Origin: Rhodococcus sp. HNM0563
Lineage (GTDB): Bacteria; Actinomycetota; Actinomycetes; Mycobacteriales; Mycobacteriaceae
DNA length: 64,000 nt
Assembly: GCF_012726195.1 (NCBI RefSeq)
Contig: NZ_JAASAF010000013.1
Span: 62,001-126,000 of the forward strand
Reading direction: 5' to 3'
Every line of letters begins with the position of its first letter. Within the stretch, counting starts at the first letter, position 1. Position numbers and translations under genes: made by a program. This document shows positions 1 through 64,000 of this stretch, in pieces. Below the pieces are notes generated by a model. It was not told where the DNA came from and made no database searches. It worked only from the letters and a program-made list of their open reading frames with translations.

Positions 1-580
1 GGGCGATCACTGCCTCCTGCGCATCCTCGGGCCCGTCGGAGAGAATCATCTCGTCGCCGCGGGTCCGCACGGTGGTAGCAGAGGAGGGCGGATGGAACAC
101 CGCGACGCCGCGGATGGCGTCGGATATCGCGCCGAGGGACGCTTTCGCCGAGTGATCGACGGCGCCTTGTTCCGCGTCCTGCGCCTGGTCGCGCACTATC
201 GCGAGCCAGCAGCCGGCCGTCTCGTCCGACACGGTCCAGTTCTCCAGCGGCCACAATTCGGTATAACCCTCGTCCATACCGGGGATACGGCGCGTCAGGT
301 CCAGCGCTGTATCGAGGTCATCGGCCGCGAAGACGTAGAAACCACCGACCACCACCTCGGCCAGCTCAGCGAAGGGGCCGTCCGTGATCAGCGGTGCACC
401 ATCCGATCGGCGGATGGTCACCGCATCCACCGACGGGTACAGAGCAGCCCCGCCCACGATCGCCGCGCCCGCGTATTTCCCGAACTCGTCATGGAGAGCG
501 ACCTCCGCGTCGAATTCGTCGGTTCCGGGTACGACCTCCGGCCCGATCTCCGGACCCACCAACAGCGCGAGAAAGTCCAT
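1..580 (-). CDS. YCII/DGPF-domain protein, 3' end cut by window
   Basis: The gene reads right to left from an ATG at 580 and runs off position 1, so only the first 193 codons are visible. A purine-rich GAGAGG lies about 9 nt upstream of the ATG. The translation opens MDFLALLVGPE and contains ITDGPFAE followed by GGFYVFAADD, the signature of the YCII-related (DGPF) fold, a small dimeric alpha/beta barrel. Many family members sit beside ECF sigma factors; none is visible here, and the partner could lie beyond the window edge. The visible length already exceeds a single roughly 100-residue YCII domain, so a second domain is present. No enzymatic role can be assigned. Confidence 0.75.
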   Translation of the reverse strand, partial: MDFLALLVGPEIGPEVVPGTDEFDAEVALHDEFGKYAGAAIVGGAALYPSVDAVTIRRSDGAPLITDGPFAELAEVVVGGFYVFAADDLDTALDLTRRIPGMDEGYTELWPLENWTVSDETAGCWLAIVRDQAQDAEQGAVDHSAKASLGAISDAIRGVAVFHPPSSATTVRTRGDEMILSDGPEDAQEAVIA

Positions 581-630
581 GATTGCCATCCTCTCGTGTC
601 CGTGAGGAGCAGGAAAGCCCCTCACCATGA

Positions 631-2661
<2,031 letters not shown>

Positions 2662-2680
2662 CGAAACGATCAGCTCCCCC

Positions 2681-2717
2681 GAACGCGTCGGGGCCCCGAC
2701 GGGGCCCCGACGCGTTC
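2681..2717 (+). terminator. Strong hairpin terminator after leuA
   Basis: A perfect 17-bp inverted repeat (2681-2697 with 2701-2717, 3-nt loop GAC) begins 20 nt after the leuA stop. It lacks a U-tract, typical of high-GC actinobacterial terminators. Confidence 0.8.
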
Positions 2718-2895
2718 GTCGTCCGGCCCTGGAGAACTCAGAGTTCGCATTCCCCTGCAACAGGACAATCCCGGCTGTAATCTGCGGATGGCATCTCGAC
2801 TCGATCGCGTTCTGCATTCCGGAAAAACGCGATACTCCGTCGAAATCCGAACTGGGTTCGTGCACATGATGGTCCATACGTAGACGGAGAATTGC

Positions 2896-3273
2896 ATGGA
2901 ATTCTGGGACATCATCTGGTACATAATCGTATGCTTCGCCTTCATCGCTTACCTGATCATGCTGTGGATGATCATCAGCGACCTGTTCCGGAATCGGGAA
3001 CAGTCCGGCTGGGTCAAGGCGATCTGGATCGTCTTCCTGTTCATCGTCCCGTGGCTCACCGCCCTGGTGTACCTGATCGTGCACGGCGACGGAATGGCGA
3101 AGCGGTCGGCCCGCGAAGCGGCCGAGTTCAAGTCGGCACAGGACAACTACATTCGGGACGTCGCAGGAAAGAAGTCTCCTGCGGAACACATCGCGGATGC
3201 GAAGGCACTCCTCGATTCAGGCACGATCACCGAGGACGAGTTCCAAGCCCTCAAGGCGAAAGCTCTGGCCTGA
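2896..3273 (+). CDS. Two-TM membrane protein with SHOCT domain
   Basis: The 125-aa protein begins MEFWDIIWYI and has two N-terminal transmembrane helices (about residues 5-27 and 40-62), resembling the PLDc_N-type membrane module. A short cytoplasmic linker precedes a C-terminal SHOCT segment (about 93-124: LLDSGTITEDEFQALKAKAL), a small helical oligomerisation motif. A GGAG lies upstream of the ATG. Such proteins are common in actinobacteria with no established function. It stands alone between the leuA terminator and murT. Confidence 0.8.
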   Translation: MEFWDIIWYIIVCFAFIAYLIMLWMIISDLFRNREQSGWVKAIWIVFLFIVPWLTALVYLIVHGDGMAKRSAREAAEFKSAQDNYIRDVAGKKSPAEHIADAKALLDSGTITEDEFQALKAKALA

Positions 3274-3386
3274 TCCTCGCTGATCCGCCCCGATCGGCGT
3301 GATCGAACCGCGTCGCGCGAACATGATCTCATCGCGCCGATCGGGCAGGGTACGAGTCCGTAACACGGCTGTGGAAAACTCGGCGC

Positions 3387-4640
3387 GTGGCTACAACGAC
3401 GGGGATCTCGGCTCGCGGGCGCATCGCGTTGCGCGCGGCCGAAGCAGCTGCGTGGGCATCACGCAAAGCCGGACGCGGCAACGGGTCCATGATCGGCGGG
3501 CTCATCGCCCTCAAAATCGATCCGGGGCTGATGACGCAGCTCGGTCGCGGGCGCCGCACCGTGCTGGTGACCGGCACCAACGGAAAGTCCACGACCACGC
3601 GGATGACCGCGGCCGCGCTCGAAACCATCGACGCCGTCGTGACCCAACCCGATGGTGCGAACATGGACGCGGGCATCGTGTCGGCTCTCGCCGCGAACCG
3701 CACCGCGCGACTCGCCGCCATCGAGGTCGACGAACTCCACACGCCGCATGTCGCCGATTCGCTGGGGCCCGAAGCGATCGTGCTGCTCAACCTCACCCGA
3801 GATCAGCTCGACCGCGTCGGCGAGATCAACATGATCGAGCGCAGACTTCGCGCGGGGCTGCAGGGGCACACCAACGCAACGATCATCGCCAACTGCGACG
3901 ACGTGCTGGTGACCTCCGCTGCCTTCGACAATCCGAACGTCGTGTGGGTCGCCGCCGGAGCCGGGTGGGCCGGCGACTCGGTGAGCTGCCCCCGCACCGG
4001 CGAACCCATCGTGCGCGACGGCGACCACTGGTACAGCACTGGATCGGACTTCGCCCGTCCGACGCCCGACTGGTGGGTCGACGAAGACAATCTCCACGGG
4101 CCCGACGGCCTCGTTCTGCCTTTGAAACTGACCCTGCCCGGGCGTGCGAACCGCGGCAACGCGGCGCAGGCCGTCGCCGCCGCCGTCGCACTCGGTGCAG
4201 ATCCCGCGAAGGCTGCGGCAGCGACATCGGTGGTCGAAGAAGTTGCGGGACGCTACAAGACCGTGCAGGTCGGGCCACATTCGGTCCACATGCTCCTGGC
4301 GAAGAACCCCGCCGGCTGGCAGGAGGCACTGTCGATGATCGATCCGACCGTCGACGGCCTGGTGATCGCGGTCAATGGTCAGGTGCCGGACGGCGAGGAC
4401 CTGTCGTGGCTGTGGGATGTACGTTTCGAACACTTCGAGAATGTGCAGGTGGTCGCCGCAGGTGAGCGCGGCACCGACCTCGCCGTGCGGCTGACATACG
4501 CAGGAGTCGAGCACACACTCGTCGCGGATCCGCTGCGCGCCATCGCCTCGTGCCCTCCCGGACGCGTCGAGGTTCTCGCCAACTACACGGCGTTCCGGGA
4601 TCTGAACACCGCGATTGCCAAGGGGGCTACGAATGTCTGA
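3387..4640 (+). CDS. murT: Lipid II isoglutaminyl synthase subunit MurT
   Basis: This Mur-ligase-like subunit activates D-Glu of lipid II with ATP so that GatD-supplied ammonia makes D-isoglutamine in peptidoglycan. The 417-aa protein has the ATP loop TGTNGKST (62-69), the Mur ligase central domain, and a C-terminal MurT/DUF1727 domain including DYxxFRDLNTA-like residues (YTAFRDLNTA). It starts at GTG 3387. The gene overlaps gatD by 8 nt, indicating translational coupling to its obligate partner. The Cys4 zinc ribbon known from coccal MurT is degenerate: Cys201 remains in SCPRTG, but the following pair reads WYSTGSDF near 215-222. Zinc binding there is therefore doubtful. Confidence 0.95.
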   Translation: MATTTGISARGRIALRAAEAAAWASRKAGRGNGSMIGGLIALKIDPGLMTQLGRGRRTVLVTGTNGKSTTTRMTAAALETIDAVVTQPDGANMDAGIVSALAANRTARLAAIEVDELHTPHVADSLGPEAIVLLNLTRDQLDRVGEINMIERRLRAGLQGHTNATIIANCDDVLVTSAAFDNPNVVWVAAGAGWAGDSVSCPRTGEPIVRDGDHWYSTGSDFARPTPDWWVDEDNLHGPDGLVLPLKLTLPGRANRGNAAQAVAAAVALGADPAKAAAATSVVEEVAGRYKTVQVGPHSVHMLLAKNPAGWQEALSMIDPTVDGLVIAVNGQVPDGEDLSWLWDVRFEHFENVQVVAAGERGTDLAVRLTYAGVEHTLVADPLRAIASCPPGRVEVLANYTAFRDLNTAIAKGATNV

Positions 4641-5343
4641 GTCGACAGTGCGGATCGGCCTCGTCCTGCCCGATGTCATGGGCACCTACGGCGACGGAGG
4701 CAACGCACTGGTGTTGCGTCAGCGCCTCCGCATGCGCGGCCACAACGCCGAGATCATCGAGATCGGTCTGAACGATCCCGTCCCCGATTCACTCGACCTC
4801 TACACACTCGGCGGCGCCGAAGACGCGGCACAGCGCCTCGCGACACGCCACCTTCTGCGCTACCCAGGTCTGCAGAAGGCGGCGGAACGCGGCGCACCCG
4901 TCCTGGCGATCTGCGCGGCGATCCAGGTGCTCGGGCACTGGTACGAGACTTCGGCCGGTGAGCGCGTCGACGGTGTGGGGCTGCTCGACGCGACGACGTC
5001 ACCGCGTAAGACCCGGGCGATCGGGGAGATCGTCCTCACCCCGAGCATTCCGGGCCTCACCGCGCCGGTTTCCGGTTTCGAAAACCACAGGGGCGGAACG
5101 ACACTCGGACCCGATACGAAACCCCTCGGCAAGGTGACCCGAGGCGTGGGCAACGGCGTCGGCGACGGAAACGAAGGCGCGGTGCGGGGTTCGGTCTATG
5201 GAACATATCTGCACGGCCCTGTGCTGGCACGTAACCCCGAATTCGCCGACCACCTGCTCGCTCGCGCTCTGAACGTCGAGTCCCTGCCTCCGCTCGACCT
5301 ACCGGAGGTCGAGCAGCTCCGCCGAGAGCGACTGCGCGCGTAG
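4633..5343 (+). CDS. gatD: Lipid II isoglutaminyl synthase glutaminase subunit GatD
   Basis: A class I glutamine amidotransferase-like protein (236 aa) that releases ammonia from glutamine for MurT. The nucleophile Cys94 lies in VLAICAAIQVLG and the catalytic His194 in GTYLHGP; GFENHRGGT is the conserved segment typical of GatD/CobQ2. ATG 4633 is preferred over the in-frame TTG at 4615 because AGGGGG precedes it and the first conserved strand (VRIGLVLP) follows at once. It overlaps the end of murT by 8 nt. The stop is only 5 nt from the end of the convergent hydrolase gene. Confidence 0.95.
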   Translation: MSESTVRIGLVLPDVMGTYGDGGNALVLRQRLRMRGHNAEIIEIGLNDPVPDSLDLYTLGGAEDAAQRLATRHLLRYPGLQKAAERGAPVLAICAAIQVLGHWYETSAGERVDGVGLLDATTSPRKTRAIGEIVLTPSIPGLTAPVSGFENHRGGTTLGPDTKPLGKVTRGVGNGVGDGNEGAVRGSVYGTYLHGPVLARNPEFADHLLARALNVESLPPLDLPEVEQLRRERLRA

Positions 5344-5348
5344 AGGTC

Positions 5349-6188
5349 TCAGTTCTGTGCGACGTGTCCGAGAATCAGGGCGGCCAGTTCGTCCGGCACC
5401 TCATCGGGGATCCAGTGACTGACCCCAGCGAGTGTTTCGAGGCGATAGGGCGCCGCGACGTAGCGGGGGTTGGCGTCGACCGCGGCGCGCCCGATCGCAA
5501 CGTCGGCGTCGCTCCACACCATCAGCGTGGGCACCTCGACACGGCCGAGACTCGACCGCGGATCGGTCAGCGGTAGCGAGCGGTACCAGTTCAGCCCGCC
5601 TCGGACGGCAAGGCGATCACGCATGCGCTCCACGTCGCGCGCGGCGGCAGCCGGTGACTGTCCCGTCCTCCGCAGAACAGCGCTGCTCACCGCCGGGACG
5701 GTCAGCAACCTTTCCGGAATCCACGGCAACTGGAAAGCCAACATGTACCAGGACTTGAACAATTGCGTGCTGGTGATCATCGACCGCAGGAAGGCAGCGG
5801 GGTGGGGTACCGACACCGCGGTCAGCGTGCGCACCAGATCCGGATGCCGCGCGGCCGCCGCCCATGCGACGGCCGCACCCCAGTCGTGGCCCACCAGGTG
5901 AACGGGACCTCCCCCCGCCTTCGCGATGAGGGCCGCCACATCGGCGACGAGATGGAAGAGGCGATAGTCGCGCCGACGCAGGGGGCGCGCAGATGGGGAG
6001 TAGCCGCGCTGATCGGGCGTGATCGTGCGATATCCGGCCTCGTTCAATTTCGCCGCAACGCCGTCCCACGACCGCGAATCCTGCGGGAAGCCGTGCAGCA
6101 GAACGACCGGTTCGCCGTCGATCGGGCCTTGATCACGCACGTCGAATGTCAGGCCGTCGCGCATGACAGCGTCGATTCGCTCCCCCAC
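5349..6188 (-). CDS. Alpha/beta-fold hydrolase (epoxide hydrolase-like)
   Basis: The 279-aa protein has the alpha/beta-hydrolase core: oxyanion motif LLHGFPQDS (30-38), nucleophile Asp102 in VGHDWGAAVAW, and a C-terminal catalytic His258 in AGVSHWIP. An Asp nucleophile in HDWG points to the epoxide hydrolase/haloalkane dehalogenase branch rather than Ser esterases; the substrate cannot be told. It starts at GTG 6188 with GGAGGAG upstream. It is convergent with gatD and is the first gene of the long stretch that separates gatD from recR compared with mycobacterial order. Confidence 0.88.
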   Translation of the reverse strand: MGERIDAVMRDGLTFDVRDQGPIDGEPVVLLHGFPQDSRSWDGVAAKLNEAGYRTITPDQRGYSPSARPLRRRDYRLFHLVADVAALIAKAGGGPVHLVGHDWGAAVAWAAAARHPDLVRTLTAVSVPHPAAFLRSMITSTQLFKSWYMLAFQLPWIPERLLTVPAVSSAVLRRTGQSPAAAARDVERMRDRLAVRGGLNWYRSLPLTDPRSSLGRVEVPTLMVWSDADVAIGRAAVDANPRYVAAPYRLETLAGVSHWIPDEVPDELAALILGHVAQN

Positions 6189-6352
6189 CGAACTCCTCCC
6201 CGACCACCCCTGAACAGGGGTTCGGCCCGTCGATACGCTTTCGCGTTCTCCGGGCCGGATCTCTGCTTCACGAGCCTCTGTCGTCCTCGGACGTCTGCTC
6301 GATTCGCACTACCGATGTTATCTACATCACACCACCTGCGTCAAGAGGGCGC

Positions 6353-6414
6353 GTTGACTCATCCAAAGTGCCCGCGTAGCCCCCTACGTTGACTCATCCA
6401 ACAATGCCCGCCTG
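6353..6414 (+). repeat. Left IS end: two tandem copies of the terminal repeat
   Basis: Copy A (from 6353) and copy B (from 6389) share GTTGACTCATCCA followed by a TGCCCGC core (6369 and 6405). The 36-bp spacing suggests that two transposase protomers bind each end. Confidence 0.7.
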
Positions 6415-6473
6415 CGGCGTGTCACCCGAGGACGTGTCCGGGGTTGCGCTATCGCCGGAGGATGGGATTGACG

Positions 6474-7691
6474 ATGGTCGAACGCAAAGCCGTGACCAAG
6501 ACGATCGCGACCCGCTACACCCGGGCCGACAAGGCCGGCAAAGCGCGGATCCTGGACGAATTGTGCGCCACCACGGGTTGGCACCGAGATCATGCCCGCA
6601 AAGCGCTGCGCGTCGCGCTGCGACCGCAGGTGGTGCGCCCCCGGACTCCGCGGTCACCGAAGTACGGACCGAACGTCATAGCGGCACTGATCTTCTGCTG
6701 GGCGGTGTTGGGGATGCCCGCCGGTAAACGGCTCGCCCCGGTCCTGGGTGAGCTGGTGCCACGGCTGCGTCGGTTCGGTGAGTTGGACATCGATGACGCC
6801 ACCGCCGCGCTGCTGGTATCGATGTCGGCCGCGACCATCGATCGGCGTCTGGCCCCGGAACGGAAGAAACTCGAGTTGCGGGGTCGCAGTCACACCAAGC
6901 CGGGGTCGTTGCTCAAGTCGCAGATCCCGATCCGTACCTGGGCGCAGTGGGACGATGCGGTCCCGGGGTTCGTCGAGATCGACCTGGTCGGGCACGAGGG
7001 CGGCAACGCGGTCGGAGATCATGCCTACACACTGACGGTGACCGATATCGCCACCGGGTGGACCGAGAACCGCAGCGTGCGCAACAAGGCCCGCAGGTGG
7101 GTGATCGCCGCGCTGGACGAGATCGCGCAGGTCATGCCGTTCCCGGTCCTGGGAATCGACTCGGACAACGGGTCGGAGTTCATCAACTACCACCTGCTGA
7201 CATGGTGCCAGCAGCGCAAGGTCACCTTCACTCGGTCGCGTCCGGGCACTTCCAACGATGGTGCGCATGTCGAGCAGAAGAACTGGGCAATCGTGCGCAC
7301 GATCGTGGGTTATCACCGTTATGACACCGAAGCGGAGTTGTTGTTGCTCAACAGGATTTGGGTGTTGCAGTCGCGGTTGGCCAACTTCTTCTGTCCGCAG
7401 CAGCAACTGATCTCGAAGGTGCGCGACGGTGCGAAGGTGACCAAGAGGTACGACACCGCGACCACTCCGCACCGGCGTGCCGAGCGCCACGCGTGCGTCG
7501 GCGTCGAGGACAAGGCAATCCTGGTCGATAACTACGATCGGCTGAATCCTGCCGCACTCCAGCGGGGGATTCAGGCGCTGACCACCGAGTTGTTGGCAGT
7601 GACGATGAGCAAGAAGGGTCCGGCTCGGAAGGCCCTCGTCACGCGGGCATCCTCAGATGAGTCTACGAATCGGGTTTGCCGGGCATCTTGA
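6474..7691 (+). CDS. IS transposase with rve (DDE integrase) core
   Basis: The roughly 405-aa protein has an N-terminal helical DNA-binding region (WHRDHARKAL) and a retroviral-integrase-like catalytic core. The acidic triad is visible: Asp in FVEIDLVGHEGG, Asp in LGIDSDNGSEF, and Glu in NDGAHVEQKNW. It would cut and join the element ends. Starts at TTG 6468 or ATG 6474 are both possible; GGAGG at 6457-6461 fits either, and ATG is reported. The ORF stays open through the right terminal repeats, so coding and end sequences overlap. It appears intact and potentially active. Confidence 0.88.
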   Translation: MVERKAVTKTIATRYTRADKAGKARILDELCATTGWHRDHARKALRVALRPQVVRPRTPRSPKYGPNVIAALIFCWAVLGMPAGKRLAPVLGELVPRLRRFGELDIDDATAALLVSMSAATIDRRLAPERKKLELRGRSHTKPGSLLKSQIPIRTWAQWDDAVPGFVEIDLVGHEGGNAVGDHAYTLTVTDIATGWTENRSVRNKARRWVIAALDEIAQVMPFPVLGIDSDNGSEFINYHLLTWCQQRKVTFTRSRPGTSNDGAHVEQKNWAIVRTIVGYHRYDTEAELLLLNRIWVLQSRLANFFCPQQQLISKVRDGAKVTKRYDTATTPHRRAERHACVGVEDKAILVDNYDRLNPAALQRGIQALTTELLAVTMSKKGPARKALVTRASSDESTNRVCRAS

Positions 7692-7702
7692 CATGAGGCA
7701 AC
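7640..7702 (-). repeat. Right IS end: two inverted copies of the terminal repeat
   Basis: Reading the minus strand, GTTGCCTCATG (ending at 7702) and TAGACTCATCTG (ending at 7665) each lead into ATGCCCG. They mirror the two left copies with about 36-bp spacing. The inner copy matches left copy B at about 20 of 26 positions. Confidence 0.7.
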
Positions 7703-7783
7703 AGGGCAGACACGCCACCCCCTCGTCGGAACGGGCTGCATCCGCGCGCAGTCCCGGCTGCCCGTTTCGGGTACCGCGCACGC

Positions 7784-8371
7784 CTACCCACCCCGAGCAT
7801 CTCGTTCGGTGCGCGCGAGGGCAATGTTGTTGTAGAGCGCCGATCTCTTCAAACCCGTGTTCCTGCACAGTGTTTCGATTTTAAACTGTCGGGTCTCGTA
7901 CATTTGGAGCAGGTAAGCCCGTTCCTCCGGGGTGAGCTTGTGCGTCCGGCCTTTCATCTTGCCCGCTGCGGTGGCGGCAGCAATGGCATCCCTGGTCCGA
8001 CTACGGATCAGGTCCGACTCGAATTCGGCCATCAGCCCAAGTATGCCGATGAACATCTTTCCCATCGGATCAGTCGGGTCGTAGACCTTGCCGTCGATCG
8101 ACAAGGCCACTCCGCGGGCGGCGAGACGTTCGACGGTCTCGTGGAGGTCGCGTGCGGATCGGGAGAGCCGGTCGAGTTTGGTGACGCAGAACTCGTCGCC
8201 TTCGCGGCTGGCGTTGATCGCGTTCTCGAGTCCGGGCCGCTTCGCCTGGCGGCCACTGACGCCGTGGTCGATGTAGACCCGGTCGCGGTCGACGCCGACC
8301 TTCTCGAGCAGTCCGATCTGGACGGAGGTGTCCTGCCGGACGGTGCTGCACCGCGCGTACCCGATTTTCAT
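7784..8371 (-). CDS. Serine recombinase (resolvase/invertase family)
   Basis: The 195-aa protein begins MKIGYARCSTVRQD, with nucleophile Ser9. It carries the resolvase-domain motifs FCVTKLDRLSRS and GKMFIGILGLMAEFESDLI, then the hinge GRTHKLTPEE and a C-terminal helix-turn-helix (TLCRNTGLKRSALYNNIA). Size and order match Tn3-type small serine resolvases. ATG 8371 was chosen over an upstream in-frame start because GGAGGGG lies just before it and the beta-1 strand begins there. It probably belonged to a transposon or plasmid now lost; no adjoining Tn3 transposase is seen. Confidence 0.9.
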   Translation of the reverse strand: MKIGYARCSTVRQDTSVQIGLLEKVGVDRDRVYIDHGVSGRQAKRPGLENAINASREGDEFCVTKLDRLSRSARDLHETVERLAARGVALSIDGKVYDPTDPMGKMFIGILGLMAEFESDLIRSRTRDAIAAATAAGKMKGRTHKLTPEERAYLLQMYETRQFKIETLCRNTGLKRSALYNNIALARTERDARGG

Positions 8372-8887
8372 ACCCCTCCACCCTGCTGGACCCGATTCGT
8401 CCACTTGAGACTACGGGAAATTGGACAATATCAGTGGACACTCCTAGTGGACGGTCGAGCCGGAAAAACGGCAGGGTCAATCGCACTCAGAGGCCCGTTC
8501 GCCGCCGTCCGGCATGACGATGGTCAAAATGCACACCCGAACGCGCAGGAAGCCTCTCAGACGGTTTTCGGAAACTCACCTGGGATCGCGCGACTCGAGA
8601 CGATCGGACCGGACCGTTGCTTCCGGGCTGTGGCACCGCTGAGTAGCGAGGCGCGAAGTACACACCACTTCCGACCTCAAAAGATCAGAAGACCTCAGCA
8701 CAACACCCCGTTGGGCCAGGTCGTCACGCACACAGAGTCGGGTCGGCTGCTGCGGGAGCTGAAGCTCGGGCCCCGGACGAACTGGTACTCGCACTAGCCT
8801 CGTCTCGCCCTCAACCCCCGCCACCTCCCGGCCACCGGCCACTCCCGCTCGGTTCCACAGACTAGAGGCGTGCACTCAGCCATATCC
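8372..8887. other. Intergenic stretch between recombinase and ISL3 remnant
   Basis: About 515 bp without a convincing gene. Directly upstream of the recombinase, GTGGAC occurs twice (around 8424-8450: GTGGACACTCCTAGTGGAC), which could be part of a res-type recombination site. The rest shows only short ORFs with no recognisable protein and is probably degraded mobile-element DNA. Confidence 0.4.
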
Positions 8888-10310
8888 GGCTCTTCGCAGT
8901 TGGTAGGGGCGGGTGTCGACCGACCCCGCTGCCGTGTCGGTGATTGAAAAAGGGCCAGCGCCCTTGTGAGCTGGGTGTTCTCAGGCATCCAGGACAGCAA
9001 GGAACGCGGGCATGCACCACGGTAGTTCATTGCTGCTCGATCTCGACGGCGTCGTCGTCGAATCGGTGCAGCGCACGGTCGACGGTACCCGGATCGTGCA
9101 GATCGCGACGGCACCGCAGTGGGTCGGGGTCTGCCCGGAGTGCGGACAGAAGTCCACGCATTCGAAAGGGTTGGGTCACCACCAGACCACGGGACGTCCA
9201 GGTGGGGCCGGACCGTCCGCTACTTGTATGGAAGAAGCGGAAATGGATGTGCACCAACATCACCTGCGGGAGGAAGGTGTTCACCGAGTCGACGCCGGGG
9301 GTGCCGCCCCGGGCACGGGTCACCCCACGAGCGAAGATTCTGCTGGCCGACGCGGTCCTCGACGGGGACCGGTCGGTGTCCGCGGTCGCCGGCGACTACG
9401 GGTGCGCCTGGCACACCGTCCACGACCACCTCGTCGTGGTCGCCGACGCCGCCCTGGGCGACGAACCCGAACCGGTGGCCGTCCTCGGGATCGACGAGAC
9501 CCGACGTGGGAAGGCGAAATGGAAACTTGCCCCGAGATCGGGGAACGGAGATGGGTGGACCGGTGGGACACCGGACTGGTCGATCTGACCGGCGATCAAG
9601 GGTTGCTGGCGCAGGTCAACGGCCGCACCTCCGCGGTGGTGATCGACTGGTTCGACGCCCGCGACGAGACGTGGAAGGCGCAGATCACCCATGTCGCGAT
9701 CGATATGTCGTCCGTGTATGCGAAGGCGGTGCGCGAGGCGTTGCCGCACGCACAGTTGGTGGTGGACCGGTTCCACCTGGTCAAGAAGGCCAACGAGATG
9801 GTCGATACCGTCCGACGCCGGGGCACCCAAGCCGAGCGGGGTCGGCGCGGCCGCAAGAGCGATGTCGAATGGATCAATCGCCGCCGGCTGCTGCGGGCCG
9901 CGGAGCGCCTGACCGACGAGCAACGATCGACACTGTTCGAGAAGCTGACCTCCGCCGACCCGCACGGGGACATCGCCGCCGCGTGGATCGCGAAGGAAAT
10001 GCTGCGGGATGTGTTGCGCTGCACCGACCGTGGTGGTCTGCGATACGAGATCCGAGATGCGCTGCACCGGTTCTACACGTTCTGCGCGGCGTACCGGGTC
10101 CCGGAGATCGGCAAGCTGGCGGCGACCATCTCGGCGTGGCAGGAACCGATGATCCTCGCGATCACCTCCGGCCTGTCCAACGCGCGCAGCGAAGGCTACA
10201 ACCGCATCGTCAAGCACGTCGGCCGCATCGCGTTCGGATTCCGCACCCCGGAGAACCAACGCCGCCGGGTACGGTGGGCCTGCACTCGACGGTCACGTCG
10301 GGTCGCACCC
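8888..10310 (+). mobile_element. ISL3-family IS remnant, right end missing
   Basis: The left end starts GGCTCTTCGCAGTTGG at 8888, matching the GGCTCTTC ends of actinobacterial ISL3 elements. The transposase follows. No matching inverted right end (GAAGAGCC) is present downstream. ISL3 similarity stops at about 10310, where an ISAs1-type fragment begins with CAGGGCCCC. Confidence 0.7.
9012..10310 (+). pseudogene. ISL3-family transposase, two frameshifts and lost C-terminus
   Basis: The N-terminus (MHHGSSLLLDLDG, zinc motif VCPECGQKS) is in one frame. Around 9160-9170 the sequence jumps to another frame carrying KWMCTNITCGRKVFTES, a helix-turn-helix and GIDETRRGKAKW. Near 9525-9545 it returns to the first frame with VDRWDTGLVDLTGDQG, AQLVVDRFHLVKKAN and NARSEGYNRIVKHVGR. 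Combined, the pieces cover almost a full ISL3 transposase (DDE_Tnp_ISL3). The ORF then runs into unrelated sequence at about 10311. Two compensating indels plus truncation make it a pseudogene; sequencing error could explain the indels but not the lost right end. Confidence 0.85.
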
Positions 10311-10505
10311 CAGGGCCCCGGAATTGTCGGTTTCATGAGGTCAAGGCCAGCGCGAGCGCCTGATCGGGATGGCGGGCATGGTGCCGCAACCCGGCAGCGA
10401 TGTTGTCCCATCCAGCCAGGCGCAAAAGACCGACCGCAATGTTGCGGCACGTGGCCATGATCCGAGGGGCCTGACCAGTACGAACCTGTGAGCTTCTAGG
10501 CGACT
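10311..10505 (-). pseudogene. ISAs1-type transposase C-terminal fragment
   Basis: On the minus strand an open frame ending at a TGA (10335-10333) reads [19 protein letters not shown], then [19 protein letters not shown] and a short tail. This is the typical C-terminus of ISAs1/IS4-like actinobacterial transposases. The IS end is probably CAGGGCCCCGG at 10311. All upstream coding sequence is missing; the similarity ends near 10505 where an AT-richer patch begins. The fragment directly abuts the broken ISL3 element, so one event probably truncated both. Confidence 0.6.
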
Positions 10506-10508
10506 GCC

Positions 10509-10739
10509 CTAGGGATCCTCACCTCCAGCCGGTTGTATTTTGAGGGCATTGAACCTATATCCATCGATATTAGTGGAAGGCTCCCATTCGAAGTACACTT
10601 CCTGACCGGGACTCAATTCATGAAATCCCTTCATATCGATGACGCTAAAGTGCGCCCAGCAGCCACCTGGGGTGTCCTCCGATTCGATCACACCCCACCC
10701 GTCCGTTTTTTTCCAGAATGTAACTGACCCAACGCTCAT
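10509..10739 (-). CDS. Divergent cold-shock-domain protein (76 aa)
   Basis: Starting at ATG 10739 the protein opens [20 protein letters not shown] and carries [11 protein letters not shown] and [12 protein letters not shown]. This is a cold-shock domain in which the RNP1 KGFGFI-type motif is DGWGVI and RNP2 is CWAHF. Cold-shock proteins bind single-stranded RNA/DNA; this one is diverged, so binding is uncertain. An in-frame start 12 codons upstream exists, but the fold begins here and GGTGAAG precedes the ATG. Base composition is clearly less GC-rich than the surroundings, which with the adjoining IS fragments indicates recent transfer. Confidence 0.7.
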
Positions 10740-10823
10740 CAACTTCACCACCATATTAGTCGATCCCACTCTCATGATGCATAGGAATCACGCATCAAAG
10801 TCGAGCACTGTATACACAAAATA

Positions 10824-12577
10824 TCAGTCTACGAATGATATTCCACCCCACTTATCATCGAAAGAACAGTATCCGTACAATTCTTGCGCAGCCCCTATTG
10901 TATTGAATTTTATGGTGGAGTGCATAGGATAATCCACAGTAATTATCGTCTCTGGACTGTATTTGTCGTAGTGGTAATCAGTCGAATTTCCATCTTCATT
11001 CCGGAAGGCTTCGCATTTCGCAGGTGTAGCTCCGCCAGCTGCGGCGACAGACTCCACGTACGGGCTGAGCCTCATTCCCCAGGACATGGGGTAGTAGCTA
11101 GGAGCCTGACTATAATCTACTTGCCCGCTAAACTTTCCGATTTCGTCCTGTCCGACAAACGTGGTGTCATTCGGATGGAATTGATATCCCCATTCCCCCG
11201 GGTTGGGGTCAGAGACAGAACTCAAATCTAGGGTGCTCATTTTCTTGTGTTGAAATTCCTGACTTCTAACCCCGGTTGGAGAGGTCGTCTCATCAGTGGT
11301 GGGGTATCCATGTTCCCCATTTTCATATCCGGAATTCTCGTACTGCCATAGGAACATTCCCGTGATGGGGTGTGCCCCGGTGGTTGGGTGCCAGTAGATG
11401 ACACCGCGCTCGAACCGGCTCATCTGCCCCTGACCGTCCGGCAGATCCAGCGGGTCCTGGATCGGATAACCGAGCAAACTACCAGGCGTTTCGGCCCCGA
11501 CGGTGTTCCACTTGTCCCGAATCAGGCCGTTGCGGATCGCAGAACCGATCGCATTCTGGAACGCGACGTAGATCGCGCCGCGCTGGAACTCCTGACGACG
11601 CCCCACCCCATCGGCGTGCACGATCTCATCGGTCGTCGGATACCCGAGCATCCCGGTGGTGGACTCGTAGCCGTGGATGCCCCAGCGGTTGAGGAAGCTG
11701 TTGACCACCGGGTGCGCCCCTGTGTTGGGGTGCCAGTAGATCGGCCCATTCAAAAACGTTACCCGCTCCCCGGTCCCATCCGGGTTGACGATGTTCCCGC
11801 TCGACGGGAACGTCAGAAAGCTCGCCGGACCACCGAGGGAGTTGTACTTGTCCCGGATCGCCCCGCACACCTGGAACGGCGACGGCCAATAGGTTTGGCA
11901 GGTCACCGCCGCAATCGACATTCGCGACAGAGCGGAGCGTTCCTGCGCCTCCATCATCTCGGCCTTGTCGGCGTCTTCCTTGGTGAACGGCGCCGGGATC
12001 TCCTCCCGATCGGAACGCATCTGACCGGGCACGATCTCGGATTTCGGGTTCTGGGTCGGCGCCCAATCCAGATCCGGCTCGGCAGTCTTCGACGACAGTT
12101 CCGGATCGTCCGGGGTAACCGGTTGATCGGCGGCCGGTGCGGCGGGCAGCAGCTCCGCCGGAGCGGTGCGAGGTTCTCCTCGACCGGCGACACCTGCTCC
12201 GGCGCAACCTCGGGTGCGGCGGGAGCCGAGACCGTGTCGGACGCCGGGGTGACCTCCGGTGCCACGGGTTCGGGCACCGCCGTGTCGGTGATGCATTCCA
12301 CCGGCACAGCAAGCGGCGTCGTGGTGGTGGTCGGAGGGGGCGTCGTGGTCGTAGTGGTTGGTGGTGTGGTGGTGGGCACCGCGCACGGATCCACCACAGC
12401 GGTCTCCGCTGGTTCCTCGACTGGCACCAGCTCCGGTGCGGCCGGGGTTGTCGTGGTCACCGGCGCGGTCGGTGGTGTCTCGACCGGCTGGGCGAAGGCT
12501 GCCGATCCCCCGGCGGCAACCATCAACACCGTCGTGCCCGCGACCAGGCACCGCCGCAGCCATCTGTGTCGGGACAT
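10824..12577 (-). pseudogene. Secreted LGFP-repeat protein with frameshift and foreign C-terminus
   Basis: From ATG 12577 a signal peptide (MSRHRWLRRCLVAG, then a hydrophobic core ending SAAFA) leads into a Thr/Pro-rich wall-spanning segment. Near 12150-12178 the frame changes, after SPVEENLAP and before APAELLPAAPAADQPV, so the copy is interrupted unless this is a sequencing error. The second frame has CQTYWPSPFQVC and at least three LGFP-type repeats (GMLGYPTTDE, SLLGYPIQDP, GEHGYPTTDE), which in mycolata bind the cell wall. The last about 150 residues (to 10824) match no family I know and lie in markedly AT-richer DNA, suggesting a domain swap. Confidence 0.75.
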
Positions 12578-12855
12578 GACGGAGCCACCTGTGGTGTGCG
12601 AATCCATCTGTTACCTACTTCTCGTAGTCCGATAGGTACAGCGGTGGCGCCATCGCTTCACTGAAAGTTAAACGGTTTCCCAAAAACCACAAACGCAACA
12701 GATAACACTTCGGTCACAAAAACCATTCATCCGGTATGTTTCTGTTTCGGTGCACTGAACCCGACATTCGGTGCTAGACAGACAAGATCGTCTCCACCCG
12801 GAGCCGAGGGGCACCCCTATGGGGATGACCGCGAATTGATTTGCAGGAGTGCGTA
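12578..12855. promoter_or_regulatory. Divergent promoter region of the two LGFP genes
   Basis: About 280 bp separate the divergent starts at 12577 and 12856. The stretch around 12660-12760 (AAACGGTTTCCC, ACAACAGATAACAC) is AT-richer than its surroundings. No specific operator was recognised. Confidence 0.4.
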
Positions 12856-13188
12856 ATGCGGGTGCGTGACGGCGTGACGAGGTCGAGGGTGCGGCGACGG
12901 ATGGCCACCGGTGTGGCCGCGGCTGCACTGGCGGTGCTGTGCCTGACCGGCGGTGGTGTGGCCGCGGCCGCGCCGGTACAACCGGCGGCAGACTGCCAGA
13001 CGTATTGGCCGTCGCCATTCCAGGTGTGCGATCAGATCAAGGACCTGTACAACAGTCTCGGTGGGGCGGCGAGCCCGCTCGGGTTCCCGTCGTCGGCGGC
13101 GCAGCCGTACGGGACCGACGGGCTGCGGCAGACGTTCACCGGCGGGGCGATCATCTGGACACCGGGCACCGGCGCCTACGTCGAATAA
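12856..13188 (+). CDS. Small secreted LGFP-type protein (110 aa)
   Basis: ATG 12856 has AGGAG 6 nt upstream. The product has an Arg-rich n-region (MRVRDGVTRSRVRRRM), a hydrophobic core and an Ala-rich cleavage site (GGGVAAAAPVQ). It then carries DCQTYWPSPFQVCDQIKDLY and a single LGFP-type repeat (LGFPSS, FTGGAIIWTPGTGAY). The CQTYWPSPFQVC box is shared with the divergent large LGFP protein, so the two are paralogues, the small one being one repeat unit long. It is probably exported and wall-associated; the two Cys of the box could form a disulfide. Confidence 0.8.
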   Translation: MRVRDGVTRSRVRRRMATGVAAAALAVLCLTGGGVAAAAPVQPAADCQTYWPSPFQVCDQIKDLYNSLGGAASPLGFPSSAAQPYGTDGLRQTFTGGAIIWTPGTGAYVE

Positions 13189-13229
13189 CCCCGGCGGCTG
13201 CGGCGCGGGCGGGCAATCGGACACTCGGA

Positions 13230-13565
13230 TCAGAAGTAGATCTGCCGGACATCCTCGATCCGGGCCAGCTCGCCCGCGGGAGTGTCGGGGTCGCTGGCGG
13301 CCAGCCGCACCGCGGCCTGCGCGGTCTCGGCGAGCCAGCTCGACTCGTCATCGCAGGTGTAGGTGGCGTGATCACGCATCCGCCCGTGTCGGTCGACGTC
13401 GAAGACCATCACCCGTTCGTGCTGGTCGGCGAACATCGCTCTGCGGATGAAATCAGCGGCGCCGGGGCGGCGTTTCGGCGGTGCAAGCTGTGTCAGCTGC
13501 CAGCCCAGCAGTTGTAGCTCGGCGAACGGATACTGCGTCAGGAACGTGTACTGTCGCGACCTCAT
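13230..13565 (-). CDS. Hypothetical protein (111 aa)
   Basis: The product starts MRSRQYTFLTQYPFAELQLLGW and ends VRQIYF. A GTG ten codons upstream (13595) has GGGGAG close by and is an alternative start. No domain is recognised; the middle (VMVFDVDRHGRMRDHATY) looks like a small alpha/beta fold and there is no signal peptide or TM segment. It is convergent with the small LGFP gene inside the accessory island. Coding-like codon usage supports a real gene. Confidence 0.55.
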   Translation of the reverse strand: MRSRQYTFLTQYPFAELQLLGWQLTQLAPPKRRPGAADFIRRAMFADQHERVMVFDVDRHGRMRDHATYTCDDESSWLAETAQAAVRLAASDPDTPAGELARIEDVRQIYF

Positions 13566-13798
13566 GCTGGCGAGGATGCCTGCCAGCACCGACACGCTCC
13601 CCTACAGACGCACTCCCTGACACCGGGACTGTGAAAGGAAAGTCGGGTGCGGGGTGCGTCGACTCGCCAAGAATGCCGTCGGAGTCGCCGGGCGAGCCCG
13701 ACGGTTCGGGGGTGGAGGGCGGGGTGCAGAGGACACTTCGGGAGTGCACCACGGTCATGGTGGACATCGGCTGTGACCGTTCGAACGGTGTGGCCGCC

Positions 13799-13993
13799 TC
13801 AGGTGCAGGTGTGGGCGGCGTCGAACTGGTCGAGGACATCGCGCGGAACCCGGCCGCGGGAGCTGACCGCGATCTCCTGGCCTTTCGCCCATGCGCGGAT
13901 CAGCGAGCTGATAGCGGTCCCGGCCTGGTTTGCGGGTCTGTGATGTCCGTCGCGCATTTTGTCGGCGTTCTTCGCTACACTGGGCAACAACAC
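13799..13993 (-). CDS. Lsr2-like C-terminal DNA-binding domain protein (fragment?)
   Basis: A 64-codon ORF (GTG 13993; internal ATG at 13957) contains LIRAWAKGQEIAVSSRGRVP followed by RDVLDQFDAAH. This matches the C-terminal domain of Lsr2 (IREWA...G..VSdRGRIP..v..aY..A), which inserts an RGR loop into the AT-rich minor groove. The N-terminal dimerisation domain is absent, so it is either a relic of a horizontally acquired Lsr2 paralogue or a minimal xenogeneic-silencer-like protein. It is divergent from the Abi gene and its 5' end overlaps the upstream region of that gene. Confidence 0.5.
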   Translation of the reverse strand: MLLPSVAKNADKMRDGHHRPANQAGTAISSLIRAWAKGQEIAVSSRGRVPRDVLDQFDAAHTCT

Positions 13994-14030
13994 GGCCAGC
14001 CTTCCGCTCTTTCGAGGGGGAGGCTGGTTT
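13976..14030 (+). promoter_or_regulatory. -10 box and terminator-like hairpin before abi gene (possible small RNA)
   Basis: TACACT (13976-13981) could start a transcript near 13988. It would run straight into a 10-bp stem (13996-14005 with 14018-14027, one G-U pair) followed by TTTTCTGGTTT, a good intrinsic-terminator shape ending about 10 nt before the GTG start. This promoter, short RNA, terminator, Abi arrangement resembles RNA-antitoxin layouts and the reported abiF RNA motif; the functional link is inference. Confidence 0.4.
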
Positions 14031-14040
14031 TCTGGTTTCC

Positions 14041-15057
14041 GTGAGTCGCTCCACCTACGGCAAACCGTTCAAGACCATCACCGAACAGCGCCAACTGCTG
14101 GAATCGCGAGGGATGACGATACCGGACCACACCGCGGCTGAACGGTGGCTGAGTTCGGTCGGCTACTACCGCCTCAGCGGCTATTGGTACCCCTATCGCG
14201 TCCGAACTCAGGCCGCCGGTGCACCACCGGTCATCGGCGACGACTTTCAGCCGGGTACCTCGTTCGAGCAGATCGTCGAGCTCTACGACTTCGATCGCAA
14301 ACTCAAACTTCTCGTTCTCGACGCCATCGAACGAGTCGAGGTCGCGATGCGACTACGTGTCGGCCACACCCTCGGCCGCCGCGGCGCCTTCGCGCACACC
14401 GACCCGAACATGCTCAGCACCGAGTTCGTCGGGGTGAGCAGTCCGTCCCAAGCGCCAGCGCACGCCGAATGGCTCGAGAGCGCGCACGCGAAATGGCTCC
14501 GCAAAGTCGCACAAGAACAGTCCCGGTCGAAGGAAGAGTTCGTCAAACACTTCACCCGTAAGTACGGTGGCCCCCTCCCGGTGTGGGTAGTCACCGAGAT
14601 CCTCGACTTCGGGGGCCTGTCCCGACTGTACGAGGGGCTCCAACAAAAAGACCGCGACGACATCGCCTCCGGCTTCGGCCTGACGGACAACTCCGGAGCT
14701 GGTCACGGTGCCGCCTTGGTGAGCTGGATGAAGAACCTCAACTACATTCGGAACACCTGCGCACACCACTCGCGGCTGTGGAACCGCAACATCGACGTCC
14801 AACTGTCCTACCGTCATCTGCTGGTGGTCCCCGAGCTGCACCACGCCGCGTCACCGACCGTGACGAAGCGGGTCTACGCATCGTTGGCGGTGCTGGCCTA
14901 CCTTCTCGAACGCATCAGCCCGGGATCGACATGGGCGGCGAACATCATTCGCCACATCAGGACCGGACTCGCGAAGATGAATCGATCCGAGGCCGAGATA
15001 GGCTGCCCGTCAGGATGGACGACCGAAGCCCTCTGGGTGCAGCAGACCGATCCGTGA
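14041..15057 (+). CDS. Abi_2 family abortive-infection protein (AbiD/AbiF-like, HEPN)
   Basis: The 338-aa protein opens VSRSTYGKPFKTITEQRQLL and continues ERWLSSVGYYRLSGYWYPYR, the start of the Abi_2 (PF07751) family. YDFDRKLKLLVLDAIERVEV follows. The segment NYIRNTCAHHSRLWNR supplies Arg237 and His242 of an R-x4-H HEPN ribonuclease motif, as in AbiD/AbiF phage-defence proteins, which act by cleaving RNA and halting growth. GTG 14041 was chosen as the first start of the conserved domain; there is no good SD, and a hairpin with T-run lies just upstream. It sits alone in a mobile-element island, typical for a defence gene. Confidence 0.85.
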   Translation: MSRSTYGKPFKTITEQRQLLESRGMTIPDHTAAERWLSSVGYYRLSGYWYPYRVRTQAAGAPPVIGDDFQPGTSFEQIVELYDFDRKLKLLVLDAIERVEVAMRLRVGHTLGRRGAFAHTDPNMLSTEFVGVSSPSQAPAHAEWLESAHAKWLRKVAQEQSRSKEEFVKHFTRKYGGPLPVWVVTEILDFGGLSRLYEGLQQKDRDDIASGFGLTDNSGAGHGAALVSWMKNLNYIRNTCAHHSRLWNRNIDVQLSYRHLLVVPELHHAASPTVTKRVYASLAVLAYLLERISPGSTWAANIIRHIRTGLAKMNRSEAEIGCPSGWTTEALWVQQTDP

Positions 15058-15101
15058 TGGACAGCCCTCGCTTTCCACTCCGTCCCCGCCGACCGATCAG
15101 G

Positions 15102-16064
15102 TCAGATGTGGTCGCCGCACACCGGACTCGTGTCGACGGTCCAGCCCCGCTCTTCGAGCCACCGCACAATCGCAGCAGGCAACGCACCGCCGCCCTCGAT
15201 GCCGCTGATCAGCGCCCCCTGCCCGCAGCGCGTGCAGGTGACCGCCACAACCTGCTCGTGGGGCTGACAGCGGGCGCAGTGCCGCCGTTCACGGACCTGC
15301 CCGCCTGGGTCGAGGTGCAGCCAGAGCGTGTCGAGGTCGTCGAGATGCGGGATCATCTCCCGCCGCGTCGACGGCCGGTATCCGCAGGTTGGGCACTCGA
15401 GCCGATCCGCCGACGCCGACGCCGACTCCGGCACCGTCACAGCCGATGAAGCAGGCACGGGCTCCGGCGAATCCGCGGCGGTAACCGGCTGGGCCGGCCG
15501 CGCAGGCAGGTGCCGGTAGAGGGTCGAGCGGGTCAACCCGGTCTTGGCGACGATCTCGGCGACGGTGGCGCCGCCGTCCCGGAGTTGGATCGCGTGCGCG
15601 ATCTGGGATTCGGACACCACTGACGGGCGGCCGGTGCGCCGGCCTTTCGCGGTGGCCACCGCCCGAGCGTGGGCGGCCCGTTCGAGGCTGTAGGTGCGTT
15701 CCATCTGCCCGAACAACGCCAACAGCACCACCGCCAGCTGCGCCATCGGATCGTCCGGATCCGACGAGTCGATCCGGATCGGATCGGCGAGGTTCCGCAC
15801 CCCGACACCGCGTTCGTGCAGGTCGTGGATCAGGTTCAAGGTGTCCCGCACGGTGCGGCCCATCCGGTCCAAAGTATGAACAACGATGACGTCCCCGCCG
15901 CGGGCGTACTGGAGCAGCGCCGTCAGACCCGGTCGGTCGAGGGTGGCCCCGGACTTCTTGTCGACATAGATGCGCTGCGGGTCGACCCCCGCCGCGGTGA
16001 GAGCATCGATCTGCCGGTCGAGGTCCTGCTTGGTCGTCGACACCCTCGCCTAGCCCAGCTCCAT
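15102..16064 (-). pseudogene. Serine recombinase with amber codon in the GYARVS motif
   Basis: Reading from ATG 16064 the codons are M-E-L-G-stop-A-R-V-S: the Tyr of the near-universal GYARVS motif is TAG (16052-16050), one base from TAC. The rest is intact: QDLDRQIDALTAAGVDPQRI, VVHTLDRMGRTVRD, a resolvase hinge, HTH_7 (GATVAEIVAKTGLTRSTLYR) and a C-terminal extension with a Cys zinc-ribbon (CPTCGYRPS, CARC, CTRCGQG). Re-initiation at GTG 16043 would keep the catalytic Ser as residue 2 but lose the beta-1 strand. Likely inactive unless the stop is suppressed or miscalled. Confidence 0.85.
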
Positions 16065-16527
16065 GCGCCGGACAGTACCGAAAGTTGTGTCCGTACGAAT
16101 GTTTCGACACGCAGTTGTGGACTCAACTTTTGAGACGCGGTTTCCTGGCCTTCACCACAGGTGGACCGGTAATCGTGAACCGTCCTGAAAGCAAGGAAAT
16201 GAGACACTACGCAACCTCAATCCCTTGGCGTTGGACCGGCGGCGCCGACGAGCTTCTCCGCGGTTCAGCTTGCGACTGGAATAGGCCAGTGGTCGATCTC
16301 AGTCTCAGTGGCGTTGTCCTGATCCTAGGATTCCTGCCGGAACCGTCCGGACGCTACTGGATGGGCCATCGAAGTATCGCTTCGGACCAGGGGTAGCCGT
16401 AGTACTCGGACAGCGACACCATCAACCCTCGTCCGGAGCCCTCCTGATCTCGGCCAGTCAGGCAGGTTCGCGGCGCGACGCCACTCAGCCTGCGAGAAAG
16501 CTACGTCGAGCGTGTATTCATCCCACC
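16065..16527. other. Non-coding right flank of the island
   Basis: About 460 bp with no convincing gene. Near the recombinase, GTTGTGGACTCAACTTTTGAGAC (around 16111-16133) has imperfect dyads (TCAACTTTTGA) and could be a recombination site. A 103-codon ORF (16085-16396, plus) matches nothing recognisable. Confidence 0.4.
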
Positions 16528-16554
16528 GCGTTACTCATCCAAAGTGCCCGCGTA
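16528..16554 (+). repeat. Solo copy of the IS terminal repeat, direct repeat of 6351-6378
   Basis: GCGTTACTCATCCAAAGTGC continues to CCCGCGTA and matches 6351-6378 except for one missing G after GCGTT. The orientation is the same as the left IS end, but no transposase follows, only the SDR gene's downstream region. It marks the right border of the accessory island. Confidence 0.75.
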
Positions 16555-16641
16555 CGGCTCCGAAGCGGACCTCGCGCATCTTGATCGGTGGCTGCAGCGC
16601 GTGGATCCTCACGAAGACCTCGGCCTGATCCGCCGTTTCAG

Positions 16642-17526
16642 CTATGCGCCGGTTGCGTCGGCCGGGCCTGCGCCGGCCAGGATTCGCGACGGAACATGGT
16701 TCGCCCAGCCGGATTCGGGCCAATTGAACCAACCTGACGATGCGAAGGTCCCGCCGTCCGGGTGCAACGTCGTCCCGGTGATGAATGCCGACAACTTCGA
16801 TGCAAGGAAAACCACACTGTTCGACACATCGGTGACGTGTCCTGCCCGGCCCATCGGGATCGCGACACGGAGCCCGTCGGGAGTCGACAGGGACGAATCA
16901 CCGCCGCCGAGGGAGGCCAGCTTGGCGAGGTTGGGAGTCGGAACGTAGTCGGGCGCCACATTGTTGACCCGGATGCCGTCAGGGGCAACCTCGATCGAGA
17001 GCGTTCGCGCGAACTGCTCGACAGCCGCCTTCGCCGCCGAGTAGACAGCGAAACCCGGCGCCGCCCGGTGCGCTTCGATTGTCGTGAGATTGATGATGCT
17101 GCCACCGCGCCCACCGGCCTGCATCCGGGGCACTGCGAGCGAACACGCGTGGAGCACGTGCGAAAGGTTGGTGCGCAGAATCGCGTCCCACCCCTTCGCG
17201 CCGGTGTCGACGAACTGCGCCCGAAACGTGCCTCCGACGATGTTGACGAGGGTGTCGACCCGGCCCCAACGCTCGTCGACCTGCTCGAACAGCGCCGTCA
17301 GCGCGTCGGGTTCGCGGACGTCGCCCTGCGTGACGATGCAGTCGACGCCCTGCTTGTCGAGCGAGTCGCGTAGCTCCTTCACCGCAGAGTCATCGAGGTC
17401 GATGACAGCGGGACGCACGCCGTTCGCGGAGAGATCCTCCACGATGGCGGTGCCGAGGCCTCCGGCGCCGCCGGTGATCACGGCGACGGTTCCGTCCAAT
17501 CCAGCACGTTCTTCGAACCAACCCAT
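16642..17526 (-). CDS. SDR-family oxidoreductase
   Basis: The 294-aa protein has the Rossmann glycine motif VITGGAGGLG, the NVGG-type stabilising motif (VNIVGG), and the active-site YSAAK. The usual catalytic Ser position reads NLTTIE, a Thr substitution that still offers a hydroxyl. DGIRVNNVAPDYVPTP and HPDGGTFASSGWF complete the family pattern. ATG 17526 follows GAGGGTGAG; an in-frame GTG at 17535 would overlap the previous stop. It is co-directional with the LLM gene 5 nt upstream, so the two form an operon; a shared substrate is likely but unknown. Confidence 0.85.
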   Translation of the reverse strand: MGWFEERAGLDGTVAVITGGAGGLGTAIVEDLSANGVRPAVIDLDDSAVKELRDSLDKQGVDCIVTQGDVREPDALTALFEQVDERWGRVDTLVNIVGGTFRAQFVDTGAKGWDAILRTNLSHVLHACSLAVPRMQAGGRGGSIINLTTIEAHRAAPGFAVYSAAKAAVEQFARTLSIEVAPDGIRVNNVAPDYVPTPNLAKLASLGGGDSSLSTPDGLRVAIPMGRAGHVTDVSNSVVFLASKLSAFITGTTLHPDGGTFASSGWFNWPESGWANHVPSRILAGAGPADATGA

Positions 17527-17531
17527 ACCGC

Positions 17532-18437
17532 TCACCCTCGCCCGATATAGGTGGATCCGAAGGACTCGAGGAATTCGACGGTGGCCGAAAGACTCTCGAT
17601 GGGGCACGACACCAGCACCCAGTCGACTCCGGCCTTCTCCAGTCGGTCGAGCACGTCGCGATGCCTGTCGACGTCGACAGTGGGCGAGGAGATCTCACTG
17701 CTGTACGAATAGACGACATCGATGTGGTCGGTGCGGCCTGCGGTGACCGCCTGTGCACGGAGCTCGGCGATATCGCCGCCGAGTTGCTCGACCGGGCCGA
17801 GTTCTGCGGTGCGTGCCGTTGTACTCAGGGTCGCGCCACCGGACATCGGCATCCACCCCTGGGCGCGCTGCGCAACCCGGCGCCTGGTCAGTTTGGAGTT
17901 GCCTCCGATCCAGATCGGAATCGGATCCTGAACGGGGCGGGGTCGGGCGATGATGTCCTGTGCGCTGAAATGCCGCCCCTGGTACGAGAACGGTTCGCCG
18001 CTCCAATGCATCGGGAGCACATCGAGCGCCTCGTCGAACAGTGCGTTGCGCTCGTCGAAGTCCACGCCGAGCGCATGGAATTCACGTTTCTGATAGCCCG
18101 TTCCGATGCCGAGGGTGAACCGACCACCGGACAGCTTGTCCAAGGTGGCCGCTGCCTTCGCGAGCAGGAACGGATTGCGGTAGGGAACTACTGCGAGATA
18201 GGTGAGCAGCCTCAGCCGCTCGGTCGCGGCGGCCACGTAGCCGAGCGCGACGAATGAATCGAGAGTCTGATGCCCGCCGCGGTCGAGCCACTTCGCACCC
18301 GGTGCCGGATGTTCACTGAACGAGAGAGCATCGAATCCTGCCCGTTCCGCCGCGACGGCGACATCGCGCAGCGGGCCCGGGTCGAGAACATCGCCGTCGG
18401 AACCGCTGATCTCGGGGTAATGGAAGATGAAGCGCAT
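17532..18437 (-). CDS. LLM-class F420-dependent oxidoreductase
   Basis: A luciferase-like TIM-barrel protein (301 aa) of the actinobacterial F420-type subgroup. It starts MRFIFHYPEISG, with AERAGFDALSFSEHPAPG, a long helix region and ATLDKLSGGRFTLGIGTG, the phosphate-binding signature. PIPIWIGGNSKLTRRRVAQ follows in the usual place. These enzymes transfer hydride between reduced F420 (or FMN) and an organic substrate in the cytoplasm. ATG 18437 is supported by the family start. It lies 132 bp downstream of the mce operon's last gene on the same strand and directly precedes the SDR gene. Confidence 0.85.
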   Translation of the reverse strand: MRFIFHYPEISGSDGDVLDPGPLRDVAVAAERAGFDALSFSEHPAPGAKWLDRGGHQTLDSFVALGYVAAATERLRLLTYLAVVPYRNPFLLAKAAATLDKLSGGRFTLGIGTGYQKREFHALGVDFDERNALFDEALDVLPMHWSGEPFSYQGRHFSAQDIIARPRPVQDPIPIWIGGNSKLTRRRVAQRAQGWMPMSGGATLSTTARTAELGPVEQLGGDIAELRAQAVTAGRTDHIDVVYSYSSEISSPTVDVDRHRDVLDRLEKAGVDWVLVSCPIESLSATVEFLESFGSTYIGRG

Positions 18438-18569
18438 CGCCTGCCTCGTCGCACCTGAGAATCCAACCGGGATTCTGAATCGAGAAAACTATCCTTCCGA
18501 TTCAAGATAGTCACATTCTCAGGTGATGCAACAGGGTCTGCGCGCAGTCCGGCCGCGGGCTCGTGGTCG

Positions 18570-19115
18570 CTACTTCGCGTCGGCGCCGTCGAGCATCCAC
18601 TTGCCGTCGATGCGCTTCAGTGTGATGAGGAACCTCGTCGCATCGGTTCGCCCCTCCGGGACGACGACGTTCTTCACGTCCTGATCCAGAAACACCAGCA
18701 CCGTGGCCGTGTCGCCGTCGAGCGTCTCGAGTCCGGCGTGCGAGACCGTCGCGACCGACGCGCCCTGGCCGTTCTCGACAAGTCCGCGCAGGTCACCCGC
18801 GACACCCGAGTACTTCGCCGCGAATTCCTCGGTGGAGGCCGCAGTCACGGCCGCGAGTGAATCGTCGAACGACTGGTAGTCGTAGGTGCCCAAAGTGGTC
18901 GCATACTCCCGAGCAGCGGCGACCGCATCGGTACGCAGAGACTCGGCCTGCTCGGCCTGCCACCACCGGAAACCGAAGAAACCCGCGGCGAGAGCCAACA
19001 GCACGATCAACGCGATGGCTACCGTCCGTCCCTTCCCGGAGCGGCGAATGGGCTCCTGTTCCGATTCGTCGCTCTCGGTGGCGACGGAGACGTCGATCGG
19101 TTTCTCATCAATCAA
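18570..19115 (-). CDS. Mce-associated membrane protein (Mam)
   Basis: The 181-aa protein has a charged cytoplasmic N-terminus, one TM helix (about residues 30-53, TVAIALIVLLALAAGF) and an extracytoplasmic domain with SFDDSLAAV and the C-terminal LKRIDGKWMLDGADAK. This is the pattern of Mam proteins encoded after mce genes, which stabilise the Mce transporter. Its ATG overlaps the mceF stop (ATGA), making it the last gene of the operon. M. tuberculosis mce1 carries four such genes, so this operon is shorter. Confidence 0.88.
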   Translation of the reverse strand: MIDEKPIDVSVATESDESEQEPIRRSGKGRTVAIALIVLLALAAGFFGFRWWQAEQAESLRTDAVAAAREYATTLGTYDYQSFDDSLAAVTAASTEEFAAKYSGVAGDLRGLVENGQGASVATVSHAGLETLDGDTATVLVFLDQDVKNVVVPEGRTDATRFLITLKRIDGKWMLDGADAK

Positions 19116-20323
19116 TTCCCGAGTCCTTCCAGGAGTTTCTGCCAGTAGTTCAGGACCTCGACGCCCGTCGGGATCAGGAGGGGGTCGTCGGCCATATCCG
19201 GCCCGGACACGGCGCCCGGAGTGGTCTGCCCCTGCAATCCCAGATCATTCGGCCTCGGCGCAACACGTGCGCCGCGTTGGGAGAGATCTTCTCCTGGCGG
19301 GCAGTACAGGGAGTGGTTGGGCTCACGCGGACTCTCGTCACCGACCATCATCCGCTGGGTGTCGTAGACGCAGACCGGTCCCTGCGTCCCGACCAGAGAG
19401 AAGTCGGCGCGGTCGCCGTCGACGATGCCCGAGAGGTCGGCGAGCGTCGCGGGCATTGCATCGAGGAGCGCAGAGGCCGCGGGCGCACGCGGACCTGCCA
19501 CCTCTCCGATCGTGACGAGATTGGTCATGAGCACACCGAAGTTGTCCTTCGTACCGGCGAACAATTCTTCGGTACGTGCAAGCGCATCGGGTGAACGGTC
19601 GAGCAGGTACACCAGCGATTCTCTACTCCCGACGAGCTGGTCCGACACGTCGCGGAAGGCACGCATCGAACCGGGGAAGCTCTCCGAGTTACGCGCGAGA
19701 GAGTCGATCAGTCCGAGGCCTTCGTCGAGCAGTGTCGCAATGGTCGGGGCGCGTTCGGCAACCATTGCGGACAGGGAGTCGGCGTTCTCGAGCAGTGCCT
19801 GGAGTTCCGGTCCGGTGTCGCGGAGTGCAGTGCTCCATGTATCGCCCAGCGACACGATCGAATCGGCGTCGATGCTCTCGACGAGCTCGGTCATGTGCAG
19901 CAGCAGTTCATCGAGACGCATGCCCTGCATCTCCTCCGGCACCCGGAGTGTGTCGCCGCTGCGCAGATACGGTCCGTCGGCGGTCTCGGGCTCGATGTCC
20001 AGCGCAAGGATGCCGATGGCCGTCGCAGTGGACACCCGGCCCACGCTACCGACAGGGATCTGTGTTCCAGGATCGAGCGCGAGTTCCGCTGTGGACCCGA
20101 CACCGCCGGAATTGATCGTGACCGACTCGACCGTTCCCACCGCGACACCGCGATAGGTGACCGAGGTGCCCGGCCCGATACTGCGTGCATCGGCCAGCGT
20201 CGCTGTCAGCTCGACGGCGCCGCCGAGACTCTGCGGTCCGAGCACATAACGGACGCCGAACACGGTCGCGAAGATGCCGACCAGCACGAACGCCACCAGC
20301 TGAACGAGAACGGGGCGGGTCAT
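19112..20323 (-). CDS. mceF: MCE family protein MceF
   Basis: The 403-aa protein begins with a signal-anchor helix (VLVQLVAFVLVGIFATVFG). A MlaD/MCE domain follows (about 35-115: LTATLADARSIGPGTSVTYR, GVAVGTVESV), then a long helical region and a Pro-rich tail. In Mce systems six such subunits form a heterohexameric tunnel carrying lipids or sterols across the envelope to YrbE permeases. It overlaps mceE by the stop/start ATGA and the Mam gene likewise. It is the sixth mce gene in order. Confidence 0.93.
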   Translation of the reverse strand: MTRPVLVQLVAFVLVGIFATVFGVRYVLGPQSLGGAVELTATLADARSIGPGTSVTYRGVAVGTVESVTINSGGVGSTAELALDPGTQIPVGSVGRVSTATAIGILALDIEPETADGPYLRSGDTLRVPEEMQGMRLDELLLHMTELVESIDADSIVSLGDTWSTALRDTGPELQALLENADSLSAMVAERAPTIATLLDEGLGLIDSLARNSESFPGSMRAFRDVSDQLVGSRESLVYLLDRSPDALARTEELFAGTKDNFGVLMTNLVTIGEVAGPRAPAASALLDAMPATLADLSGIVDGDRADFSLVGTQGPVCVYDTQRMMVGDESPREPNHSLYCPPGEDLSQRGARVAPRPNDLGLQGQTTPGAVSGPDMADDPLLIPTGVEVLNYWQKLLEGLGN

Positions 20324-21381
20324 CGGAGTCCACCTTGCAGCAGGTCGGCGAGGTCCGACGCGATGTCGACGGGCTGCGATGCGTCGGTCTCTGCGCCGGG
20401 CGGCAAACCACCGGTGACGAGCAGATCGATCGCGGCAGGGATGTCGAAGGCACCGTCGAAGAGCAGATAGTCGCCCCGCACCGCCGAGTTGAAGCCGGCG
20501 ATGAAACCGTTGACGTTGACGAGCATCGACCCCACCGTGGCGTTGAAGTCACGGATTCCCGCAGTGATCTCTGCGAGGTCGTCGACCGCGGTACCGATCG
20601 TGGCGTCTTCGGCCATCACCGTATCGATCGACGACACCGCTGTTGCCGTGCTCGACACCAATGTTCGGAGGTCCTGTTGCTGCGCGGCAAGGAGCCCCAT
20701 CAGAGCCGTACTGTCGGCGATCCCGTTGTCTATCAGCTCCTGCTGCTGCGCGAGCCGCGCGGTCACCGAATCGACGGCCGCGAGAGTCCGGTCGAGATAC
20801 TCGGTGTTCTCGTCGGCCAGCGCCATCGTGGAGTCGAGCTTCGTGAGCATCGTACGGATCGACGCCCCGCGGCCTCCGAAAGCAGCATCGAGCTCGGTAG
20901 TGATGGTGCTGAGTTGGTCCAGCCCGCTGCCGTTGACGACATTGCCGAGCATCGCGAAAGTGCTCTCGATGTCAGGTCCGAGCTCGGTCCGGGTGATGGT
21001 GTCTCCTTCGGCGAGCAGTTCCTTCGATGCCTCTTCAGGCAGGTCGATCTGGATGTACGGGCTGCCCAAAGCCGAGGGCAGACGAACCGACGCACCGACG
21101 TTCGCCGGGAGATCCACGGACTCGTCCATGCTCAGCTCGACGAACGCCTGCTTGCCGTCGGTGGACATCGAGTACACGCGACCCACGATGGCCTGCCCGG
21201 CCCGGACCTCCGCACCGAGATCGACACGGTCGGCGCTCTCGAAGACCGCGGTCACGATGAATGTGGATCCTGGCCCGGTACGACCCATCGGCAAACTCTG
21301 GAAGCTCAGGCCACAACCCGACGTCAGCAGCCCGACCACCACAGCGAGGGCGACGAATACGATCCTGCTCCGCCGTGTCAT
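20320..21381 (-). CDS. mceE: MCE family lipoprotein MceE
   Basis: The 353-aa protein has a lipoprotein signal with lipobox LTSGC (lipidated Cys23), which distinguishes MceE (LprK-type) from its siblings. An MCE domain follows (FIVTAVFESADRVDLGAEVR, GQAIVGRVYSM), then coiled-coil-rich helices. The lipid anchor would fix the subunit to the outer face of the plasma membrane within the Mce tunnel. Start and stop overlap both neighbours by 4 nt. Confidence 0.93.
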   Translation of the reverse strand: MTRRSRIVFVALAVVVGLLTSGCGLSFQSLPMGRTGPGSTFIVTAVFESADRVDLGAEVRAGQAIVGRVYSMSTDGKQAFVELSMDESVDLPANVGASVRLPSALGSPYIQIDLPEEASKELLAEGDTITRTELGPDIESTFAMLGNVVNGSGLDQLSTITTELDAAFGGRGASIRTMLTKLDSTMALADENTEYLDRTLAAVDSVTARLAQQQELIDNGIADSTALMGLLAAQQQDLRTLVSSTATAVSSIDTVMAEDATIGTAVDDLAEITAGIRDFNATVGSMLVNVNGFIAGFNSAVRGDYLLFDGAFDIPAAIDLLVTGGLPPGAETDASQPVDIASDLADLLQGGLR

Positions 21382-22493
21382 CGCGGACCTCCCTCTCCCA
21401 GAGCGCGATCCAGCGACTCGGGAACAAGGTCCTCATACGGATCGGACAGGTCGAACGGCACGGTGATCGGATTGGTGAAACCTGCGCCGGTACACAGCGG
21501 CAGGCGTTCGCGAGCGCACAACTCCTGCGCGCGAGGGAATTGACTGATCTGAGTCGAGATGTTCAGACGGATCCGGCCACGTCCGTTCTCCCCGATCGCC
21601 TGGTCGATGTTCTGCATTGCCAGGGGCAGGACGTCGAACAGCTCCGCGAGCCCCACCTCGTTCGCGGCAAAGGTGTCGGTGAGGACACGGGCATTCGCCA
21701 TGACCTGTTCGACGTCACCTCCGCGCTCGGTGAGGAGGGTGTCGAGCTGATCGAGGATCGTGCTCAGTCGGGAGATCGGTGCCGACACATCGAGGTTCTG
21801 CCGCTGCAGCTCCTCCCCGAGTTCGGCGACACCGTCGACCAGTTCGGTGAGTGATCCCTCACGAGAGTTCACCGCGCGCACAGCCACCCCGAGATCATCG
21901 ATCAGTCCGCCGATGTCCTCGGACTTTGCTCCGACCACCGAGGTCGCCTGCCCCAGCGCGACGATGGCACGGTTCATCTGCTCACCGAGGCCCTCCGTCG
22001 CGTCGGCGGACACTTCCAGCGTGCGACCGAGATCGCCGCCTTCAGGCCCCATCGCCGCTGCGAGCGTGTCGATGCTCTCGAGCATCTCGTCCCAATTGAT
22101 GGGTGAATGACTACGTTCGACGGGAATCACGCCGTCGTCGCCCAATTGGGCTCCACCGCGGTAGGCAGGCGCGAGCTCGACGAACCGGTCGCTGATGACC
22201 GACGGGTTCATCACGAACGCCGTGACATTCTCAGGTAATGCGATATCGGACGGCACAGACATCGTCACTTCGACGTATGTCCCGGCGGGACGGACCTCTT
22301 CGACGGTACCGACGGGCAGGCCCAGCACCGCAACGTTGCTCCCGGGGTAGATTCCGCTCACGGTGGCGAACTGCGCAGTGACGGTGCGGGTCCGGTCCGG
22401 GCCCACCACGTACCAGACTCCGGCGGCGCACAACGCCAGCACCGCAACGATCGCGACTCCGCGAATCAGCCATGTCTTCGCAGTCGGATTCAC
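21378..22493 (-). CDS. mceD: MCE family protein MceD
   Basis: From GTG 22493 the 371-aa protein begins VNPTAKTWLIRGVAIVAVLA with a signal anchor. The MCE domain follows (RTVTAQFATVSGIYPGSNVA, VLGLPVGTVEEV), then an extended helical region. The longer open frame upstream is rejected because GTG 22493 overlaps the mceC stop (GTGA), the spacing used throughout this operon. It is the fourth subunit by order. Confidence 0.92.
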   Translation of the reverse strand: MNPTAKTWLIRGVAIVAVLALCAAGVWYVVGPDRTRTVTAQFATVSGIYPGSNVAVLGLPVGTVEEVRPAGTYVEVTMSVPSDIALPENVTAFVMNPSVISDRFVELAPAYRGGAQLGDDGVIPVERSHSPINWDEMLESIDTLAAAMGPEGGDLGRTLEVSADATEGLGEQMNRAIVALGQATSVVGAKSEDIGGLIDDLGVAVRAVNSREGSLTELVDGVAELGEELQRQNLDVSAPISRLSTILDQLDTLLTERGGDVEQVMANARVLTDTFAANEVGLAELFDVLPLAMQNIDQAIGENGRGRIRLNISTQISQFPRAQELCARERLPLCTGAGFTNPITVPFDLSDPYEDLVPESLDRALGEGGPR

Positions 22494-23527
22494 TTGCAGC
22501 CCTCCATCACTGCGATGGCGCACAGGAAATTGTCGGGTATGGGACCTGCGGGTGCGTGCACGTCGACCCACGTCCCGTTACCCGACGCATTGGTGGCCGC
22601 GCGTAGAGCGGACGGGAATTCGAGGAGGATGCGGTCGATGTTATCGGCGTTCGCCGCAAGCGTGTCGGTCACCGAACGCATGTTCCCGACGAGGGCGTTC
22701 AGGTCGTCGGAGTTGTCGGTCAGGAACGTCTCGGCCGACTCTGTGAGCGTTCGAAGATCCTCGACCAACTGGAAGAGCGCGTTTTTCCTCGCGGTGAGGA
22801 TGTTCACCACCGCGGTAGAGTTCTCCACGAGCGCGGCGACATCTTCGCTCTGATCGGTGACGATCGACGTGAGCGATTTCGATGCCTGCAACAGGGAAGT
22901 GATGCGAGCGTCGTTGCGCACCAGCATCTGCGAGGTCGCTTCCACCCCCGCGAGCGCTGAGGAGATCTGCTCTGAATCGGATGGCATGGTGTCGGCGAGA
23001 GTCTGCATCATCGCCTCGAGTCCTTCGACGTCGAGGCCGTCGGCCACACGCTCGGCATCGGTGGCGAGCTCGTCGAGACTGTATGGAACACCGGTGCGGT
23101 CCAGGGGAATCAGACCGTCATCGAGCTCACCTGCTCCGGCAGGCTGCACCGAGAGATACACCTTCCCGAGAACGGTCTTCAGTTTGACCTCGGCGCTCGT
23201 CCGGTCGCCGAGTGTCTGCGACCGGTCGATTCGGAAACCGACGATCAAGCGATCACCGGACAACTCCATCGACTCCACCCGTCCGGCCGGAACTCCCGCC
23301 ACATACACAGGATCATTCGGCTCGAGTCCTGCAGCGTTCGCGAGTTCGGCCGTGTACGAGTCCGTGCGCAACCAGTACACCACCGTCGGGGCTGCCAATG
23401 CCGCCAGCATGAGCACCGCTACCAACGCCATACCTGCGATACCCAGCACGATCGGGTTCGCATTCCGGTCGTGTCTACCGGAGAAGATCGCGGCGAAGGT
23501 GTCGCGAAGTGTGCGCCCGAGACTCAT
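22490..23527 (-). CDS. mceC: MCE family protein MceC
   Basis: From ATG 23527 the 345-aa protein starts MSLGRTLRDTFAAIFSGRHD. It has one TM helix (IVLGIAGMALVAVLMLAALA), an MCE domain (SYTAELANAAGLEPNDPVYV, AGVPAGRVESM) and a helical C-terminal region ending in a short Cys-containing tail (FLCAIAVMEGCK). ATG 23527 overlaps the mceB stop (ATGA), which rejects the 24-codon upstream extension. It lacks the long Pro-rich C-terminus seen in some MceC proteins. Confidence 0.92.
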   Translation of the reverse strand: MSLGRTLRDTFAAIFSGRHDRNANPIVLGIAGMALVAVLMLAALAAPTVVYWLRTDSYTAELANAAGLEPNDPVYVAGVPAGRVESMELSGDRLIVGFRIDRSQTLGDRTSAEVKLKTVLGKVYLSVQPAGAGELDDGLIPLDRTGVPYSLDELATDAERVADGLDVEGLEAMMQTLADTMPSDSEQISSALAGVEATSQMLVRNDARITSLLQASKSLTSIVTDQSEDVAALVENSTAVVNILTARKNALFQLVEDLRTLTESAETFLTDNSDDLNALVGNMRSVTDTLAANADNIDRILLEFPSALRAATNASGNGTWVDVHAPAGPIPDNFLCAIAVMEGCK

Positions 23528-24546
23528 CGGCACACCTCCGAATAGGTCGACCCGAAGATGTTGGTCTCGAAGTCGTTCGATTCGATCGTGAAATTGCACA
23601 TGTAGAGGTTGAGCCAGCCGCCGTAGTCGCCGATCCTGTTGATCTTGTGACCGAGTTCGGGCAGCAACGCCATCGAGCGGTTGAACTCGTCTGTCTGTGG
23701 AACCCAGGCATCGGTCATGGCTCGTAGGTCGGTGACGGTGGTATCGAGCGGTGCCATCGCGCCGGCCATCAGCACCGCGGTGGACCGCACCGCAGCGGAA
23801 CCGCGATCGATGAGGGTGGCGAGCTGATCGGTGTCGCCGGCGAGCGCCTGCCCCACCACATCCATGCCCGAGATGAGTTGTGATATTTCGTCGCTTCGCC
23901 GGTCGACGACAGTGACGAGTTGTTCGAGGTTCACGATGACGTCGTTCAACACCTGTTCCTGCTCGACGATGTCCGTGCTGACGGAAGCCACGTGCAGAAG
24001 CAGTGATTCGAGGGTCGCGCCCTGTCCTTGGAAGGCGTCGACGACCGAGGCGGCAAGGGAATTCATCTGCGCCGGGTCGAGCGCTTCGAAGAGCGGCTTG
24101 AATCCGTTGAGCAGGGCGGTGAGGTCGACGGGAGGGGTGGTCTGCTCGATCGGGATCGTCGAGCCGGGTTCGAGCACCTGACCGGCCGTGTCATCGGGCA
24201 GGCTCAGGGCGACGTACTTGACTCCGATCATGTCGCCGTAGTTGATGTCGGCGAGCACGTCGGTAGTGAGCTCGTGTCCGGCCTCGATTTCGAAGTCGAT
24301 TGCAGCACGGGATGTACCGTCGTCCTGCGGTTCGAATCTCACATCGGACACCTGGCCGATGCGGACCCCGGCGAGGGTGACGTCGCTGCCCGGGGTGAGA
24401 CCTTCGACATCGGTGAATTCCGCGGAGTAGTCGGTGGTGGATCCGACGATGGGGCGTTCCAGGGTGTTGCCGACCAGGACCGCTGCAAGGACCCCTACCA
24501 GGCAGAACCCGGCGAGCTGGATTCCCGGGCCGATATTCGATCTCAC
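23524..24546 (-). CDS. mceB: MCE family protein MceB
   Basis: The 340-aa protein starts at GTG 24546, overlapping the mceA stop. It has an N-terminal TM helix (IQLAGFCLVGVLAAVLVG) and an MCE domain (YSAEFTDVEGLTPGSDVTLA, GVRIGQVSDV). The segment GDMIGVKYVALS follows, and the C-terminus contains LNLYMCNF. Second subunit by position. Confidence 0.93.
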   Translation of the reverse strand: MRSNIGPGIQLAGFCLVGVLAAVLVGNTLERPIVGSTTDYSAEFTDVEGLTPGSDVTLAGVRIGQVSDVRFEPQDDGTSRAAIDFEIEAGHELTTDVLADINYGDMIGVKYVALSLPDDTAGQVLEPGSTIPIEQTTPPVDLTALLNGFKPLFEALDPAQMNSLAASVVDAFQGQGATLESLLLHVASVSTDIVEQEQVLNDVIVNLEQLVTVVDRRSDEISQLISGMDVVGQALAGDTDQLATLIDRGSAAVRSTAVLMAGAMAPLDTTVTDLRAMTDAWVPQTDEFNRSMALLPELGHKINRIGDYGGWLNLYMCNFTIESNDFETNIFGSTYSEVCR

Positions 24547-25835
24547 GGGATACTCACCGCCGCTCCTCGGACCAACGGGCCGAGCAGGACCGAAGCCGCG
24601 GTGGATGGATCATGCAGTAGTGCTGCAGGATCGGCCGGGTCGATACCGGCAGAGATCTGTTCGAGAAACCCGAGCGGCGCGCTCTCTGCAACGCCCGACA
24701 CGACCTGTCTGCGGCTCGTTGCGGAAGTCTGCACCGGGTCGCCGCAGTTCGAGCCTTCCATTCCGGGGTACCGCGGGCAATCCGCACTGGTGTACGGCAT
24801 GGGATCAGCGAAGTCGGCGATGGCGGTGATGTTGAACCGGCCTGTGGAGAATACTCGTGCGCCCGCTTCACCGAAGATTCCCACGTTCTTCAACGTCGCG
24901 TCGAGCCCCTCGGTGTTGCCTGCGAAGGCGCCGACGACCGGCGCTCCGTTACGCACGACTGCGATCATGTTGTCGGTGTTCGCGGAGAGCAGGTCGGCTC
25001 CCTGCGTTCCGAGCGCGGCGCCGCCGGACAGGAGGCGGGCAATTCCGTCCTCGTGTTCGAGCGCGATTCGTGACAGTTCCGAGGCATTCTGCATCACGGT
25101 GATGACGTCGTCGGTGGCGGCAGACATCGACTCCGCCACGGCCGCCATCTGTGGCGCCGCCGCGATACCGGTGTCGACGAGCAGACCGAGGTCCTCCGTG
25201 AGCGCGGCCATCCGATCGATCGTGACACCCAGCGCTTCTCCACGCCCCTCCAGAGCTTGGCTCACAGCATCGAGTGCGATGGACAATTGCTCGGGACGCA
25301 ACTGTTCGAGCATGTCGGCGGCACGATAGTAGAGATCGGCGAGTTGCACGGCCTCATCCGACGTGTCGAAGACGACCTCGGCACCGTCCGACAGCCGCGG
25401 GCCGATCTCCGGATTCTCCGGCGGGACGAGCTCGATGAACACGTCGCCGAACAGCGTGCGCGGCACGATCCGTGCTACCACGGACGCGGGAATCTCGGCG
25501 ATCCCGTCCTCGCCCAGTTGCATGGTGAGGCGAGAGCTTGCGACACCTGCGTCGATTCCGATGACGGACCCGACGTGCACCCCCTGGTACTGCACACCCG
25601 CGGCCCCCTGGATCAGGCCGGCTTCGGCCGGAACTGTCGCGTTGACCTGCGGATCACGCGAGAGAACACCTGCGCCCGACGCCACGAGCAGGCCGCCGAT
25701 GATGATCAGGACGACGGACGCGATCGCACCGATGGCGGCGAGTGCGCCCCTTCCCGGCCCTCCCGTCCGGTTCCTGCGTTGCCTTGCAACTGTGCTTCCG
25801 GTTCTCGACCGTTCGATGGTGGCAGTGCTTGTCAC
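24543..25835 (-). CDS. mceA: MCE family protein MceA
   Basis: From GTG 25835 the 430-aa protein starts VTSTATIERSRTGS. It has a TM helix (IASVVLIIIGGLLVASGAG) and the first MCE domain of the operon (VNATVPAEAGLIQGAAGVQY, GVHVGSVIGI). The helical body follows, with a cholesterol-uptake-porter-type C-terminal extension. The start is fixed by the 4-nt GTGA overlap with yrbEB; the open frame upstream belongs to another phase. Mce1A-type subunits form the tunnel's membrane-proximal part. Confidence 0.92.
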   Translation of the reverse strand: MTSTATIERSRTGSTVARQRRNRTGGPGRGALAAIGAIASVVLIIIGGLLVASGAGVLSRDPQVNATVPAEAGLIQGAAGVQYQGVHVGSVIGIDAGVASSRLTMQLGEDGIAEIPASVVARIVPRTLFGDVFIELVPPENPEIGPRLSDGAEVVFDTSDEAVQLADLYYRAADMLEQLRPEQLSIALDAVSQALEGRGEALGVTIDRMAALTEDLGLLVDTGIAAAPQMAAVAESMSAATDDVITVMQNASELSRIALEHEDGIARLLSGGAALGTQGADLLSANTDNMIAVVRNGAPVVGAFAGNTEGLDATLKNVGIFGEAGARVFSTGRFNITAIADFADPMPYTSADCPRYPGMEGSNCGDPVQTSATSRRQVVSGVAESAPLGFLEQISAGIDPADPAALLHDPSTAASVLLGPLVRGAAVSIP

Positions 25836-26695
25836 GACAGCCCGACCCCCGGAATCGTCGGGACCAAGCCCCACAATGCAAAGGTGAGAACCACATCGGT
25901 GACACCGATTGCGAGGATGCTCGTGCGCAGTGCCCGTCCGGCAGCGCGGCCGACGCCTTCGGGTCCGCCGGACGCATAGAACCCGTAGGAGCAGTGGACG
26001 ATCGCGACGATCATCGCGAACACCACGGCCTTGGTGAGTGAGTACCACAGGTCGGACGGGGACAATGCGAGGTGGAAGTAGTAGTCGTAGGTTCCCGCCG
26101 AGTTCCCCTGGAAGTTCACGACGACGAGTCGGGTCGCGACGTACGATCCGAGCAGGCCCACCATGTAGATCGGGATGACACATACCGCAGCGGCGATGAG
26201 ACGCGTGCTCGCAAGGAAGGGCACCGATCGCACGGCCATCGCGTCGAGTGCATCGATTTCGTCGGAGATCCGCATCGCCCCGAGCTGTGCGGTGAACCCG
26301 GTACCGACCTTGGCGGCCAACGCGATCGACGCGACAACCGGAGCGAGTTCGCGGGTGTTGGCGATCGCCGAGAGCATCCCCGACAGCGACGTCATACCGA
26401 TGAGTTCGAGCCCTCGCTGGGTTTCGACCCCCACCATCATGGCGGCAACCGCGGACATCGCGAGCACGATGCCTATCGTGCCACCACCGGCGAGCAGCGA
26501 CGCGTAGCCGAAGCTGACTTCCCCGATGTGACGCAGGACGTGCGAGAAGTACCGGTGCAGCGCCGTGGGAATACCGGCGACAGCACGGAAAGCGAACACG
26601 ACGTGGCGGCCAACTTCGGCACATCCGTCGACCACTGCGGTGAACGGACGCCCCACCGCCGACCGCGCTCGTGCCGCGGTGGAATACGAGATCAT
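25832..26695 (-). CDS. yrbEB: YrbE/MlaE-family ABC permease, second subunit
   Basis: The 287-aa polytopic protein (five or six TM helices) begins MISYSTAARARSAVGRPF. It carries the MlaE-family signature LAAKVGTGFTAQLGAMRISD followed by EIDALDAMAV, a cytoplasmic coupling segment contacting the MceG/Mkl ATPase (not encoded in this window). Its ATG overlaps the yrbEA stop (TGATG). With yrbEA it forms the inner-membrane channel of the Mce importer. Confidence 0.93.
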   Translation of the reverse strand: MISYSTAARARSAVGRPFTAVVDGCAEVGRHVVFAFRAVAGIPTALHRYFSHVLRHIGEVSFGYASLLAGGGTIGIVLAMSAVAAMMVGVETQRGLELIGMTSLSGMLSAIANTRELAPVVASIALAAKVGTGFTAQLGAMRISDEIDALDAMAVRSVPFLASTRLIAAAVCVIPIYMVGLLGSYVATRLVVVNFQGNSAGTYDYYFHLALSPSDLWYSLTKAVVFAMIVAIVHCSYGFYASGGPEGVGRAAGRALRTSILAIGVTDVVLTFALWGLVPTIPGVGLS

Positions 26696-27513
26696 CAGTA
26701 CGTACCCACTGCCGGTACCATCACCGTGTACATCTGGGACAGAACGGTATTGACGACGAACACCATGATGAAGGCGAGCACCACGCCTTCGTTGACTGCA
26801 TCGGCAACACCACTCGGACCGCCTTTGGCATGAAGTCCCTTGAACGACGCGATGAGAGCCGACGTGACACCGAAACAGGCCGACTTGACCATGGCCATGA
26901 CGAAGTCCGACAGGCGTCCGTACTCGGACAGGGTACGGAGGAATGCTCCGCCGGACCCGTCGTTGAGATAGATCTCGTACAGATAGCAGGCGCCGATACC
27001 GACGACGGTGACGAGCGCGCACAGGACGATCGACACGAGCACCGATGCGATGAGGCGGGGGACCACAAGCCGGTCGATCACGTTGAGGCCGAGGACCTCC
27101 ATCGCATCGATCTCCTCGCGAATGGTGCGCGAACCGAGGTCGGCGCAGATTGCAGAACCACCGACCCCGGCGAGCATCAGCGCGCACACCAGCGCCGCCG
27201 CCTGCCCCACGACGACGAACGATACGATCGCGCCTGAATAGGCGCCGGCGCCGAGTTGCCCGGCGAGGGATCCCACCGACACGGCGATGAGCACGCCGAT
27301 CGGCAGCATGAGCAGAAGTGAAGGTCCGCTACATACCCTCGCGATGAACAGTACCTGCGTAAATGTCTCCCCCAGAGACAGTTTCCGCTGGGCGACTACA
27401 CGGAACGCCGCGACGAGCGTCTCGAGCGAAAAGCCGACCAACGCACCGACCTGGATAGCCAGGTCGTGCGCAGGGCCTTTCGCCTTCGGAAGCTCGAATG
27501 CCACGTTCCCCAC
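26695..27513 (-). CDS. yrbEA: YrbE/MlaE-family ABC permease, first subunit
   Basis: The 272-aa polytopic protein has the MlaE coupling signature GVGGSAICADLGSRTIREEI followed by DAMEVLGLNVIDRLVVPR, plus five to six predicted TM helices. GTG 27513 is reported; a second GTG at 27504 has better spacing from the GAGGGGG motif and may be the true start. The gene follows fadD5 after about 100 bp, as in mycobacterial mce1. Confidence 0.92.
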   Translation of the reverse strand: MGNVAFELPKAKGPAHDLAIQVGALVGFSLETLVAAFRVVAQRKLSLGETFTQVLFIARVCSGPSLLLMLPIGVLIAVSVGSLAGQLGAGAYSGAIVSFVVVGQAAALVCALMLAGVGGSAICADLGSRTIREEIDAMEVLGLNVIDRLVVPRLIASVLVSIVLCALVTVVGIGACYLYEIYLNDGSGGAFLRTLSEYGRLSDFVMAMVKSACFGVTSALIASFKGLHAKGGPSGVADAVNEGVVLAFIMVFVVNTVLSQMYTVMVPAVGTY

Positions 27514-27616
27514 CCCCCTCGGTGTCTACTGTTCATATGCCGGGCATCGACGGCCGGCGCCTGGTCCATCCCCTCCGCATGCCGTCCTGCAGTGTTGCGG
27601 AACGGACTTCAGGAGT

Positions 27617-29197
27617 TCAGCCCTGCGTGACGGCGGACAGCCCGCCGCGCAGTTCGCCCTTGACGACCTTGCCACTCGCGTTGCGCGGCAGTGCGTCCAC
27701 GATCACGATGTCCTTCGGATGCTTGTAACGCGCGAGATGCTCGTCGAAGTACGGCTGCAGGACTTCGAGGGTGAGGTCGTCGTTGCCGGGCTTCGGCGCA
27801 ATGACCGCGACGGGTACTTCACCCCACTTCGCGTCGGGACGACCGATGACAGCCGCCTCGAGAATTGCGGGATGTCCGAACAGGACGTTCTCGACCTCTG
27901 CGCAGTAGATGTTCTCACCACCGGAGATGATCATGTCCTTCTTGCGGTCCACGACGTAGACGAAGCCTTCGTCGTCGATGCGCACGAGGTCTCCGGAGTG
28001 GAACCATCCGCCGTGGAATGCCTCCGACGTGGCCGCCGGGTTGTTCCAGTAGTCGCGCATCATGGTCGGACCGCGGTAGACGATCTCACCGACCTCACCG
28101 GGAGCGACATCGTTCATCTCGGTGTCGACCACTCGTGCCTGGATGGTCGGGATGACGCGCCCGACCGAGCCGAGCTTGCGGATCGCATCCGCGCCATCGA
28201 GCACGCACGTGATCGGCGACATCTCGGTCTGGCCGAACACCGCGACGTTGAACGCATCCGGGAAGGTCTCGGCCATGGCGCGCAGGATGGTGTCCGAGCT
28301 CGGGGCAGCGCCCCAAGAGATGTTGCGCAGGGCGAGCTTACGCGGATTCGCTTGCTGCGCAGCACACACGGCCTGCCACTGCACCGGCACGAGGAACAAG
28401 CTGGTGACCTGCTCGGCCTCGAGCACGTCGAGCAGCGCACCCGGATCGAATGCGCCGACGGGGTGGATCACGGTGGTGGTGCCGAGCATCAGGCTCGGTG
28501 CGATCGATCCGAGCGCAGCGATGTGGAACATCGGCGAAGCACAGAAGCCGATGCCCGTCTCGTCGAACTGCTGGAAGGCCCTGATGCAGGTGAGCGCTTG
28601 GGCTTCCATGTTGGAGTGGGTGAGCACTGCCCCCTTCGGGCGACCGGTGGTGCCCGAGGTGTACATGATCAGCGCCGGGGTGTCGTTCGGGATATCGACC
28701 TGCGGGTGCGGGTCGCCTTCTTCGGCCACGAGGGCGTCGTACGATACTGCGTCGCCCTCGGGCTCCGCACCGATCGTGATCGCCAGGTCGATGCCTTCGG
28801 ACTGCGCGCGGGCGGCAGCAGCGAGCGGCACGAGCGGGCCCTCGGCAACAATCGCCTTCGCGCCCGAATCGGCCACCAGGAACGCAACTTCGGATGCGGT
28901 GAGACGGAAGTTCACCGGCACGGCGATCGCTCCGATTGCGTTGGCCGCGAGCACGATCTCGATGTACTCGGGTCGGTTGAGCATCAGGACGATGATGCGA
29001 TCGCCGAAGCCGATGCCGCGACGCGACAGCGCATCCGCAAGCTTCTCGACGCGCTCGTCCAGCTGCGACCACGTGATCGACTCTCCGAGGAACCGGAACG
29101 CGGTGCGATCAGGTGTCATCAGGGCGTGACGCGCGACCTGGTTGTTCCAGTTGTTGCTGCGGTAGCGGTGCGCATCCGAGACAGAAGGGGAAACCAT
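27617..29197 (-). CDS. fadD5: Fatty-acyl-CoA synthetase, FadD5-like
   Basis: An ANL-superfamily AMP-forming enzyme (526 aa) that would activate imported fatty acids to acyl-CoA. Motifs: P-loop LIMYTSGTTGRPKGAVLTH, FGQTEMSP (A4/A5), GGWFHSGDLVRIDDEGF, DRKKDMIISGGENIY, and catalytic Lys in ASGKVVKGELR. The sequence around WNNQVARHALMTPD and VPVQWQAVCAAQQ closely resembles what I know of mycobacterial FadD5, and it likewise lies directly upstream of yrbEA. ATG 29197 has GAGAGG upstream. It heads the mce operon. Confidence 0.88.
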   Translation of the reverse strand: MVSPSVSDAHRYRSNNWNNQVARHALMTPDRTAFRFLGESITWSQLDERVEKLADALSRRGIGFGDRIIVLMLNRPEYIEIVLAANAIGAIAVPVNFRLTASEVAFLVADSGAKAIVAEGPLVPLAAAARAQSEGIDLAITIGAEPEGDAVSYDALVAEEGDPHPQVDIPNDTPALIMYTSGTTGRPKGAVLTHSNMEAQALTCIRAFQQFDETGIGFCASPMFHIAALGSIAPSLMLGTTTVIHPVGAFDPGALLDVLEAEQVTSLFLVPVQWQAVCAAQQANPRKLALRNISWGAAPSSDTILRAMAETFPDAFNVAVFGQTEMSPITCVLDGADAIRKLGSVGRVIPTIQARVVDTEMNDVAPGEVGEIVYRGPTMMRDYWNNPAATSEAFHGGWFHSGDLVRIDDEGFVYVVDRKKDMIISGGENIYCAEVENVLFGHPAILEAAVIGRPDAKWGEVPVAVIAPKPGNDDLTLEVLQPYFDEHLARYKHPKDIVIVDALPRNASGKVVKGELRGGLSAVTQG

Positions 29198-29410
29198 CGA
29201 CGGTCCTCTCGAGACAGGAAAGCTTCAGGACGAAGGGGCGCGGCAAATACCGGCATCCGGTGTGATGCACCCTACATGCAAATTCCGATCGTGACCAGAC
29301 ATTTGTTAATCGAAATTCACATCGGATTCGATGAGAAATCCGATCAACGGACACGCGGTGCATCCTTCGGCAGGATGCCTGAGAAATAGTGCATGAACAG
29401 CTGTTGGAGG

Positions 29411-29457
29411 CCCCGGAGGGCGGGTGACGAAACCGCATCCGCCACCCGCACCCGGGG
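29411..29457 (-). terminator. Terminator after enoyl-CoA hydratase gene
   Basis: CCCCGG-A-GGGCGGGTG pairs with CACCCGC-A-CCCGGGG across a loop of about 16 nt. It lies 20 nt past the end of the hydratase gene and separates it from fadD5-mce. Confidence 0.6.
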
Positions 29458-29477
29458 TTCACATGTACACGCGGACT

Positions 29478-31500
<2,023 letters not shown>

Positions 31501-32769
31501 GTGGCCGAACACGCGCAGGTCGGGGCGCGCGCACGATCAATCGCCGATGGCAAGACCGCCGGGGTGCGCCGACGCCCCAAGAACCGCAAGGCGCAGATCG
31601 CAGCCGTCGCGGCCGAAGCCTTCAGCGAGCGCGGCTATCACGGCGTGAGCATCGACGAGATCGCCAAGACCGTCGGCATCTCGGGGCCCGCCCTCTACCG
31701 CCATTTCCCGAACAAGTACGCGCTGTTCCGGCACGCGGTCAATGAGCTGGCCGACTCTCTCGGAGCTGCCGTCGACGAGTTCGACTCCGGCGACGACACC
31801 GATCCGAGCGACACCCTCGACCGTCTGCTCACTGCGACGATCCGCACCACCATCACCAACCGTCGAACCGGCGGGCTCTACCGGTGGGAACGTCGTTACC
31901 TGTCCAAGGACGACCGTCTACAAGTTCGCGGCAAGATGGTCGCGATCAATCGACGCCTCGCCCAACTCACGGCGCAGCTTCGTCCCGACCTCACCGCCTC
32001 CGACTACGTGGTGCTCAGCACTGCACTGTTGAGCACGATCGGCTCGATCACCACCCATCGCGCACCGCTGTCGAACCGTCGGCTCCAGCAACTCCTGCTC
32101 GACGCGTGCCACTCGATTCTGGCGACACCTCTCGCTCCCGCCGATCCCGATTCCGGCGAGCCGCCGACCAAGTCCGGTCTCGCTACGTCCAACAAGCGCG
32201 AAGTGCTGCTGCACGAGGCAGTTCTGCTGTTCGACGCACACGGCTATCACGATGTGAGCATCGAGGAGATCGGTGCCGCAGCCGGAATCAACGCTTCCGG
32301 TGTGTACCGGCACTTCCCGAGTAAGGCCGATCTGCTCGCCACGGCGTTCCACCGTGCGGGCGACCGCGTTGCGATGTCCGTCGAGTCGGCACTGACCGAA
32401 TCGTCGACCTCCGACCAGGCACTCGAGCATCTGGTGGACGTGTTCGTTCGGCTGGCGTTCGATCACAGTGAGCTGATGTCGGTCTATTTCGCCGAGATCG
32501 GCAACCTCCCGAAGGCCCACCGCAGCGACCTCCGCAATATCCAGCGCTTGAACATCGAGGAGTGGGCGCGCATCGTCGCCGAGTTACGCACCGATCTCTC
32601 GGCCGTCGAATGCCGCTTCCTCGTCCACGCTGCGCTCATCCTGTCCCTCGACGTCGGACAGGTGATGCGCTTCCGGAGTACGGAATCCAATCGGAGACGA
32701 GTGCAGCAGCTGATGCTGGCGGTGCTCGTGGGCAACCGCAGCGAGTCCGGTGAGGTGCTGCGCCCATGA
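31501..32769 (+). CDS. Transcriptional regulator with two tandem TetR domains
   Basis: The 422-aa protein is about twice normal TetR length. The first HTH (about 20-65) contains AFSERGYHGVSIDEIAKTVG and ALYRHFPNKYALF. The second (about 235-280) repeats it: LLFDAHGYHDVSIEEIGAAA and GVYRHFPSKADLL. Each is followed by a TetR-type ligand domain. GTG 31501 follows GGAG and precedes the first conserved segment. Its stop overlaps the alcohol dehydrogenase ATG (ATGA), so it is cotranscribed with it, and it is divergent from the nitronate monooxygenase operon. A fused dimer binding one palindrome is plausible. Confidence 0.88.
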   Translation: MAEHAQVGARARSIADGKTAGVRRRPKNRKAQIAAVAAEAFSERGYHGVSIDEIAKTVGISGPALYRHFPNKYALFRHAVNELADSLGAAVDEFDSGDDTDPSDTLDRLLTATIRTTITNRRTGGLYRWERRYLSKDDRLQVRGKMVAINRRLAQLTAQLRPDLTASDYVVLSTALLSTIGSITTHRAPLSNRRLQQLLLDACHSILATPLAPADPDSGEPPTKSGLATSNKREVLLHEAVLLFDAHGYHDVSIEEIGAAAGINASGVYRHFPSKADLLATAFHRAGDRVAMSVESALTESSTSDQALEHLVDVFVRLAFDHSELMSVYFAEIGNLPKAHRSDLRNIQRLNIEEWARIVAELRTDLSAVECRFLVHAALILSLDVGQVMRFRSTESNRRRVQQLMLAVLVGNRSESGEVLRP

Positions 32770-33875
32770 GCCGTATCGCGCGGGCTGCCGTGTTACGCGA
32801 ACACAGCGCTCCCATGCAGATCGAATCCGTTGTGGTCCCCGAGCTCCGGGCCGACGAACTCCTCGTGAGGATCCGCGGCGTGGGAATCTGTCACACCGAC
32901 CTCACCGCAGCGTCCGGCGGAGTGCCGATCCCCCTTCCTGCGGTACTGGGCCATGAGGGTTCGGGGGTGGTCGTCGAGGTCGGTGCCAACGTCGTCGGCC
33001 TGCGCGTGGGCGATTCAGTGGTCATCGGCTTCGATTCCTGCCGGAGCTGCCGCAACTGCCGCCGTGGCCGTCCCGCCTACTGCGCGCGGTTTGCTCCGCT
33101 GAACTACTCGGGTACCCGACCCGACGGCACGTCCGTATTTCACGACGGCTCGGGCAAACCGGTTCACGGCAACTGGTTCGGTCAGTCGTCGTTCTCGTCG
33201 CTCGTGGTCGCGACCGATCGTAACGTCGTCCGTCTCCCTCCCGGTGTGCCCGTCGAACTCGCAGGCCCACTCGGGTGCGGACTCGCCACAGGAGCCGGCA
33301 CCGTCCTTCGCGTCCTGCAGCCCGAATCAGGTTCATCGATAGCAGTATTCGGTCTCGGTGCGGTAGGAATGGCGGCGGTCATGGCCGCGAAGATCGCTCG
33401 CTGCGACACCATCATCGGCATCGACCCGAACCCCCGTCGGCATTCGCCGGCACTCGAGCTGGGCGCCACTGCGGTCTTGTCTCCCGACGAGGTCGACGAC
33501 ATCGGCCGCCACATCCGCCGCAGCACCGACGGAGGCGTCGACTACGCGGTGGAATCGGTGGGGTCCGAAGCAGTCATCCGCCAGGCGATGTCGTCACTCG
33601 CGAGCCCGGGAGTGTGCGCGACCCTCGGCCTACGCGGAGGACGGAACCCAATCACGATCGATCAGACGCATCTACTGAGCGGCCGCACACTGACCGGGGT
33701 CATCGAGGGCGACGCCGACCCACACGTCTTCCTTCCCGAACTCGCAGCATTCTGGCGCGACGGCCGCTTCCCCGTCGAGAAAATCACCAGCACATTCCCC
33801 TTCGACAAGCTCGACGACGCCTTCGCCGCAGTGACTGCAGGTGAGGTCGTCAAGGCCGTACTCACCTTCGACTGA
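32766..33875 (+). CDS. Zinc-dependent alcohol dehydrogenase (MDR family)
   Basis: The 369-aa protein has catalytic zinc ligands Cys42 (VGICHTDL) and His63-Glu64 (LGHEGSG). Structural-zinc cysteines are at 92, 95, 98 and 106 (SCRSCRNCRRGRPAYC), and a Rossmann motif reads FGLGAVGMAAV. The GDGT-like region IIGIDPNPRRHSPALELGA suggests NAD preference (Asp after the beta-2 strand). It resembles aryl-alcohol/long-chain alcohol dehydrogenases. It is coupled to the TetR regulator by a 4-nt overlap and followed after 11 nt by the DUF4334 gene. Confidence 0.9.
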   Translation: MSRIARAAVLREHSAPMQIESVVVPELRADELLVRIRGVGICHTDLTAASGGVPIPLPAVLGHEGSGVVVEVGANVVGLRVGDSVVIGFDSCRSCRNCRRGRPAYCARFAPLNYSGTRPDGTSVFHDGSGKPVHGNWFGQSSFSSLVVATDRNVVRLPPGVPVELAGPLGCGLATGAGTVLRVLQPESGSSIAVFGLGAVGMAAVMAAKIARCDTIIGIDPNPRRHSPALELGATAVLSPDEVDDIGRHIRRSTDGGVDYAVESVGSEAVIRQAMSSLASPGVCATLGLRGGRNPITIDQTHLLSGRTLTGVIEGDADPHVFLPELAAFWRDGRFPVEKITSTFPFDKLDDAFAAVTAGEVVKAVLTFD

Positions 33876-33886
33876 CAGGAACCGAC

Positions 33887-34363
33887 ATGGATGTCGCCTC
33901 GGAACTCGCAGCACTACGTGCCCGCACCGACCGAATCGACCCCCGTGAGCTCGACGCTCTCTGGGAGCGCCTGGAGCCCGCACGGATCGACGACCTGGTC
34001 GGATACCGGTGGAGAGGATTCAGTTTCGACACCGGTCACCGCACCCACCACATGCTCGGCGGTGCCCGCTGGTACGGGAAGTCCTTCGTCTCGGTCTCCG
34101 AGGTCCAGCCGCTCGTATGCCGGGACGAAGACGGAGAGTTGTTCTCCGACAAGAAGACCGGTCGCGGCGAAGCGAGCCTGTGGGACGTCGTGTTCCGCGG
34201 CGAGGTGACCGCGACGATGGTCTACGACGGGATGCCGGTGTTCGACCATTTCAAGAAGGTGGACAACGACACCGTCATCGGCGTGATGAACGGCAAGGGT
34301 GGACTCGTCTTCGACGGCGGCGAACACTATTGGTTCGGGCTCGAACGCGACGTCGCGCTCTGA
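33887..34363 (+). CDS. GXWXG/DUF4334-domain protein
   Basis: The 158-aa protein has an N-terminal GXWXG-type segment (LVGYRWRGFSFDTGH, GARWYGKSFVS). A C-terminal DUF4334 block follows (RGEVTATMVYDGMPVFDHFK, VMNGKGG). Family members are lipocalin-like and often sit near lipid or alcohol metabolism genes. No catalytic role is known. A CAGGAA precedes the ATG; the gene is the last of the TetR-ADH operon and is closed by a strong terminator. Confidence 0.82.
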   Translation: MDVASELAALRARTDRIDPRELDALWERLEPARIDDLVGYRWRGFSFDTGHRTHHMLGGARWYGKSFVSVSEVQPLVCRDEDGELFSDKKTGRGEASLWDVVFRGEVTATMVYDGMPVFDHFKKVDNDTVIGVMNGKGGLVFDGGEHYWFGLERDVAL

Positions 34364-34378
34364 CCCACCGCCCGTATC

Positions 34379-34423
34379 CGGATGTCGTCCTCGGTTCGAT
34401 GAATCGGCCGAGGACGACATCCG
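34379..34423. terminator. Bidirectional terminator between convergent operons
   Basis: A 16-bp perfect stem (34379-34394 with 34408-34423) with a 13-nt loop sits between the DUF4334 stop (34363) and the end of the convergent DUF2236 gene (34437). Confidence 0.8.
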
Positions 34424-34436
34424 TCGTGCTGGGGCG

Positions 34437-35306
34437 TCAGACGATGCGACGACCCGAGGCGAAGCGGCGCCGCATATCGCGCAGGTAGTACGTGGCGGAC
34501 AGTTGCCGGATCGGCCGCGGCACCCTTCTGTACACCGGGGGCACGACCTTCCAGAACAGATCGAACCGGCGCTGGTCGCGAGGGCTCCACGGCAGGGAGA
34601 ATTCGTCGCGCATGCGCTGGGGCAGAAGGCCGATGGTCATGAAGCGCTGTAACGGCATGAGCAGCTTCACGGGAAGCGGGGAGTCGCCGCCCCCGAGCAG
34701 ACCGCGGGTGAAGGACCGCACCTTCTCATCGACGTCCATCGTCGCGATCATGTTGTCCCAGTATGCGTCGAACTCCGCGCGTGTGGCCGGCCACATGTCT
34801 TCTTTGACCTGCAGCGCCGTGCCGTAGACCGCGGATTGCTGGTAGATCCACTCGAGGTCTGCGTCGGAGAGTTTGTGGAACATACGCTCGTACATCTGGA
34901 CGCCGTTGCGGTAGAGCGTTGCTGCAACCCACAATTGGAGTTCCGGATCGAACGCATTGTAGGTCTCGGATCGCACCGGTACGTGAGCTTTGTTGACCAT
35001 CCGGACGATCTGCCTACGCTCTTCCTGCGTACCGAGAGTAACCGCGTATACGTATGTCATCGTGGTGCGCAACCGGTCGAGCGGACGCTGGAGAGTGGTG
35101 CTGTGATCGGCCACGCCGTGTCCGGTACCACGGTCGGCGAGTTGCAGCAGCACCGTTGATCCGGCACCGAGGAGAAGCATCGATTCGCCGACGAAATCCG
35201 CGAGATCGACCGAGCCACGCTCGACCGGAGCACGATCGACGGTGGCGTGATCGGCGAGGCCGTCAACTGCGCTGTCGGGCTCGTTTACTTCCACTGTTGA
35301 TGCCAT
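34437..35306 (-). CDS. DUF2236 / oxygenase MpaB-family protein (289 aa)
   Basis: The protein starts MASTVEVNEPDSAVDG at ATG 35306, with GAGGAGG upstream. It has the DUF2236 landmarks GSTVLLQLADRGTGHGVADH (near the N-terminus), DRLRTTMTYVYAVTLG, FDPELQLWVAATLYRNGVQM and WATR-like MWPATRAEFDAYWDNMI. Relatives include the latex-clearing protein Lcp and MpaB, heme enzymes in which conserved His/Arg residues line the heme. Function here is probably oxidative but unproven. It lies 87 bp downstream of the GntR regulator and is a distant paralogue of the gene at 37806. Confidence 0.82.
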   Translation of the reverse strand: MASTVEVNEPDSAVDGLADHATVDRAPVERGSVDLADFVGESMLLLGAGSTVLLQLADRGTGHGVADHSTTLQRPLDRLRTTMTYVYAVTLGTQEERRQIVRMVNKAHVPVRSETYNAFDPELQLWVAATLYRNGVQMYERMFHKLSDADLEWIYQQSAVYGTALQVKEDMWPATRAEFDAYWDNMIATMDVDEKVRSFTRGLLGGGDSPLPVKLLMPLQRFMTIGLLPQRMRDEFSLPWSPRDQRRFDLFWKVVPPVYRRVPRPIRQLSATYYLRDMRRRFASGRRIV

Positions 35307-35393
35307 GGGTCGCCTCCTCGGCGAAAGTACGGATGCTGCAGTGTCATCCAAATTGTGCACGCCCGTGCTCAGATAGGCAAGGGGCCTTGTTCC

Positions 35394-36158
35394 CTAATTG
35401 CCGCCCGCACTCTCGGCGAGCCGCCTCCGGTGGGCCAGAAGCCGGGCTGCAGCGTCGTCGAACTGGACCAGGGTCTGCGTGATGACCTCGTTGTGCTCCC
35501 CCGCACGCATCGCAGCGATGAGCCGCTCGTGCGACCGCACGGCCACCACTCCCCACTGCGGGTCCCGGGCGAACAATCGATACGGCAGCGCACGGGCGGC
35601 AGTATCGAGAAACCATGCAAGCTTCGGACTGTTCGCGATTCGATTCACCTCGCGGTGGAAGCACCACTCGGCATCGGCAATTCGCTCGACGTCGCTCGAT
35701 GCCTCCGAACCCGCCGAGGCATTCGACGCACTCACGCACACACGCAGGCGCTCGTTGAGATCTCCCAATCGCTCGAGATCGCCTGCAGCGGCGCGATCCG
35801 CAGCCCGCAGGGCGAGCTCGACCGCGAGTTGCCCTTGCAGCCAGAAGATGTCGTCGATGTCGGAGCCACTCATCGGCGACACGCGGTATCCCCGATTCGG
35901 TGCGGACTCGACCATGCCCTCACCTCGCAGTGTGAGCAACGCCTCCCTGACCGGCGTGACGCTGACTCCGAGTTCTGCTGCGGTCTCGTCCAATCGGATG
36001 AATTCGCCCGAGCGGAAGGAACCCGACATGATCGCGCTGCGCAGGTGGGAGGCCACCTCGTCGGAGAGCTGCGGGCGTCTCCGCATACGCGTCGGATCCG
36101 TACTCGATGTATCCCCAGTGGCAGCAACGGCATCGGTTGCGCGGGTCGGCGAGGCCAT
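35394..36158 (-). CDS. GntR-family regulator, FCD (FadR/VanR) subfamily
   Basis: The 254-aa protein has an N-terminal winged helix (about 25-95: SHLRSAIMSGSFRSGEFIRL, TAAELGVSVTPVREALLTLR, GMVESAPNRGYRV). An all-helical FCD ligand domain follows, with metal-binding His residues likely in WCFHREVNRIANS and AVRSHERLIAAM. ATG 36158 has GGAGAA upstream; the longer frame runs into the operator. It is divergent from the aldehyde dehydrogenase operon across a 130-bp region holding a palindrome, its probable operator, and upstream of a DUF2236 gene. Confidence 0.9.
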   Translation of the reverse strand: MASPTRATDAVAATGDTSSTDPTRMRRRPQLSDEVASHLRSAIMSGSFRSGEFIRLDETAAELGVSVTPVREALLTLRGEGMVESAPNRGYRVSPMSGSDIDDIFWLQGQLAVELALRAADRAAAGDLERLGDLNERLRVCVSASNASAGSEASSDVERIADAEWCFHREVNRIANSPKLAWFLDTAARALPYRLFARDPQWGVVAVRSHERLIAAMRAGEHNEVITQTLVQFDDAAARLLAHRRRLAESAGGN

Positions 36159-36241
36159 ATGTTTCTCCTGACGGCCCGAAGCGAGCGGAGCGGGCTTGTC
36201 CGTTCGGTACGAGGCGCATAGTGTGAGCTCCACTACAGCTA

Positions 36242-36267
36242 ATCACATCAAATATATGTGATGTGAT
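36242..36267. promoter_or_regulatory. Palindromic operator for the GntR/FCD regulator
   Basis: ATCACATCA (36242-36250), an 8-bp AT-rich spacer, then TGATGTGAT (36259-36267) make a perfect 9-bp inverted repeat between the divergent starts at 36158 and 36288. The adjacent FCD regulator is the natural ligand. It lies close to the ALDH ATG, so repression is likely. Confidence 0.7.
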
Positions 36268-36287
36268 CCGTCAGAAAGCGTCGAGGG

Positions 36288-37799
36288 ATGACACAGAAGA
36301 GCAGCACGACGGGCCCGACCACCGAACCGACGACCGACACGTTCGCCAGCCTCGACCCCCGCTCGGGTGAAGTGATCGCCGAGTATCCGATCGCCGATGC
36401 CGCAGCGGTGGCCGAGGCCGTCGACCGCGCCCGGATCGCCGCACGATGGTGGGACGCGCAAGGATTCCGCGGACGTCGCGAGTGGCTCCTCGAATTCAAG
36501 AAAGCCGTCGCACAGGACGCCGCCTCCCTGGCGAGGTTGGTCTCGCGTGAGACCGGCAAGCCGTACGGGGACGCATTCCTCGAGGTGATGCTCGCGATCG
36601 AACACCTCGACTGGGCCGCGAAGAACGCGAAGAAGGTTCTCAAAGCCAGGAAGGTGCCTTCGGGGGTCGCAAGCTTCAACCAGTCCGCAACCCTCGAGTA
36701 CAAGGCACTCGGCGTCGTCGGAGTCATCGGGCCGTGGAACTATCCGGTCTACACCCCGATGGGGTCGATTTCGTACGCTCTCGCCGCAGGCAACGCCATC
36801 GTGTTCAAGCCGAGCGAGCTGACGCCGGGCGTCGGCAAGTGGCTCGAAGAGAAGTGGAACTCCATCGCCCCGACCCAGCCGGTGTTCCAAGTCGTCACCG
36901 GACTCGGTGAGACCGGAGCTGCGCTCACCCGCGCGGGTGTCGACAAGGTCGCGTTCACCGGCTCCGGACCGACAGCCCGCAAGGTCATGGCCGTGTGCGC
37001 CGAGTCGCTCACCCCGCTCGTGGCCGAATGCGGCGGCAAGGACGCGATGATCGTCGCGGCAGATGCCGACATCGACAAGGCGGTGGATTTCGCCGCATTC
37101 GGTGCTTTCGGCAATGCCGGACAGACATGCGCGGGCGTCGAGCGCATCTACGTTGTCGAGTCCGCTTACCAGGAGTTCCTCGACAAGCTGACGGCCATAG
37201 TGAAGCGCGCCGAGCCGGGTGGAAGCAACGAGTCGACCTACGGCCCGATGACTCTGCCCCGCCAGATCGACATCGTGCGCAGTCATATCGAAGATGCTCT
37301 TGCAAGCGGCGGCACCGCGGTGGTCGGCGGCGCCGAGTCGGTGGGCGAACGCATCATCGAACCCGTGATCCTCACCGACGTGCCCGAGACCTCGCGCGCA
37401 GTGTGCGAGGAAACCTTCGGCCCCACCGTCGTCGTCAACAAGGTACGCGACCTCGACGAGGCAGTCGACCGTGCCAACGGCACGTCGTACGGGCTCGGCG
37501 CATCGATCTTCATCGGCAACAAGGCCAAAGGTCGTGAGCTGGCCGGACGCCTCCGCAACGGCATGGTTTCGGTCAATTCGGTACTCGGCTTCGCAGGCAT
37601 CCCGTCACTGCCGTTCGGCGGTATCGGCGAGTCCGGCTTCGGACGTATCCACGGCGCCGACGGGCTCCGGGAGTTCAGCCGGCCCAAGTCGGTGACGGTC
37701 GAGAAGTTCAGTTCGCCGCTGAAGCTGATGAGCCTCGAACGACCCGAACGCGATCTGAATCTGGCCGCGAGGATGCTGAAGTTCATGCACGGAAGGTAG
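36288..37799 (+). CDS. Aldehyde dehydrogenase (NAD(P)+)
   Basis: The 503-aa protein has ALDH motifs: GVIGPWNYPVYTP, FKPSELTPGVGKWL, FTGSGPTARK, general base Glu247 (VAECGGKD), nucleophile Cys281 (GNAGQTCAGVER) and CEETFGPTVVV. It would oxidise an aldehyde to the acid, complementing alcohol oxidation by the nearby ADH. The C-terminal tail (about 30 aa after PKSVTVEKF) continues past the core. The gene is under the palindrome upstream and is followed after 6 nt by the second DUF2236 gene. Confidence 0.93.
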   Translation: MTQKSSTTGPTTEPTTDTFASLDPRSGEVIAEYPIADAAAVAEAVDRARIAARWWDAQGFRGRREWLLEFKKAVAQDAASLARLVSRETGKPYGDAFLEVMLAIEHLDWAAKNAKKVLKARKVPSGVASFNQSATLEYKALGVVGVIGPWNYPVYTPMGSISYALAAGNAIVFKPSELTPGVGKWLEEKWNSIAPTQPVFQVVTGLGETGAALTRAGVDKVAFTGSGPTARKVMAVCAESLTPLVAECGGKDAMIVAADADIDKAVDFAAFGAFGNAGQTCAGVERIYVVESAYQEFLDKLTAIVKRAEPGGSNESTYGPMTLPRQIDIVRSHIEDALASGGTAVVGGAESVGERIIEPVILTDVPETSRAVCEETFGPTVVVNKVRDLDEAVDRANGTSYGLGASIFIGNKAKGRELAGRLRNGMVSVNSVLGFAGIPSLPFGGIGESGFGRIHGADGLREFSRPKSVTVEKFSSPLKLMSLERPERDLNLAARMLKFMHGR

Positions 37800-37805
37800 G
37801 AGCAG

Positions 37806-38768
37806 ATGACAGCCACGGGATCGCGCGCGAAACGATCGCGCAAACCTGCCGTCGTCGCGTCACCCGAAGCACGGATCGAGAAGGCCGGTACGTTTCCCGG
37901 TCCGAATCGCGACCCGCATCCGAAGGCCGGACGACACGGCTGGTTGAAGGTGATCGAAGGTCTCGACCCGGTCACCCATCATCAGGACATCCTGCGGATC
38001 ACCGCGGGTTACGAGTTTCCGTGGGACTACCAGCGGTCGCTCGAGTTCGCACTGTTCCGGACGTATTGTGTGCCGACCATCTCCGAGCTGCTCGCCCGGA
38101 CCGGAGAGTTCGAGCATCGGCCGCAGAAGCGTTACGACGACACGTCCCTGTTGATGGCCGAACTCATCGAGCACGGATACGACGCCGAACGCGGACGTGA
38201 ATCACTGCGCAACATCAACCGCATGCACGGCAAGTACTCGATCGACAACGACGACATGCTGTACGTGCTGTCGACCTTCGCGTACGACCCGCTCGACTGG
38301 ATCGACCAGTACGGTTGGCGCCGCCTGCATCCGAAGGAGCGGCTCGCGTCGTTCTACTTCTACCGGCAGGTCGGCATCCGGATGGGTATCAAGGACATCC
38401 CGGAGTCGTTCCAGGAGTTCCACCGGTTCAAGCTCGAATACGAACAGACGATGTTCGATTACAGCGACGACAACCACGCCATCGGCACCTACACCCTCGA
38501 GCTGTTCAAATCGTGGTACCCGAAGGTGCTCGGTCCGGGTGTCGAGAAGGTCGTGTATTCCCTGATCGACGACCGTATGGCCCACGCGTTCGGATTCCCC
38601 AAGGGCTCACCGCGCATGCGTTCCGTCTCGGAAGGTGCACTGCGGATGCGATCCGCGCTCGTGCGCAGGCTCCCCAAGCGGAGAGTGTCCGTATCGGCAA
38701 GCAATGCCACCAATCGCACGTATCCCGGCTACCCGCTGGGCTACCGACCGCGGGATCTCGGCGTCTGA
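37806..38768 (+). CDS. DUF2236 / oxygenase MpaB-family protein (320 aa)
   Basis: TAGGAG precedes ATG 37806. The protein has the family segments YEFPWDYQRSLEFALFRTYC, FEHRPQKRYDDTSLLMAELI, ERGRESLRNINRMHGKYSID and DDMLYVLSTFAYDPLDWIDQ. The R-N-R-M-H-G and H-x-like residues are typical heme-pocket candidates of MpaB-like oxygenases. The C-terminus is basic (RRLPKRRVSVSAS). It forms an operon with the aldehyde dehydrogenase, suggesting it makes or consumes an aldehyde intermediate. It is more diverged in sequence from the 34437 paralogue than in size. Confidence 0.82.
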   Translation: MTATGSRAKRSRKPAVVASPEARIEKAGTFPGPNRDPHPKAGRHGWLKVIEGLDPVTHHQDILRITAGYEFPWDYQRSLEFALFRTYCVPTISELLARTGEFEHRPQKRYDDTSLLMAELIEHGYDAERGRESLRNINRMHGKYSIDNDDMLYVLSTFAYDPLDWIDQYGWRRLHPKERLASFYFYRQVGIRMGIKDIPESFQEFHRFKLEYEQTMFDYSDDNHAIGTYTLELFKSWYPKVLGPGVEKVVYSLIDDRMAHAFGFPKGSPRMRSVSEGALRMRSALVRRLPKRRVSVSASNATNRTYPGYPLGYRPRDLGV

Positions 38769-38811
38769 CGCTGTCACCGCAACACCGAACCGGACGCCCG
38801 GTGTCGCAGAC

Positions 38812-40287
38812 TCATACGTCTGCGGGACTGGGCGTCCTCGATCCGCGGGACGGAAGCGCGAACGCCGATACGAATACGACGATGGCGCACGCACCGCAGA
38901 CCAGATACACGGCGACGAACCCGCTCGACGCGATTCCGCCTGCGATCATGTGCGCGGCGAGCACTGACGCGACCACTGCGCTGCACATCGTGCTCCCGAC
39001 GGTCCTGAGCAACACGTTGACACCGTTCGCAGCCGCATTCTGAGACAGCGGCACAGCGCCGAGAAGGAGAATCGGCAGCGTGCAGTACACGAACGTCGTC
39101 CCGATTGCAGCGATGAAGATGGCTGCCACAACCATCCACAACGGCTTGTCCGGGACCGCGTGGATGGAGTAGCCGACGATGAGGAAGGTTGCGCCCACCA
39201 TGATCGCCGATTTCGGCCCGAACCGGTCCGAGACGCGTGCGGCCACGAGCGCGAAAACCATCATCGCGAAGCTGGCCGGCAATTGGCACACTGCCGCCTG
39301 CAGAATCGTCAGACCGTACCCTGCACCGTGATCGGGCGAAGCCTGGAGCAGTTGGGTCGTGATGAGGGTGTTTCCGTAGAAGGCGAAGCCCACGAGCAGC
39401 GCTGACAGATGCGGCGCCAGAACCGAACGGCGCGCCGACACTCGCAGGTCGACGAGCGGGTTGCGATTGCGCAACTGCTGAAATCCCCACACCGCGAACA
39501 ACAGGACGGCGCACGCGAACATGGTCAGGACAGCGGTGCTGGTCCACCCCCACGTGCTTCCCTGAGTGATGGGCACCAGTAGGCAGATCAACGCGCTCGA
39601 GAGCCCCACGGCCCCCACGACATCGAAGCGACCGCCGGTGCGCGTACTCGACCGGGGGACGACATACGCGGCCGCGACCGCGACTCCCGCACCGATCGCC
39701 GTGGTCACCCAGAACAACAGGTGCCAATTGGCGAACTGAACGATCGCTGCGGCGAACGGGATTCCCACGGCCGTACCGATGCCGAGGGTGGAACTGAGGA
39801 CCGCGATCGAGCGATCGACGCGGTCGCGCGGCATCACCTCGCGCAGGATCGCCATGCCGATCGGAAGAACAGCGGCACCTGCCCCCTGGAGCCCGCGCGC
39901 GAAGATGAGCAGTCCGATGTTCGACGTCACGGCACAGATCAGCGACCCGACGGTCATCAGCCCGAACGCGATGAGGAGCATCTGCTTCTTGCCGATCATG
40001 TCGGCGAGACGTCCGAAGATGGGTGTCATCACCGCACCGACGAGCAGCGTGCTTGTGACCAGCCACGACACTGCGGTGGGTCCGGCTCCGGTGAAACCGG
40101 GCAGACTCGGAAGCAACGGCACGATGACCGTCTGCATGATCGCCTGGAAGATCGCGCCCACCGCGAGGACGGGGAAAACGTACTTCGACAGATTCGACCG
40201 GTCGGAGCGGGTCGCGGTGCGCTTCTGCACCGGCGCACTGCGCCCCGAACCCGGAGCATGCAGCCGTAGAGGGAACGACACTGTCAC
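38812..40287 (-). CDS. MFS transporter, DHA2-like (14 TM)
   Basis: The 491-aa integral membrane protein has about 14 TM helices. It carries the MFS motif A region FGRLADMIGKKQMLL and the drug/H+ antiporter motif C-like stretch STLGIGTAVGIPFAAA. It would export small molecules by proton exchange; the substrate is unknown. GTG 40287 follows GGAGGGAG. Upstream on the same strand lies a TetR gene, with a perfect 18-bp palindrome between them, so the exporter is likely TetR-controlled. Confidence 0.9.
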   Translation of the reverse strand: MTVSFPLRLHAPGSGRSAPVQKRTATRSDRSNLSKYVFPVLAVGAIFQAIMQTVIVPLLPSLPGFTGAGPTAVSWLVTSTLLVGAVMTPIFGRLADMIGKKQMLLIAFGLMTVGSLICAVTSNIGLLIFARGLQGAGAAVLPIGMAILREVMPRDRVDRSIAVLSSTLGIGTAVGIPFAAAIVQFANWHLLFWVTTAIGAGVAVAAAYVVPRSSTRTGGRFDVVGAVGLSSALICLLVPITQGSTWGWTSTAVLTMFACAVLLFAVWGFQQLRNRNPLVDLRVSARRSVLAPHLSALLVGFAFYGNTLITTQLLQASPDHGAGYGLTILQAAVCQLPASFAMMVFALVAARVSDRFGPKSAIMVGATFLIVGYSIHAVPDKPLWMVVAAIFIAAIGTTFVYCTLPILLLGAVPLSQNAAANGVNVLLRTVGSTMCSAVVASVLAAHMIAGGIASSGFVAVYLVCGACAIVVFVSAFALPSRGSRTPSPADV

Positions 40288-40305
40288 GCGACTCCCTCCG
40301 GCGAT

Positions 40306-40347
40306 GGTAAATGGCTGTTCACCACCTTAGGTGAACAGCCATTTACC
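40306..40347. promoter_or_regulatory. 18-bp perfect palindrome, probable TetR operator
   Basis: GGTAAATGGCTGTTCACC (40306-40323) and its exact complement (40330-40347) are separated by 6 nt. It lies 19 bp upstream of the exporter start and just after the TetR stop. The long, AT-containing palindrome without a T-run fits an operator better than a terminator. Confidence 0.65.
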
Positions 40348-40369
40348 TACAACCGGAGTGGGGATTGTC

Positions 40370-40966
40370 TCAGTGCCCGTCGCCGTCGAGCAGCGACTGC
40401 ACGAGCGGCGCATACAGGGCAACCACCTCGTCGACCGACCCTGCCGCCTTCTCCTGCATCATCCGGCGGCGCATGAACGCGACCCCGAGAAGCATCGAGA
40501 ACACGAGCTCCGCCCGCATCCGTGCATCCGGCCCCTTCATCAAGGCCACCAACTCGTCGATCATCTGGGACGAGTAGTTCTCACGAAGCTTGCGGTTGCT
40601 CTCCTCGCTGGATCCACTCATGAACAGCAACGCCATCGACAACGGTTTGTGCCGGGCAGACTGCCGCGCGAAGATCTCGACCATCCGCTCGCCCAGGCGC
40701 TCGAACGGGCCGTCGTACAGCAGGTGGGCCGCAGCCTTGAAATCCACCAGCTCGTCGTACAACTGCTCCTTGGACCCGAAGTACTTGATGATCAGCGGGG
40801 CACTGACCCCGGCGTCGTCGGCGATGTCCTTGAGGGTGATCTCGCGATACGGGCGCGTCGCAAACGCGAGACCTGCGGCATCCAGGATCAGCCTCCGAGT
40901 TTCCTCCGACGTCCGTCGCCTCTTCTCGGGTGTACCCGTGGCCACTGGCATCCGGCGATCCGTCAC
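40370..40966 (-). CDS. TetR-family regulator
   Basis: The 198-aa protein has an HTH at about 22-68 ([40 protein letters not shown]) and a helical ligand domain. Its GTG start overlaps the recR stop (GTGA), so it is probably cotranscribed with ybaB-recR, an unusual partner. Downstream is a palindrome and then an MFS exporter, the likely regulatory target. An alternative Met six codons in exists. Confidence 0.88.
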
Positions 40967-41571
40967 ATCGTCCGCCTTCCGGACATTGCACGACCCAGTG
41001 TGAGCTCGTCGGCGAACTCGAGGTCGCCACCCATCGGGAGTCCCGATGCCAGCCGAGTGACGACGAGCCCCGGGAAGTCCCGCAGCATCCGCACCAAGTA
41101 CGTCGCCGTCGCCTCACCCTCGGTGTTCGGGTCGGTCGCAATGATCACCTCGGAGACATCGACCCCGTCTTCCTGGTTGCCGATCCTGGTGAGCAGCGCA
41201 CGGATGTTGAGTTGATCCGGACCGACACCGTTCAGTGGATCGAGCGCCCCACCGAGTACGTGGTAACGGCCACGGAATTCACGGGTCCGCTCGATCGCCT
41301 GCACATCCTTGGGTTCCTCGACGACACAGATCTGCGTTCGGTCGCGCCGCGGATCTGCACAGATTCGGCACCGCTCCCGGTCCGACACCGTGCCGCACAC
41401 CTCGCAGAATTGCACGCCGTCACGGACCTTCTGCAACGCGGCCTGCAGCCGGTCGATCTCCGGCGGCTCGACCGACAGCAGGTGGAACGCGATCCGTTGC
41501 GCGCTCTTGGGTCCGATGCCCGGAAGCTTGCCGAGCTCGTCGATGAGGTCCTGAACCGGCCCTTCGTACAC
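40963..41571 (-). CDS. recR: Recombination mediator protein RecR
   Basis: RecR (202 aa) loads RecA on gapped DNA with RecF/RecO. It has the N-terminal HhH ([20 protein letters not shown]), a Cys4 zinc finger ([20 protein letters not shown]) and the Toprim domain ([33 protein letters not shown]). GTG 41571 matches the conserved start [10 protein letters not shown]. It follows ybaB after 8 nt, the universal ybaB-recR pair, and overlaps tetR. Confidence 0.97.
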
Positions 41572-41579
41572 GCGTGCCT

Positions 41580-41918
41580 CTAGAAACCGGGCAGGCCGGG
41601 GATGCCGCCACCGAGTCCGCCCGCGAGCGGACCGAGCTTCTCGGCAGCGATCTCCTGGGCCTTGGCCGACGCATCGGCAACCGCAGCGACAACGAGGTCC
41701 TGCAGAGTCTCGACGTCGTCCGGGTCGACAACCTTCGGATCGATCTGCACAGCGATGACCTCGCCGGTGCCCTTCACCGTTGCGGTGACGAGACCGCCAC
41801 CGGCCTGGCCGGTGACGTGGGCCTGCGCCATCTCGTTCTGCGCAGCCATGAGCTGCTGCTGCATCTGCTGGGCTTGGGCGAGAAGTTGCTGCATGTCAGG
41901 CATACCACCGGGTTGCAC
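41580..41918 (-). CDS. ybaB: YbaB/EbfC-family nucleoid-associated protein
   Basis: A 112-aa protein with the YbaB core [39 protein letters not shown] and [19 protein letters not shown], and a Gly-rich tail. It binds DNA as a dimer. GTG 41918 (VQPGGMPDM) is preferred because AGGAAGG lies 8 nt upstream and it agrees with the mycobacterial start; the open frame extends to 41972. It is the first gene of the ybaB-recR-tetR unit. Confidence 0.92.
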
Positions 41919-42074
41919 GGACACGTCCTTCCTGTTCGGGTCCTGCGTTGTCGAGCCGGTGGCATCGGTCACCCAGCATCCGACTACGGAGGTTTCTGTC
42001 TATGGAGATCGTCTACCTGGTGTTTCGTCAGCCAGGTTAGTCGCATGCCCACCTGGCCGACACTCACCCGAAGG

Positions 42075-42509
42075 TCAGTCGACGGTGTTCTTCAGATTCT
42101 CGAGAACCTGCTTCTGGATCTTGCGCAGACCGATCGGAGCAAACGTCTTCTCGAAGAATCCGCCGATGCCACCCGCGCCGTTCCACTGGGTGAGCGTCAC
42201 GACCGTCGAGCCGGTGCCGTTGGGAACCACGCTCCAGGTCGTGACGAGCGACGAGTTCGCGTCGGTCTCGGTGATCGTGCTACCGGAGGTCGTCACCTTC
42301 GCCTGTACGTCGCGCACCCGCTTCTCGGTGGCCTGGAGCAGCCAGTGCACGATCGTGCCGTCTCCCTGCCCACCGGAGACCACACGATAGTCGCGGTAGT
42401 GATCGGAGAGAATGCGCGGACGCACAGTCTCGTAATCCGCAAGCGCCGCGAGCACCTTCTCGGGTGCGGCTGCCAGTTGGATCGAGCTGCTTGCACTGAC
42501 CTGTGCCAC
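42075..42509 (-). CDS. SRPBCC-family protein (START-like fold)
   Basis: The 144-aa protein begins VAQVSASSSIQLAAAPEKVL and has the polyketide-cyclase/START-like pattern (RPRILSDHYRDYRVVSGGQG, HWLLQATEKRVRDVQAKV, VVTLTQWNGAGG). It probably binds a hydrophobic ligand. GTG 42509 follows GAGGAG. By gene order it is the counterpart of M. tuberculosis Rv3718c, between ybaB and the FAD oxidoreductase. Confidence 0.88.
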   Translation of the reverse strand: MAQVSASSSIQLAAAPEKVLAALADYETVRPRILSDHYRDYRVVSGGQGDGTIVHWLLQATEKRVRDVQAKVTTSGSTITETDANSSLVTTWSVVPNGTGSTVVTLTQWNGAGGIGGFFEKTFAPIGLRKIQKQVLENLKNTVD

Positions 42510-42653
42510 GGTGAACTCCTCTGTGACTGTGGATTCGTTTCGAGCCCGTGCGGCTCGCCGACGCCCTACATCCTGCCTGTCAGTACCGCGACGTAGGTTC
42601 CCGGCAGGTCTATTGTGGGTTCCACCACTGATGCGCTGCTGCAGGGGAGTCGA

Positions 42654-44084
42654 ATGCTGAGAACGTCACGAAGTGTCGGACCGTACGGCGACTCGGTCCA
42701 CCGCGAAGGTGTGCACCGTCTGTTGCGCTCGTATCGCACCATCCCCGCGGATGCGCCGGTACGTCTCGCGAAGAAGACCTCGAACCTGTTCCGCGCACGC
42801 ACGAAGGTCAACTCACCGGGTCTCGACGTATCGGGGCTCGGCGGTGTCATCTCCGTCGACCCGCAGGCACGCACGGCCGATGTCGCCGGCATGTGCACGT
42901 ACCAAGATCTCGTCGACGCGACACTTCCGTACGGACTCGCGCCGCTGGTCGTGCCCCAGCTCAAGACGATCACTCTCGGCGGAGCAGTCACCGGGCTCGG
43001 CATCGAATCCACCTCGTTCCGCAACGGGCTACCGCACGAATCGGTCCTCGAGATGGACATCCTCACCGGGGGTGGCGAGATCATCACCGCCACACCGGAC
43101 GGTGAACACGCCGACCTGTTCCGCGGTTTCCCGAACTCCTACGGGTCGCTGGGGTATGCCACGCGACTTCGCATCGAACTCGAACCGGTGAAGCCGTTCG
43201 TCGCGTTGCGTCACCTGCGTTTCACCTCACTTGCCGACCTGCAGTCGACGCTCGACCGGATCACGGCCGACCGCGTGTACGCCGGAATTGCCGTGGACTA
43301 CGTCGACGGTGTGGTCTTCTCCGCCGACGAAAGCTACCTCACCCTCGGCGTGCAGACCTCCGAAGCCGGTCCGGTATCCAACTACACCGAGATGAACATC
43401 TTCTACCAGTCGATCCGGCACGAGTCCGTCAACCATCCCAAGACCGACCGCCTCACCATCCGCGACTACCTGTGGCGGTGGGACACCGACTGGTTCTGGT
43501 GCTCGCGCGCCTTCGGAGCCCAGAATCCTCGCATCCGGAAGCTGTGGCCGAAGAAGCTGCTACGCAGCAGCTTCTACTGGAAGCTCATCGCGCTCGATCA
43601 CAAGTACTCGATCGCGGACCGCATCGAGGCCCGCAAGGGCAACCCGCCGAGAGAACGCGTCGTCCAGGACATCGAGGTTCCCATCGAACGAACCCAGGAG
43701 TTCATGCAGTGGTTCCTCGATGAGATTCCCATCGAACCGATCTGGCTGTGCCCCTTGCGTCTCCGCGATCGATCCGCCTCGTACAACCCTCGCCGGCCAT
43801 GGCCGCTGTACCCGCTAGAGCCGAAACGCACCTACGTCAACATCGGCTTCTGGTCGTCGGTGCCCGTGGTCCGCGGCGAGGCCGAAGGCGCCGCGAACCG
43901 CCGCATCGAGCGTAAGGTGGCAGCACTCGACGGTCACAAGTCGCTGTATTCCGATTCTTTCTACAGCCGTGACGAATTCGAGAAGCTCTACTACGGCGAG
44001 GGGGAATACCCCGCGCTCAAGGATAGATACGATCCAGGGTCCCGCTTGACGGGCCTGTTCGCGAAGGCGGTGCAACGACATTGA
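42654..44084 (+). CDS. FAD-binding oxidoreductase partnered with a lipid methyltransferase
   Basis: The 476-aa protein has an N-terminal FAD_binding_4 domain (LDVSGLGGVISVDPQART, TLGGAVTGLGIES, GSLGYATRLRIELEPV). A long C-terminal region follows, rich in aromatic residues. It resembles TmsA/BfaA-type reductases that reduce a 10-methylene fatty acid to 10-methyl (tuberculostearate synthesis). Synteny instead matches Rv3719, a paralogue of unknown role, so the exact reaction is open. ATG 42654 with GGGGAG upstream is preferred over the GTG at 42615. It overlaps the methyltransferase gene. Confidence 0.85.
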   Translation: MLRTSRSVGPYGDSVHREGVHRLLRSYRTIPADAPVRLAKKTSNLFRARTKVNSPGLDVSGLGGVISVDPQARTADVAGMCTYQDLVDATLPYGLAPLVVPQLKTITLGGAVTGLGIESTSFRNGLPHESVLEMDILTGGGEIITATPDGEHADLFRGFPNSYGSLGYATRLRIELEPVKPFVALRHLRFTSLADLQSTLDRITADRVYAGIAVDYVDGVVFSADESYLTLGVQTSEAGPVSNYTEMNIFYQSIRHESVNHPKTDRLTIRDYLWRWDTDWFWCSRAFGAQNPRIRKLWPKKLLRSSFYWKLIALDHKYSIADRIEARKGNPPRERVVQDIEVPIERTQEFMQWFLDEIPIEPIWLCPLRLRDRSASYNPRRPWPLYPLEPKRTYVNIGFWSSVPVVRGEAEGAANRRIERKVAALDGHKSLYSDSFYSRDEFEKLYYGEGEYPALKDRYDPGSRLTGLFAKAVQRH

Positions 44085-45388
44085 CCACATTCAAATCGGA
44101 GGCATCCGGGCATAAAACGGACAAGCTCAATCTTGCCCAGATCGTCGAGATCGCAACGGGCGGTGAGATGCCTCTGCGGTTCACCGCATACGACGGTTCC
44201 ACGACCGGGCCCGCAGACGCTCCGTTCGGCCTCAACCTGACCGCCCCCGAAGGCGCTACCTATATCGTCACCGCTCCGGGCGACCTGGGCATGGCCCGCG
44301 CATACATTTCCGGCACGCTCGAGGCGGAGGGTGTACACCCAGCCGACCCGTATCCCCTGCTCAAGGCACTCGGCGGTGTGCACTTCGAGCGCCCGCCTGC
44401 GCGGACCCTCGCGCAGATCGTGCGGTCACTCGGACCCGACCTGATCAAGCCGATCGCTCCTCCACCGCAGGAACATCTCCCCCGCTGGCGCCGCGTCGCC
44501 GAGGGCCTTCGCCATTCGAAGGCACGCGACGCCGAAGTGATTCATCACCATTACGACGTGTCGAACACGTTCTACGAATACGTGCTCGGCCCCTCCATGA
44601 CGTACACGTGCGCGGTGTTCGAGTCGGAGAACCAAAGTCTCGAGGACGCCCAGGAGAACAAATACCGCCTCGTCTTCGAGAAGCTACGACTGAAGCCCGG
44701 GGATCGCCTGCTCGATATCGGCTGCGGCTGGGGCGGCATGGTGCGCTACGCAGCTCGCCGAGGTGTGAAGGCCATCGGCGCGACCCTGTCGAAGGAACAG
44801 GCCCAGTGGGCGCAGAAGGCCATCGCCGAGGAAGGTCTCGGCGACCTCGCCGAGGTGCGACACTCCGACTATCGCGACGTGTCGGAAACCGGGTTCGATG
44901 CGATCTCGTCGATCGGCCTGACCGAGCACATCGGTGCCGCGAACTACCCGTCGTACTTCCGGTTCCTGCACGACAAACTCCGCGTCGGCGGTCTACTGCT
45001 CAACCACAGCATCACTCGCCCTCACAACCGTGGGCGGATGAAGGCGGGCGGCTTCATCGACCGCTACGTATTCCCCGACGGGGAGCTCACCGGGTCGGGC
45101 CGGCTCATCTCGGAAGCCCAGAACGTCGGCTTCGAGGTGATGCACGAGGAGAACCTGCGGCAGCATTACGCGCTGACCCTGAAAGCATGGTGCGAGAACC
45201 TCGAGAAGCACTGGGATTCAGCACTTTCCGAGGTCGACGAGGCCACCGCGCGGCTGTGGGGTCTGTACATGGCGGGCTCGCGCGTGGGCTTCGAGAGCAA
45301 CGGTGTCCAGCTCCACCAGATTCTCGGTGTGAAGCTGGGTGAGGATCAGGCACCTCAGGTCCCGCTGCGCCCGTGGTGGGTGGCGTAG
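44081..45388 (+). CDS. Cyclopropane-fatty-acyl-phospholipid synthase-family methyltransferase
   Basis: The 435-aa protein has an N-terminal SCP2-like extension. A CFA-synthase SAM domain follows: VIHHHYDVSNTFYEYVLGPS, MTYTCAVFE, the SAM loop RLLDIGCGWGGMVRYAARRG, and ISSIGLTEHIGAANY. It should methylate the double bond of an unsaturated phospholipid acyl chain. The start is TTG 44081, overlapping the stop of the FAD gene, so it is tightly coupled. It could be TmsB/BfaB/UfaA1-like; gene order matches Rv3720. A strong terminator follows. Confidence 0.9.
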   Translation: MTTFKSEASGHKTDKLNLAQIVEIATGGEMPLRFTAYDGSTTGPADAPFGLNLTAPEGATYIVTAPGDLGMARAYISGTLEAEGVHPADPYPLLKALGGVHFERPPARTLAQIVRSLGPDLIKPIAPPPQEHLPRWRRVAEGLRHSKARDAEVIHHHYDVSNTFYEYVLGPSMTYTCAVFESENQSLEDAQENKYRLVFEKLRLKPGDRLLDIGCGWGGMVRYAARRGVKAIGATLSKEQAQWAQKAIAEEGLGDLAEVRHSDYRDVSETGFDAISSIGLTEHIGAANYPSYFRFLHDKLRVGGLLLNHSITRPHNRGRMKAGGFIDRYVFPDGELTGSGRLISEAQNVGFEVMHEENLRQHYALTLKAWCENLEKHWDSALSEVDEATARLWGLYMAGSRVGFESNGVQLHQILGVKLGEDQAPQVPLRPWWVA

Positions 45389-45404
45389 GCGCGCACACAC
45401 GGAT

Positions 45405-45464
45405 ACAACCCGAACGGGCAGATACACCCTTTCAGCACAGGGTGCATCTGCCCGTTCCGGTTGT
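45405..45464. terminator. Long bidirectional terminator hairpin
   Basis: An inverted repeat of about 26 bp with two mismatches (ACAACCCGAACGGGCAGAT side from 45405, closing at 45464; loop TTCAGCAC). It sits between the convergent methyltransferase (stop 45388) and fadB (end 45472). Confidence 0.8.
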
Positions 45465-45471
45465 GGCTGGG

Positions 45472-47619
45472 TCAGCTACGCAGGCTCGCAGGCGGAGTGA
45501 AACGCTCGCCGTACTTGGCGGCGAGTTCCTCGGCCCGCTTCACGAAGCCTTCCTTACCACCCGGGTATCCGACGATGTACTGCGCGACACCACCGGTCCA
45601 GGCCGGGAAACCGATACCGAGGATCGAGCCGATGTTGGCGTCGGCGGTCGTGGTGAGCACGCCCTCGTCGAAGCACTTCTGGGTCTCGATGGCCTCGGCG
45701 AACAGCATGCGGTCGATCAGATCCTGCAGCGGCACGTCAAGCGTCGCCACGGTCTTGTAGTGATCGCGCACGCCCTGCCAGATGCCGAGACGCTTGCCGT
45801 TCTCGTCGTACTCGTAGAAGCCCGCCTTCTCGAGACGACCCGGACGACCTGCCTCGACCATGAAGTCGACGACGTCGATCGCGGGGTGGCGAGTGGTGCC
45901 GAGCTTCGTGTCGCCCTGCGCCGCAGCCTCCGCGGTCTCCTTCGCGATCTTCTGCATGAGCTTCATGTTCAGCTCGTCGGTCAGCTGCAGCGGCGGAGCC
46001 GGATACCCCGCCTGCGAACCGGCCTGCTCGATCGTCGCGGGTTCGATGCCCTCACCGAGCATCGCGATGGCCTCGTTCACGAACGTGCCGATCACGCGCG
46101 AGGTGAAGAAGCCGCGGCTGTCGTTGACCACGATCGGGGTCTTGCGGATCGCGAGCGTGTAATCGAACACGCGGGCGAGCGCCTCGTCGGAGGTCTTCTC
46201 ACCCTTGATGATCTCGACCAGCGGCATCTTGTCGACCGGCGAGAAGAAGTGGATACCGATGAAGTCCTCGGGACGCTTGACGCCCGTCGCGAGACCCGTG
46301 ATCGGCAGCGTCGACGTGTTGGAGCCGAGCAGAGCATCGGGATCGACGATGTCCTCGATCTCCTGGAACACCTTGTGCTTGAGCTCGGTGTTCTCGAAGA
46401 CGGCCTCGATGACGAAGTCGACGCCCTTCAGGTCTGCGGCGTCGGCGGTCGGGTGGATCCGGCCGAGCAGAGCCTTCGACTTCTCCTCGGTGGTCTTGCC
46501 ACGCGAGAGCGCCTTCTCCTCGATCTTGACCGAGTAGTCCTTGCCGCGCTCTGCGGCCTCGACGGTGACGTCCTTGAGTACCACATCGAAACCGGCCTTA
46601 GCCGACACGTAGGCGATGCCCGCGCCCATCATGCCCGCACCGAGAACGCCGACCTTCTTGATCTCACGCTTCGGCACATCCTTCGGACGCGACGCACCCG
46701 AACCGATGGACTGCATATCGAAGAAGAACGCCTGAATCATGTTCTTCGCGACCTGGCCGGTGGCGAGCTCGGTGAAATACCGGGACTCGATCGTCGACGC
46801 GTTGTCGAAATCGACCTGAGCGCCTTCGACAGCTGCGGACATGATCGCGCGCGGAGCAGGCATCGGGGCGCCCTTGAGCTGCTTGCGCAGGTTCGCGGGG
46901 AAGGCCGGGAGGTTCGCGGCGAACGCGGGTGACGACGGGGTACCGCCAGGGATCTTGTAGCCCTTGACATCCCACGGCTGCACACCCCCCTCGGGGTTGG
47001 CCTTGATCCACGCCTTCGCGGCGGGAACGAGCTCGTCGATGCTGCCGACGACCTCGTGCACGAGACCGAGTTCCTTGGCCTTGACCGCGTTGTACTTGTT
47101 GCCCTGCAGCAGAAGCGAGAGCAGCGCGGTCTGCAGGCCGAGCAGGCGGACGGTGCGGGTGATGCCGCCGCCACCGGGCAACAGCCCGAGACTGGCCTCG
47201 GGCAGGCCGATCTGGATCCCCTTGACGTCGGCAGCAATTCGGTGGTGGGTCGCGAGCGCGATCTCGAGGCCACCGCCCAGCGCCGCACCGTTGATGGCGG
47301 CGACGACGGGCTTGCCGAGGGTCTCGAGGCGACGCAGGTCGGACTTGATGTCCTGAACCTCGTCGAACGCGGCCTGCGCGTCGTCGGGCCCGATCTCGAT
47401 GATGTTGCGCAGGTCCCCGCCGGCGAAGAAGGTCTTCTTCGCGGAGGTGATGACGACGCCGCTCAGGGAGTCCTTCTCTGCGACGAGACGATCGACGGTC
47501 GCCTTCATCGAGGCCTTGTAGAGCGCGTTCATCGTGTTCGCGCCCTGGTTGGGGTCGTCGAGCGTGAGAACGACGATGCCGTCGGCGTCCTGATCCCAGG
47601 AAATCATGTTGTCGGTCAC
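45472..47619 (-). CDS. fadB: Fatty-acid oxidation alpha subunit: enoyl-CoA hydratase/3-hydroxyacyl-CoA dehydrogenase
   Basis: The 715-aa bifunctional enzyme has a crotonase domain (about 1-190: [43 protein letters not shown]). A 3HCDH NAD domain begins near residue 325 ([47 protein letters not shown]), followed by a C-terminal 3HCDH half. GTG 47619 aligns with the mycobacterial FadB N-terminus ([16 protein letters not shown]). It follows fadA by 22 nt; together they form the trifunctional beta-oxidation complex. Confidence 0.95.
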
Positions 47620-47641
47620 TGTATTTCGGATCCTTCCGGTA

Positions 47642-48856
<1,215 letters not shown>

Positions 48857-49052
48857 AGTGCGCAGGTTCCTTCCCGTGCTGACGGTGTGGTGACGCGACA
48901 TCACATGAGGACGTCCGCGCCCAACCTTCCGCCTCCACCGTAGGAGCGCAGCCCGGACTCGATAAGGACCGAACCGATCGGGCTCCGTGACCGAACCGAA
49001 CCCGGCAACGGCGCCACACACAACATTCTTCTGCGACTCACTCTGCACTGAC

Positions 49053-49106
49053 CTGCGGTAACAGGCGAATCTGCGGAAATTTCGAACTCTGCGGGAACTT
49101 TTCGCC
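49053..49106 (+). promoter_or_regulatory. Three 18-bp-phased CTGCGG direct repeats
   Basis: CTGCGGTAA (49053), CTGCGGAAA (49071) and CTGCGGGAA (49089) recur at exactly 18-bp intervals, on nearly the same DNA face, about 80-130 bp upstream of the Ser-rich gene. The 330-bp divergent region (48857-49186) has no gene. These look like tandem binding sites for an activator or repressor of the envelope Hsp70 cluster. Confidence 0.5.
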
Positions 49107-49186
49107 CCGCCGGCGCCTCATATCACCGACACACACGAACGCCCCGTCACCGGCGCCCGAACGTACCGATGGAAAGTGAGCACACC

Positions 49187-50212
49187 ATGACCAGCGGATT
49201 CTTCTCCAACACTTCGGCCGACTCCGCCACCGAGTCCACCGACAGCACCCGCTCCGACAGCAACTTCGGCGCCGCAGCATCCGGGCAGGCCGCAGAGTCG
49301 ACCGACAGCACCCGCTCGGACTCGTCGTTCGGCTCGACCGCGTCCTCCACAGACTCCGCGTCCGCCGCGAGCGACCGCGCCGATTCGTCGTACGGTTCCG
49401 GTTCCACGTACGACAGCGACTCGTCCTTCGGATCGTCGTCGGCCAGCGACCAGGGCTCCGTGAGCTACGAATCGTACGAGCGTTACGAGCGGTACGACTC
49501 GTCGGGCTCGAGCAGCTCCGACTCGTCGTACGGATCAGCGAGCGACAGCGGCTCGTCGGCCTCGGTCGGTGCGTCCTCTTCTGCGTCCGATTCGAGCAAC
49601 AGGGCCTCGTCGTCCGATTCCGCCAACGCAGGCGCCTCCTCCTCGGCTACTGATTCCGCCGACCGCTCCTCCGCGTTCGACACCGGTGTCACCGGTTCGA
49701 ACTCGTCGGCTTCCAACTCGAGCGACCGCGCCGCGTCTTCCAGCTCGAGCGAGACAGGTGCGGCGGCGTCGGGCAACCCCGGTTCCGCACCGGCCGGCGC
49801 GTCCGGCTCCGGGCCGGTGGTCGTCGACGAGTACTCGGGTTCGGACGGAGCCCAGTACGTCGACTACGACACCGACGGCGACGGCATGGTGGATCTGACC
49901 ACCGTCGACCTCGAAGGTGACGGCCGCATCGACGCCAACATCAGCGACAGCGACGGCGACGGCGTGCTCGACCAGATCTCGATGGACACCAACGGTGACG
50001 GGCTGATCGACATATCCGCGATCGACTCCGATGCCGACGGCAGCCTCGATGTCGCCGCGATCGATGCCGATGGCGACGGCGAGGTCGACGCCGTGATCGA
50101 CCTGCACACCGGCGCAGTGGACTACGACGGTGACGGCGCTGCCGACGACTACGTCGACGTCAGCGAGTTCGGTACCGGCAGCAACTCCGAGTACAACACC
50201 GACCTCGCCTGA
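49187..50212 (+). CDS. Ser-rich low-complexity protein with Asp/Gly calcium-like repeats
   Basis: The 341-aa protein opens MTSGFFSNTSADSATES. Residues about 10-215 are a Ser/Ala/Asp low-complexity region with STDSTRSDSNFG-like repeats and SYERYERYDSS. Residues about 225-330 form at least five tandem units of about 10-20 residues carrying DxDGDG cores (YDTDGDGMVD, DSDGDGVLDQ, DTNGDGLIDI, DADGDGEVD, DYDGDGAADD), which usually bind calcium. No signal peptide is seen. An in-frame ATG at 49169 is possible. It is the first gene of a co-directional cluster with a GrpE-like and an Hsp70-like gene. Confidence 0.8.
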   Translation: MTSGFFSNTSADSATESTDSTRSDSNFGAAASGQAAESTDSTRSDSSFGSTASSTDSASAASDRADSSYGSGSTYDSDSSFGSSSASDQGSVSYESYERYERYDSSGSSSSDSSYGSASDSGSSASVGASSSASDSSNRASSSDSANAGASSSATDSADRSSAFDTGVTGSNSSASNSSDRAASSSSSETGAAASGNPGSAPAGASGSGPVVVDEYSGSDGAQYVDYDTDGDGMVDLTTVDLEGDGRIDANISDSDGDGVLDQISMDTNGDGLIDISAIDSDADGSLDVAAIDADGDGEVDAVIDLHTGAVDYDGDGAADDYVDVSEFGTGSNSEYNTDLA

Positions 50213-50218
50213 GCTGTC

Positions 50219-50527
50219 ATGACAACCGATGATGCAGGTACGACTCCGATCACCGATCGGATCGACGACCTGATCACCGCGGCCGACGTGGCAGCAGAGG
50301 GCGAAGAGCGCACCGGCATCATCGACCGACTCGCCGGGATGGGAGTCGAACGCGTGACCGCGCCGGTGGGCACGCCGTTCGACCCCACCCTCCACCGTGT
50401 CGTCGCGAGGGTGCCCGCACCGCGCGAGGCGGACGTGAACACGATCGAGCAGACCGTCCGAGCAGGCTGGCGGCATCGTGGTCATATGATCCGCTACGTC
50501 GAAGTGAAGGTACGAGTGCACCGATGA
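50219..50527 (+). CDS. Minimal GrpE-like protein (head domain only)
   Basis: The 102-aa protein has a short helical N-terminus (TPITDRIDDLITAADVA). It then carries GMGVERVTAPVGTPFDPTLH and a segment ending GWRHRGHMIRYVEVKV, matching the beta-domain of GrpE (G...i...G..FDP..H.av, then V..v...Gy...grvlRpa.V.V). The long coiled coil of normal GrpE (about 190 aa) is missing. GrpE heads contact the Hsp70 nucleotide-binding domain and promote ADP release, so this is probably the exchange factor for the Hsp70-like protein encoded 19 nt downstream. Confidence 0.75.
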   Translation: MTTDDAGTTPITDRIDDLITAADVAAEGEERTGIIDRLAGMGVERVTAPVGTPFDPTLHRVVARVPAPREADVNTIEQTVRAGWRHRGHMIRYVEVKVRVHR

Positions 50528-50546
50528 CAATGAGGGAGAACTACCG

Positions 50547-52337
50547 ATGAGCTGGGTCCTAGCGGTCGACTTCGGCACGTCCAACACCGCCGCGGCACAC
50601 CGAATCGGACCTGACCGAGTCGAGACGCTCCCACTGACGCACACGGGCAATGCCCTGCCGTCCTCGGTTTTCGTCGGCCCGTATGCGATGTCCACCGGAG
50701 ACGTGGCGTTCAACCAGGCCTCGCTCGACCCCGCCGGATTCGTGGTCGCACCGAAGTCACTGGTCGTTGCCGGTGGCATCGTCGTTCGGGACCGGGAAGT
50801 TGCCGTCTCATCGATCATCGCGGCAGTACTGCGCACCGTGTACGGGCAAGCACTTCGACGCCACAACAACGAACCGCCGGCCGAGGTCGTGCTCACCCAT
50901 CCGGAGGCGTGGTCGTCACGAGAATTGTCGGTGCTGCGCGAGGCAGCATCGATCGCGGGGCTCGGTGGAAGTGTCTCGCTGATCTCCGAACCGCGCGCGG
51001 CGGCCTTCTACTACTCACGCCAGCACGACGCGAAGATCGTGAAGGGCTCGACGATCGCCGTGTTCGACTTCGGTGGCGGAACCCTCGATGTGGCCGTCCT
51101 CACCGCAACGAACGAGTGGACCTTCGAGGTTCTGCGTGCCGGAGGCGACAACGCCCTCGGAGGCAAGAGTCTCGACGGTGCGATAGCCCGATGGGTAGAC
51201 CAGCATCTGGCCGAGGACGATCCGCAGCTCGCAGCGTGGCTGCGCACACCGGAGGGTCTCGAGACCCGACGCACTCTCGACGATCAGATCCGCAAGGCGA
51301 AAGAGCTCCTCTCGGAAGCTCCGTCGGCGACGATCCGGGTCAGGGGCAACGGGTCGGACAAGACCCTGACTCTCACGCGGGACGAATTCGAGCAACTGAT
51401 CGAACCGCAGATCACCCGCGCCGTACAGCTGGCCCGCGGAGTGTTGCACGACTCGGGCATCGGAAGCGGCGGCCTGCAGGCGCTGTACCTGACCGGTGGC
51501 TCGTCCCGGATTCCCTACGTGCACCGCAGATTGGCCGAGCTCGGACCGATCGCCACACTGGACGACCCGAAAACCGTCGTCGCGAAGGGCGCCGCCGGGT
51601 TCGTCGCAGGTGGTCGCGCCACCGACCCTCCCGCGATGGTCGACACCGAGGTGCTCGAACGGAGGCCGGCCGGGAACACCGCGTCCGCTCCCCCGCCGCC
51701 TGCCTCGTTCGTCAAACCGAATGCCGGTTCATCGGCGCCGACACGAACCAACCGGAAGACACTGGCACTCGCCGGAGGAGCTGTGGTGGCCGTCGCGATC
51801 GCAGCGGCAGGCTTCTACTACGGCACGCAGGACGACGCGCTGGCCTCAGAAGTCACCGCGACAACCGCCGAAGCCCCACCGGACAACGGCGGGAAGCCCC
51901 CGGCCACTTCCGACTCGAGCTACACCAGCGAGACCTACGACGATGTGACCGCGCTACTTCCGCGAAAGCTCATCGACGCGAGCTCCGAATGCAACAACTC
52001 GGGATTCAGCACCCAGGGGGCCTTGCAGATCCGCTGCCTGGTCAATCCTGATTCCTCGCTCGGTCGAGCGATCGGCATGGAGAAGAACGACTACGAGTCG
52101 GTCACCGCGTGGCGTGACGACCAATACGCGCGCTCGAATTTCATACGCCTGCGCGACAGCAACGACGGAAATACCAAGATCGTCTCGCCGGACAACAACC
52201 GCATCATCGATCAAGGCCGGGACGGCACCTACTTCACGGCCATAGACCGATCGACGGGACTCCTCATCCAATTCTCCACCGACTCGGCCGACCAGGGAAT
52301 GACTCTGCTCACCGAAATCGGTTTCGCACCTGCCTGA
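50547..52337 (+). CDS. Membrane-anchored Hsp70-like ATPase with extracytoplasmic domain
   Basis: Residues 1-365 form an actin/Hsp70 ATPase: phosphate-1 loop LAVDFGTSNTAAAH, phosphate-2 IAVFDFGGGTLDVAV, adenosine motif LTGGSSRIPYVHRRLAELG. The classical Hsp70 substrate-binding domain is absent. Instead a Pro-rich linker leads to a TM helix (about 405-427, LALAGGAVVAVAIAAAGF) and a roughly 150-aa external domain with two Cys (SSECNNSG, QIRCLVNP) that may form a disulfide. It could transmit an envelope signal to, or anchor, a cytoplasmic chaperone cycle. GGGAG precedes the ATG. Confidence 0.88.
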   Translation: MSWVLAVDFGTSNTAAAHRIGPDRVETLPLTHTGNALPSSVFVGPYAMSTGDVAFNQASLDPAGFVVAPKSLVVAGGIVVRDREVAVSSIIAAVLRTVYGQALRRHNNEPPAEVVLTHPEAWSSRELSVLREAASIAGLGGSVSLISEPRAAAFYYSRQHDAKIVKGSTIAVFDFGGGTLDVAVLTATNEWTFEVLRAGGDNALGGKSLDGAIARWVDQHLAEDDPQLAAWLRTPEGLETRRTLDDQIRKAKELLSEAPSATIRVRGNGSDKTLTLTRDEFEQLIEPQITRAVQLARGVLHDSGIGSGGLQALYLTGGSSRIPYVHRRLAELGPIATLDDPKTVVAKGAAGFVAGGRATDPPAMVDTEVLERRPAGNTASAPPPPASFVKPNAGSSAPTRTNRKTLALAGGAVVAVAIAAAGFYYGTQDDALASEVTATTAEAPPDNGGKPPATSDSSYTSETYDDVTALLPRKLIDASSECNNSGFSTQGALQIRCLVNPDSSLGRAIGMEKNDYESVTAWRDDQYARSNFIRLRDSNDGNTKIVSPDNNRIIDQGRDGTYFTAIDRSTGLLIQFSTDSADQGMTLLTEIGFAPA

Positions 52338-52387
52338 CCCACCTCACGCCACCTGCACTGATTGCAGGACAAGGAGTATCGACTACC

Positions 52388-53677
52388 ATGCGTACCTCAC
52401 GCAGCCTTATCGCCGCCACCGCTGTCACTCTGGCACTCGCCGGCTGCAGCACCACTTCCGAGGGCACCGCACTCGCCGAAGGGGAGGCAAACGAAAACGG
52501 CAGCACCACCGGAACGTTCGATATCGCAGCACTCGACACGGGGGAATACAGAATCGAACCCCGCGACTTCATCGCCGAAGGCCAGGCGGCCGGGGATTTC
52601 GGTCCCGCAGTCGAAGGTCAGCGCATGGCCGAGTTCGTGATTCACCCCTACACGATCGACCCCACGCTCACCAACGGTGGTGGCATGTCGACAGGTGTCG
52701 GTGTCGGCGGAATCGGCAAGGTCCTCAGCGGCGGCGGTGCCCCCGAGGTGGCCGAATCGTACGGGGTCATCACGGGATTCGGCAGTTTCAGCGGTAAACC
52801 CGATGGCTCCCGTCAGCTCGGTGTCGCGGTGTGGCGGTTCCCCGACGCAGACAGCGCCTCGCAGGCTGCTGCCGCCCTGCACGCCAACGCACTCGCCCCG
52901 GAGGATGACGGATTCGCTGCGGGACCGCAGACACCGGTATCGATCCCGCAACTGCCCGACACCTTCGCAACGACCTACTACTGGGAGAGCCTCGACACCG
53001 CAAGCATGTCGACTTTCACCGCGCGGGGACCACACGTGGTCTACACCTACACTTCCGCGGAAAACAATGATGTCGAGTGGGCCTCGGACACCACGGCTCG
53101 TGCCCTCGAAGAGCAGCTTCCGCGGATCGAGCAGTTTCCGTTCTCACCGACCGACGAAATCGAGTCGCTTCCGGTCGACCTCGACAAGGTCCTCGCGCGC
53201 GCGGTCGGGTACACCGAGAACGAGTACGCCAGGAACTCCGACACAGCAGTCTACGGGCCGCTCGGATGGCTGCACTTCGATTCGCATCCCGCGGAGACGG
53301 CCGACATCTTCGAAGCCACCGGCACCGACCGTGTCGCGTTGGCCAATTCGACCGTCTACCGCACCAGCGGGCCCGAAGCCGCCCGCGAACTGCGCGACGC
53401 GTTCCGCGAGCAGAGCCGCGAAACCTACCCTGACCTGGTCGACGAACCTGCGCCACAGGGTGTTCCCGACACCCTCTGCCGTGCCGGCGATATCGCTGAG
53501 GGCAGGTTGATGGACTGCATGATGATCTACGGTCCGTACGTCGCTCAGCTCATCGGACATCGCGCGGTCGGGAACACCGACCCCGACGATGACACCCTGC
53601 GGACGATGCCGCAACGAGTGGCCACCCAGTACACGAAGTTCGTCCGCGCAGAGGAGCTGGGGCTCGGCGAGAACTGA
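52388..53677 (+). CDS. Putative lipoprotein (DUF7373-like)
   Basis: The 429-aa protein has a lipoprotein signal with lipobox LALAGC (lipidated Cys20), then a soluble domain. Segments include VAVWRFPDADSASQAAAALH, YGPLGWLHFDSHPAETADIF and CMMIYGPYVAQLIG. It resembles actinobacterial lipoproteins annotated DUF7373, of unknown role. AAGGAG is upstream. It lies 50 bp after the membrane Hsp70 gene, so both external parts would meet at the outer face of the membrane. Confidence 0.8.
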   Translation: MRTSRSLIAATAVTLALAGCSTTSEGTALAEGEANENGSTTGTFDIAALDTGEYRIEPRDFIAEGQAAGDFGPAVEGQRMAEFVIHPYTIDPTLTNGGGMSTGVGVGGIGKVLSGGGAPEVAESYGVITGFGSFSGKPDGSRQLGVAVWRFPDADSASQAAAALHANALAPEDDGFAAGPQTPVSIPQLPDTFATTYYWESLDTASMSTFTARGPHVVYTYTSAENNDVEWASDTTARALEEQLPRIEQFPFSPTDEIESLPVDLDKVLARAVGYTENEYARNSDTAVYGPLGWLHFDSHPAETADIFEATGTDRVALANSTVYRTSGPEAARELRDAFREQSRETYPDLVDEPAPQGVPDTLCRAGDIAEGRLMDCMMIYGPYVAQLIGHRAVGNTDPDDDTLRTMPQRVATQYTKFVRAEELGLGEN

Positions 53678-53703
53678 GCGGACACGCCGCCCGGCATCTC
53701 TCG

Positions 53704-54675
53704 TCATTTCGCGGGAGGGCCGGGCATACCGCTCGGCGGGGTTCCTCCCGGTGGCATGCCACCGGGAGGCATTCCAGCGGGCATGTTGCCACCCGTGGGT
53801 TCCGTGGTCGTGTCGACACCGACAGCGAGAACGACGTGGTATCCGCTGGTGACATCGCCGGTGACCGCGCCGAGTTGGCTCACGCCGCCGTCGTCGCCGA
53901 AGACGTTGTCGGCCTCGAGGGTCATCGCCGCCAGATTGGCGACCGAAGCCTCGTAACCAGGCGTGGCGTACACCGTCTCGCTCACATCCTGCGGTAGCGC
54001 GACCTGAGAAGTGGCAACGGCCTTGGTGGAGTCGGTGATGGATTCCTCGTCCGGATACACCTCGAGGTGGATGTGCGGCCACCGGCCGGGATAGGCCGCG
54101 GGAAAGACACTGGTGAACCGCACTCGCCCATCGCGGTCCGCGATCTGCACACCTCGCAGGTAGTTCTCTTCGGTGATCCCCTCCGAGTACAGGGAGTAGC
54201 CGCCTTCGCGGTTGCAGTGCCACACGTACACCGCTGCCCCGGCCAAGGGAACTCCTCCCGCTGCCAGGTCGGCGATGGACAGTTCGAGCGTCATCGGGAT
54301 TCCCTCGGCGGTCGCGGAGGCTTCCCCGAAGCTCGACCGGATGTCGTTCCGCACGATCCCGCTCTGTTCGAGCACGTCCGGACCGTTGGATCCGTCGCCC
54401 GGGTATGGCCCGGCTGTCTCGTCGGGGATTTCCGCAAGGCCCGAGGCAGCGGCCGTCGTCGACGTCGCGGATGCGGTAGTGCCGATGTTTGCGCCTCCGC
54501 ATGCAGCCAGGCCGACCGTCGCGGCACCCAATCCGAAGAGCGTGAGCATCTTGCGTCGGCTCAACAAAGTGCCGACGTCGAAGGCCAGGCCCTGGTCGAC
54601 GATCTCGTCGTGCGGCCTGGGCAGGCCGCGTCCTTCATATGTGTCCTGGTGGGTTTTCGAGAGCTGTTTCCTCAC
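53704..54675 (-). CDS. Tat-type lipoprotein of the intradiol ring-cleavage dioxygenase family
   Basis: The 323-aa protein has a cytoplasmic leader, a twin-arginine site (SRRKMLTLFGLG, Arg40-41) and lipobox GLAAC (Cys59), so a folded enzyme is probably exported by Tat and lipidated. The dioxygenase core contains ETAGPYPGDG, AAVYVWHCNREGGYSLYS and PGRWPHIHLEVYPDE; the Tyr and His-x-His residues match Fe(III) ligands. The C-terminus is a Met/Pro/Gly repeat (NMPAGMPPGGMPPGGTPPSG). GTG 54675 follows GGAAGGAG. The substrate is unknown; these exported members are not the catechol enzymes of the cytoplasm. Confidence 0.85.
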   Translation of the reverse strand: MRKQLSKTHQDTYEGRGLPRPHDEIVDQGLAFDVGTLLSRRKMLTLFGLGAATVGLAACGGANIGTTASATSTTAAASGLAEIPDETAGPYPGDGSNGPDVLEQSGIVRNDIRSSFGEASATAEGIPMTLELSIADLAAGGVPLAGAAVYVWHCNREGGYSLYSEGITEENYLRGVQIADRDGRVRFTSVFPAAYPGRWPHIHLEVYPDEESITDSTKAVATSQVALPQDVSETVYATPGYEASVANLAAMTLEADNVFGDDGGVSQLGAVTGDVTSGYHVVLAVGVDTTTEPTGGNMPAGMPPGGMPPGGTPPSGMPGPPAK

Positions 54676-54876
54676 CGAGTCTCCTTCCGGTGCACCTGGC
54701 CGGGGGCTGTTGCAATCACCGCCTCAGTCTGGAGCGGCGCGCAGTGACTCGGCTGCGGTATCGCTGGGAGTTCGCTGTGAATCGCGTGGTCTCTCGCTCA
54801 GCGGGAATGCCCGGGCCCGAGCGCGACGACTGCCCACAGAATCGCCGGACAGGTACTCAGACTCGAAGGAGCCCGC

Positions 54877-55707
54877 ATGACCTCGACCGGCCATTCTGCA
54901 TCCCACCGATTCGAGAGCAAGGTCGTGTTCATCACCGGGGCAGCGCGCGGTCAGGGTCGCGCCGAAGCCGTCAGGTTCGCGCAGGAAGGTGCCGACATCA
55001 TCGCCGTAGACGCGTGCAGTGAGTTCTCCTCGACCGCGTACGCCGGGGCAACGCGCGACGATCTCGACGAGACCGTGCGCCTGGTAGAGGCGACCGGGCG
55101 ACGCATTGTCGCGACCGTGGCCGATGTACGCGACTTCGATTCGTTGTCGCAGGCGCTCGCAGCGGGAGTCGAGACCTTCGGGCGACTGGACGTCGTGATC
55201 GCCAACGCAGGCATCTGCTCGGGCGGGCTGTCGTGGGAGATCAGCCTCGAACAGTGGAAAGAGACCGTCGACGTGAATCTGACCGGTGTGTTCCACACTG
55301 CGAAGGCCGCCGTACCGCACCTGCTCGCGACGGGCGACGGCGGCTCGATCGTGTTCACCAGCTCGGTGTCCGGTATCAAAGGCACCCCGTTCACCGGCCA
55401 TTACGCCGCGACGAAGCACGGCATCGTGGGTCTCGCGAAAACCATGGCGAACGAGCTGGGCGAGCATCGGATCCGGGTCAACACCGTCCATCCGGCCGGC
55501 GTCGAGACGGGTATGACCGTCTCGGATCTGCACCCGCTGATCGCGAAGTACGCCTCGACGCTCGGACCCATCTACATGAATTCGCTTCCCTACCAGATTC
55601 TTCAGGCCGACGACGTCGCCTCGGTGGTCGCGTGGGTGTGCTCGGACGAAGCCAAGTACATCACCGGTGCACAGGTGCCGATCGATCTCGGCAACCTCAT
55701 CCGCTGA
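54877..55707 (+). CDS. Mycofactocin-coupled SDR oxidoreductase
   Basis: The 276-aa protein has VVFITGAARGQGRAEAVRFA and DIIAVDACSE, the NAD-motif variant typical of mycofactocin-coupled SDRs (carveol dehydrogenase-like) with its characteristic short insert after the second strand. IVFTSSVSGIKGTPFTGHYA then TKHGIVGLAK supply Ser, Tyr and Lys of the active site. The family holds NAD tightly and needs mycofactocin for re-oxidation. No mftABC genes are in the window, so the cofactor would be made elsewhere. Convergent with the thioesterase gene. Confidence 0.87.
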   Translation: MTSTGHSASHRFESKVVFITGAARGQGRAEAVRFAQEGADIIAVDACSEFSSTAYAGATRDDLDETVRLVEATGRRIVATVADVRDFDSLSQALAAGVETFGRLDVVIANAGICSGGLSWEISLEQWKETVDVNLTGVFHTAKAAVPHLLATGDGGSIVFTSSVSGIKGTPFTGHYAATKHGIVGLAKTMANELGEHRIRVNTVHPAGVETGMTVSDLHPLIAKYASTLGPIYMNSLPYQILQADDVASVVAWVCSDEAKYITGAQVPIDLGNLIR

Positions 55708-55725
55708 CACGACCGAACAGCGGCC

Positions 55726-56157
55726 TCACTCCGGAAGCGGAACGTTCTGTAGTCGCAGTTGACCGCGAGCGAGTACCTTCTCGCTCGCGGTATCACTGAT
55801 GACCACCTGCCACAGCTGCTGTGTGCGGCCCTGCTGTATCGGCTCAGCGACCACGGCCGCACGGCATCCGCTGCTGGACCGCAGGAAATCGGTGGCGTTG
55901 TGCACGCCGACGGCGAACTGACCGCGGTCGAGGACTGCAGTACTGGCTCCGATGCTGCCCGCGCTCTCCACGATCGTGGCGTAGACACCGCCGTGCACGA
56001 CGCCCCACGGGGTGAGGTGGTCCTCGCCGAGTTCGACGTATCCGGACACTCGCGTCGGTGTCGCTTCCTCGACGACGAATCCACTCGCGGCGACGAATCG
56101 ACTCGCGGCTGCAAGGGACGCGTCCGGCACCGCCGCAGTCCCCTCGGTCTCCGACAT
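55726..56157 (-). CDS. PaaI-family thioesterase (hotdog fold)
   Basis: The 143-aa protein has the hotdog helix region LTPWGVVHGGVYATIVESAG followed by SIGAS, with HGG as the substrate/catalytic loop typical of PaaI-like acyl-CoA thioesterases, and NATDFLRSS and ARGQLRLQNVPLPE at the C-terminus. It would hydrolyse small or aryl acyl-CoAs. GAGGAG precedes ATG 56157. It is divergent from the HxlR gene, sharing a 92-bp regulatory region. Confidence 0.87.
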   Translation of the reverse strand: MSETEGTAAVPDASLAAASRFVAASGFVVEEATPTRVSGYVELGEDHLTPWGVVHGGVYATIVESAGSIGASTAVLDRGQFAVGVHNATDFLRSSSGCRAAVVAEPIQQGRTQQLWQVVISDTASEKVLARGQLRLQNVPLPE

Positions 56158-56175
56158 GGTAACTCCTCACTCCGC

Positions 56176-56249
56176 AGCTGACTTCTGAAATCACAGTTAG
56201 CCAGAAGGCGAGCCTGCCTGTCAAGACCACAGTCAGCTAGGCTCGCATC
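56176..56249. promoter_or_regulatory. Divergent thioesterase/HxlR control region
   Basis: AGCTGACT (56176-56183) and AGTCAGCT (56231-56238) are inverted repeats; CACAGTTAGC (56192) and CACAGTCAGC (56228) are direct repeats. A -10 TAGGCT (56238-56243) lies 6 nt before the HxlR ATG, suggesting a leaderless transcript. HxlR autoregulation is likely. Confidence 0.5.
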
Positions 56250-56714
56250 ATGCAGTGGCTCGACTACGACACCGACAACTGCTCGGTCCAGCGAACGATG
56301 AGCATCATCGGCGAGAAATGGACGATGATCGTCCTGCGCGAGGTATTCAACGGTGTGCGCAGATTCGAGCAGATGCGACGGCACACCGGGATTTCCGAAC
56401 CGATCCTCGCTGCGCGACTGCGCACCCTTGTCGACGCCGGCGTACTCGACACGGTGCCCTACCAGGAAGCGGGTCGCCGGGCCCGTCACGAATACCGGCT
56501 CACCGACAAGGGCCGCGAACTGTATCCGATTCTGATCGCCCTACTGCAATGGGGCGACCGCCACTGCGCCGACCCCGAAGGACCGGCCCTCACGGTGCAC
56601 CACCACGACTGCGGTCAACCCGTCGCGGCCGTGGTGCAATGCGAGGCCGGCCATCGCATCGGGCCGCGCGACGCGGATGTGCGCCCCGGCCCGGGCGCAC
56701 ATCGAGCGGACTGA
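56250..56714 (+). CDS. HxlR-family transcriptional regulator
   Basis: The 154-aa winged-helix protein has the family pattern CSVQRTMSIIGEKWTMIVLR, GVRRFEQMRRHTGISEPILA and RLRTLVDAGVLDTVPYQEAG. The N-terminal Cys (C11) before the helix is typical and can be redox-sensing. The C-terminal 45 residues are Cys/His-containing (HHHDCGQPVAAVVQCEAGH) and might bind metal. ATG 56250 is 6 nt from a -10 box, consistent with leaderless mRNA. It is divergent from the thioesterase gene. Confidence 0.88.
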   Translation: MQWLDYDTDNCSVQRTMSIIGEKWTMIVLREVFNGVRRFEQMRRHTGISEPILAARLRTLVDAGVLDTVPYQEAGRRARHEYRLTDKGRELYPILIALLQWGDRHCADPEGPALTVHHHDCGQPVAAVVQCEAGHRIGPRDADVRPGPGAHRAD

Positions 56715-56721
56715 TCGCCCG

Positions 56722-58899
56722 CTACTTCTCGTCGATCGGCCGCGCTCCCAGCACATCCTTGAGCAACTCCATCGCCACGTCCTCGGGGTCGCGGCGGGTC
56801 GACGGGTCGCCCGGGGTCGCGGCCTCGGCGAACATCTCGTCGACGTCCTCCTTGGAGATCTCCGACGGATCCGGTGGCGGAGCGTCGTAATTCGCATCCG
56901 GGCCGGGATCGTCGGGTAGATCGGGCGCGTCCGGCGGGGGAATATCGTCGTACTCGGAACGCTGCGACGGCGCTGCACTCACCCCACCGACGGGCGGAGG
57001 TGCTGCGTCCGGCGTCGGCGGCCGCTTGGCCTGGCTGGGCCGCGAGAACCGCGGCTGCCCCGTGGGGCGCGACTGCTTCGGCGCCGCAGCAGTTTTCGCA
57101 GGTGCAGGCGCGGCCGACCCGTGGACACAGGTGACCTCGAAATCGACACCGAACAATTCGCGCAGCGCATCGGCGATCACGGTCGCGTTGCGCGGCTCGG
57201 CGAGTCGCTTGACCAGCGGCGCCGAATCATGAACCAAGACAACCCTGGTGCCGTCGACATCGCGAACCGTGGCACCGGACAGCATGACCTCCACGGTCTT
57301 GCTGCGGGCACGCACCTTGGCACGAACCTCGGACCACACCCCACGGATCCCGGCGGCGTCGGGACCCGATACCGCAGCAGGCTCCGGAACTGGTTCAGGA
57401 GCCGGTTCGGCTTTCGGCTCAGGCTCCGGCGCAACAGGTTCCGGTGCTGGCTCGGGTTCCGGGGTGGGCACCACAGGCTGCGGTGGAGGCACCTCGGCGC
57501 GCGGCTCGGGAGCCCGAACAGGCTCCGGCGCCGGCGGCGGTTCGGGTTCCGGGGCGGGAGCCGGGGGCGGCGGGGCCGGGGCCTCGCTCGTCGCCGGATC
57601 GGCAGCACGACGCTGGGAGGGACGCTGGAAGCGCGCTGCCGGTTCGTCGGGCTCGATCGGGGCTGCGGCAGGCTCCGACACCGGCGGAGGCGGAGCTGCA
57701 ACGGAACTCGCCGAGGCCACCGCCGCACTGTTCACGGCGGGGCCCGGGACGAACCCGTGCTCGAGCCGCTCCAGCCGTTGCAGTACTGCGGACTCTGCGT
57801 CGGATGCCGAGGGAAGCAACATACGCGCGCACATCACCTCGAGCAACAGGCGAGGTGCCGTCGCGCCGCGCATCTCGCCGAGCCCGGCATGGACGATCTC
57901 GGCGTAGCGCGTGAGCGTGGCCGGACCGAGCTTCGACACTTCATCACGCATGCGCTCGAGCACATCGCCGGGCGCATCGACGAGTCCGCGTTCCGCGGCG
58001 TCCGGGACGTTACGCATGAGGATGAGGTCGCGGAGACGTTCGAGGAGGTCGATCGCGAAGCGCCGCGGATCGTGCCCGGCGTCCATGACCTTCTCGACGG
58101 TGCCGAACAGTGCTGCACCGTCGCCGGCTGCCAATGCGTCGACGGCTTCGTCGATCAGCGCGACATCGGTGACGCCGAGCAGCGACAGAGCGCGCGGGTA
58201 GGTGACGCCCTCGGGGCCTGCTCCCGCGAGGAGTTGGTCCATGACGGACAGCGAGTCTCGGGGCGAACCACCTCCGGCCCGGATGACCAACGGGTATACC
58301 GTGTCTTCGACCGGCACATTCTCCTGGACGCAGATCTTCTCGAGGAGGCCCCGCATCGTGGTGGGGGCGAGCAACCGGAACGGGTAGTGGTGCGTTCGTG
58401 ACCGGATGGTGGGGAGCACCTTCTCCGGTTCGGTTGTCGCGAACACGAAGATCAAATGTTCCGGTGGCTCCTCCACGATCTTGAGCAGGGCATTGAATCC
58501 CTGCGTGGTGACCATGTGAGCCTCGTCGATGATGAAGATCCGGTATCGCGACTCGGCCGGGGCGTAGAACGCTCGGTCGCGAAGCTCGCGGGTGTCATCG
58601 ACGCCGCCGTGGCTGGCCGCGTCGAGTTCGGTGACATCGAGGTTGCCTCCCCCGCCGGGCCCGAGCGACACGCACGACCGGCACTGTCCGCACGGTGTCG
58701 AGGTCGGGCCCTGTTCACAGTTCAGCGACCGGGCGAGAATGCGCGCCGACGAGGTCTTGCCGCAGCCGCGCGGACCCGAGAACAGGTATGCGTGGTTGAT
58801 ACGGCCGGTGTCGAGAGCCGTGCTGAGGGGCGCGGTGACATGCTCCTGCCCCACCACCTCGGCGAAGGTCGCGGGTCGATACTTCCGGTACAGGGCCAC
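56722..58899 (-). CDS. dnaX: DNA polymerase III subunit gamma/tau
   Basis: The clamp-loader subunit (725 aa) has Walker A GPRGCGKTS (42-50), the zinc module with Cys61, 70, 73 and 76, Walker B IIDEAHMV, and sensor-1 PTIRSRTHHYPF. After the AAA+ domain (to about residue 370) comes a Pro/Ala/Glu-rich linker and a tau-type C-terminus ending with DVLGARPIDEK. GTG 58899 (VALYRKYRPATFAEVVGQEH) is the conserved start; upstream frame extension is rejected. No programmed frameshift signal was noticed. It ends at the HxlR stop (7 nt apart, convergent). Confidence 0.97.
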   Translation of the reverse strand: MALYRKYRPATFAEVVGQEHVTAPLSTALDTGRINHAYLFSGPRGCGKTSSARILARSLNCEQGPTSTPCGQCRSCVSLGPGGGGNLDVTELDAASHGGVDDTRELRDRAFYAPAESRYRIFIIDEAHMVTTQGFNALLKIVEEPPEHLIFVFATTEPEKVLPTIRSRTHHYPFRLLAPTTMRGLLEKICVQENVPVEDTVYPLVIRAGGGSPRDSLSVMDQLLAGAGPEGVTYPRALSLLGVTDVALIDEAVDALAAGDGAALFGTVEKVMDAGHDPRRFAIDLLERLRDLILMRNVPDAAERGLVDAPGDVLERMRDEVSKLGPATLTRYAEIVHAGLGEMRGATAPRLLLEVMCARMLLPSASDAESAVLQRLERLEHGFVPGPAVNSAAVASASSVAAPPPPVSEPAAAPIEPDEPAARFQRPSQRRAADPATSEAPAPPPPAPAPEPEPPPAPEPVRAPEPRAEVPPPQPVVPTPEPEPAPEPVAPEPEPKAEPAPEPVPEPAAVSGPDAAGIRGVWSEVRAKVRARSKTVEVMLSGATVRDVDGTRVVLVHDSAPLVKRLAEPRNATVIADALRELFGVDFEVTCVHGSAAPAPAKTAAAPKQSRPTGQPRFSRPSQAKRPPTPDAAPPPVGGVSAAPSQRSEYDDIPPPDAPDLPDDPGPDANYDAPPPDPSEISKEDVDEMFAEAATPGDPSTRRDPEDVAMELLKDVLGARPIDEK

Positions 58900-58948
58900 G
58901 CGCCGAGAGTACCGGCGCGCGCCGACAACAGATCGAACGGCGCCTTCG

Positions 58949-58977
58949 TTGACAAACGATATATCGTGAAATATCGT
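58949..58977 (+). promoter_or_regulatory. padR promoter with overlapping ATATCG operator
   Basis: TTGACA (58949-58954), 17-nt spacer, TATCGT (58972-58977) make a sigma-A-type promoter. The spacer contains ACGATATATCGT (58956-58967) and a further ATATCGTGA, a PadR-type operator covering the promoter. Repression by the downstream PadR protein is the obvious reading. Confidence 0.65.
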
Positions 58978-59007
58978 GACTGCATCAACAAAGAAGGAGT
59001 TCGCACA

Positions 59008-59685
59008 ATGCGCAACGAACGACACATGCGCGGCGCCCGCCGCGCACACGCGATGAATCAGTTCTTTTCCGAAGGCCCGTTCCTGGGCGAGGATCCCCGC
59101 CGCGGAGGTCCGTTCCCCGGCGGCGACCCCCGACGCGGAAGCCCCTTCGGCGAAGGCCCACACGGCAGAGGCCACCGCGGTGGCGGCCCCATGCACCGCG
59201 GCGGGCGCCGAGGACGCGCTCAACGAGGTGACGTCCGCGCGGCAGTACTGCAGCTACTGGCCGACGAGCCCATGCACGGCTACCAGCTGATGCAGGCGAT
59301 CGCCGACCGCACGGGAGGTGTCTGGAAGCCGAGTCCGGGAGCGATCTACCCGACCATCTCGCAACTCGAGGACGAGGGGCTGGTCCGCGTCGAAAAGGAT
59401 GCCGGCCGCAAACTCGTGTCGCTGACCGACGAGGGTCGCGCCTGGCTCGCCGATCCCGCCAACGAGCAGACCGATCCGTTCGCCGGCCACTCCGCCGACG
59501 AGAACGGCCCCGACCTGCGTGGCGCCCTCCGGGACCTGCAGACGGCCGCACGCGTCGTCGCCGTCAGCGGCACCGACACCCAGATCGCGGCAGCCCACAA
59601 AGCACTCGTCGAAGCACGGAAGTCGCTCTACCTGCTGCTCGCCGAAGACAGTGCCCAGACGACCGATACCACCGATCCGAGCTGA
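59008..59685 (+). CDS. PadR-family transcriptional regulator
   Basis: From ATG 59008, with AAGGAG 8 nt upstream, the 225-aa protein begins with a long Gly/Arg/Pro-rich tail (FLGEDPRRGGPFPGG, RGHRGGGPMHRGG). The PadR winged helix follows (about 73-150: DVRAAVLQLLADEPMHGYQL, GVWKPSPGAIYPTISQLEDE, LVSLTDEGRAWL), then a dimerisation helix with KALVEARKSLYLLL. The N-terminal extension is probably disordered. The ATATCG operator overlapping its promoter indicates autorepression; no co-transcribed exporter is present. Confidence 0.9.
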   Translation: MRNERHMRGARRAHAMNQFFSEGPFLGEDPRRGGPFPGGDPRRGSPFGEGPHGRGHRGGGPMHRGGRRGRAQRGDVRAAVLQLLADEPMHGYQLMQAIADRTGGVWKPSPGAIYPTISQLEDEGLVRVEKDAGRKLVSLTDEGRAWLADPANEQTDPFAGHSADENGPDLRGALRDLQTAARVVAVSGTDTQIAAAHKALVEARKSLYLLLAEDSAQTTDTTDPS

Positions 59686-59692
59686 CCGCCGA

Positions 59693-62374
59693 TCACCGTT
59701 CACGAGGGTGGGCGAGCGCCTCGCGCGCGAGCCCCACTCTCGAACGAAGGCCGAGCTTCGCCAGAGCATGCGACACGTGCGTCTGCACCGTCCTCGGTGA
59801 TATCCGGAGCCGCACCGCGATCTGCGGGCCGGTCAATCCCTCCCCGACCAGGATCGCGACCCGCCGCTCCGCCACCGTCAACGACTCCCAGCCGGTCTGC
59901 GCGGTTCTGCGCGACCCGACTGCGCCGAGCGGCACACCGCACTCCCGCACTCTGCTCGCGATCCGATCCGCGACGGTGCGCGCCCCGAGGTGTACCGCAA
60001 GATCGTGCGCGCGACGAGCGTGGACATGCGCCTGATCGCGCTTCGCCGAGGCCGCCGCAGCACATGCCGCCTCTTCGAGCGCCGCGAGCTCCGCAACGGC
60101 GTCGCCACCCGCAGCGAATGTGTCGGCCACCTCGGCCAGGCCCACATGGTCACCTTTGCTCAAAGCCTCGACGAACTCGGTCGTCGGTGCAATCGCCGGC
60201 GAGCGGTCCGCCCGTATCTCCTGGACAACTTCGTAGACCTGCGCGAACAGGCCCCTGTCGCGGGTCTGCACGGCGATCCGGGCGATGTGCGGCGCGAATC
60301 GGAGCGCCCACACCAGCCGGCCGCCGTCCACCGCAAGACGCCACGCCTGTGCGGCGCTCTCTTCGGCTCGCTCGTGTTCGCCGAGCGCACTCCACAATTC
60401 CGCACGGCCGTATTCGATATCGGGAAGCCCGAACATCCGTGGCGTGTTCCCCGCCTCCCACATCCGCAATCGTCGCTCGGCGGATTCGAGATCACCGCGG
60501 TGCACGTCGACCAGCGCAGCGGTCCCCACAGCACACGATGTCCAACCGGAATCCGTCTGTGCGGCAACGACGAGGGCATCGTCGCACGCGGCAATCGCCT
60601 CGTCCCACCGCCCCAGCGTGAACAGTGTCGACGCCGTGACCGAATGGTGTAGCGGCAGCAGCCACATCTCGGCCATCGTGTGTGCGCGGCGCGGCACAGC
60701 CGTCCGTCGCGCCAACGCCGCGATCGGTCCGTGTACGTAGAGCGATGCCCACATCGCCCACGCTCCGGCCACCGACGTCTCGCGATCGAGCACCCCGTGT
60801 CCGCTCGCCGCCTGTTCCCCGCGTTCGAACCATTCGAGCCCGAGTGTGGCGTCCCCGGAAAGCACTGCGTGGACGCCTGGCCCGATCGTGTCGAGGCCGA
60901 AGTCTGCCAATTCCTGGCCGGCGGCCGGTGGAGCCGGCGCGTCGCCCAGGAGTGGCTCGGCGCCCCCGATCAAAGCCAGCCACTCGCGGTACTGCTCGAA
61001 CCACCCGCGTGTCTCCGGCGGCAACGACGATCGGAGCAGCTCGTCGATCGAGGCTCGGGCACGAGGTACGTCGCCGAGCACAGTGTGGGACGTCAACGAC
61101 ACCATCAGGGCAAATGTGCGTTCGTCATGTGCGGTCTCGAGCACACCGTCGGCGAGTTCCGCAGCCGCACGGAATCGGCCGGACTCCGCGAGCACGGCGG
61201 CACGCGCAAGGGTCGGGTTGCCGCGAACAGTGGCCGCCAATTCATCCGAATCGAAGGCCCCGAACGTCTGTACCGAACTGGGCTGGCGACTCGGCACGAA
61301 TGTGCCGGGCGCGTCGGCCCGTTCGCGATGAGCCGACAACCGTGCGGCAGACCCACCACCTCGGGCCAATGATTCCGCGACGGCGTGATGCAGCAGTCTG
61401 CGGATGCCGGGCGCAACGGTGTCGTACACGATCTGCCGATAGGCGGGTGCGACGAAGTCGAGATCGCCGTCGTCCGACCAACGCAACACCCCCGCGTCGA
61501 CAGCGGCAGCGACCGCACCTGCGCACCGGGCCGGTGCCTCCCCACCGATGTCCGCGAGTTCCTCGACGCCCATCGGACCGTCCGCAACAGCCAACACCTG
61601 CACGAGGTCACGCACCCGCGGCGACAGGCATGAGAGGTGGGATCGAATACTCTGTCCGAGCTGGTCGGACAGTTCCACTTCGGTTCCGCGGAGGGTGATG
61701 AGACCGGATTCGGTGTCGACGGTGGTGTGCTCGCGACTCGCGAGCAGGTCCACCAACTGCCCGACGTGGAGCGGATTTCCGCCGGCCTGGCCGAGATACC
61801 GGATCAGGTCGGGAGCGGGATCACCACCGAGATGCAGGCGAACGACAGCGGCTACCTCTTCGGAGTCCAGCGGAGCGAGCTCGATCGTCCGTGCGTGAGG
61901 CTGCGCGGCGAACATCGTCAGCGCCATCCGTTCCGGCACCCGGCGGTAGGCGAGGATCACCGTGAGCGGCAGTCGAGCCGAGACCGCACTGATCCTGTGC
62001 AGCAGAGCCAAGGACTCTCCGTCGGCGAGATGCGCGTCGTCGACGACGAGCGCGACAGGTCCGTCTGCGTAGATCGCATCGAGATTGTCGATGTTGTATC
62101 CGAGGATTTTCATGTCGGGTGTCGCACCGGCACCCGCAAGGAAGAGGCGGCCGACCACGGACGAAGGTGAGCATGAATCCAATTCGTCTGCGGTTGTCGC
62201 CACGACACGGACATCGTCGAGTGCGCAGGCGATTTCACGAAGGACCGTGGTCTTTCCGAGACCGATCGAACCGACCAGCGCAAGCGCACCGTGTTCGGTG
62301 CACCGAACGTATCGGCGCACATCGTCGGCGAGGGATCGGACCAGATTCGCACGAGGTGTCCGATCTTCCTCCAT
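59693..62374 (-). CDS. Large LuxR-family (LAL-type) transcriptional regulator
   Basis: The 893-aa protein has an N-terminal AAA/STAND ATPase (LVGSIGLGKTTVLREIACAL Walker A near residue 34, ALVVDDAHLADGESLALLHR Walker B). A long TPR-like helical middle follows, and a C-terminal LuxR HTH (about 825-890: SLTVAERRVAILVGEGLTGP, QIAVRLRISPRTVQTHVSHA, LAKLGLRSR). This is the LAL/MalT architecture: ligand and ATP control of DNA binding. ATG 62374 lacks an SD but has a -10 7 nt upstream. It is divergent from the small secreted protein genes. Confidence 0.9.
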   Translation of the reverse strand: MEEDRTPRANLVRSLADDVRRYVRCTEHGALALVGSIGLGKTTVLREIACALDDVRVVATTADELDSCSPSSVVGRLFLAGAGATPDMKILGYNIDNLDAIYADGPVALVVDDAHLADGESLALLHRISAVSARLPLTVILAYRRVPERMALTMFAAQPHARTIELAPLDSEEVAAVVRLHLGGDPAPDLIRYLGQAGGNPLHVGQLVDLLASREHTTVDTESGLITLRGTEVELSDQLGQSIRSHLSCLSPRVRDLVQVLAVADGPMGVEELADIGGEAPARCAGAVAAAVDAGVLRWSDDGDLDFVAPAYRQIVYDTVAPGIRRLLHHAVAESLARGGGSAARLSAHRERADAPGTFVPSRQPSSVQTFGAFDSDELAATVRGNPTLARAAVLAESGRFRAAAELADGVLETAHDERTFALMVSLTSHTVLGDVPRARASIDELLRSSLPPETRGWFEQYREWLALIGGAEPLLGDAPAPPAAGQELADFGLDTIGPGVHAVLSGDATLGLEWFERGEQAASGHGVLDRETSVAGAWAMWASLYVHGPIAALARRTAVPRRAHTMAEMWLLPLHHSVTASTLFTLGRWDEAIAACDDALVVAAQTDSGWTSCAVGTAALVDVHRGDLESAERRLRMWEAGNTPRMFGLPDIEYGRAELWSALGEHERAEESAAQAWRLAVDGGRLVWALRFAPHIARIAVQTRDRGLFAQVYEVVQEIRADRSPAIAPTTEFVEALSKGDHVGLAEVADTFAAGGDAVAELAALEEAACAAAASAKRDQAHVHARRAHDLAVHLGARTVADRIASRVRECGVPLGAVGSRRTAQTGWESLTVAERRVAILVGEGLTGPQIAVRLRISPRTVQTHVSHALAKLGLRSRVGLAREALAHPRER

Positions 62375-62387
62375 GAGATCAAGATTA
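62375..62387 (-). promoter_or_regulatory. Leaderless promoter of the LAL regulator
   Basis: On the minus strand TAATCT (62387-62382) lies 7 nt before the ATG at 62374, placing the transcription start at or beside the start codon; no Shine-Dalgarno is visible. Confidence 0.5.
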
Positions 62388-62537
62388 GGTCGGTTATGTC
62401 CGTTGCAGGCCGATACGCGAGAACCGACTACGTCGTTCGACGGATGTTTCGAACGCGTTCCGGGGCGACGATGAGTCCATCCCACTCTGTACTTCGGCGC
62501 GACATCGACGCCGGAACCGACCGACAGGGACACGATC

Positions 62538-62942
62538 ATGACCTACCGAAGGATTCTCGGATACGCGACGGTGGCCGCTGCTGTCGTCCCCCTCGTCCTG
62601 GCCGGCACCGGCGTCGCGACTGCGATGGGCGGGAACGACCCCAGAGACGTGTACCTCACCTCCGACTTCAACTCGATCACCGCGCACATCGGCCAGGACC
62701 AAGGCATCACCGACTGCAAATTGGTGGCGCAGGGCCCGGCGTCGTCGGACATCCACGAGACCGACTGGACAAGCAATGAGTCGATCACTCTCTGGCTACC
62801 GCAGAACAGGTACACAGCGACGGTGTTGTGCAAGTGGGACATGACCGGCCCCGACGGATGGATCGTGCGGCAAGAGGCGGTGAACACGCCTCCCTTGCTG
62901 CACGAGAGCGCGATCGACCTCATCGAGCGAGGCTTCGCCTGA
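62538..62942 (+). CDS. Small secreted protein, paralogue 1 (134 aa)
   Basis: It has a signal peptide (MTYRRILGYATVAAAVVPLV, then LAGTGVATAMGG) and a mature domain of about 105 residues. Two Cys (ITDCKL, TVLCKWD) probably form a disulfide. SDFNSITAHIGQDQGITDC and NESITLWLPQNRYTATV suggest a beta-sandwich. Family unknown to me. The gene at 63081 has the same length, signal and Cys spacing, so they arose by tandem duplication. It ends at a strong terminator. Confidence 0.82.
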   Translation: MTYRRILGYATVAAAVVPLVLAGTGVATAMGGNDPRDVYLTSDFNSITAHIGQDQGITDCKLVAQGPASSDIHETDWTSNESITLWLPQNRYTATVLCKWDMTGPDGWIVRQEAVNTPPLLHESAIDLIERGFA

Positions 62943-62985
62943 GGGTGCCCCGCGATCGCCGATCAGCGACGGCATCGCCCCGTAC

Positions 62986-63034
62986 TCCGAGCGAACGGAC
63001 CTCAGCCCCCCGACCAGAGGTCCGTTCGCTCGGA
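62986..63034 (+). terminator. 18-bp-stem terminator between the secreted paralogues
   Basis: A perfect 18-bp inverted repeat (62986-63003 with 63017-63034, 13-nt loop) begins 44 nt after the first secreted-protein stop and ends 46 nt before the next ATG, so the paralogues appear to be separate transcripts. Confidence 0.75.
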
Positions 63035-63080
63035 ACCCACCGTGTTCCGTACTACCCAAGGAAAGAGACCAGAGAAGATC

Positions 63081-63485
63081 ATGACAACGTTCCGGACGAT
63101 CCTCGGATACTCGGTCGCGACGGCCGCGACCGTTCCTCTCGTGCTTGCCGGGTCCGGCATCGCACACGCAATGGGCGGAGCACTGCCTGGCTCGGTGTAC
63201 TTCACCAGCAACTCGGATTCGATCACTGCTCACATCGATGCGAGCCGCGGCATCACCAACTGTGCGCTCTTCGTCAACGACGGGCACCCCGACAACGCGC
63301 CCGATTCGGGCTGGTCGAGCGACACGACGATCACGGTGTGGGTGGCACCGGGTACGTACACGGCCGCGTTGAACTGCAAGGAGGACGGCAGCGCCGAATG
63401 GCACAACGTCAAGCAGGAGCAGGTGAACGTGCCACCTTCACTGATCGATCAGCTGATCGATCTACTGGAAACCGGTTCGAGCTGA
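63081..63485 (+). CDS. Small secreted protein, paralogue 2 (134 aa)
   Basis: It has a signal peptide (MTTFRTILGYSVATAATVPL, then VLAGSGIAHAMGG) like its neighbour. The mature part has SNSDSITAHIDASRGITNC and TYTAALNCKED, giving the same Cys pair. AGAGAAG precedes ATG 63081; an in-frame start at 63042 would add 13 residues ahead of the signal and is rejected. Function unknown; the neighbouring LAL regulator and exported protease suggest a secreted cluster. Confidence 0.82.
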   Translation: MTTFRTILGYSVATAATVPLVLAGSGIAHAMGGALPGSVYFTSNSDSITAHIDASRGITNCALFVNDGHPDNAPDSGWSSDTTITVWVAPGTYTAALNCKEDGSAEWHNVKQEQVNVPPSLIDQLIDLLETGSS

Positions 63486-63495
63486 GCCGACACTC

Positions 63496-64000
63496 TCAGG
63501 GTGTGTCGACGAGGGTGAAGCCCGCGCCGACTCCTCCCTGCGCGTCGATCTCCTCGACGATCCGATCCGCGCGCTGGTAGGCCGCGAGCCCTCGGCCGGT
63601 CGGCCGGTACCCGACGGAGAGCCCGATCCACTCGCCGGTGTCGGCCCGGGCCAACGGGCCTCCCGAATCCCCCGGCTTCATCAACAGCGCGGACGACATC
63701 AGGTTCGAGTCGACGAGCACGTCACCGGAGGTACAGGCCACCCCGTTGGTACGACCCGCGGCGCAGTGCACTCCGACAGCGCTGCCACCGGGTTGCAGCG
63801 ACCCGATGGATTCGAGAACGACTCGTTCTCCACGGTCGTTCGGCAGCGAGGTATTCGAGCCGCGTACCTTCGTCTCGTCGAGCAGGAGGACGGCGTAGTC
63901 GGGTGCTTCGTCGGTGGGGAAACCGATGGGGTCCACCGAGCCGATGCTGGCGACATCCGTCTCGGCGCCGAGCGGTCCGCGATGCTGCTCGCCGACCTTC
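63496..64000 (-). CDS. Trypsin-like serine protease, 5' end outside window
   Basis: The frame is open to position 64000 and ends at 63496, giving about 167 C-terminal residues. Visible motifs are the catalytic Asp region DEAPDYAVLLLDE and the nucleophile motif LMKPGDSGGPLARADTGEW, with a Cys pair (VHCAAGRTNGVACTSG) typical of exported S1-family proteases. The catalytic His and any signal peptide lie beyond the window. It converges on the second secreted-protein gene with an 10-nt gap. Confidence 0.85.
   Translation of the reverse strand, partial: KVGEQHRGPLGAETDVASIGSVDPIGFPTDEAPDYAVLLLDETKVRGSNTSLPNDRGERVVLESIGSLQPGGSAVGVHCAAGRTNGVACTSGDVLVDSNLMSSALLMKPGDSGGPLARADTGEWIGLSVGYRPTGRGLAAYQRADRIVEEIDAQGGVGAGFTLVDTP

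Follow-up and report, generated by a model that had tools for sequence, protein, structure and literature searches.

We analysed a 64-kb stretch of the genome of Rhodococcus sp. HNM0563 (the window), in which four genes, A, B, C and D, lie in one co-directional run on the forward strand, with the following features:

49093..49123, + strand: promoter-like motif GGGAACNTTT-N15-TCNYAY, 45 nt 5' of the ATG at 49169
49169..50212, + strand: gene A, Ser-rich protein with DxDGDG (Asp) repeats, 347 aa; the start is possibly at 49187
50219..50527, + strand: gene B, GrpE head, 102 aa, with short helices and a beta domain and no long helix
50547..52337, + strand: gene C, membrane Hsp70 without a substrate-binding domain (SBD), 596 aa, with ATPase domain, transmembrane (TM) helix and external domain
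51759..51815, + strand: TM helix of C, residues 405-423, by hydropathy
51894..52328, + strand: external domain of C, residues 450-594, with invariant Cys482 and Cys497 and a mean pLDDT of 88.9
52388..53677, + strand: gene D, DUF7373 lipoprotein, 429 aa, by Pfam

The original prediction had described the products as an Asp-repeat protein, a GrpE head, an SBD-less membrane Hsp70 and a lipoprotein, and these descriptions were borne out. The neighbour of the cluster is presumably a fadB-like gene, and a similar gene stands beside the R. yananensis cluster described below.

The four proteins

Gene A encodes a protein with no hydrophobic stretch and no Pfam family up to an E value of 1, DUF6802 included. 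Chance composition was ruled out as the origin of its Asp repeats, which occur in five copies at an exact spacing of 39 nt. Asp-repeat neighbours in two loci of relatives (L146 and L175) do match Pfam DUF6802, a family on which we found no publication in the PubMed Central literature searched.

The product of gene B carries the GrpE head fold, and both its fold and its sequence are near those of DnaK-bound GrpE. The match of this 102-aa protein to the Pfam GrpE model, on which the original prediction had staked its reading, was found at 33.4 bits against a cut-off of 25.8. The long N-terminal paired helix of GrpE is absent from B, which has helices at residues 11-24 and 29-40 only. We also considered whether B is a degenerate version of the housekeeping GrpE and rejected this, as 81-85% identity is kept in the closest relatives and the tree separates B from the housekeeping GrpE encoded in its own genome. 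That tree comprised 101 heads after exclusion of seven duplicate rows and is weakly resolved because it rests on 99 columns; in it, the window head falls within a group of 18 rows (99/92) that also holds heads from dynamin/Hsp70 clusters, L055 and L084 among them. The system-type heads (those whose profile match starts at position 16 or earlier) require two changes on the tree, and 14% of the bootstrap trees have one, so that these heads may or may not share a single origin. Three other heads (L049 7040-7477, L050 7526-7996 and L084 6193-6702) begin with a hydrophobic, TM-like stretch; because of this start, the exchange-factor head in these loci seems to be itself membrane-anchored.

The ATPase domain of C scores 113.5 bits in Pfam, and the match stops at position 369 of the 599 in the profile; the DnaK SBD is absent from C by Pfam. 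The nucleotide-site Asp, Lys and Glu and the GGGT motifs are retained in the alignment, and we take these residues to be catalytic. The IIB hairpin is seven residues shorter in C than in DnaK, and exchange of the GrpE type may therefore be weakened. Among 34 Hsp70-like proteins encoded near heads (the near-identical L040 copy of C and 33 others), a TM helix was predicted by hydropathy in 26 and a match to the DnaK substrate domain was found in none. In locus L184 (11013-13526), the Hsp70 encoded close to a GrpE head and dynamins lacks an SBD and has a C-terminal part that matches PQQ-type beta-propeller models. For the alignments, the frame of C is broken in L041, which is included as translated in A2 and left out of A7, and A7 also excludes L060, L062 and L081.

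The external domain of C yielded no match in a profile search against PDB sequences, no family in Pfam up to an E value of 10 with five copies of the domain, and a best E value of 0.091 in Foldseek. Receptor kinases of the PknH type combine an internal nucleotide-using domain, a TM helix and an external domain. C shares the first two of these, and its external fold is possibly similar, which raises the rather improbable alternative that C is a PknH-like receptor in which an external ligand acts through the TM helix on an internal Hsp70 ATPase switch in place of the kinase, any link to dynamins being secondary.

In D, both DUF7373 domains score above the cut-off of 27 (164.4 and 69.9 bits) and are accompanied by a lipobox. 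The DUF7373 profile gave a best E value of 0.12 against PDB sequences, and no publication on this family was found in the PubMed Central literature searched.

Conservation of the cluster in Rhodococcus

A search with B in 151 genomes, comprising the window genome and its relatives, gave matches at an E value of 1e-5 or better in 18, including 10 of the 18 genomes of the genus; at least one of the 18 matches (G113) is a canonical GrpE beside dnaK. Co-occurrence of the four genes, which the original prediction had proposed as a check, was confirmed in seven of the ten head-carrying genus genomes, the window genome included (window, L040, L041, L042, L046, L047 and L048). Among the remaining head-carrying genus loci, two (L044 and L045) are cut off by the ends of their contigs, and the stretch analysed for L043 is without C. 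In R. zopfii (L060) and in L062, C is accompanied by D and the head is missing. A named head-like protein also exists in R. erythropolis.

In four of the seven four-gene clusters (L042 and L046-L048), a pair of dynamin genes lies within 5 kb of the head, the distance from B to the nearest dynamin match being 1.2 kb in L042 and 4.4-4.5 kb in L046, L047 and L048. In R. yananensis (L042/L059), the order is dynA-dynB-A-B-C-D, with the pair directly upstream. No dynamin gene was found in the whole 64-kb window, nor in its two closest relatives within the 15.0-kb L040 stretch and the 9.0-kb L041 contig. Among the 18 loci from the B search, 17 have system-type heads, of which seven have a dynamin gene within 2.5 kb and two lie between two such genes; near the same 17 heads, an Hsp70 was found in 12, an Asp-repeat frame in 15 and DUF7373 in seven.

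The window genome carries related genes on three other contigs. On contig C3 (L013), genes like A and C accompany a divergent D-like gene, and no GrpE head was found; the place that the head takes in the window is filled there by about 1.5 kb of small unconvincing frames (L013 8540-10050), flanked by the A-like and C-like genes. Contig C22 (L017) has a dynA-dynB pair, a short Hsp70 with a C-terminal TM helix, an Asp-repeat gene, a small acidic gene and an ECF sigma gene, and the R. yananensis pair is 67% (DynB) and 55% (DynA) identical to this pair. On contig C12 (L015), a second dynamin pair lies between dnaK-grpE-dnaJ and an Hsp70-like gene, and two head-lacking relatives (G045 and G067), which we judge from genus size and gene content to be mycobacteria-like, likewise have a C12-type dynamin pair with an Hsp70-like gene close by.

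The small acidic protein of C22 (L017 5620-5937), encoded between the Asp-repeat and ECF sigma genes, has a ...PDDVW...DP... motif, belongs to no Pfam family and has counterparts recognized by eye in L045, L055, L081, L083, L235 and L247. Possible roles for it are those of an anti-sigma factor or an adaptor.

A promoter-like motif before the Asp-repeat genes

The motif GGGAACNTTT-N15-TCNYAY is common to the regions 5' of A in the window, L013, L040, L041, L047 and L048 and 5' of the Asp-repeat gene in L017. Exactly three matches occur in the 5.54-Mb window genome, all before Asp-repeat genes (window, C3 paralogue and C22 dynamin cluster). Across the 18 genus genomes there are 12 matches, and none to the reversed pattern; nine precede an Asp-repeat gene (L234 being counted by its A-like start, as its frame breaks), one a membrane Hsp70 and two a small membrane protein. 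Five of these 12 (L230, L231, L235, L237 and L238) had not been used to derive the pattern, and they precede Asp-repeat genes (two), an Hsp70 gene (one) and a small membrane protein (two). The last two cases, in L231 and L238, concern proteins of 136-169 aa, which we take to resemble the CD225/dispanin family.

In 121 genomes of the bacterial family, the motif was matched 22 times and the reversed control never. Seventeen of these lie outside the genus; nine of the 17 have an Asp-repeat gene as the first frame downstream, one has a GrpE head (L246) and six have something else. The remaining match, in L247, stands before a small acidic protein that by eye resembles that of C22. A looser form of the motif precedes the Asp-repeat gene in L042, L081 and L083 and the head in L049. 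In the SMB37 counterpart of C22 (L235), Asp-repeat, small acidic and sigma-like genes come after the motif, a layout that would be that of an autoregulated ECF operon. We infer that a sigma factor of the C22 type reads the motif.

GrpE heads and dynamin pairs across Actinobacteria

The head profile (A3) was run over 397 genomes of the order and 296 of the class, and matches at an E value of 1e-7 or better were obtained in at least 288 and at least 154 of them, respectively, counts that mix canonical GrpE with system-type heads and come from about 10-13 first-look candidates scored per genome. Most of the weak matches with a start near profile position 30 represent canonical GrpE. Sixty stretches around strong matches, chosen for family spread across Actinobacteria and not at random, were then considered, and 55 of them, representing 12 bacterial families, have a system-type head. 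The genes in these loci came from a simple composition-based caller, which often places starts too far upstream; linkage was counted from six-frame profile matches instead.

A gene for a dynamin-like GTPase lies within 2.5 kb of 54 of the 55 system-type heads, and 47 heads stand between two such genes. Within 6 kb, an Hsp70-like gene is present in 20 of the 55 and an Asp-repeat frame in 30, and DUF7373 was found near none. Among the five stretches that fall outside the system-type definition, one (L191) has a dynamin gene. In a control of 20 loci at weak matches, with GrpE of the canonical type, a dynamin gene was present in none and a DnaK-like gene in 19. Beyond the family of the window genome, the regular neighbour of the head is thus the dynamin pair. 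The pieces of GrpE and Hsp70 that travel with dynamins appear to form a widespread actinobacterial system, undescribed as far as could be searched.

This linkage, together with the absence of an SBD, tells against part of the original prediction. Its observation of the cluster stands; its reading of the four genes as an envelope chaperone or assembly system that works by itself, without dynamins, is not supported in that form, and we regard it as quite improbable. The reading does account for the clusters that have all four genes and no dynamin nearby (window, L040 and L041) and for the joint occurrence of C and D without a head in R. zopfii and L062. It fits poorly with the other four of the seven clusters, in which a dynamin pair lies no more than 5 kb away, and with the motif common to the window and the C22 dynamin cluster.

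The statement of the original prediction that no J-protein is present holds for the window; in some relatives, a J-domain protein is encoded near the dynamins. In family f15, J-domain proteins with hydrophobic peaks lie near the dynamin pair in L172 (12619-13971), L199 (10464-12317), L200 (12404-13672), L201 (2417-3763) and L193 (1-345, cut). They are possibly a third part of an Hsp70 cycle.

In family f14, the head occurs with a dynamin pair and without an Hsp70 within 6 kb at all 24 loci, and the head may therefore not need a membrane Hsp70. This pattern, the shortened hairpin of C and the nearness of B to DnaK-bound GrpE would all agree with a head that serves the housekeeping DnaK and brings it to dynamins, the membrane Hsp70-like proteins being optional additions. 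We consider this explanation unlikely, if the most serious of the alternatives, as Hsp70 matches limited to the ATPase part occur elsewhere in 18 of 18 tested f14 genomes, Hsp70-like genes lie near heads both in the wide sample (20 of 55) and among relatives (12 of 17), and B and C are 19 nt apart in the window. Across whole genomes, no tie of head presence to SBD-less Hsp70s was found; G045, G067, G116 and G125, which are without a system-type head among the matches listed, also have matches limited to the ATPase part.

Discussion

Bacterial dynamins remodel membranes, and IniA and IniC are tied to drug-induced envelope stress; to our knowledge, there is no settled account of what controls bacterial dynamin assembly. 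The iniBAC locus of mycobacteria combines the dynamins IniA (a dynamin-like protein; PMC6715688) and IniC with IniB and the AAA+/LuxR-type regulator IniR, and is linked to envelope stress (PMC5760070). The original prediction had pointed to iniBAC-like and dynamin-linked clusters for comparison, a hint that the analysis supports. The head loci of relatives share the adjacent dynamin pair with iniBAC (as in L042 and L046-L048; the window has none), and the window genome itself carries a pair of this kind near dnaK (L015). In addition, divergent, AAA-like LuxR-type proteins (810-960 aa, or 810-1419 aa as read by the gene caller) are recognized by sequence beside the dynamin pair in nine of the 60 head loci (L161, L172, L178, L193, L195, L197, L199, L200 and L201), in a position like that of IniR beside iniBAC; all four regulators scanned match LuxR (GerE) above the cut-off, and three of them match AAA below it. 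The window cluster differs from iniBAC in having neither dynamin nor IniB and in its promoter motif, and the mycobacterial-type loci examined (L225-L229) yielded no GrpE head.

Adjoining genes for two dynamin-like proteins are also known from Streptomyces (DynA/DynB) and Campylobacter (DLP1/2), and the available part of the article that describes them makes no mention of GrpE (PMC6104087); the loci studied here differ in that a GrpE head lies between the two genes in 47 of 55. Compared with DnaK-GrpE-DnaJ, the system shares an ATPase domain and an exchange-factor head and differs by the lack of a substrate domain, the membrane anchor, the lack of the long GrpE helix and a position outside the dnaK operon.

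According to Kaur et al. 2020 (PMC7159879), about 14% of GAP1-N2 neighbourhoods, mostly those of actinobacteria and firmicutes, contain Hsp70 and GrpE together with another Hsp70 that lacks an SBD. The likeness of Hsp70, GrpE and SBD-less Hsp70 in one actinobacterial neighbourhood, with a J-domain in some, suggests that the present genes might belong to a conflict or defence system of this type. We rejected this explanation as highly improbable, as Pfam detected no GAP1 family in A-D or in 18 scanned neighbourhood proteins. The present loci also differ in their dynamin-like GTPases and in their single GrpE head of about 100-160 aa. No publication joining GrpE to bacterial dynamins was found in the PubMed Central literature searched (other wording or subscription journals may hold one), and we therefore place the system as a probable variant of the dynamin-pair/iniBAC kind, its nearest known relatives apparently being iniBAC loci and the Hsp70/GrpE systems of GAP1-N2.

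The explanation that we consider best, and about as apt to be right as wrong, is that the genes form a membrane-stress module under sigma control, whose membrane Hsp70 ATPase and GrpE head work on assembled dynamins. The window cluster would then form one operon within a membrane-stress regulon that has paired dynamin-like GTPases at its centre. Damage to the envelope would lead an ECF sigma factor, probably that encoded next to the C22 dynamins, to read the GGGAAC promoter and turn on the genes for the Asp-repeat protein, GrpE head, membrane Hsp70 and lipoprotein. At the membrane, the anchored Hsp70 ATPase would cycle ATP, the GrpE head would reset it or bridge it to dynamins, and the cycle would load or dismantle the dynamin assemblies by which the membrane is sealed or remodelled. 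The wall side may be sensed or held by the external domain of C and the lipoprotein D, and A would be an acidic partner that perhaps binds divalent cations. Support comes from the linkage of the system-type heads to dynamin genes, set against none in the 20 control loci; from the dynamin pairs near four of the seven four-gene clusters; from the TM helices and absent substrate domains of the Hsp70-like proteins; from the position of the motif before Asp-repeat genes; and from the ECF sigma gene in the C22 cluster and, in SMB37, downstream of a motif copy. Composition, gene linkage, motif and domain structure are observed, and the sigma factor that reads the motif, the stress signal, the protein contacts and the action on dynamins are proposed. 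Several observations count against this explanation, namely the lack of a dynamin gene near the clusters of the window, L040 and L041, the presence of one within 2.5 kb of only seven of the 17 relatives' heads, the f14 heads without a near Hsp70, the short IIB hairpin of C and the six of 17 motif matches outside the genus that precede something else.

In animal cells, Hsc70 uncoats clathrin. By analogy, we tentatively raise the broader idea, possible and rather doubtful at present, that in Actinobacteria a membrane SBD-less Hsp70 and a GrpE head, controlled together with paired dynamins by one ECF sigma factor, assemble or disassemble those dynamins in an ATP-driven cycle. If such an Hsp70-powered dynamin machine exists, its head would be the first known case of an exchange factor for Hsp70 that is reserved for dynamins. 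The GrpE head between dynamin genes and the nearby SBD-less membrane Hsp70s are concrete candidate regulators of dynamin assembly, and the promoter-like motif provides a small, defined candidate regulon in Rhodococcus.
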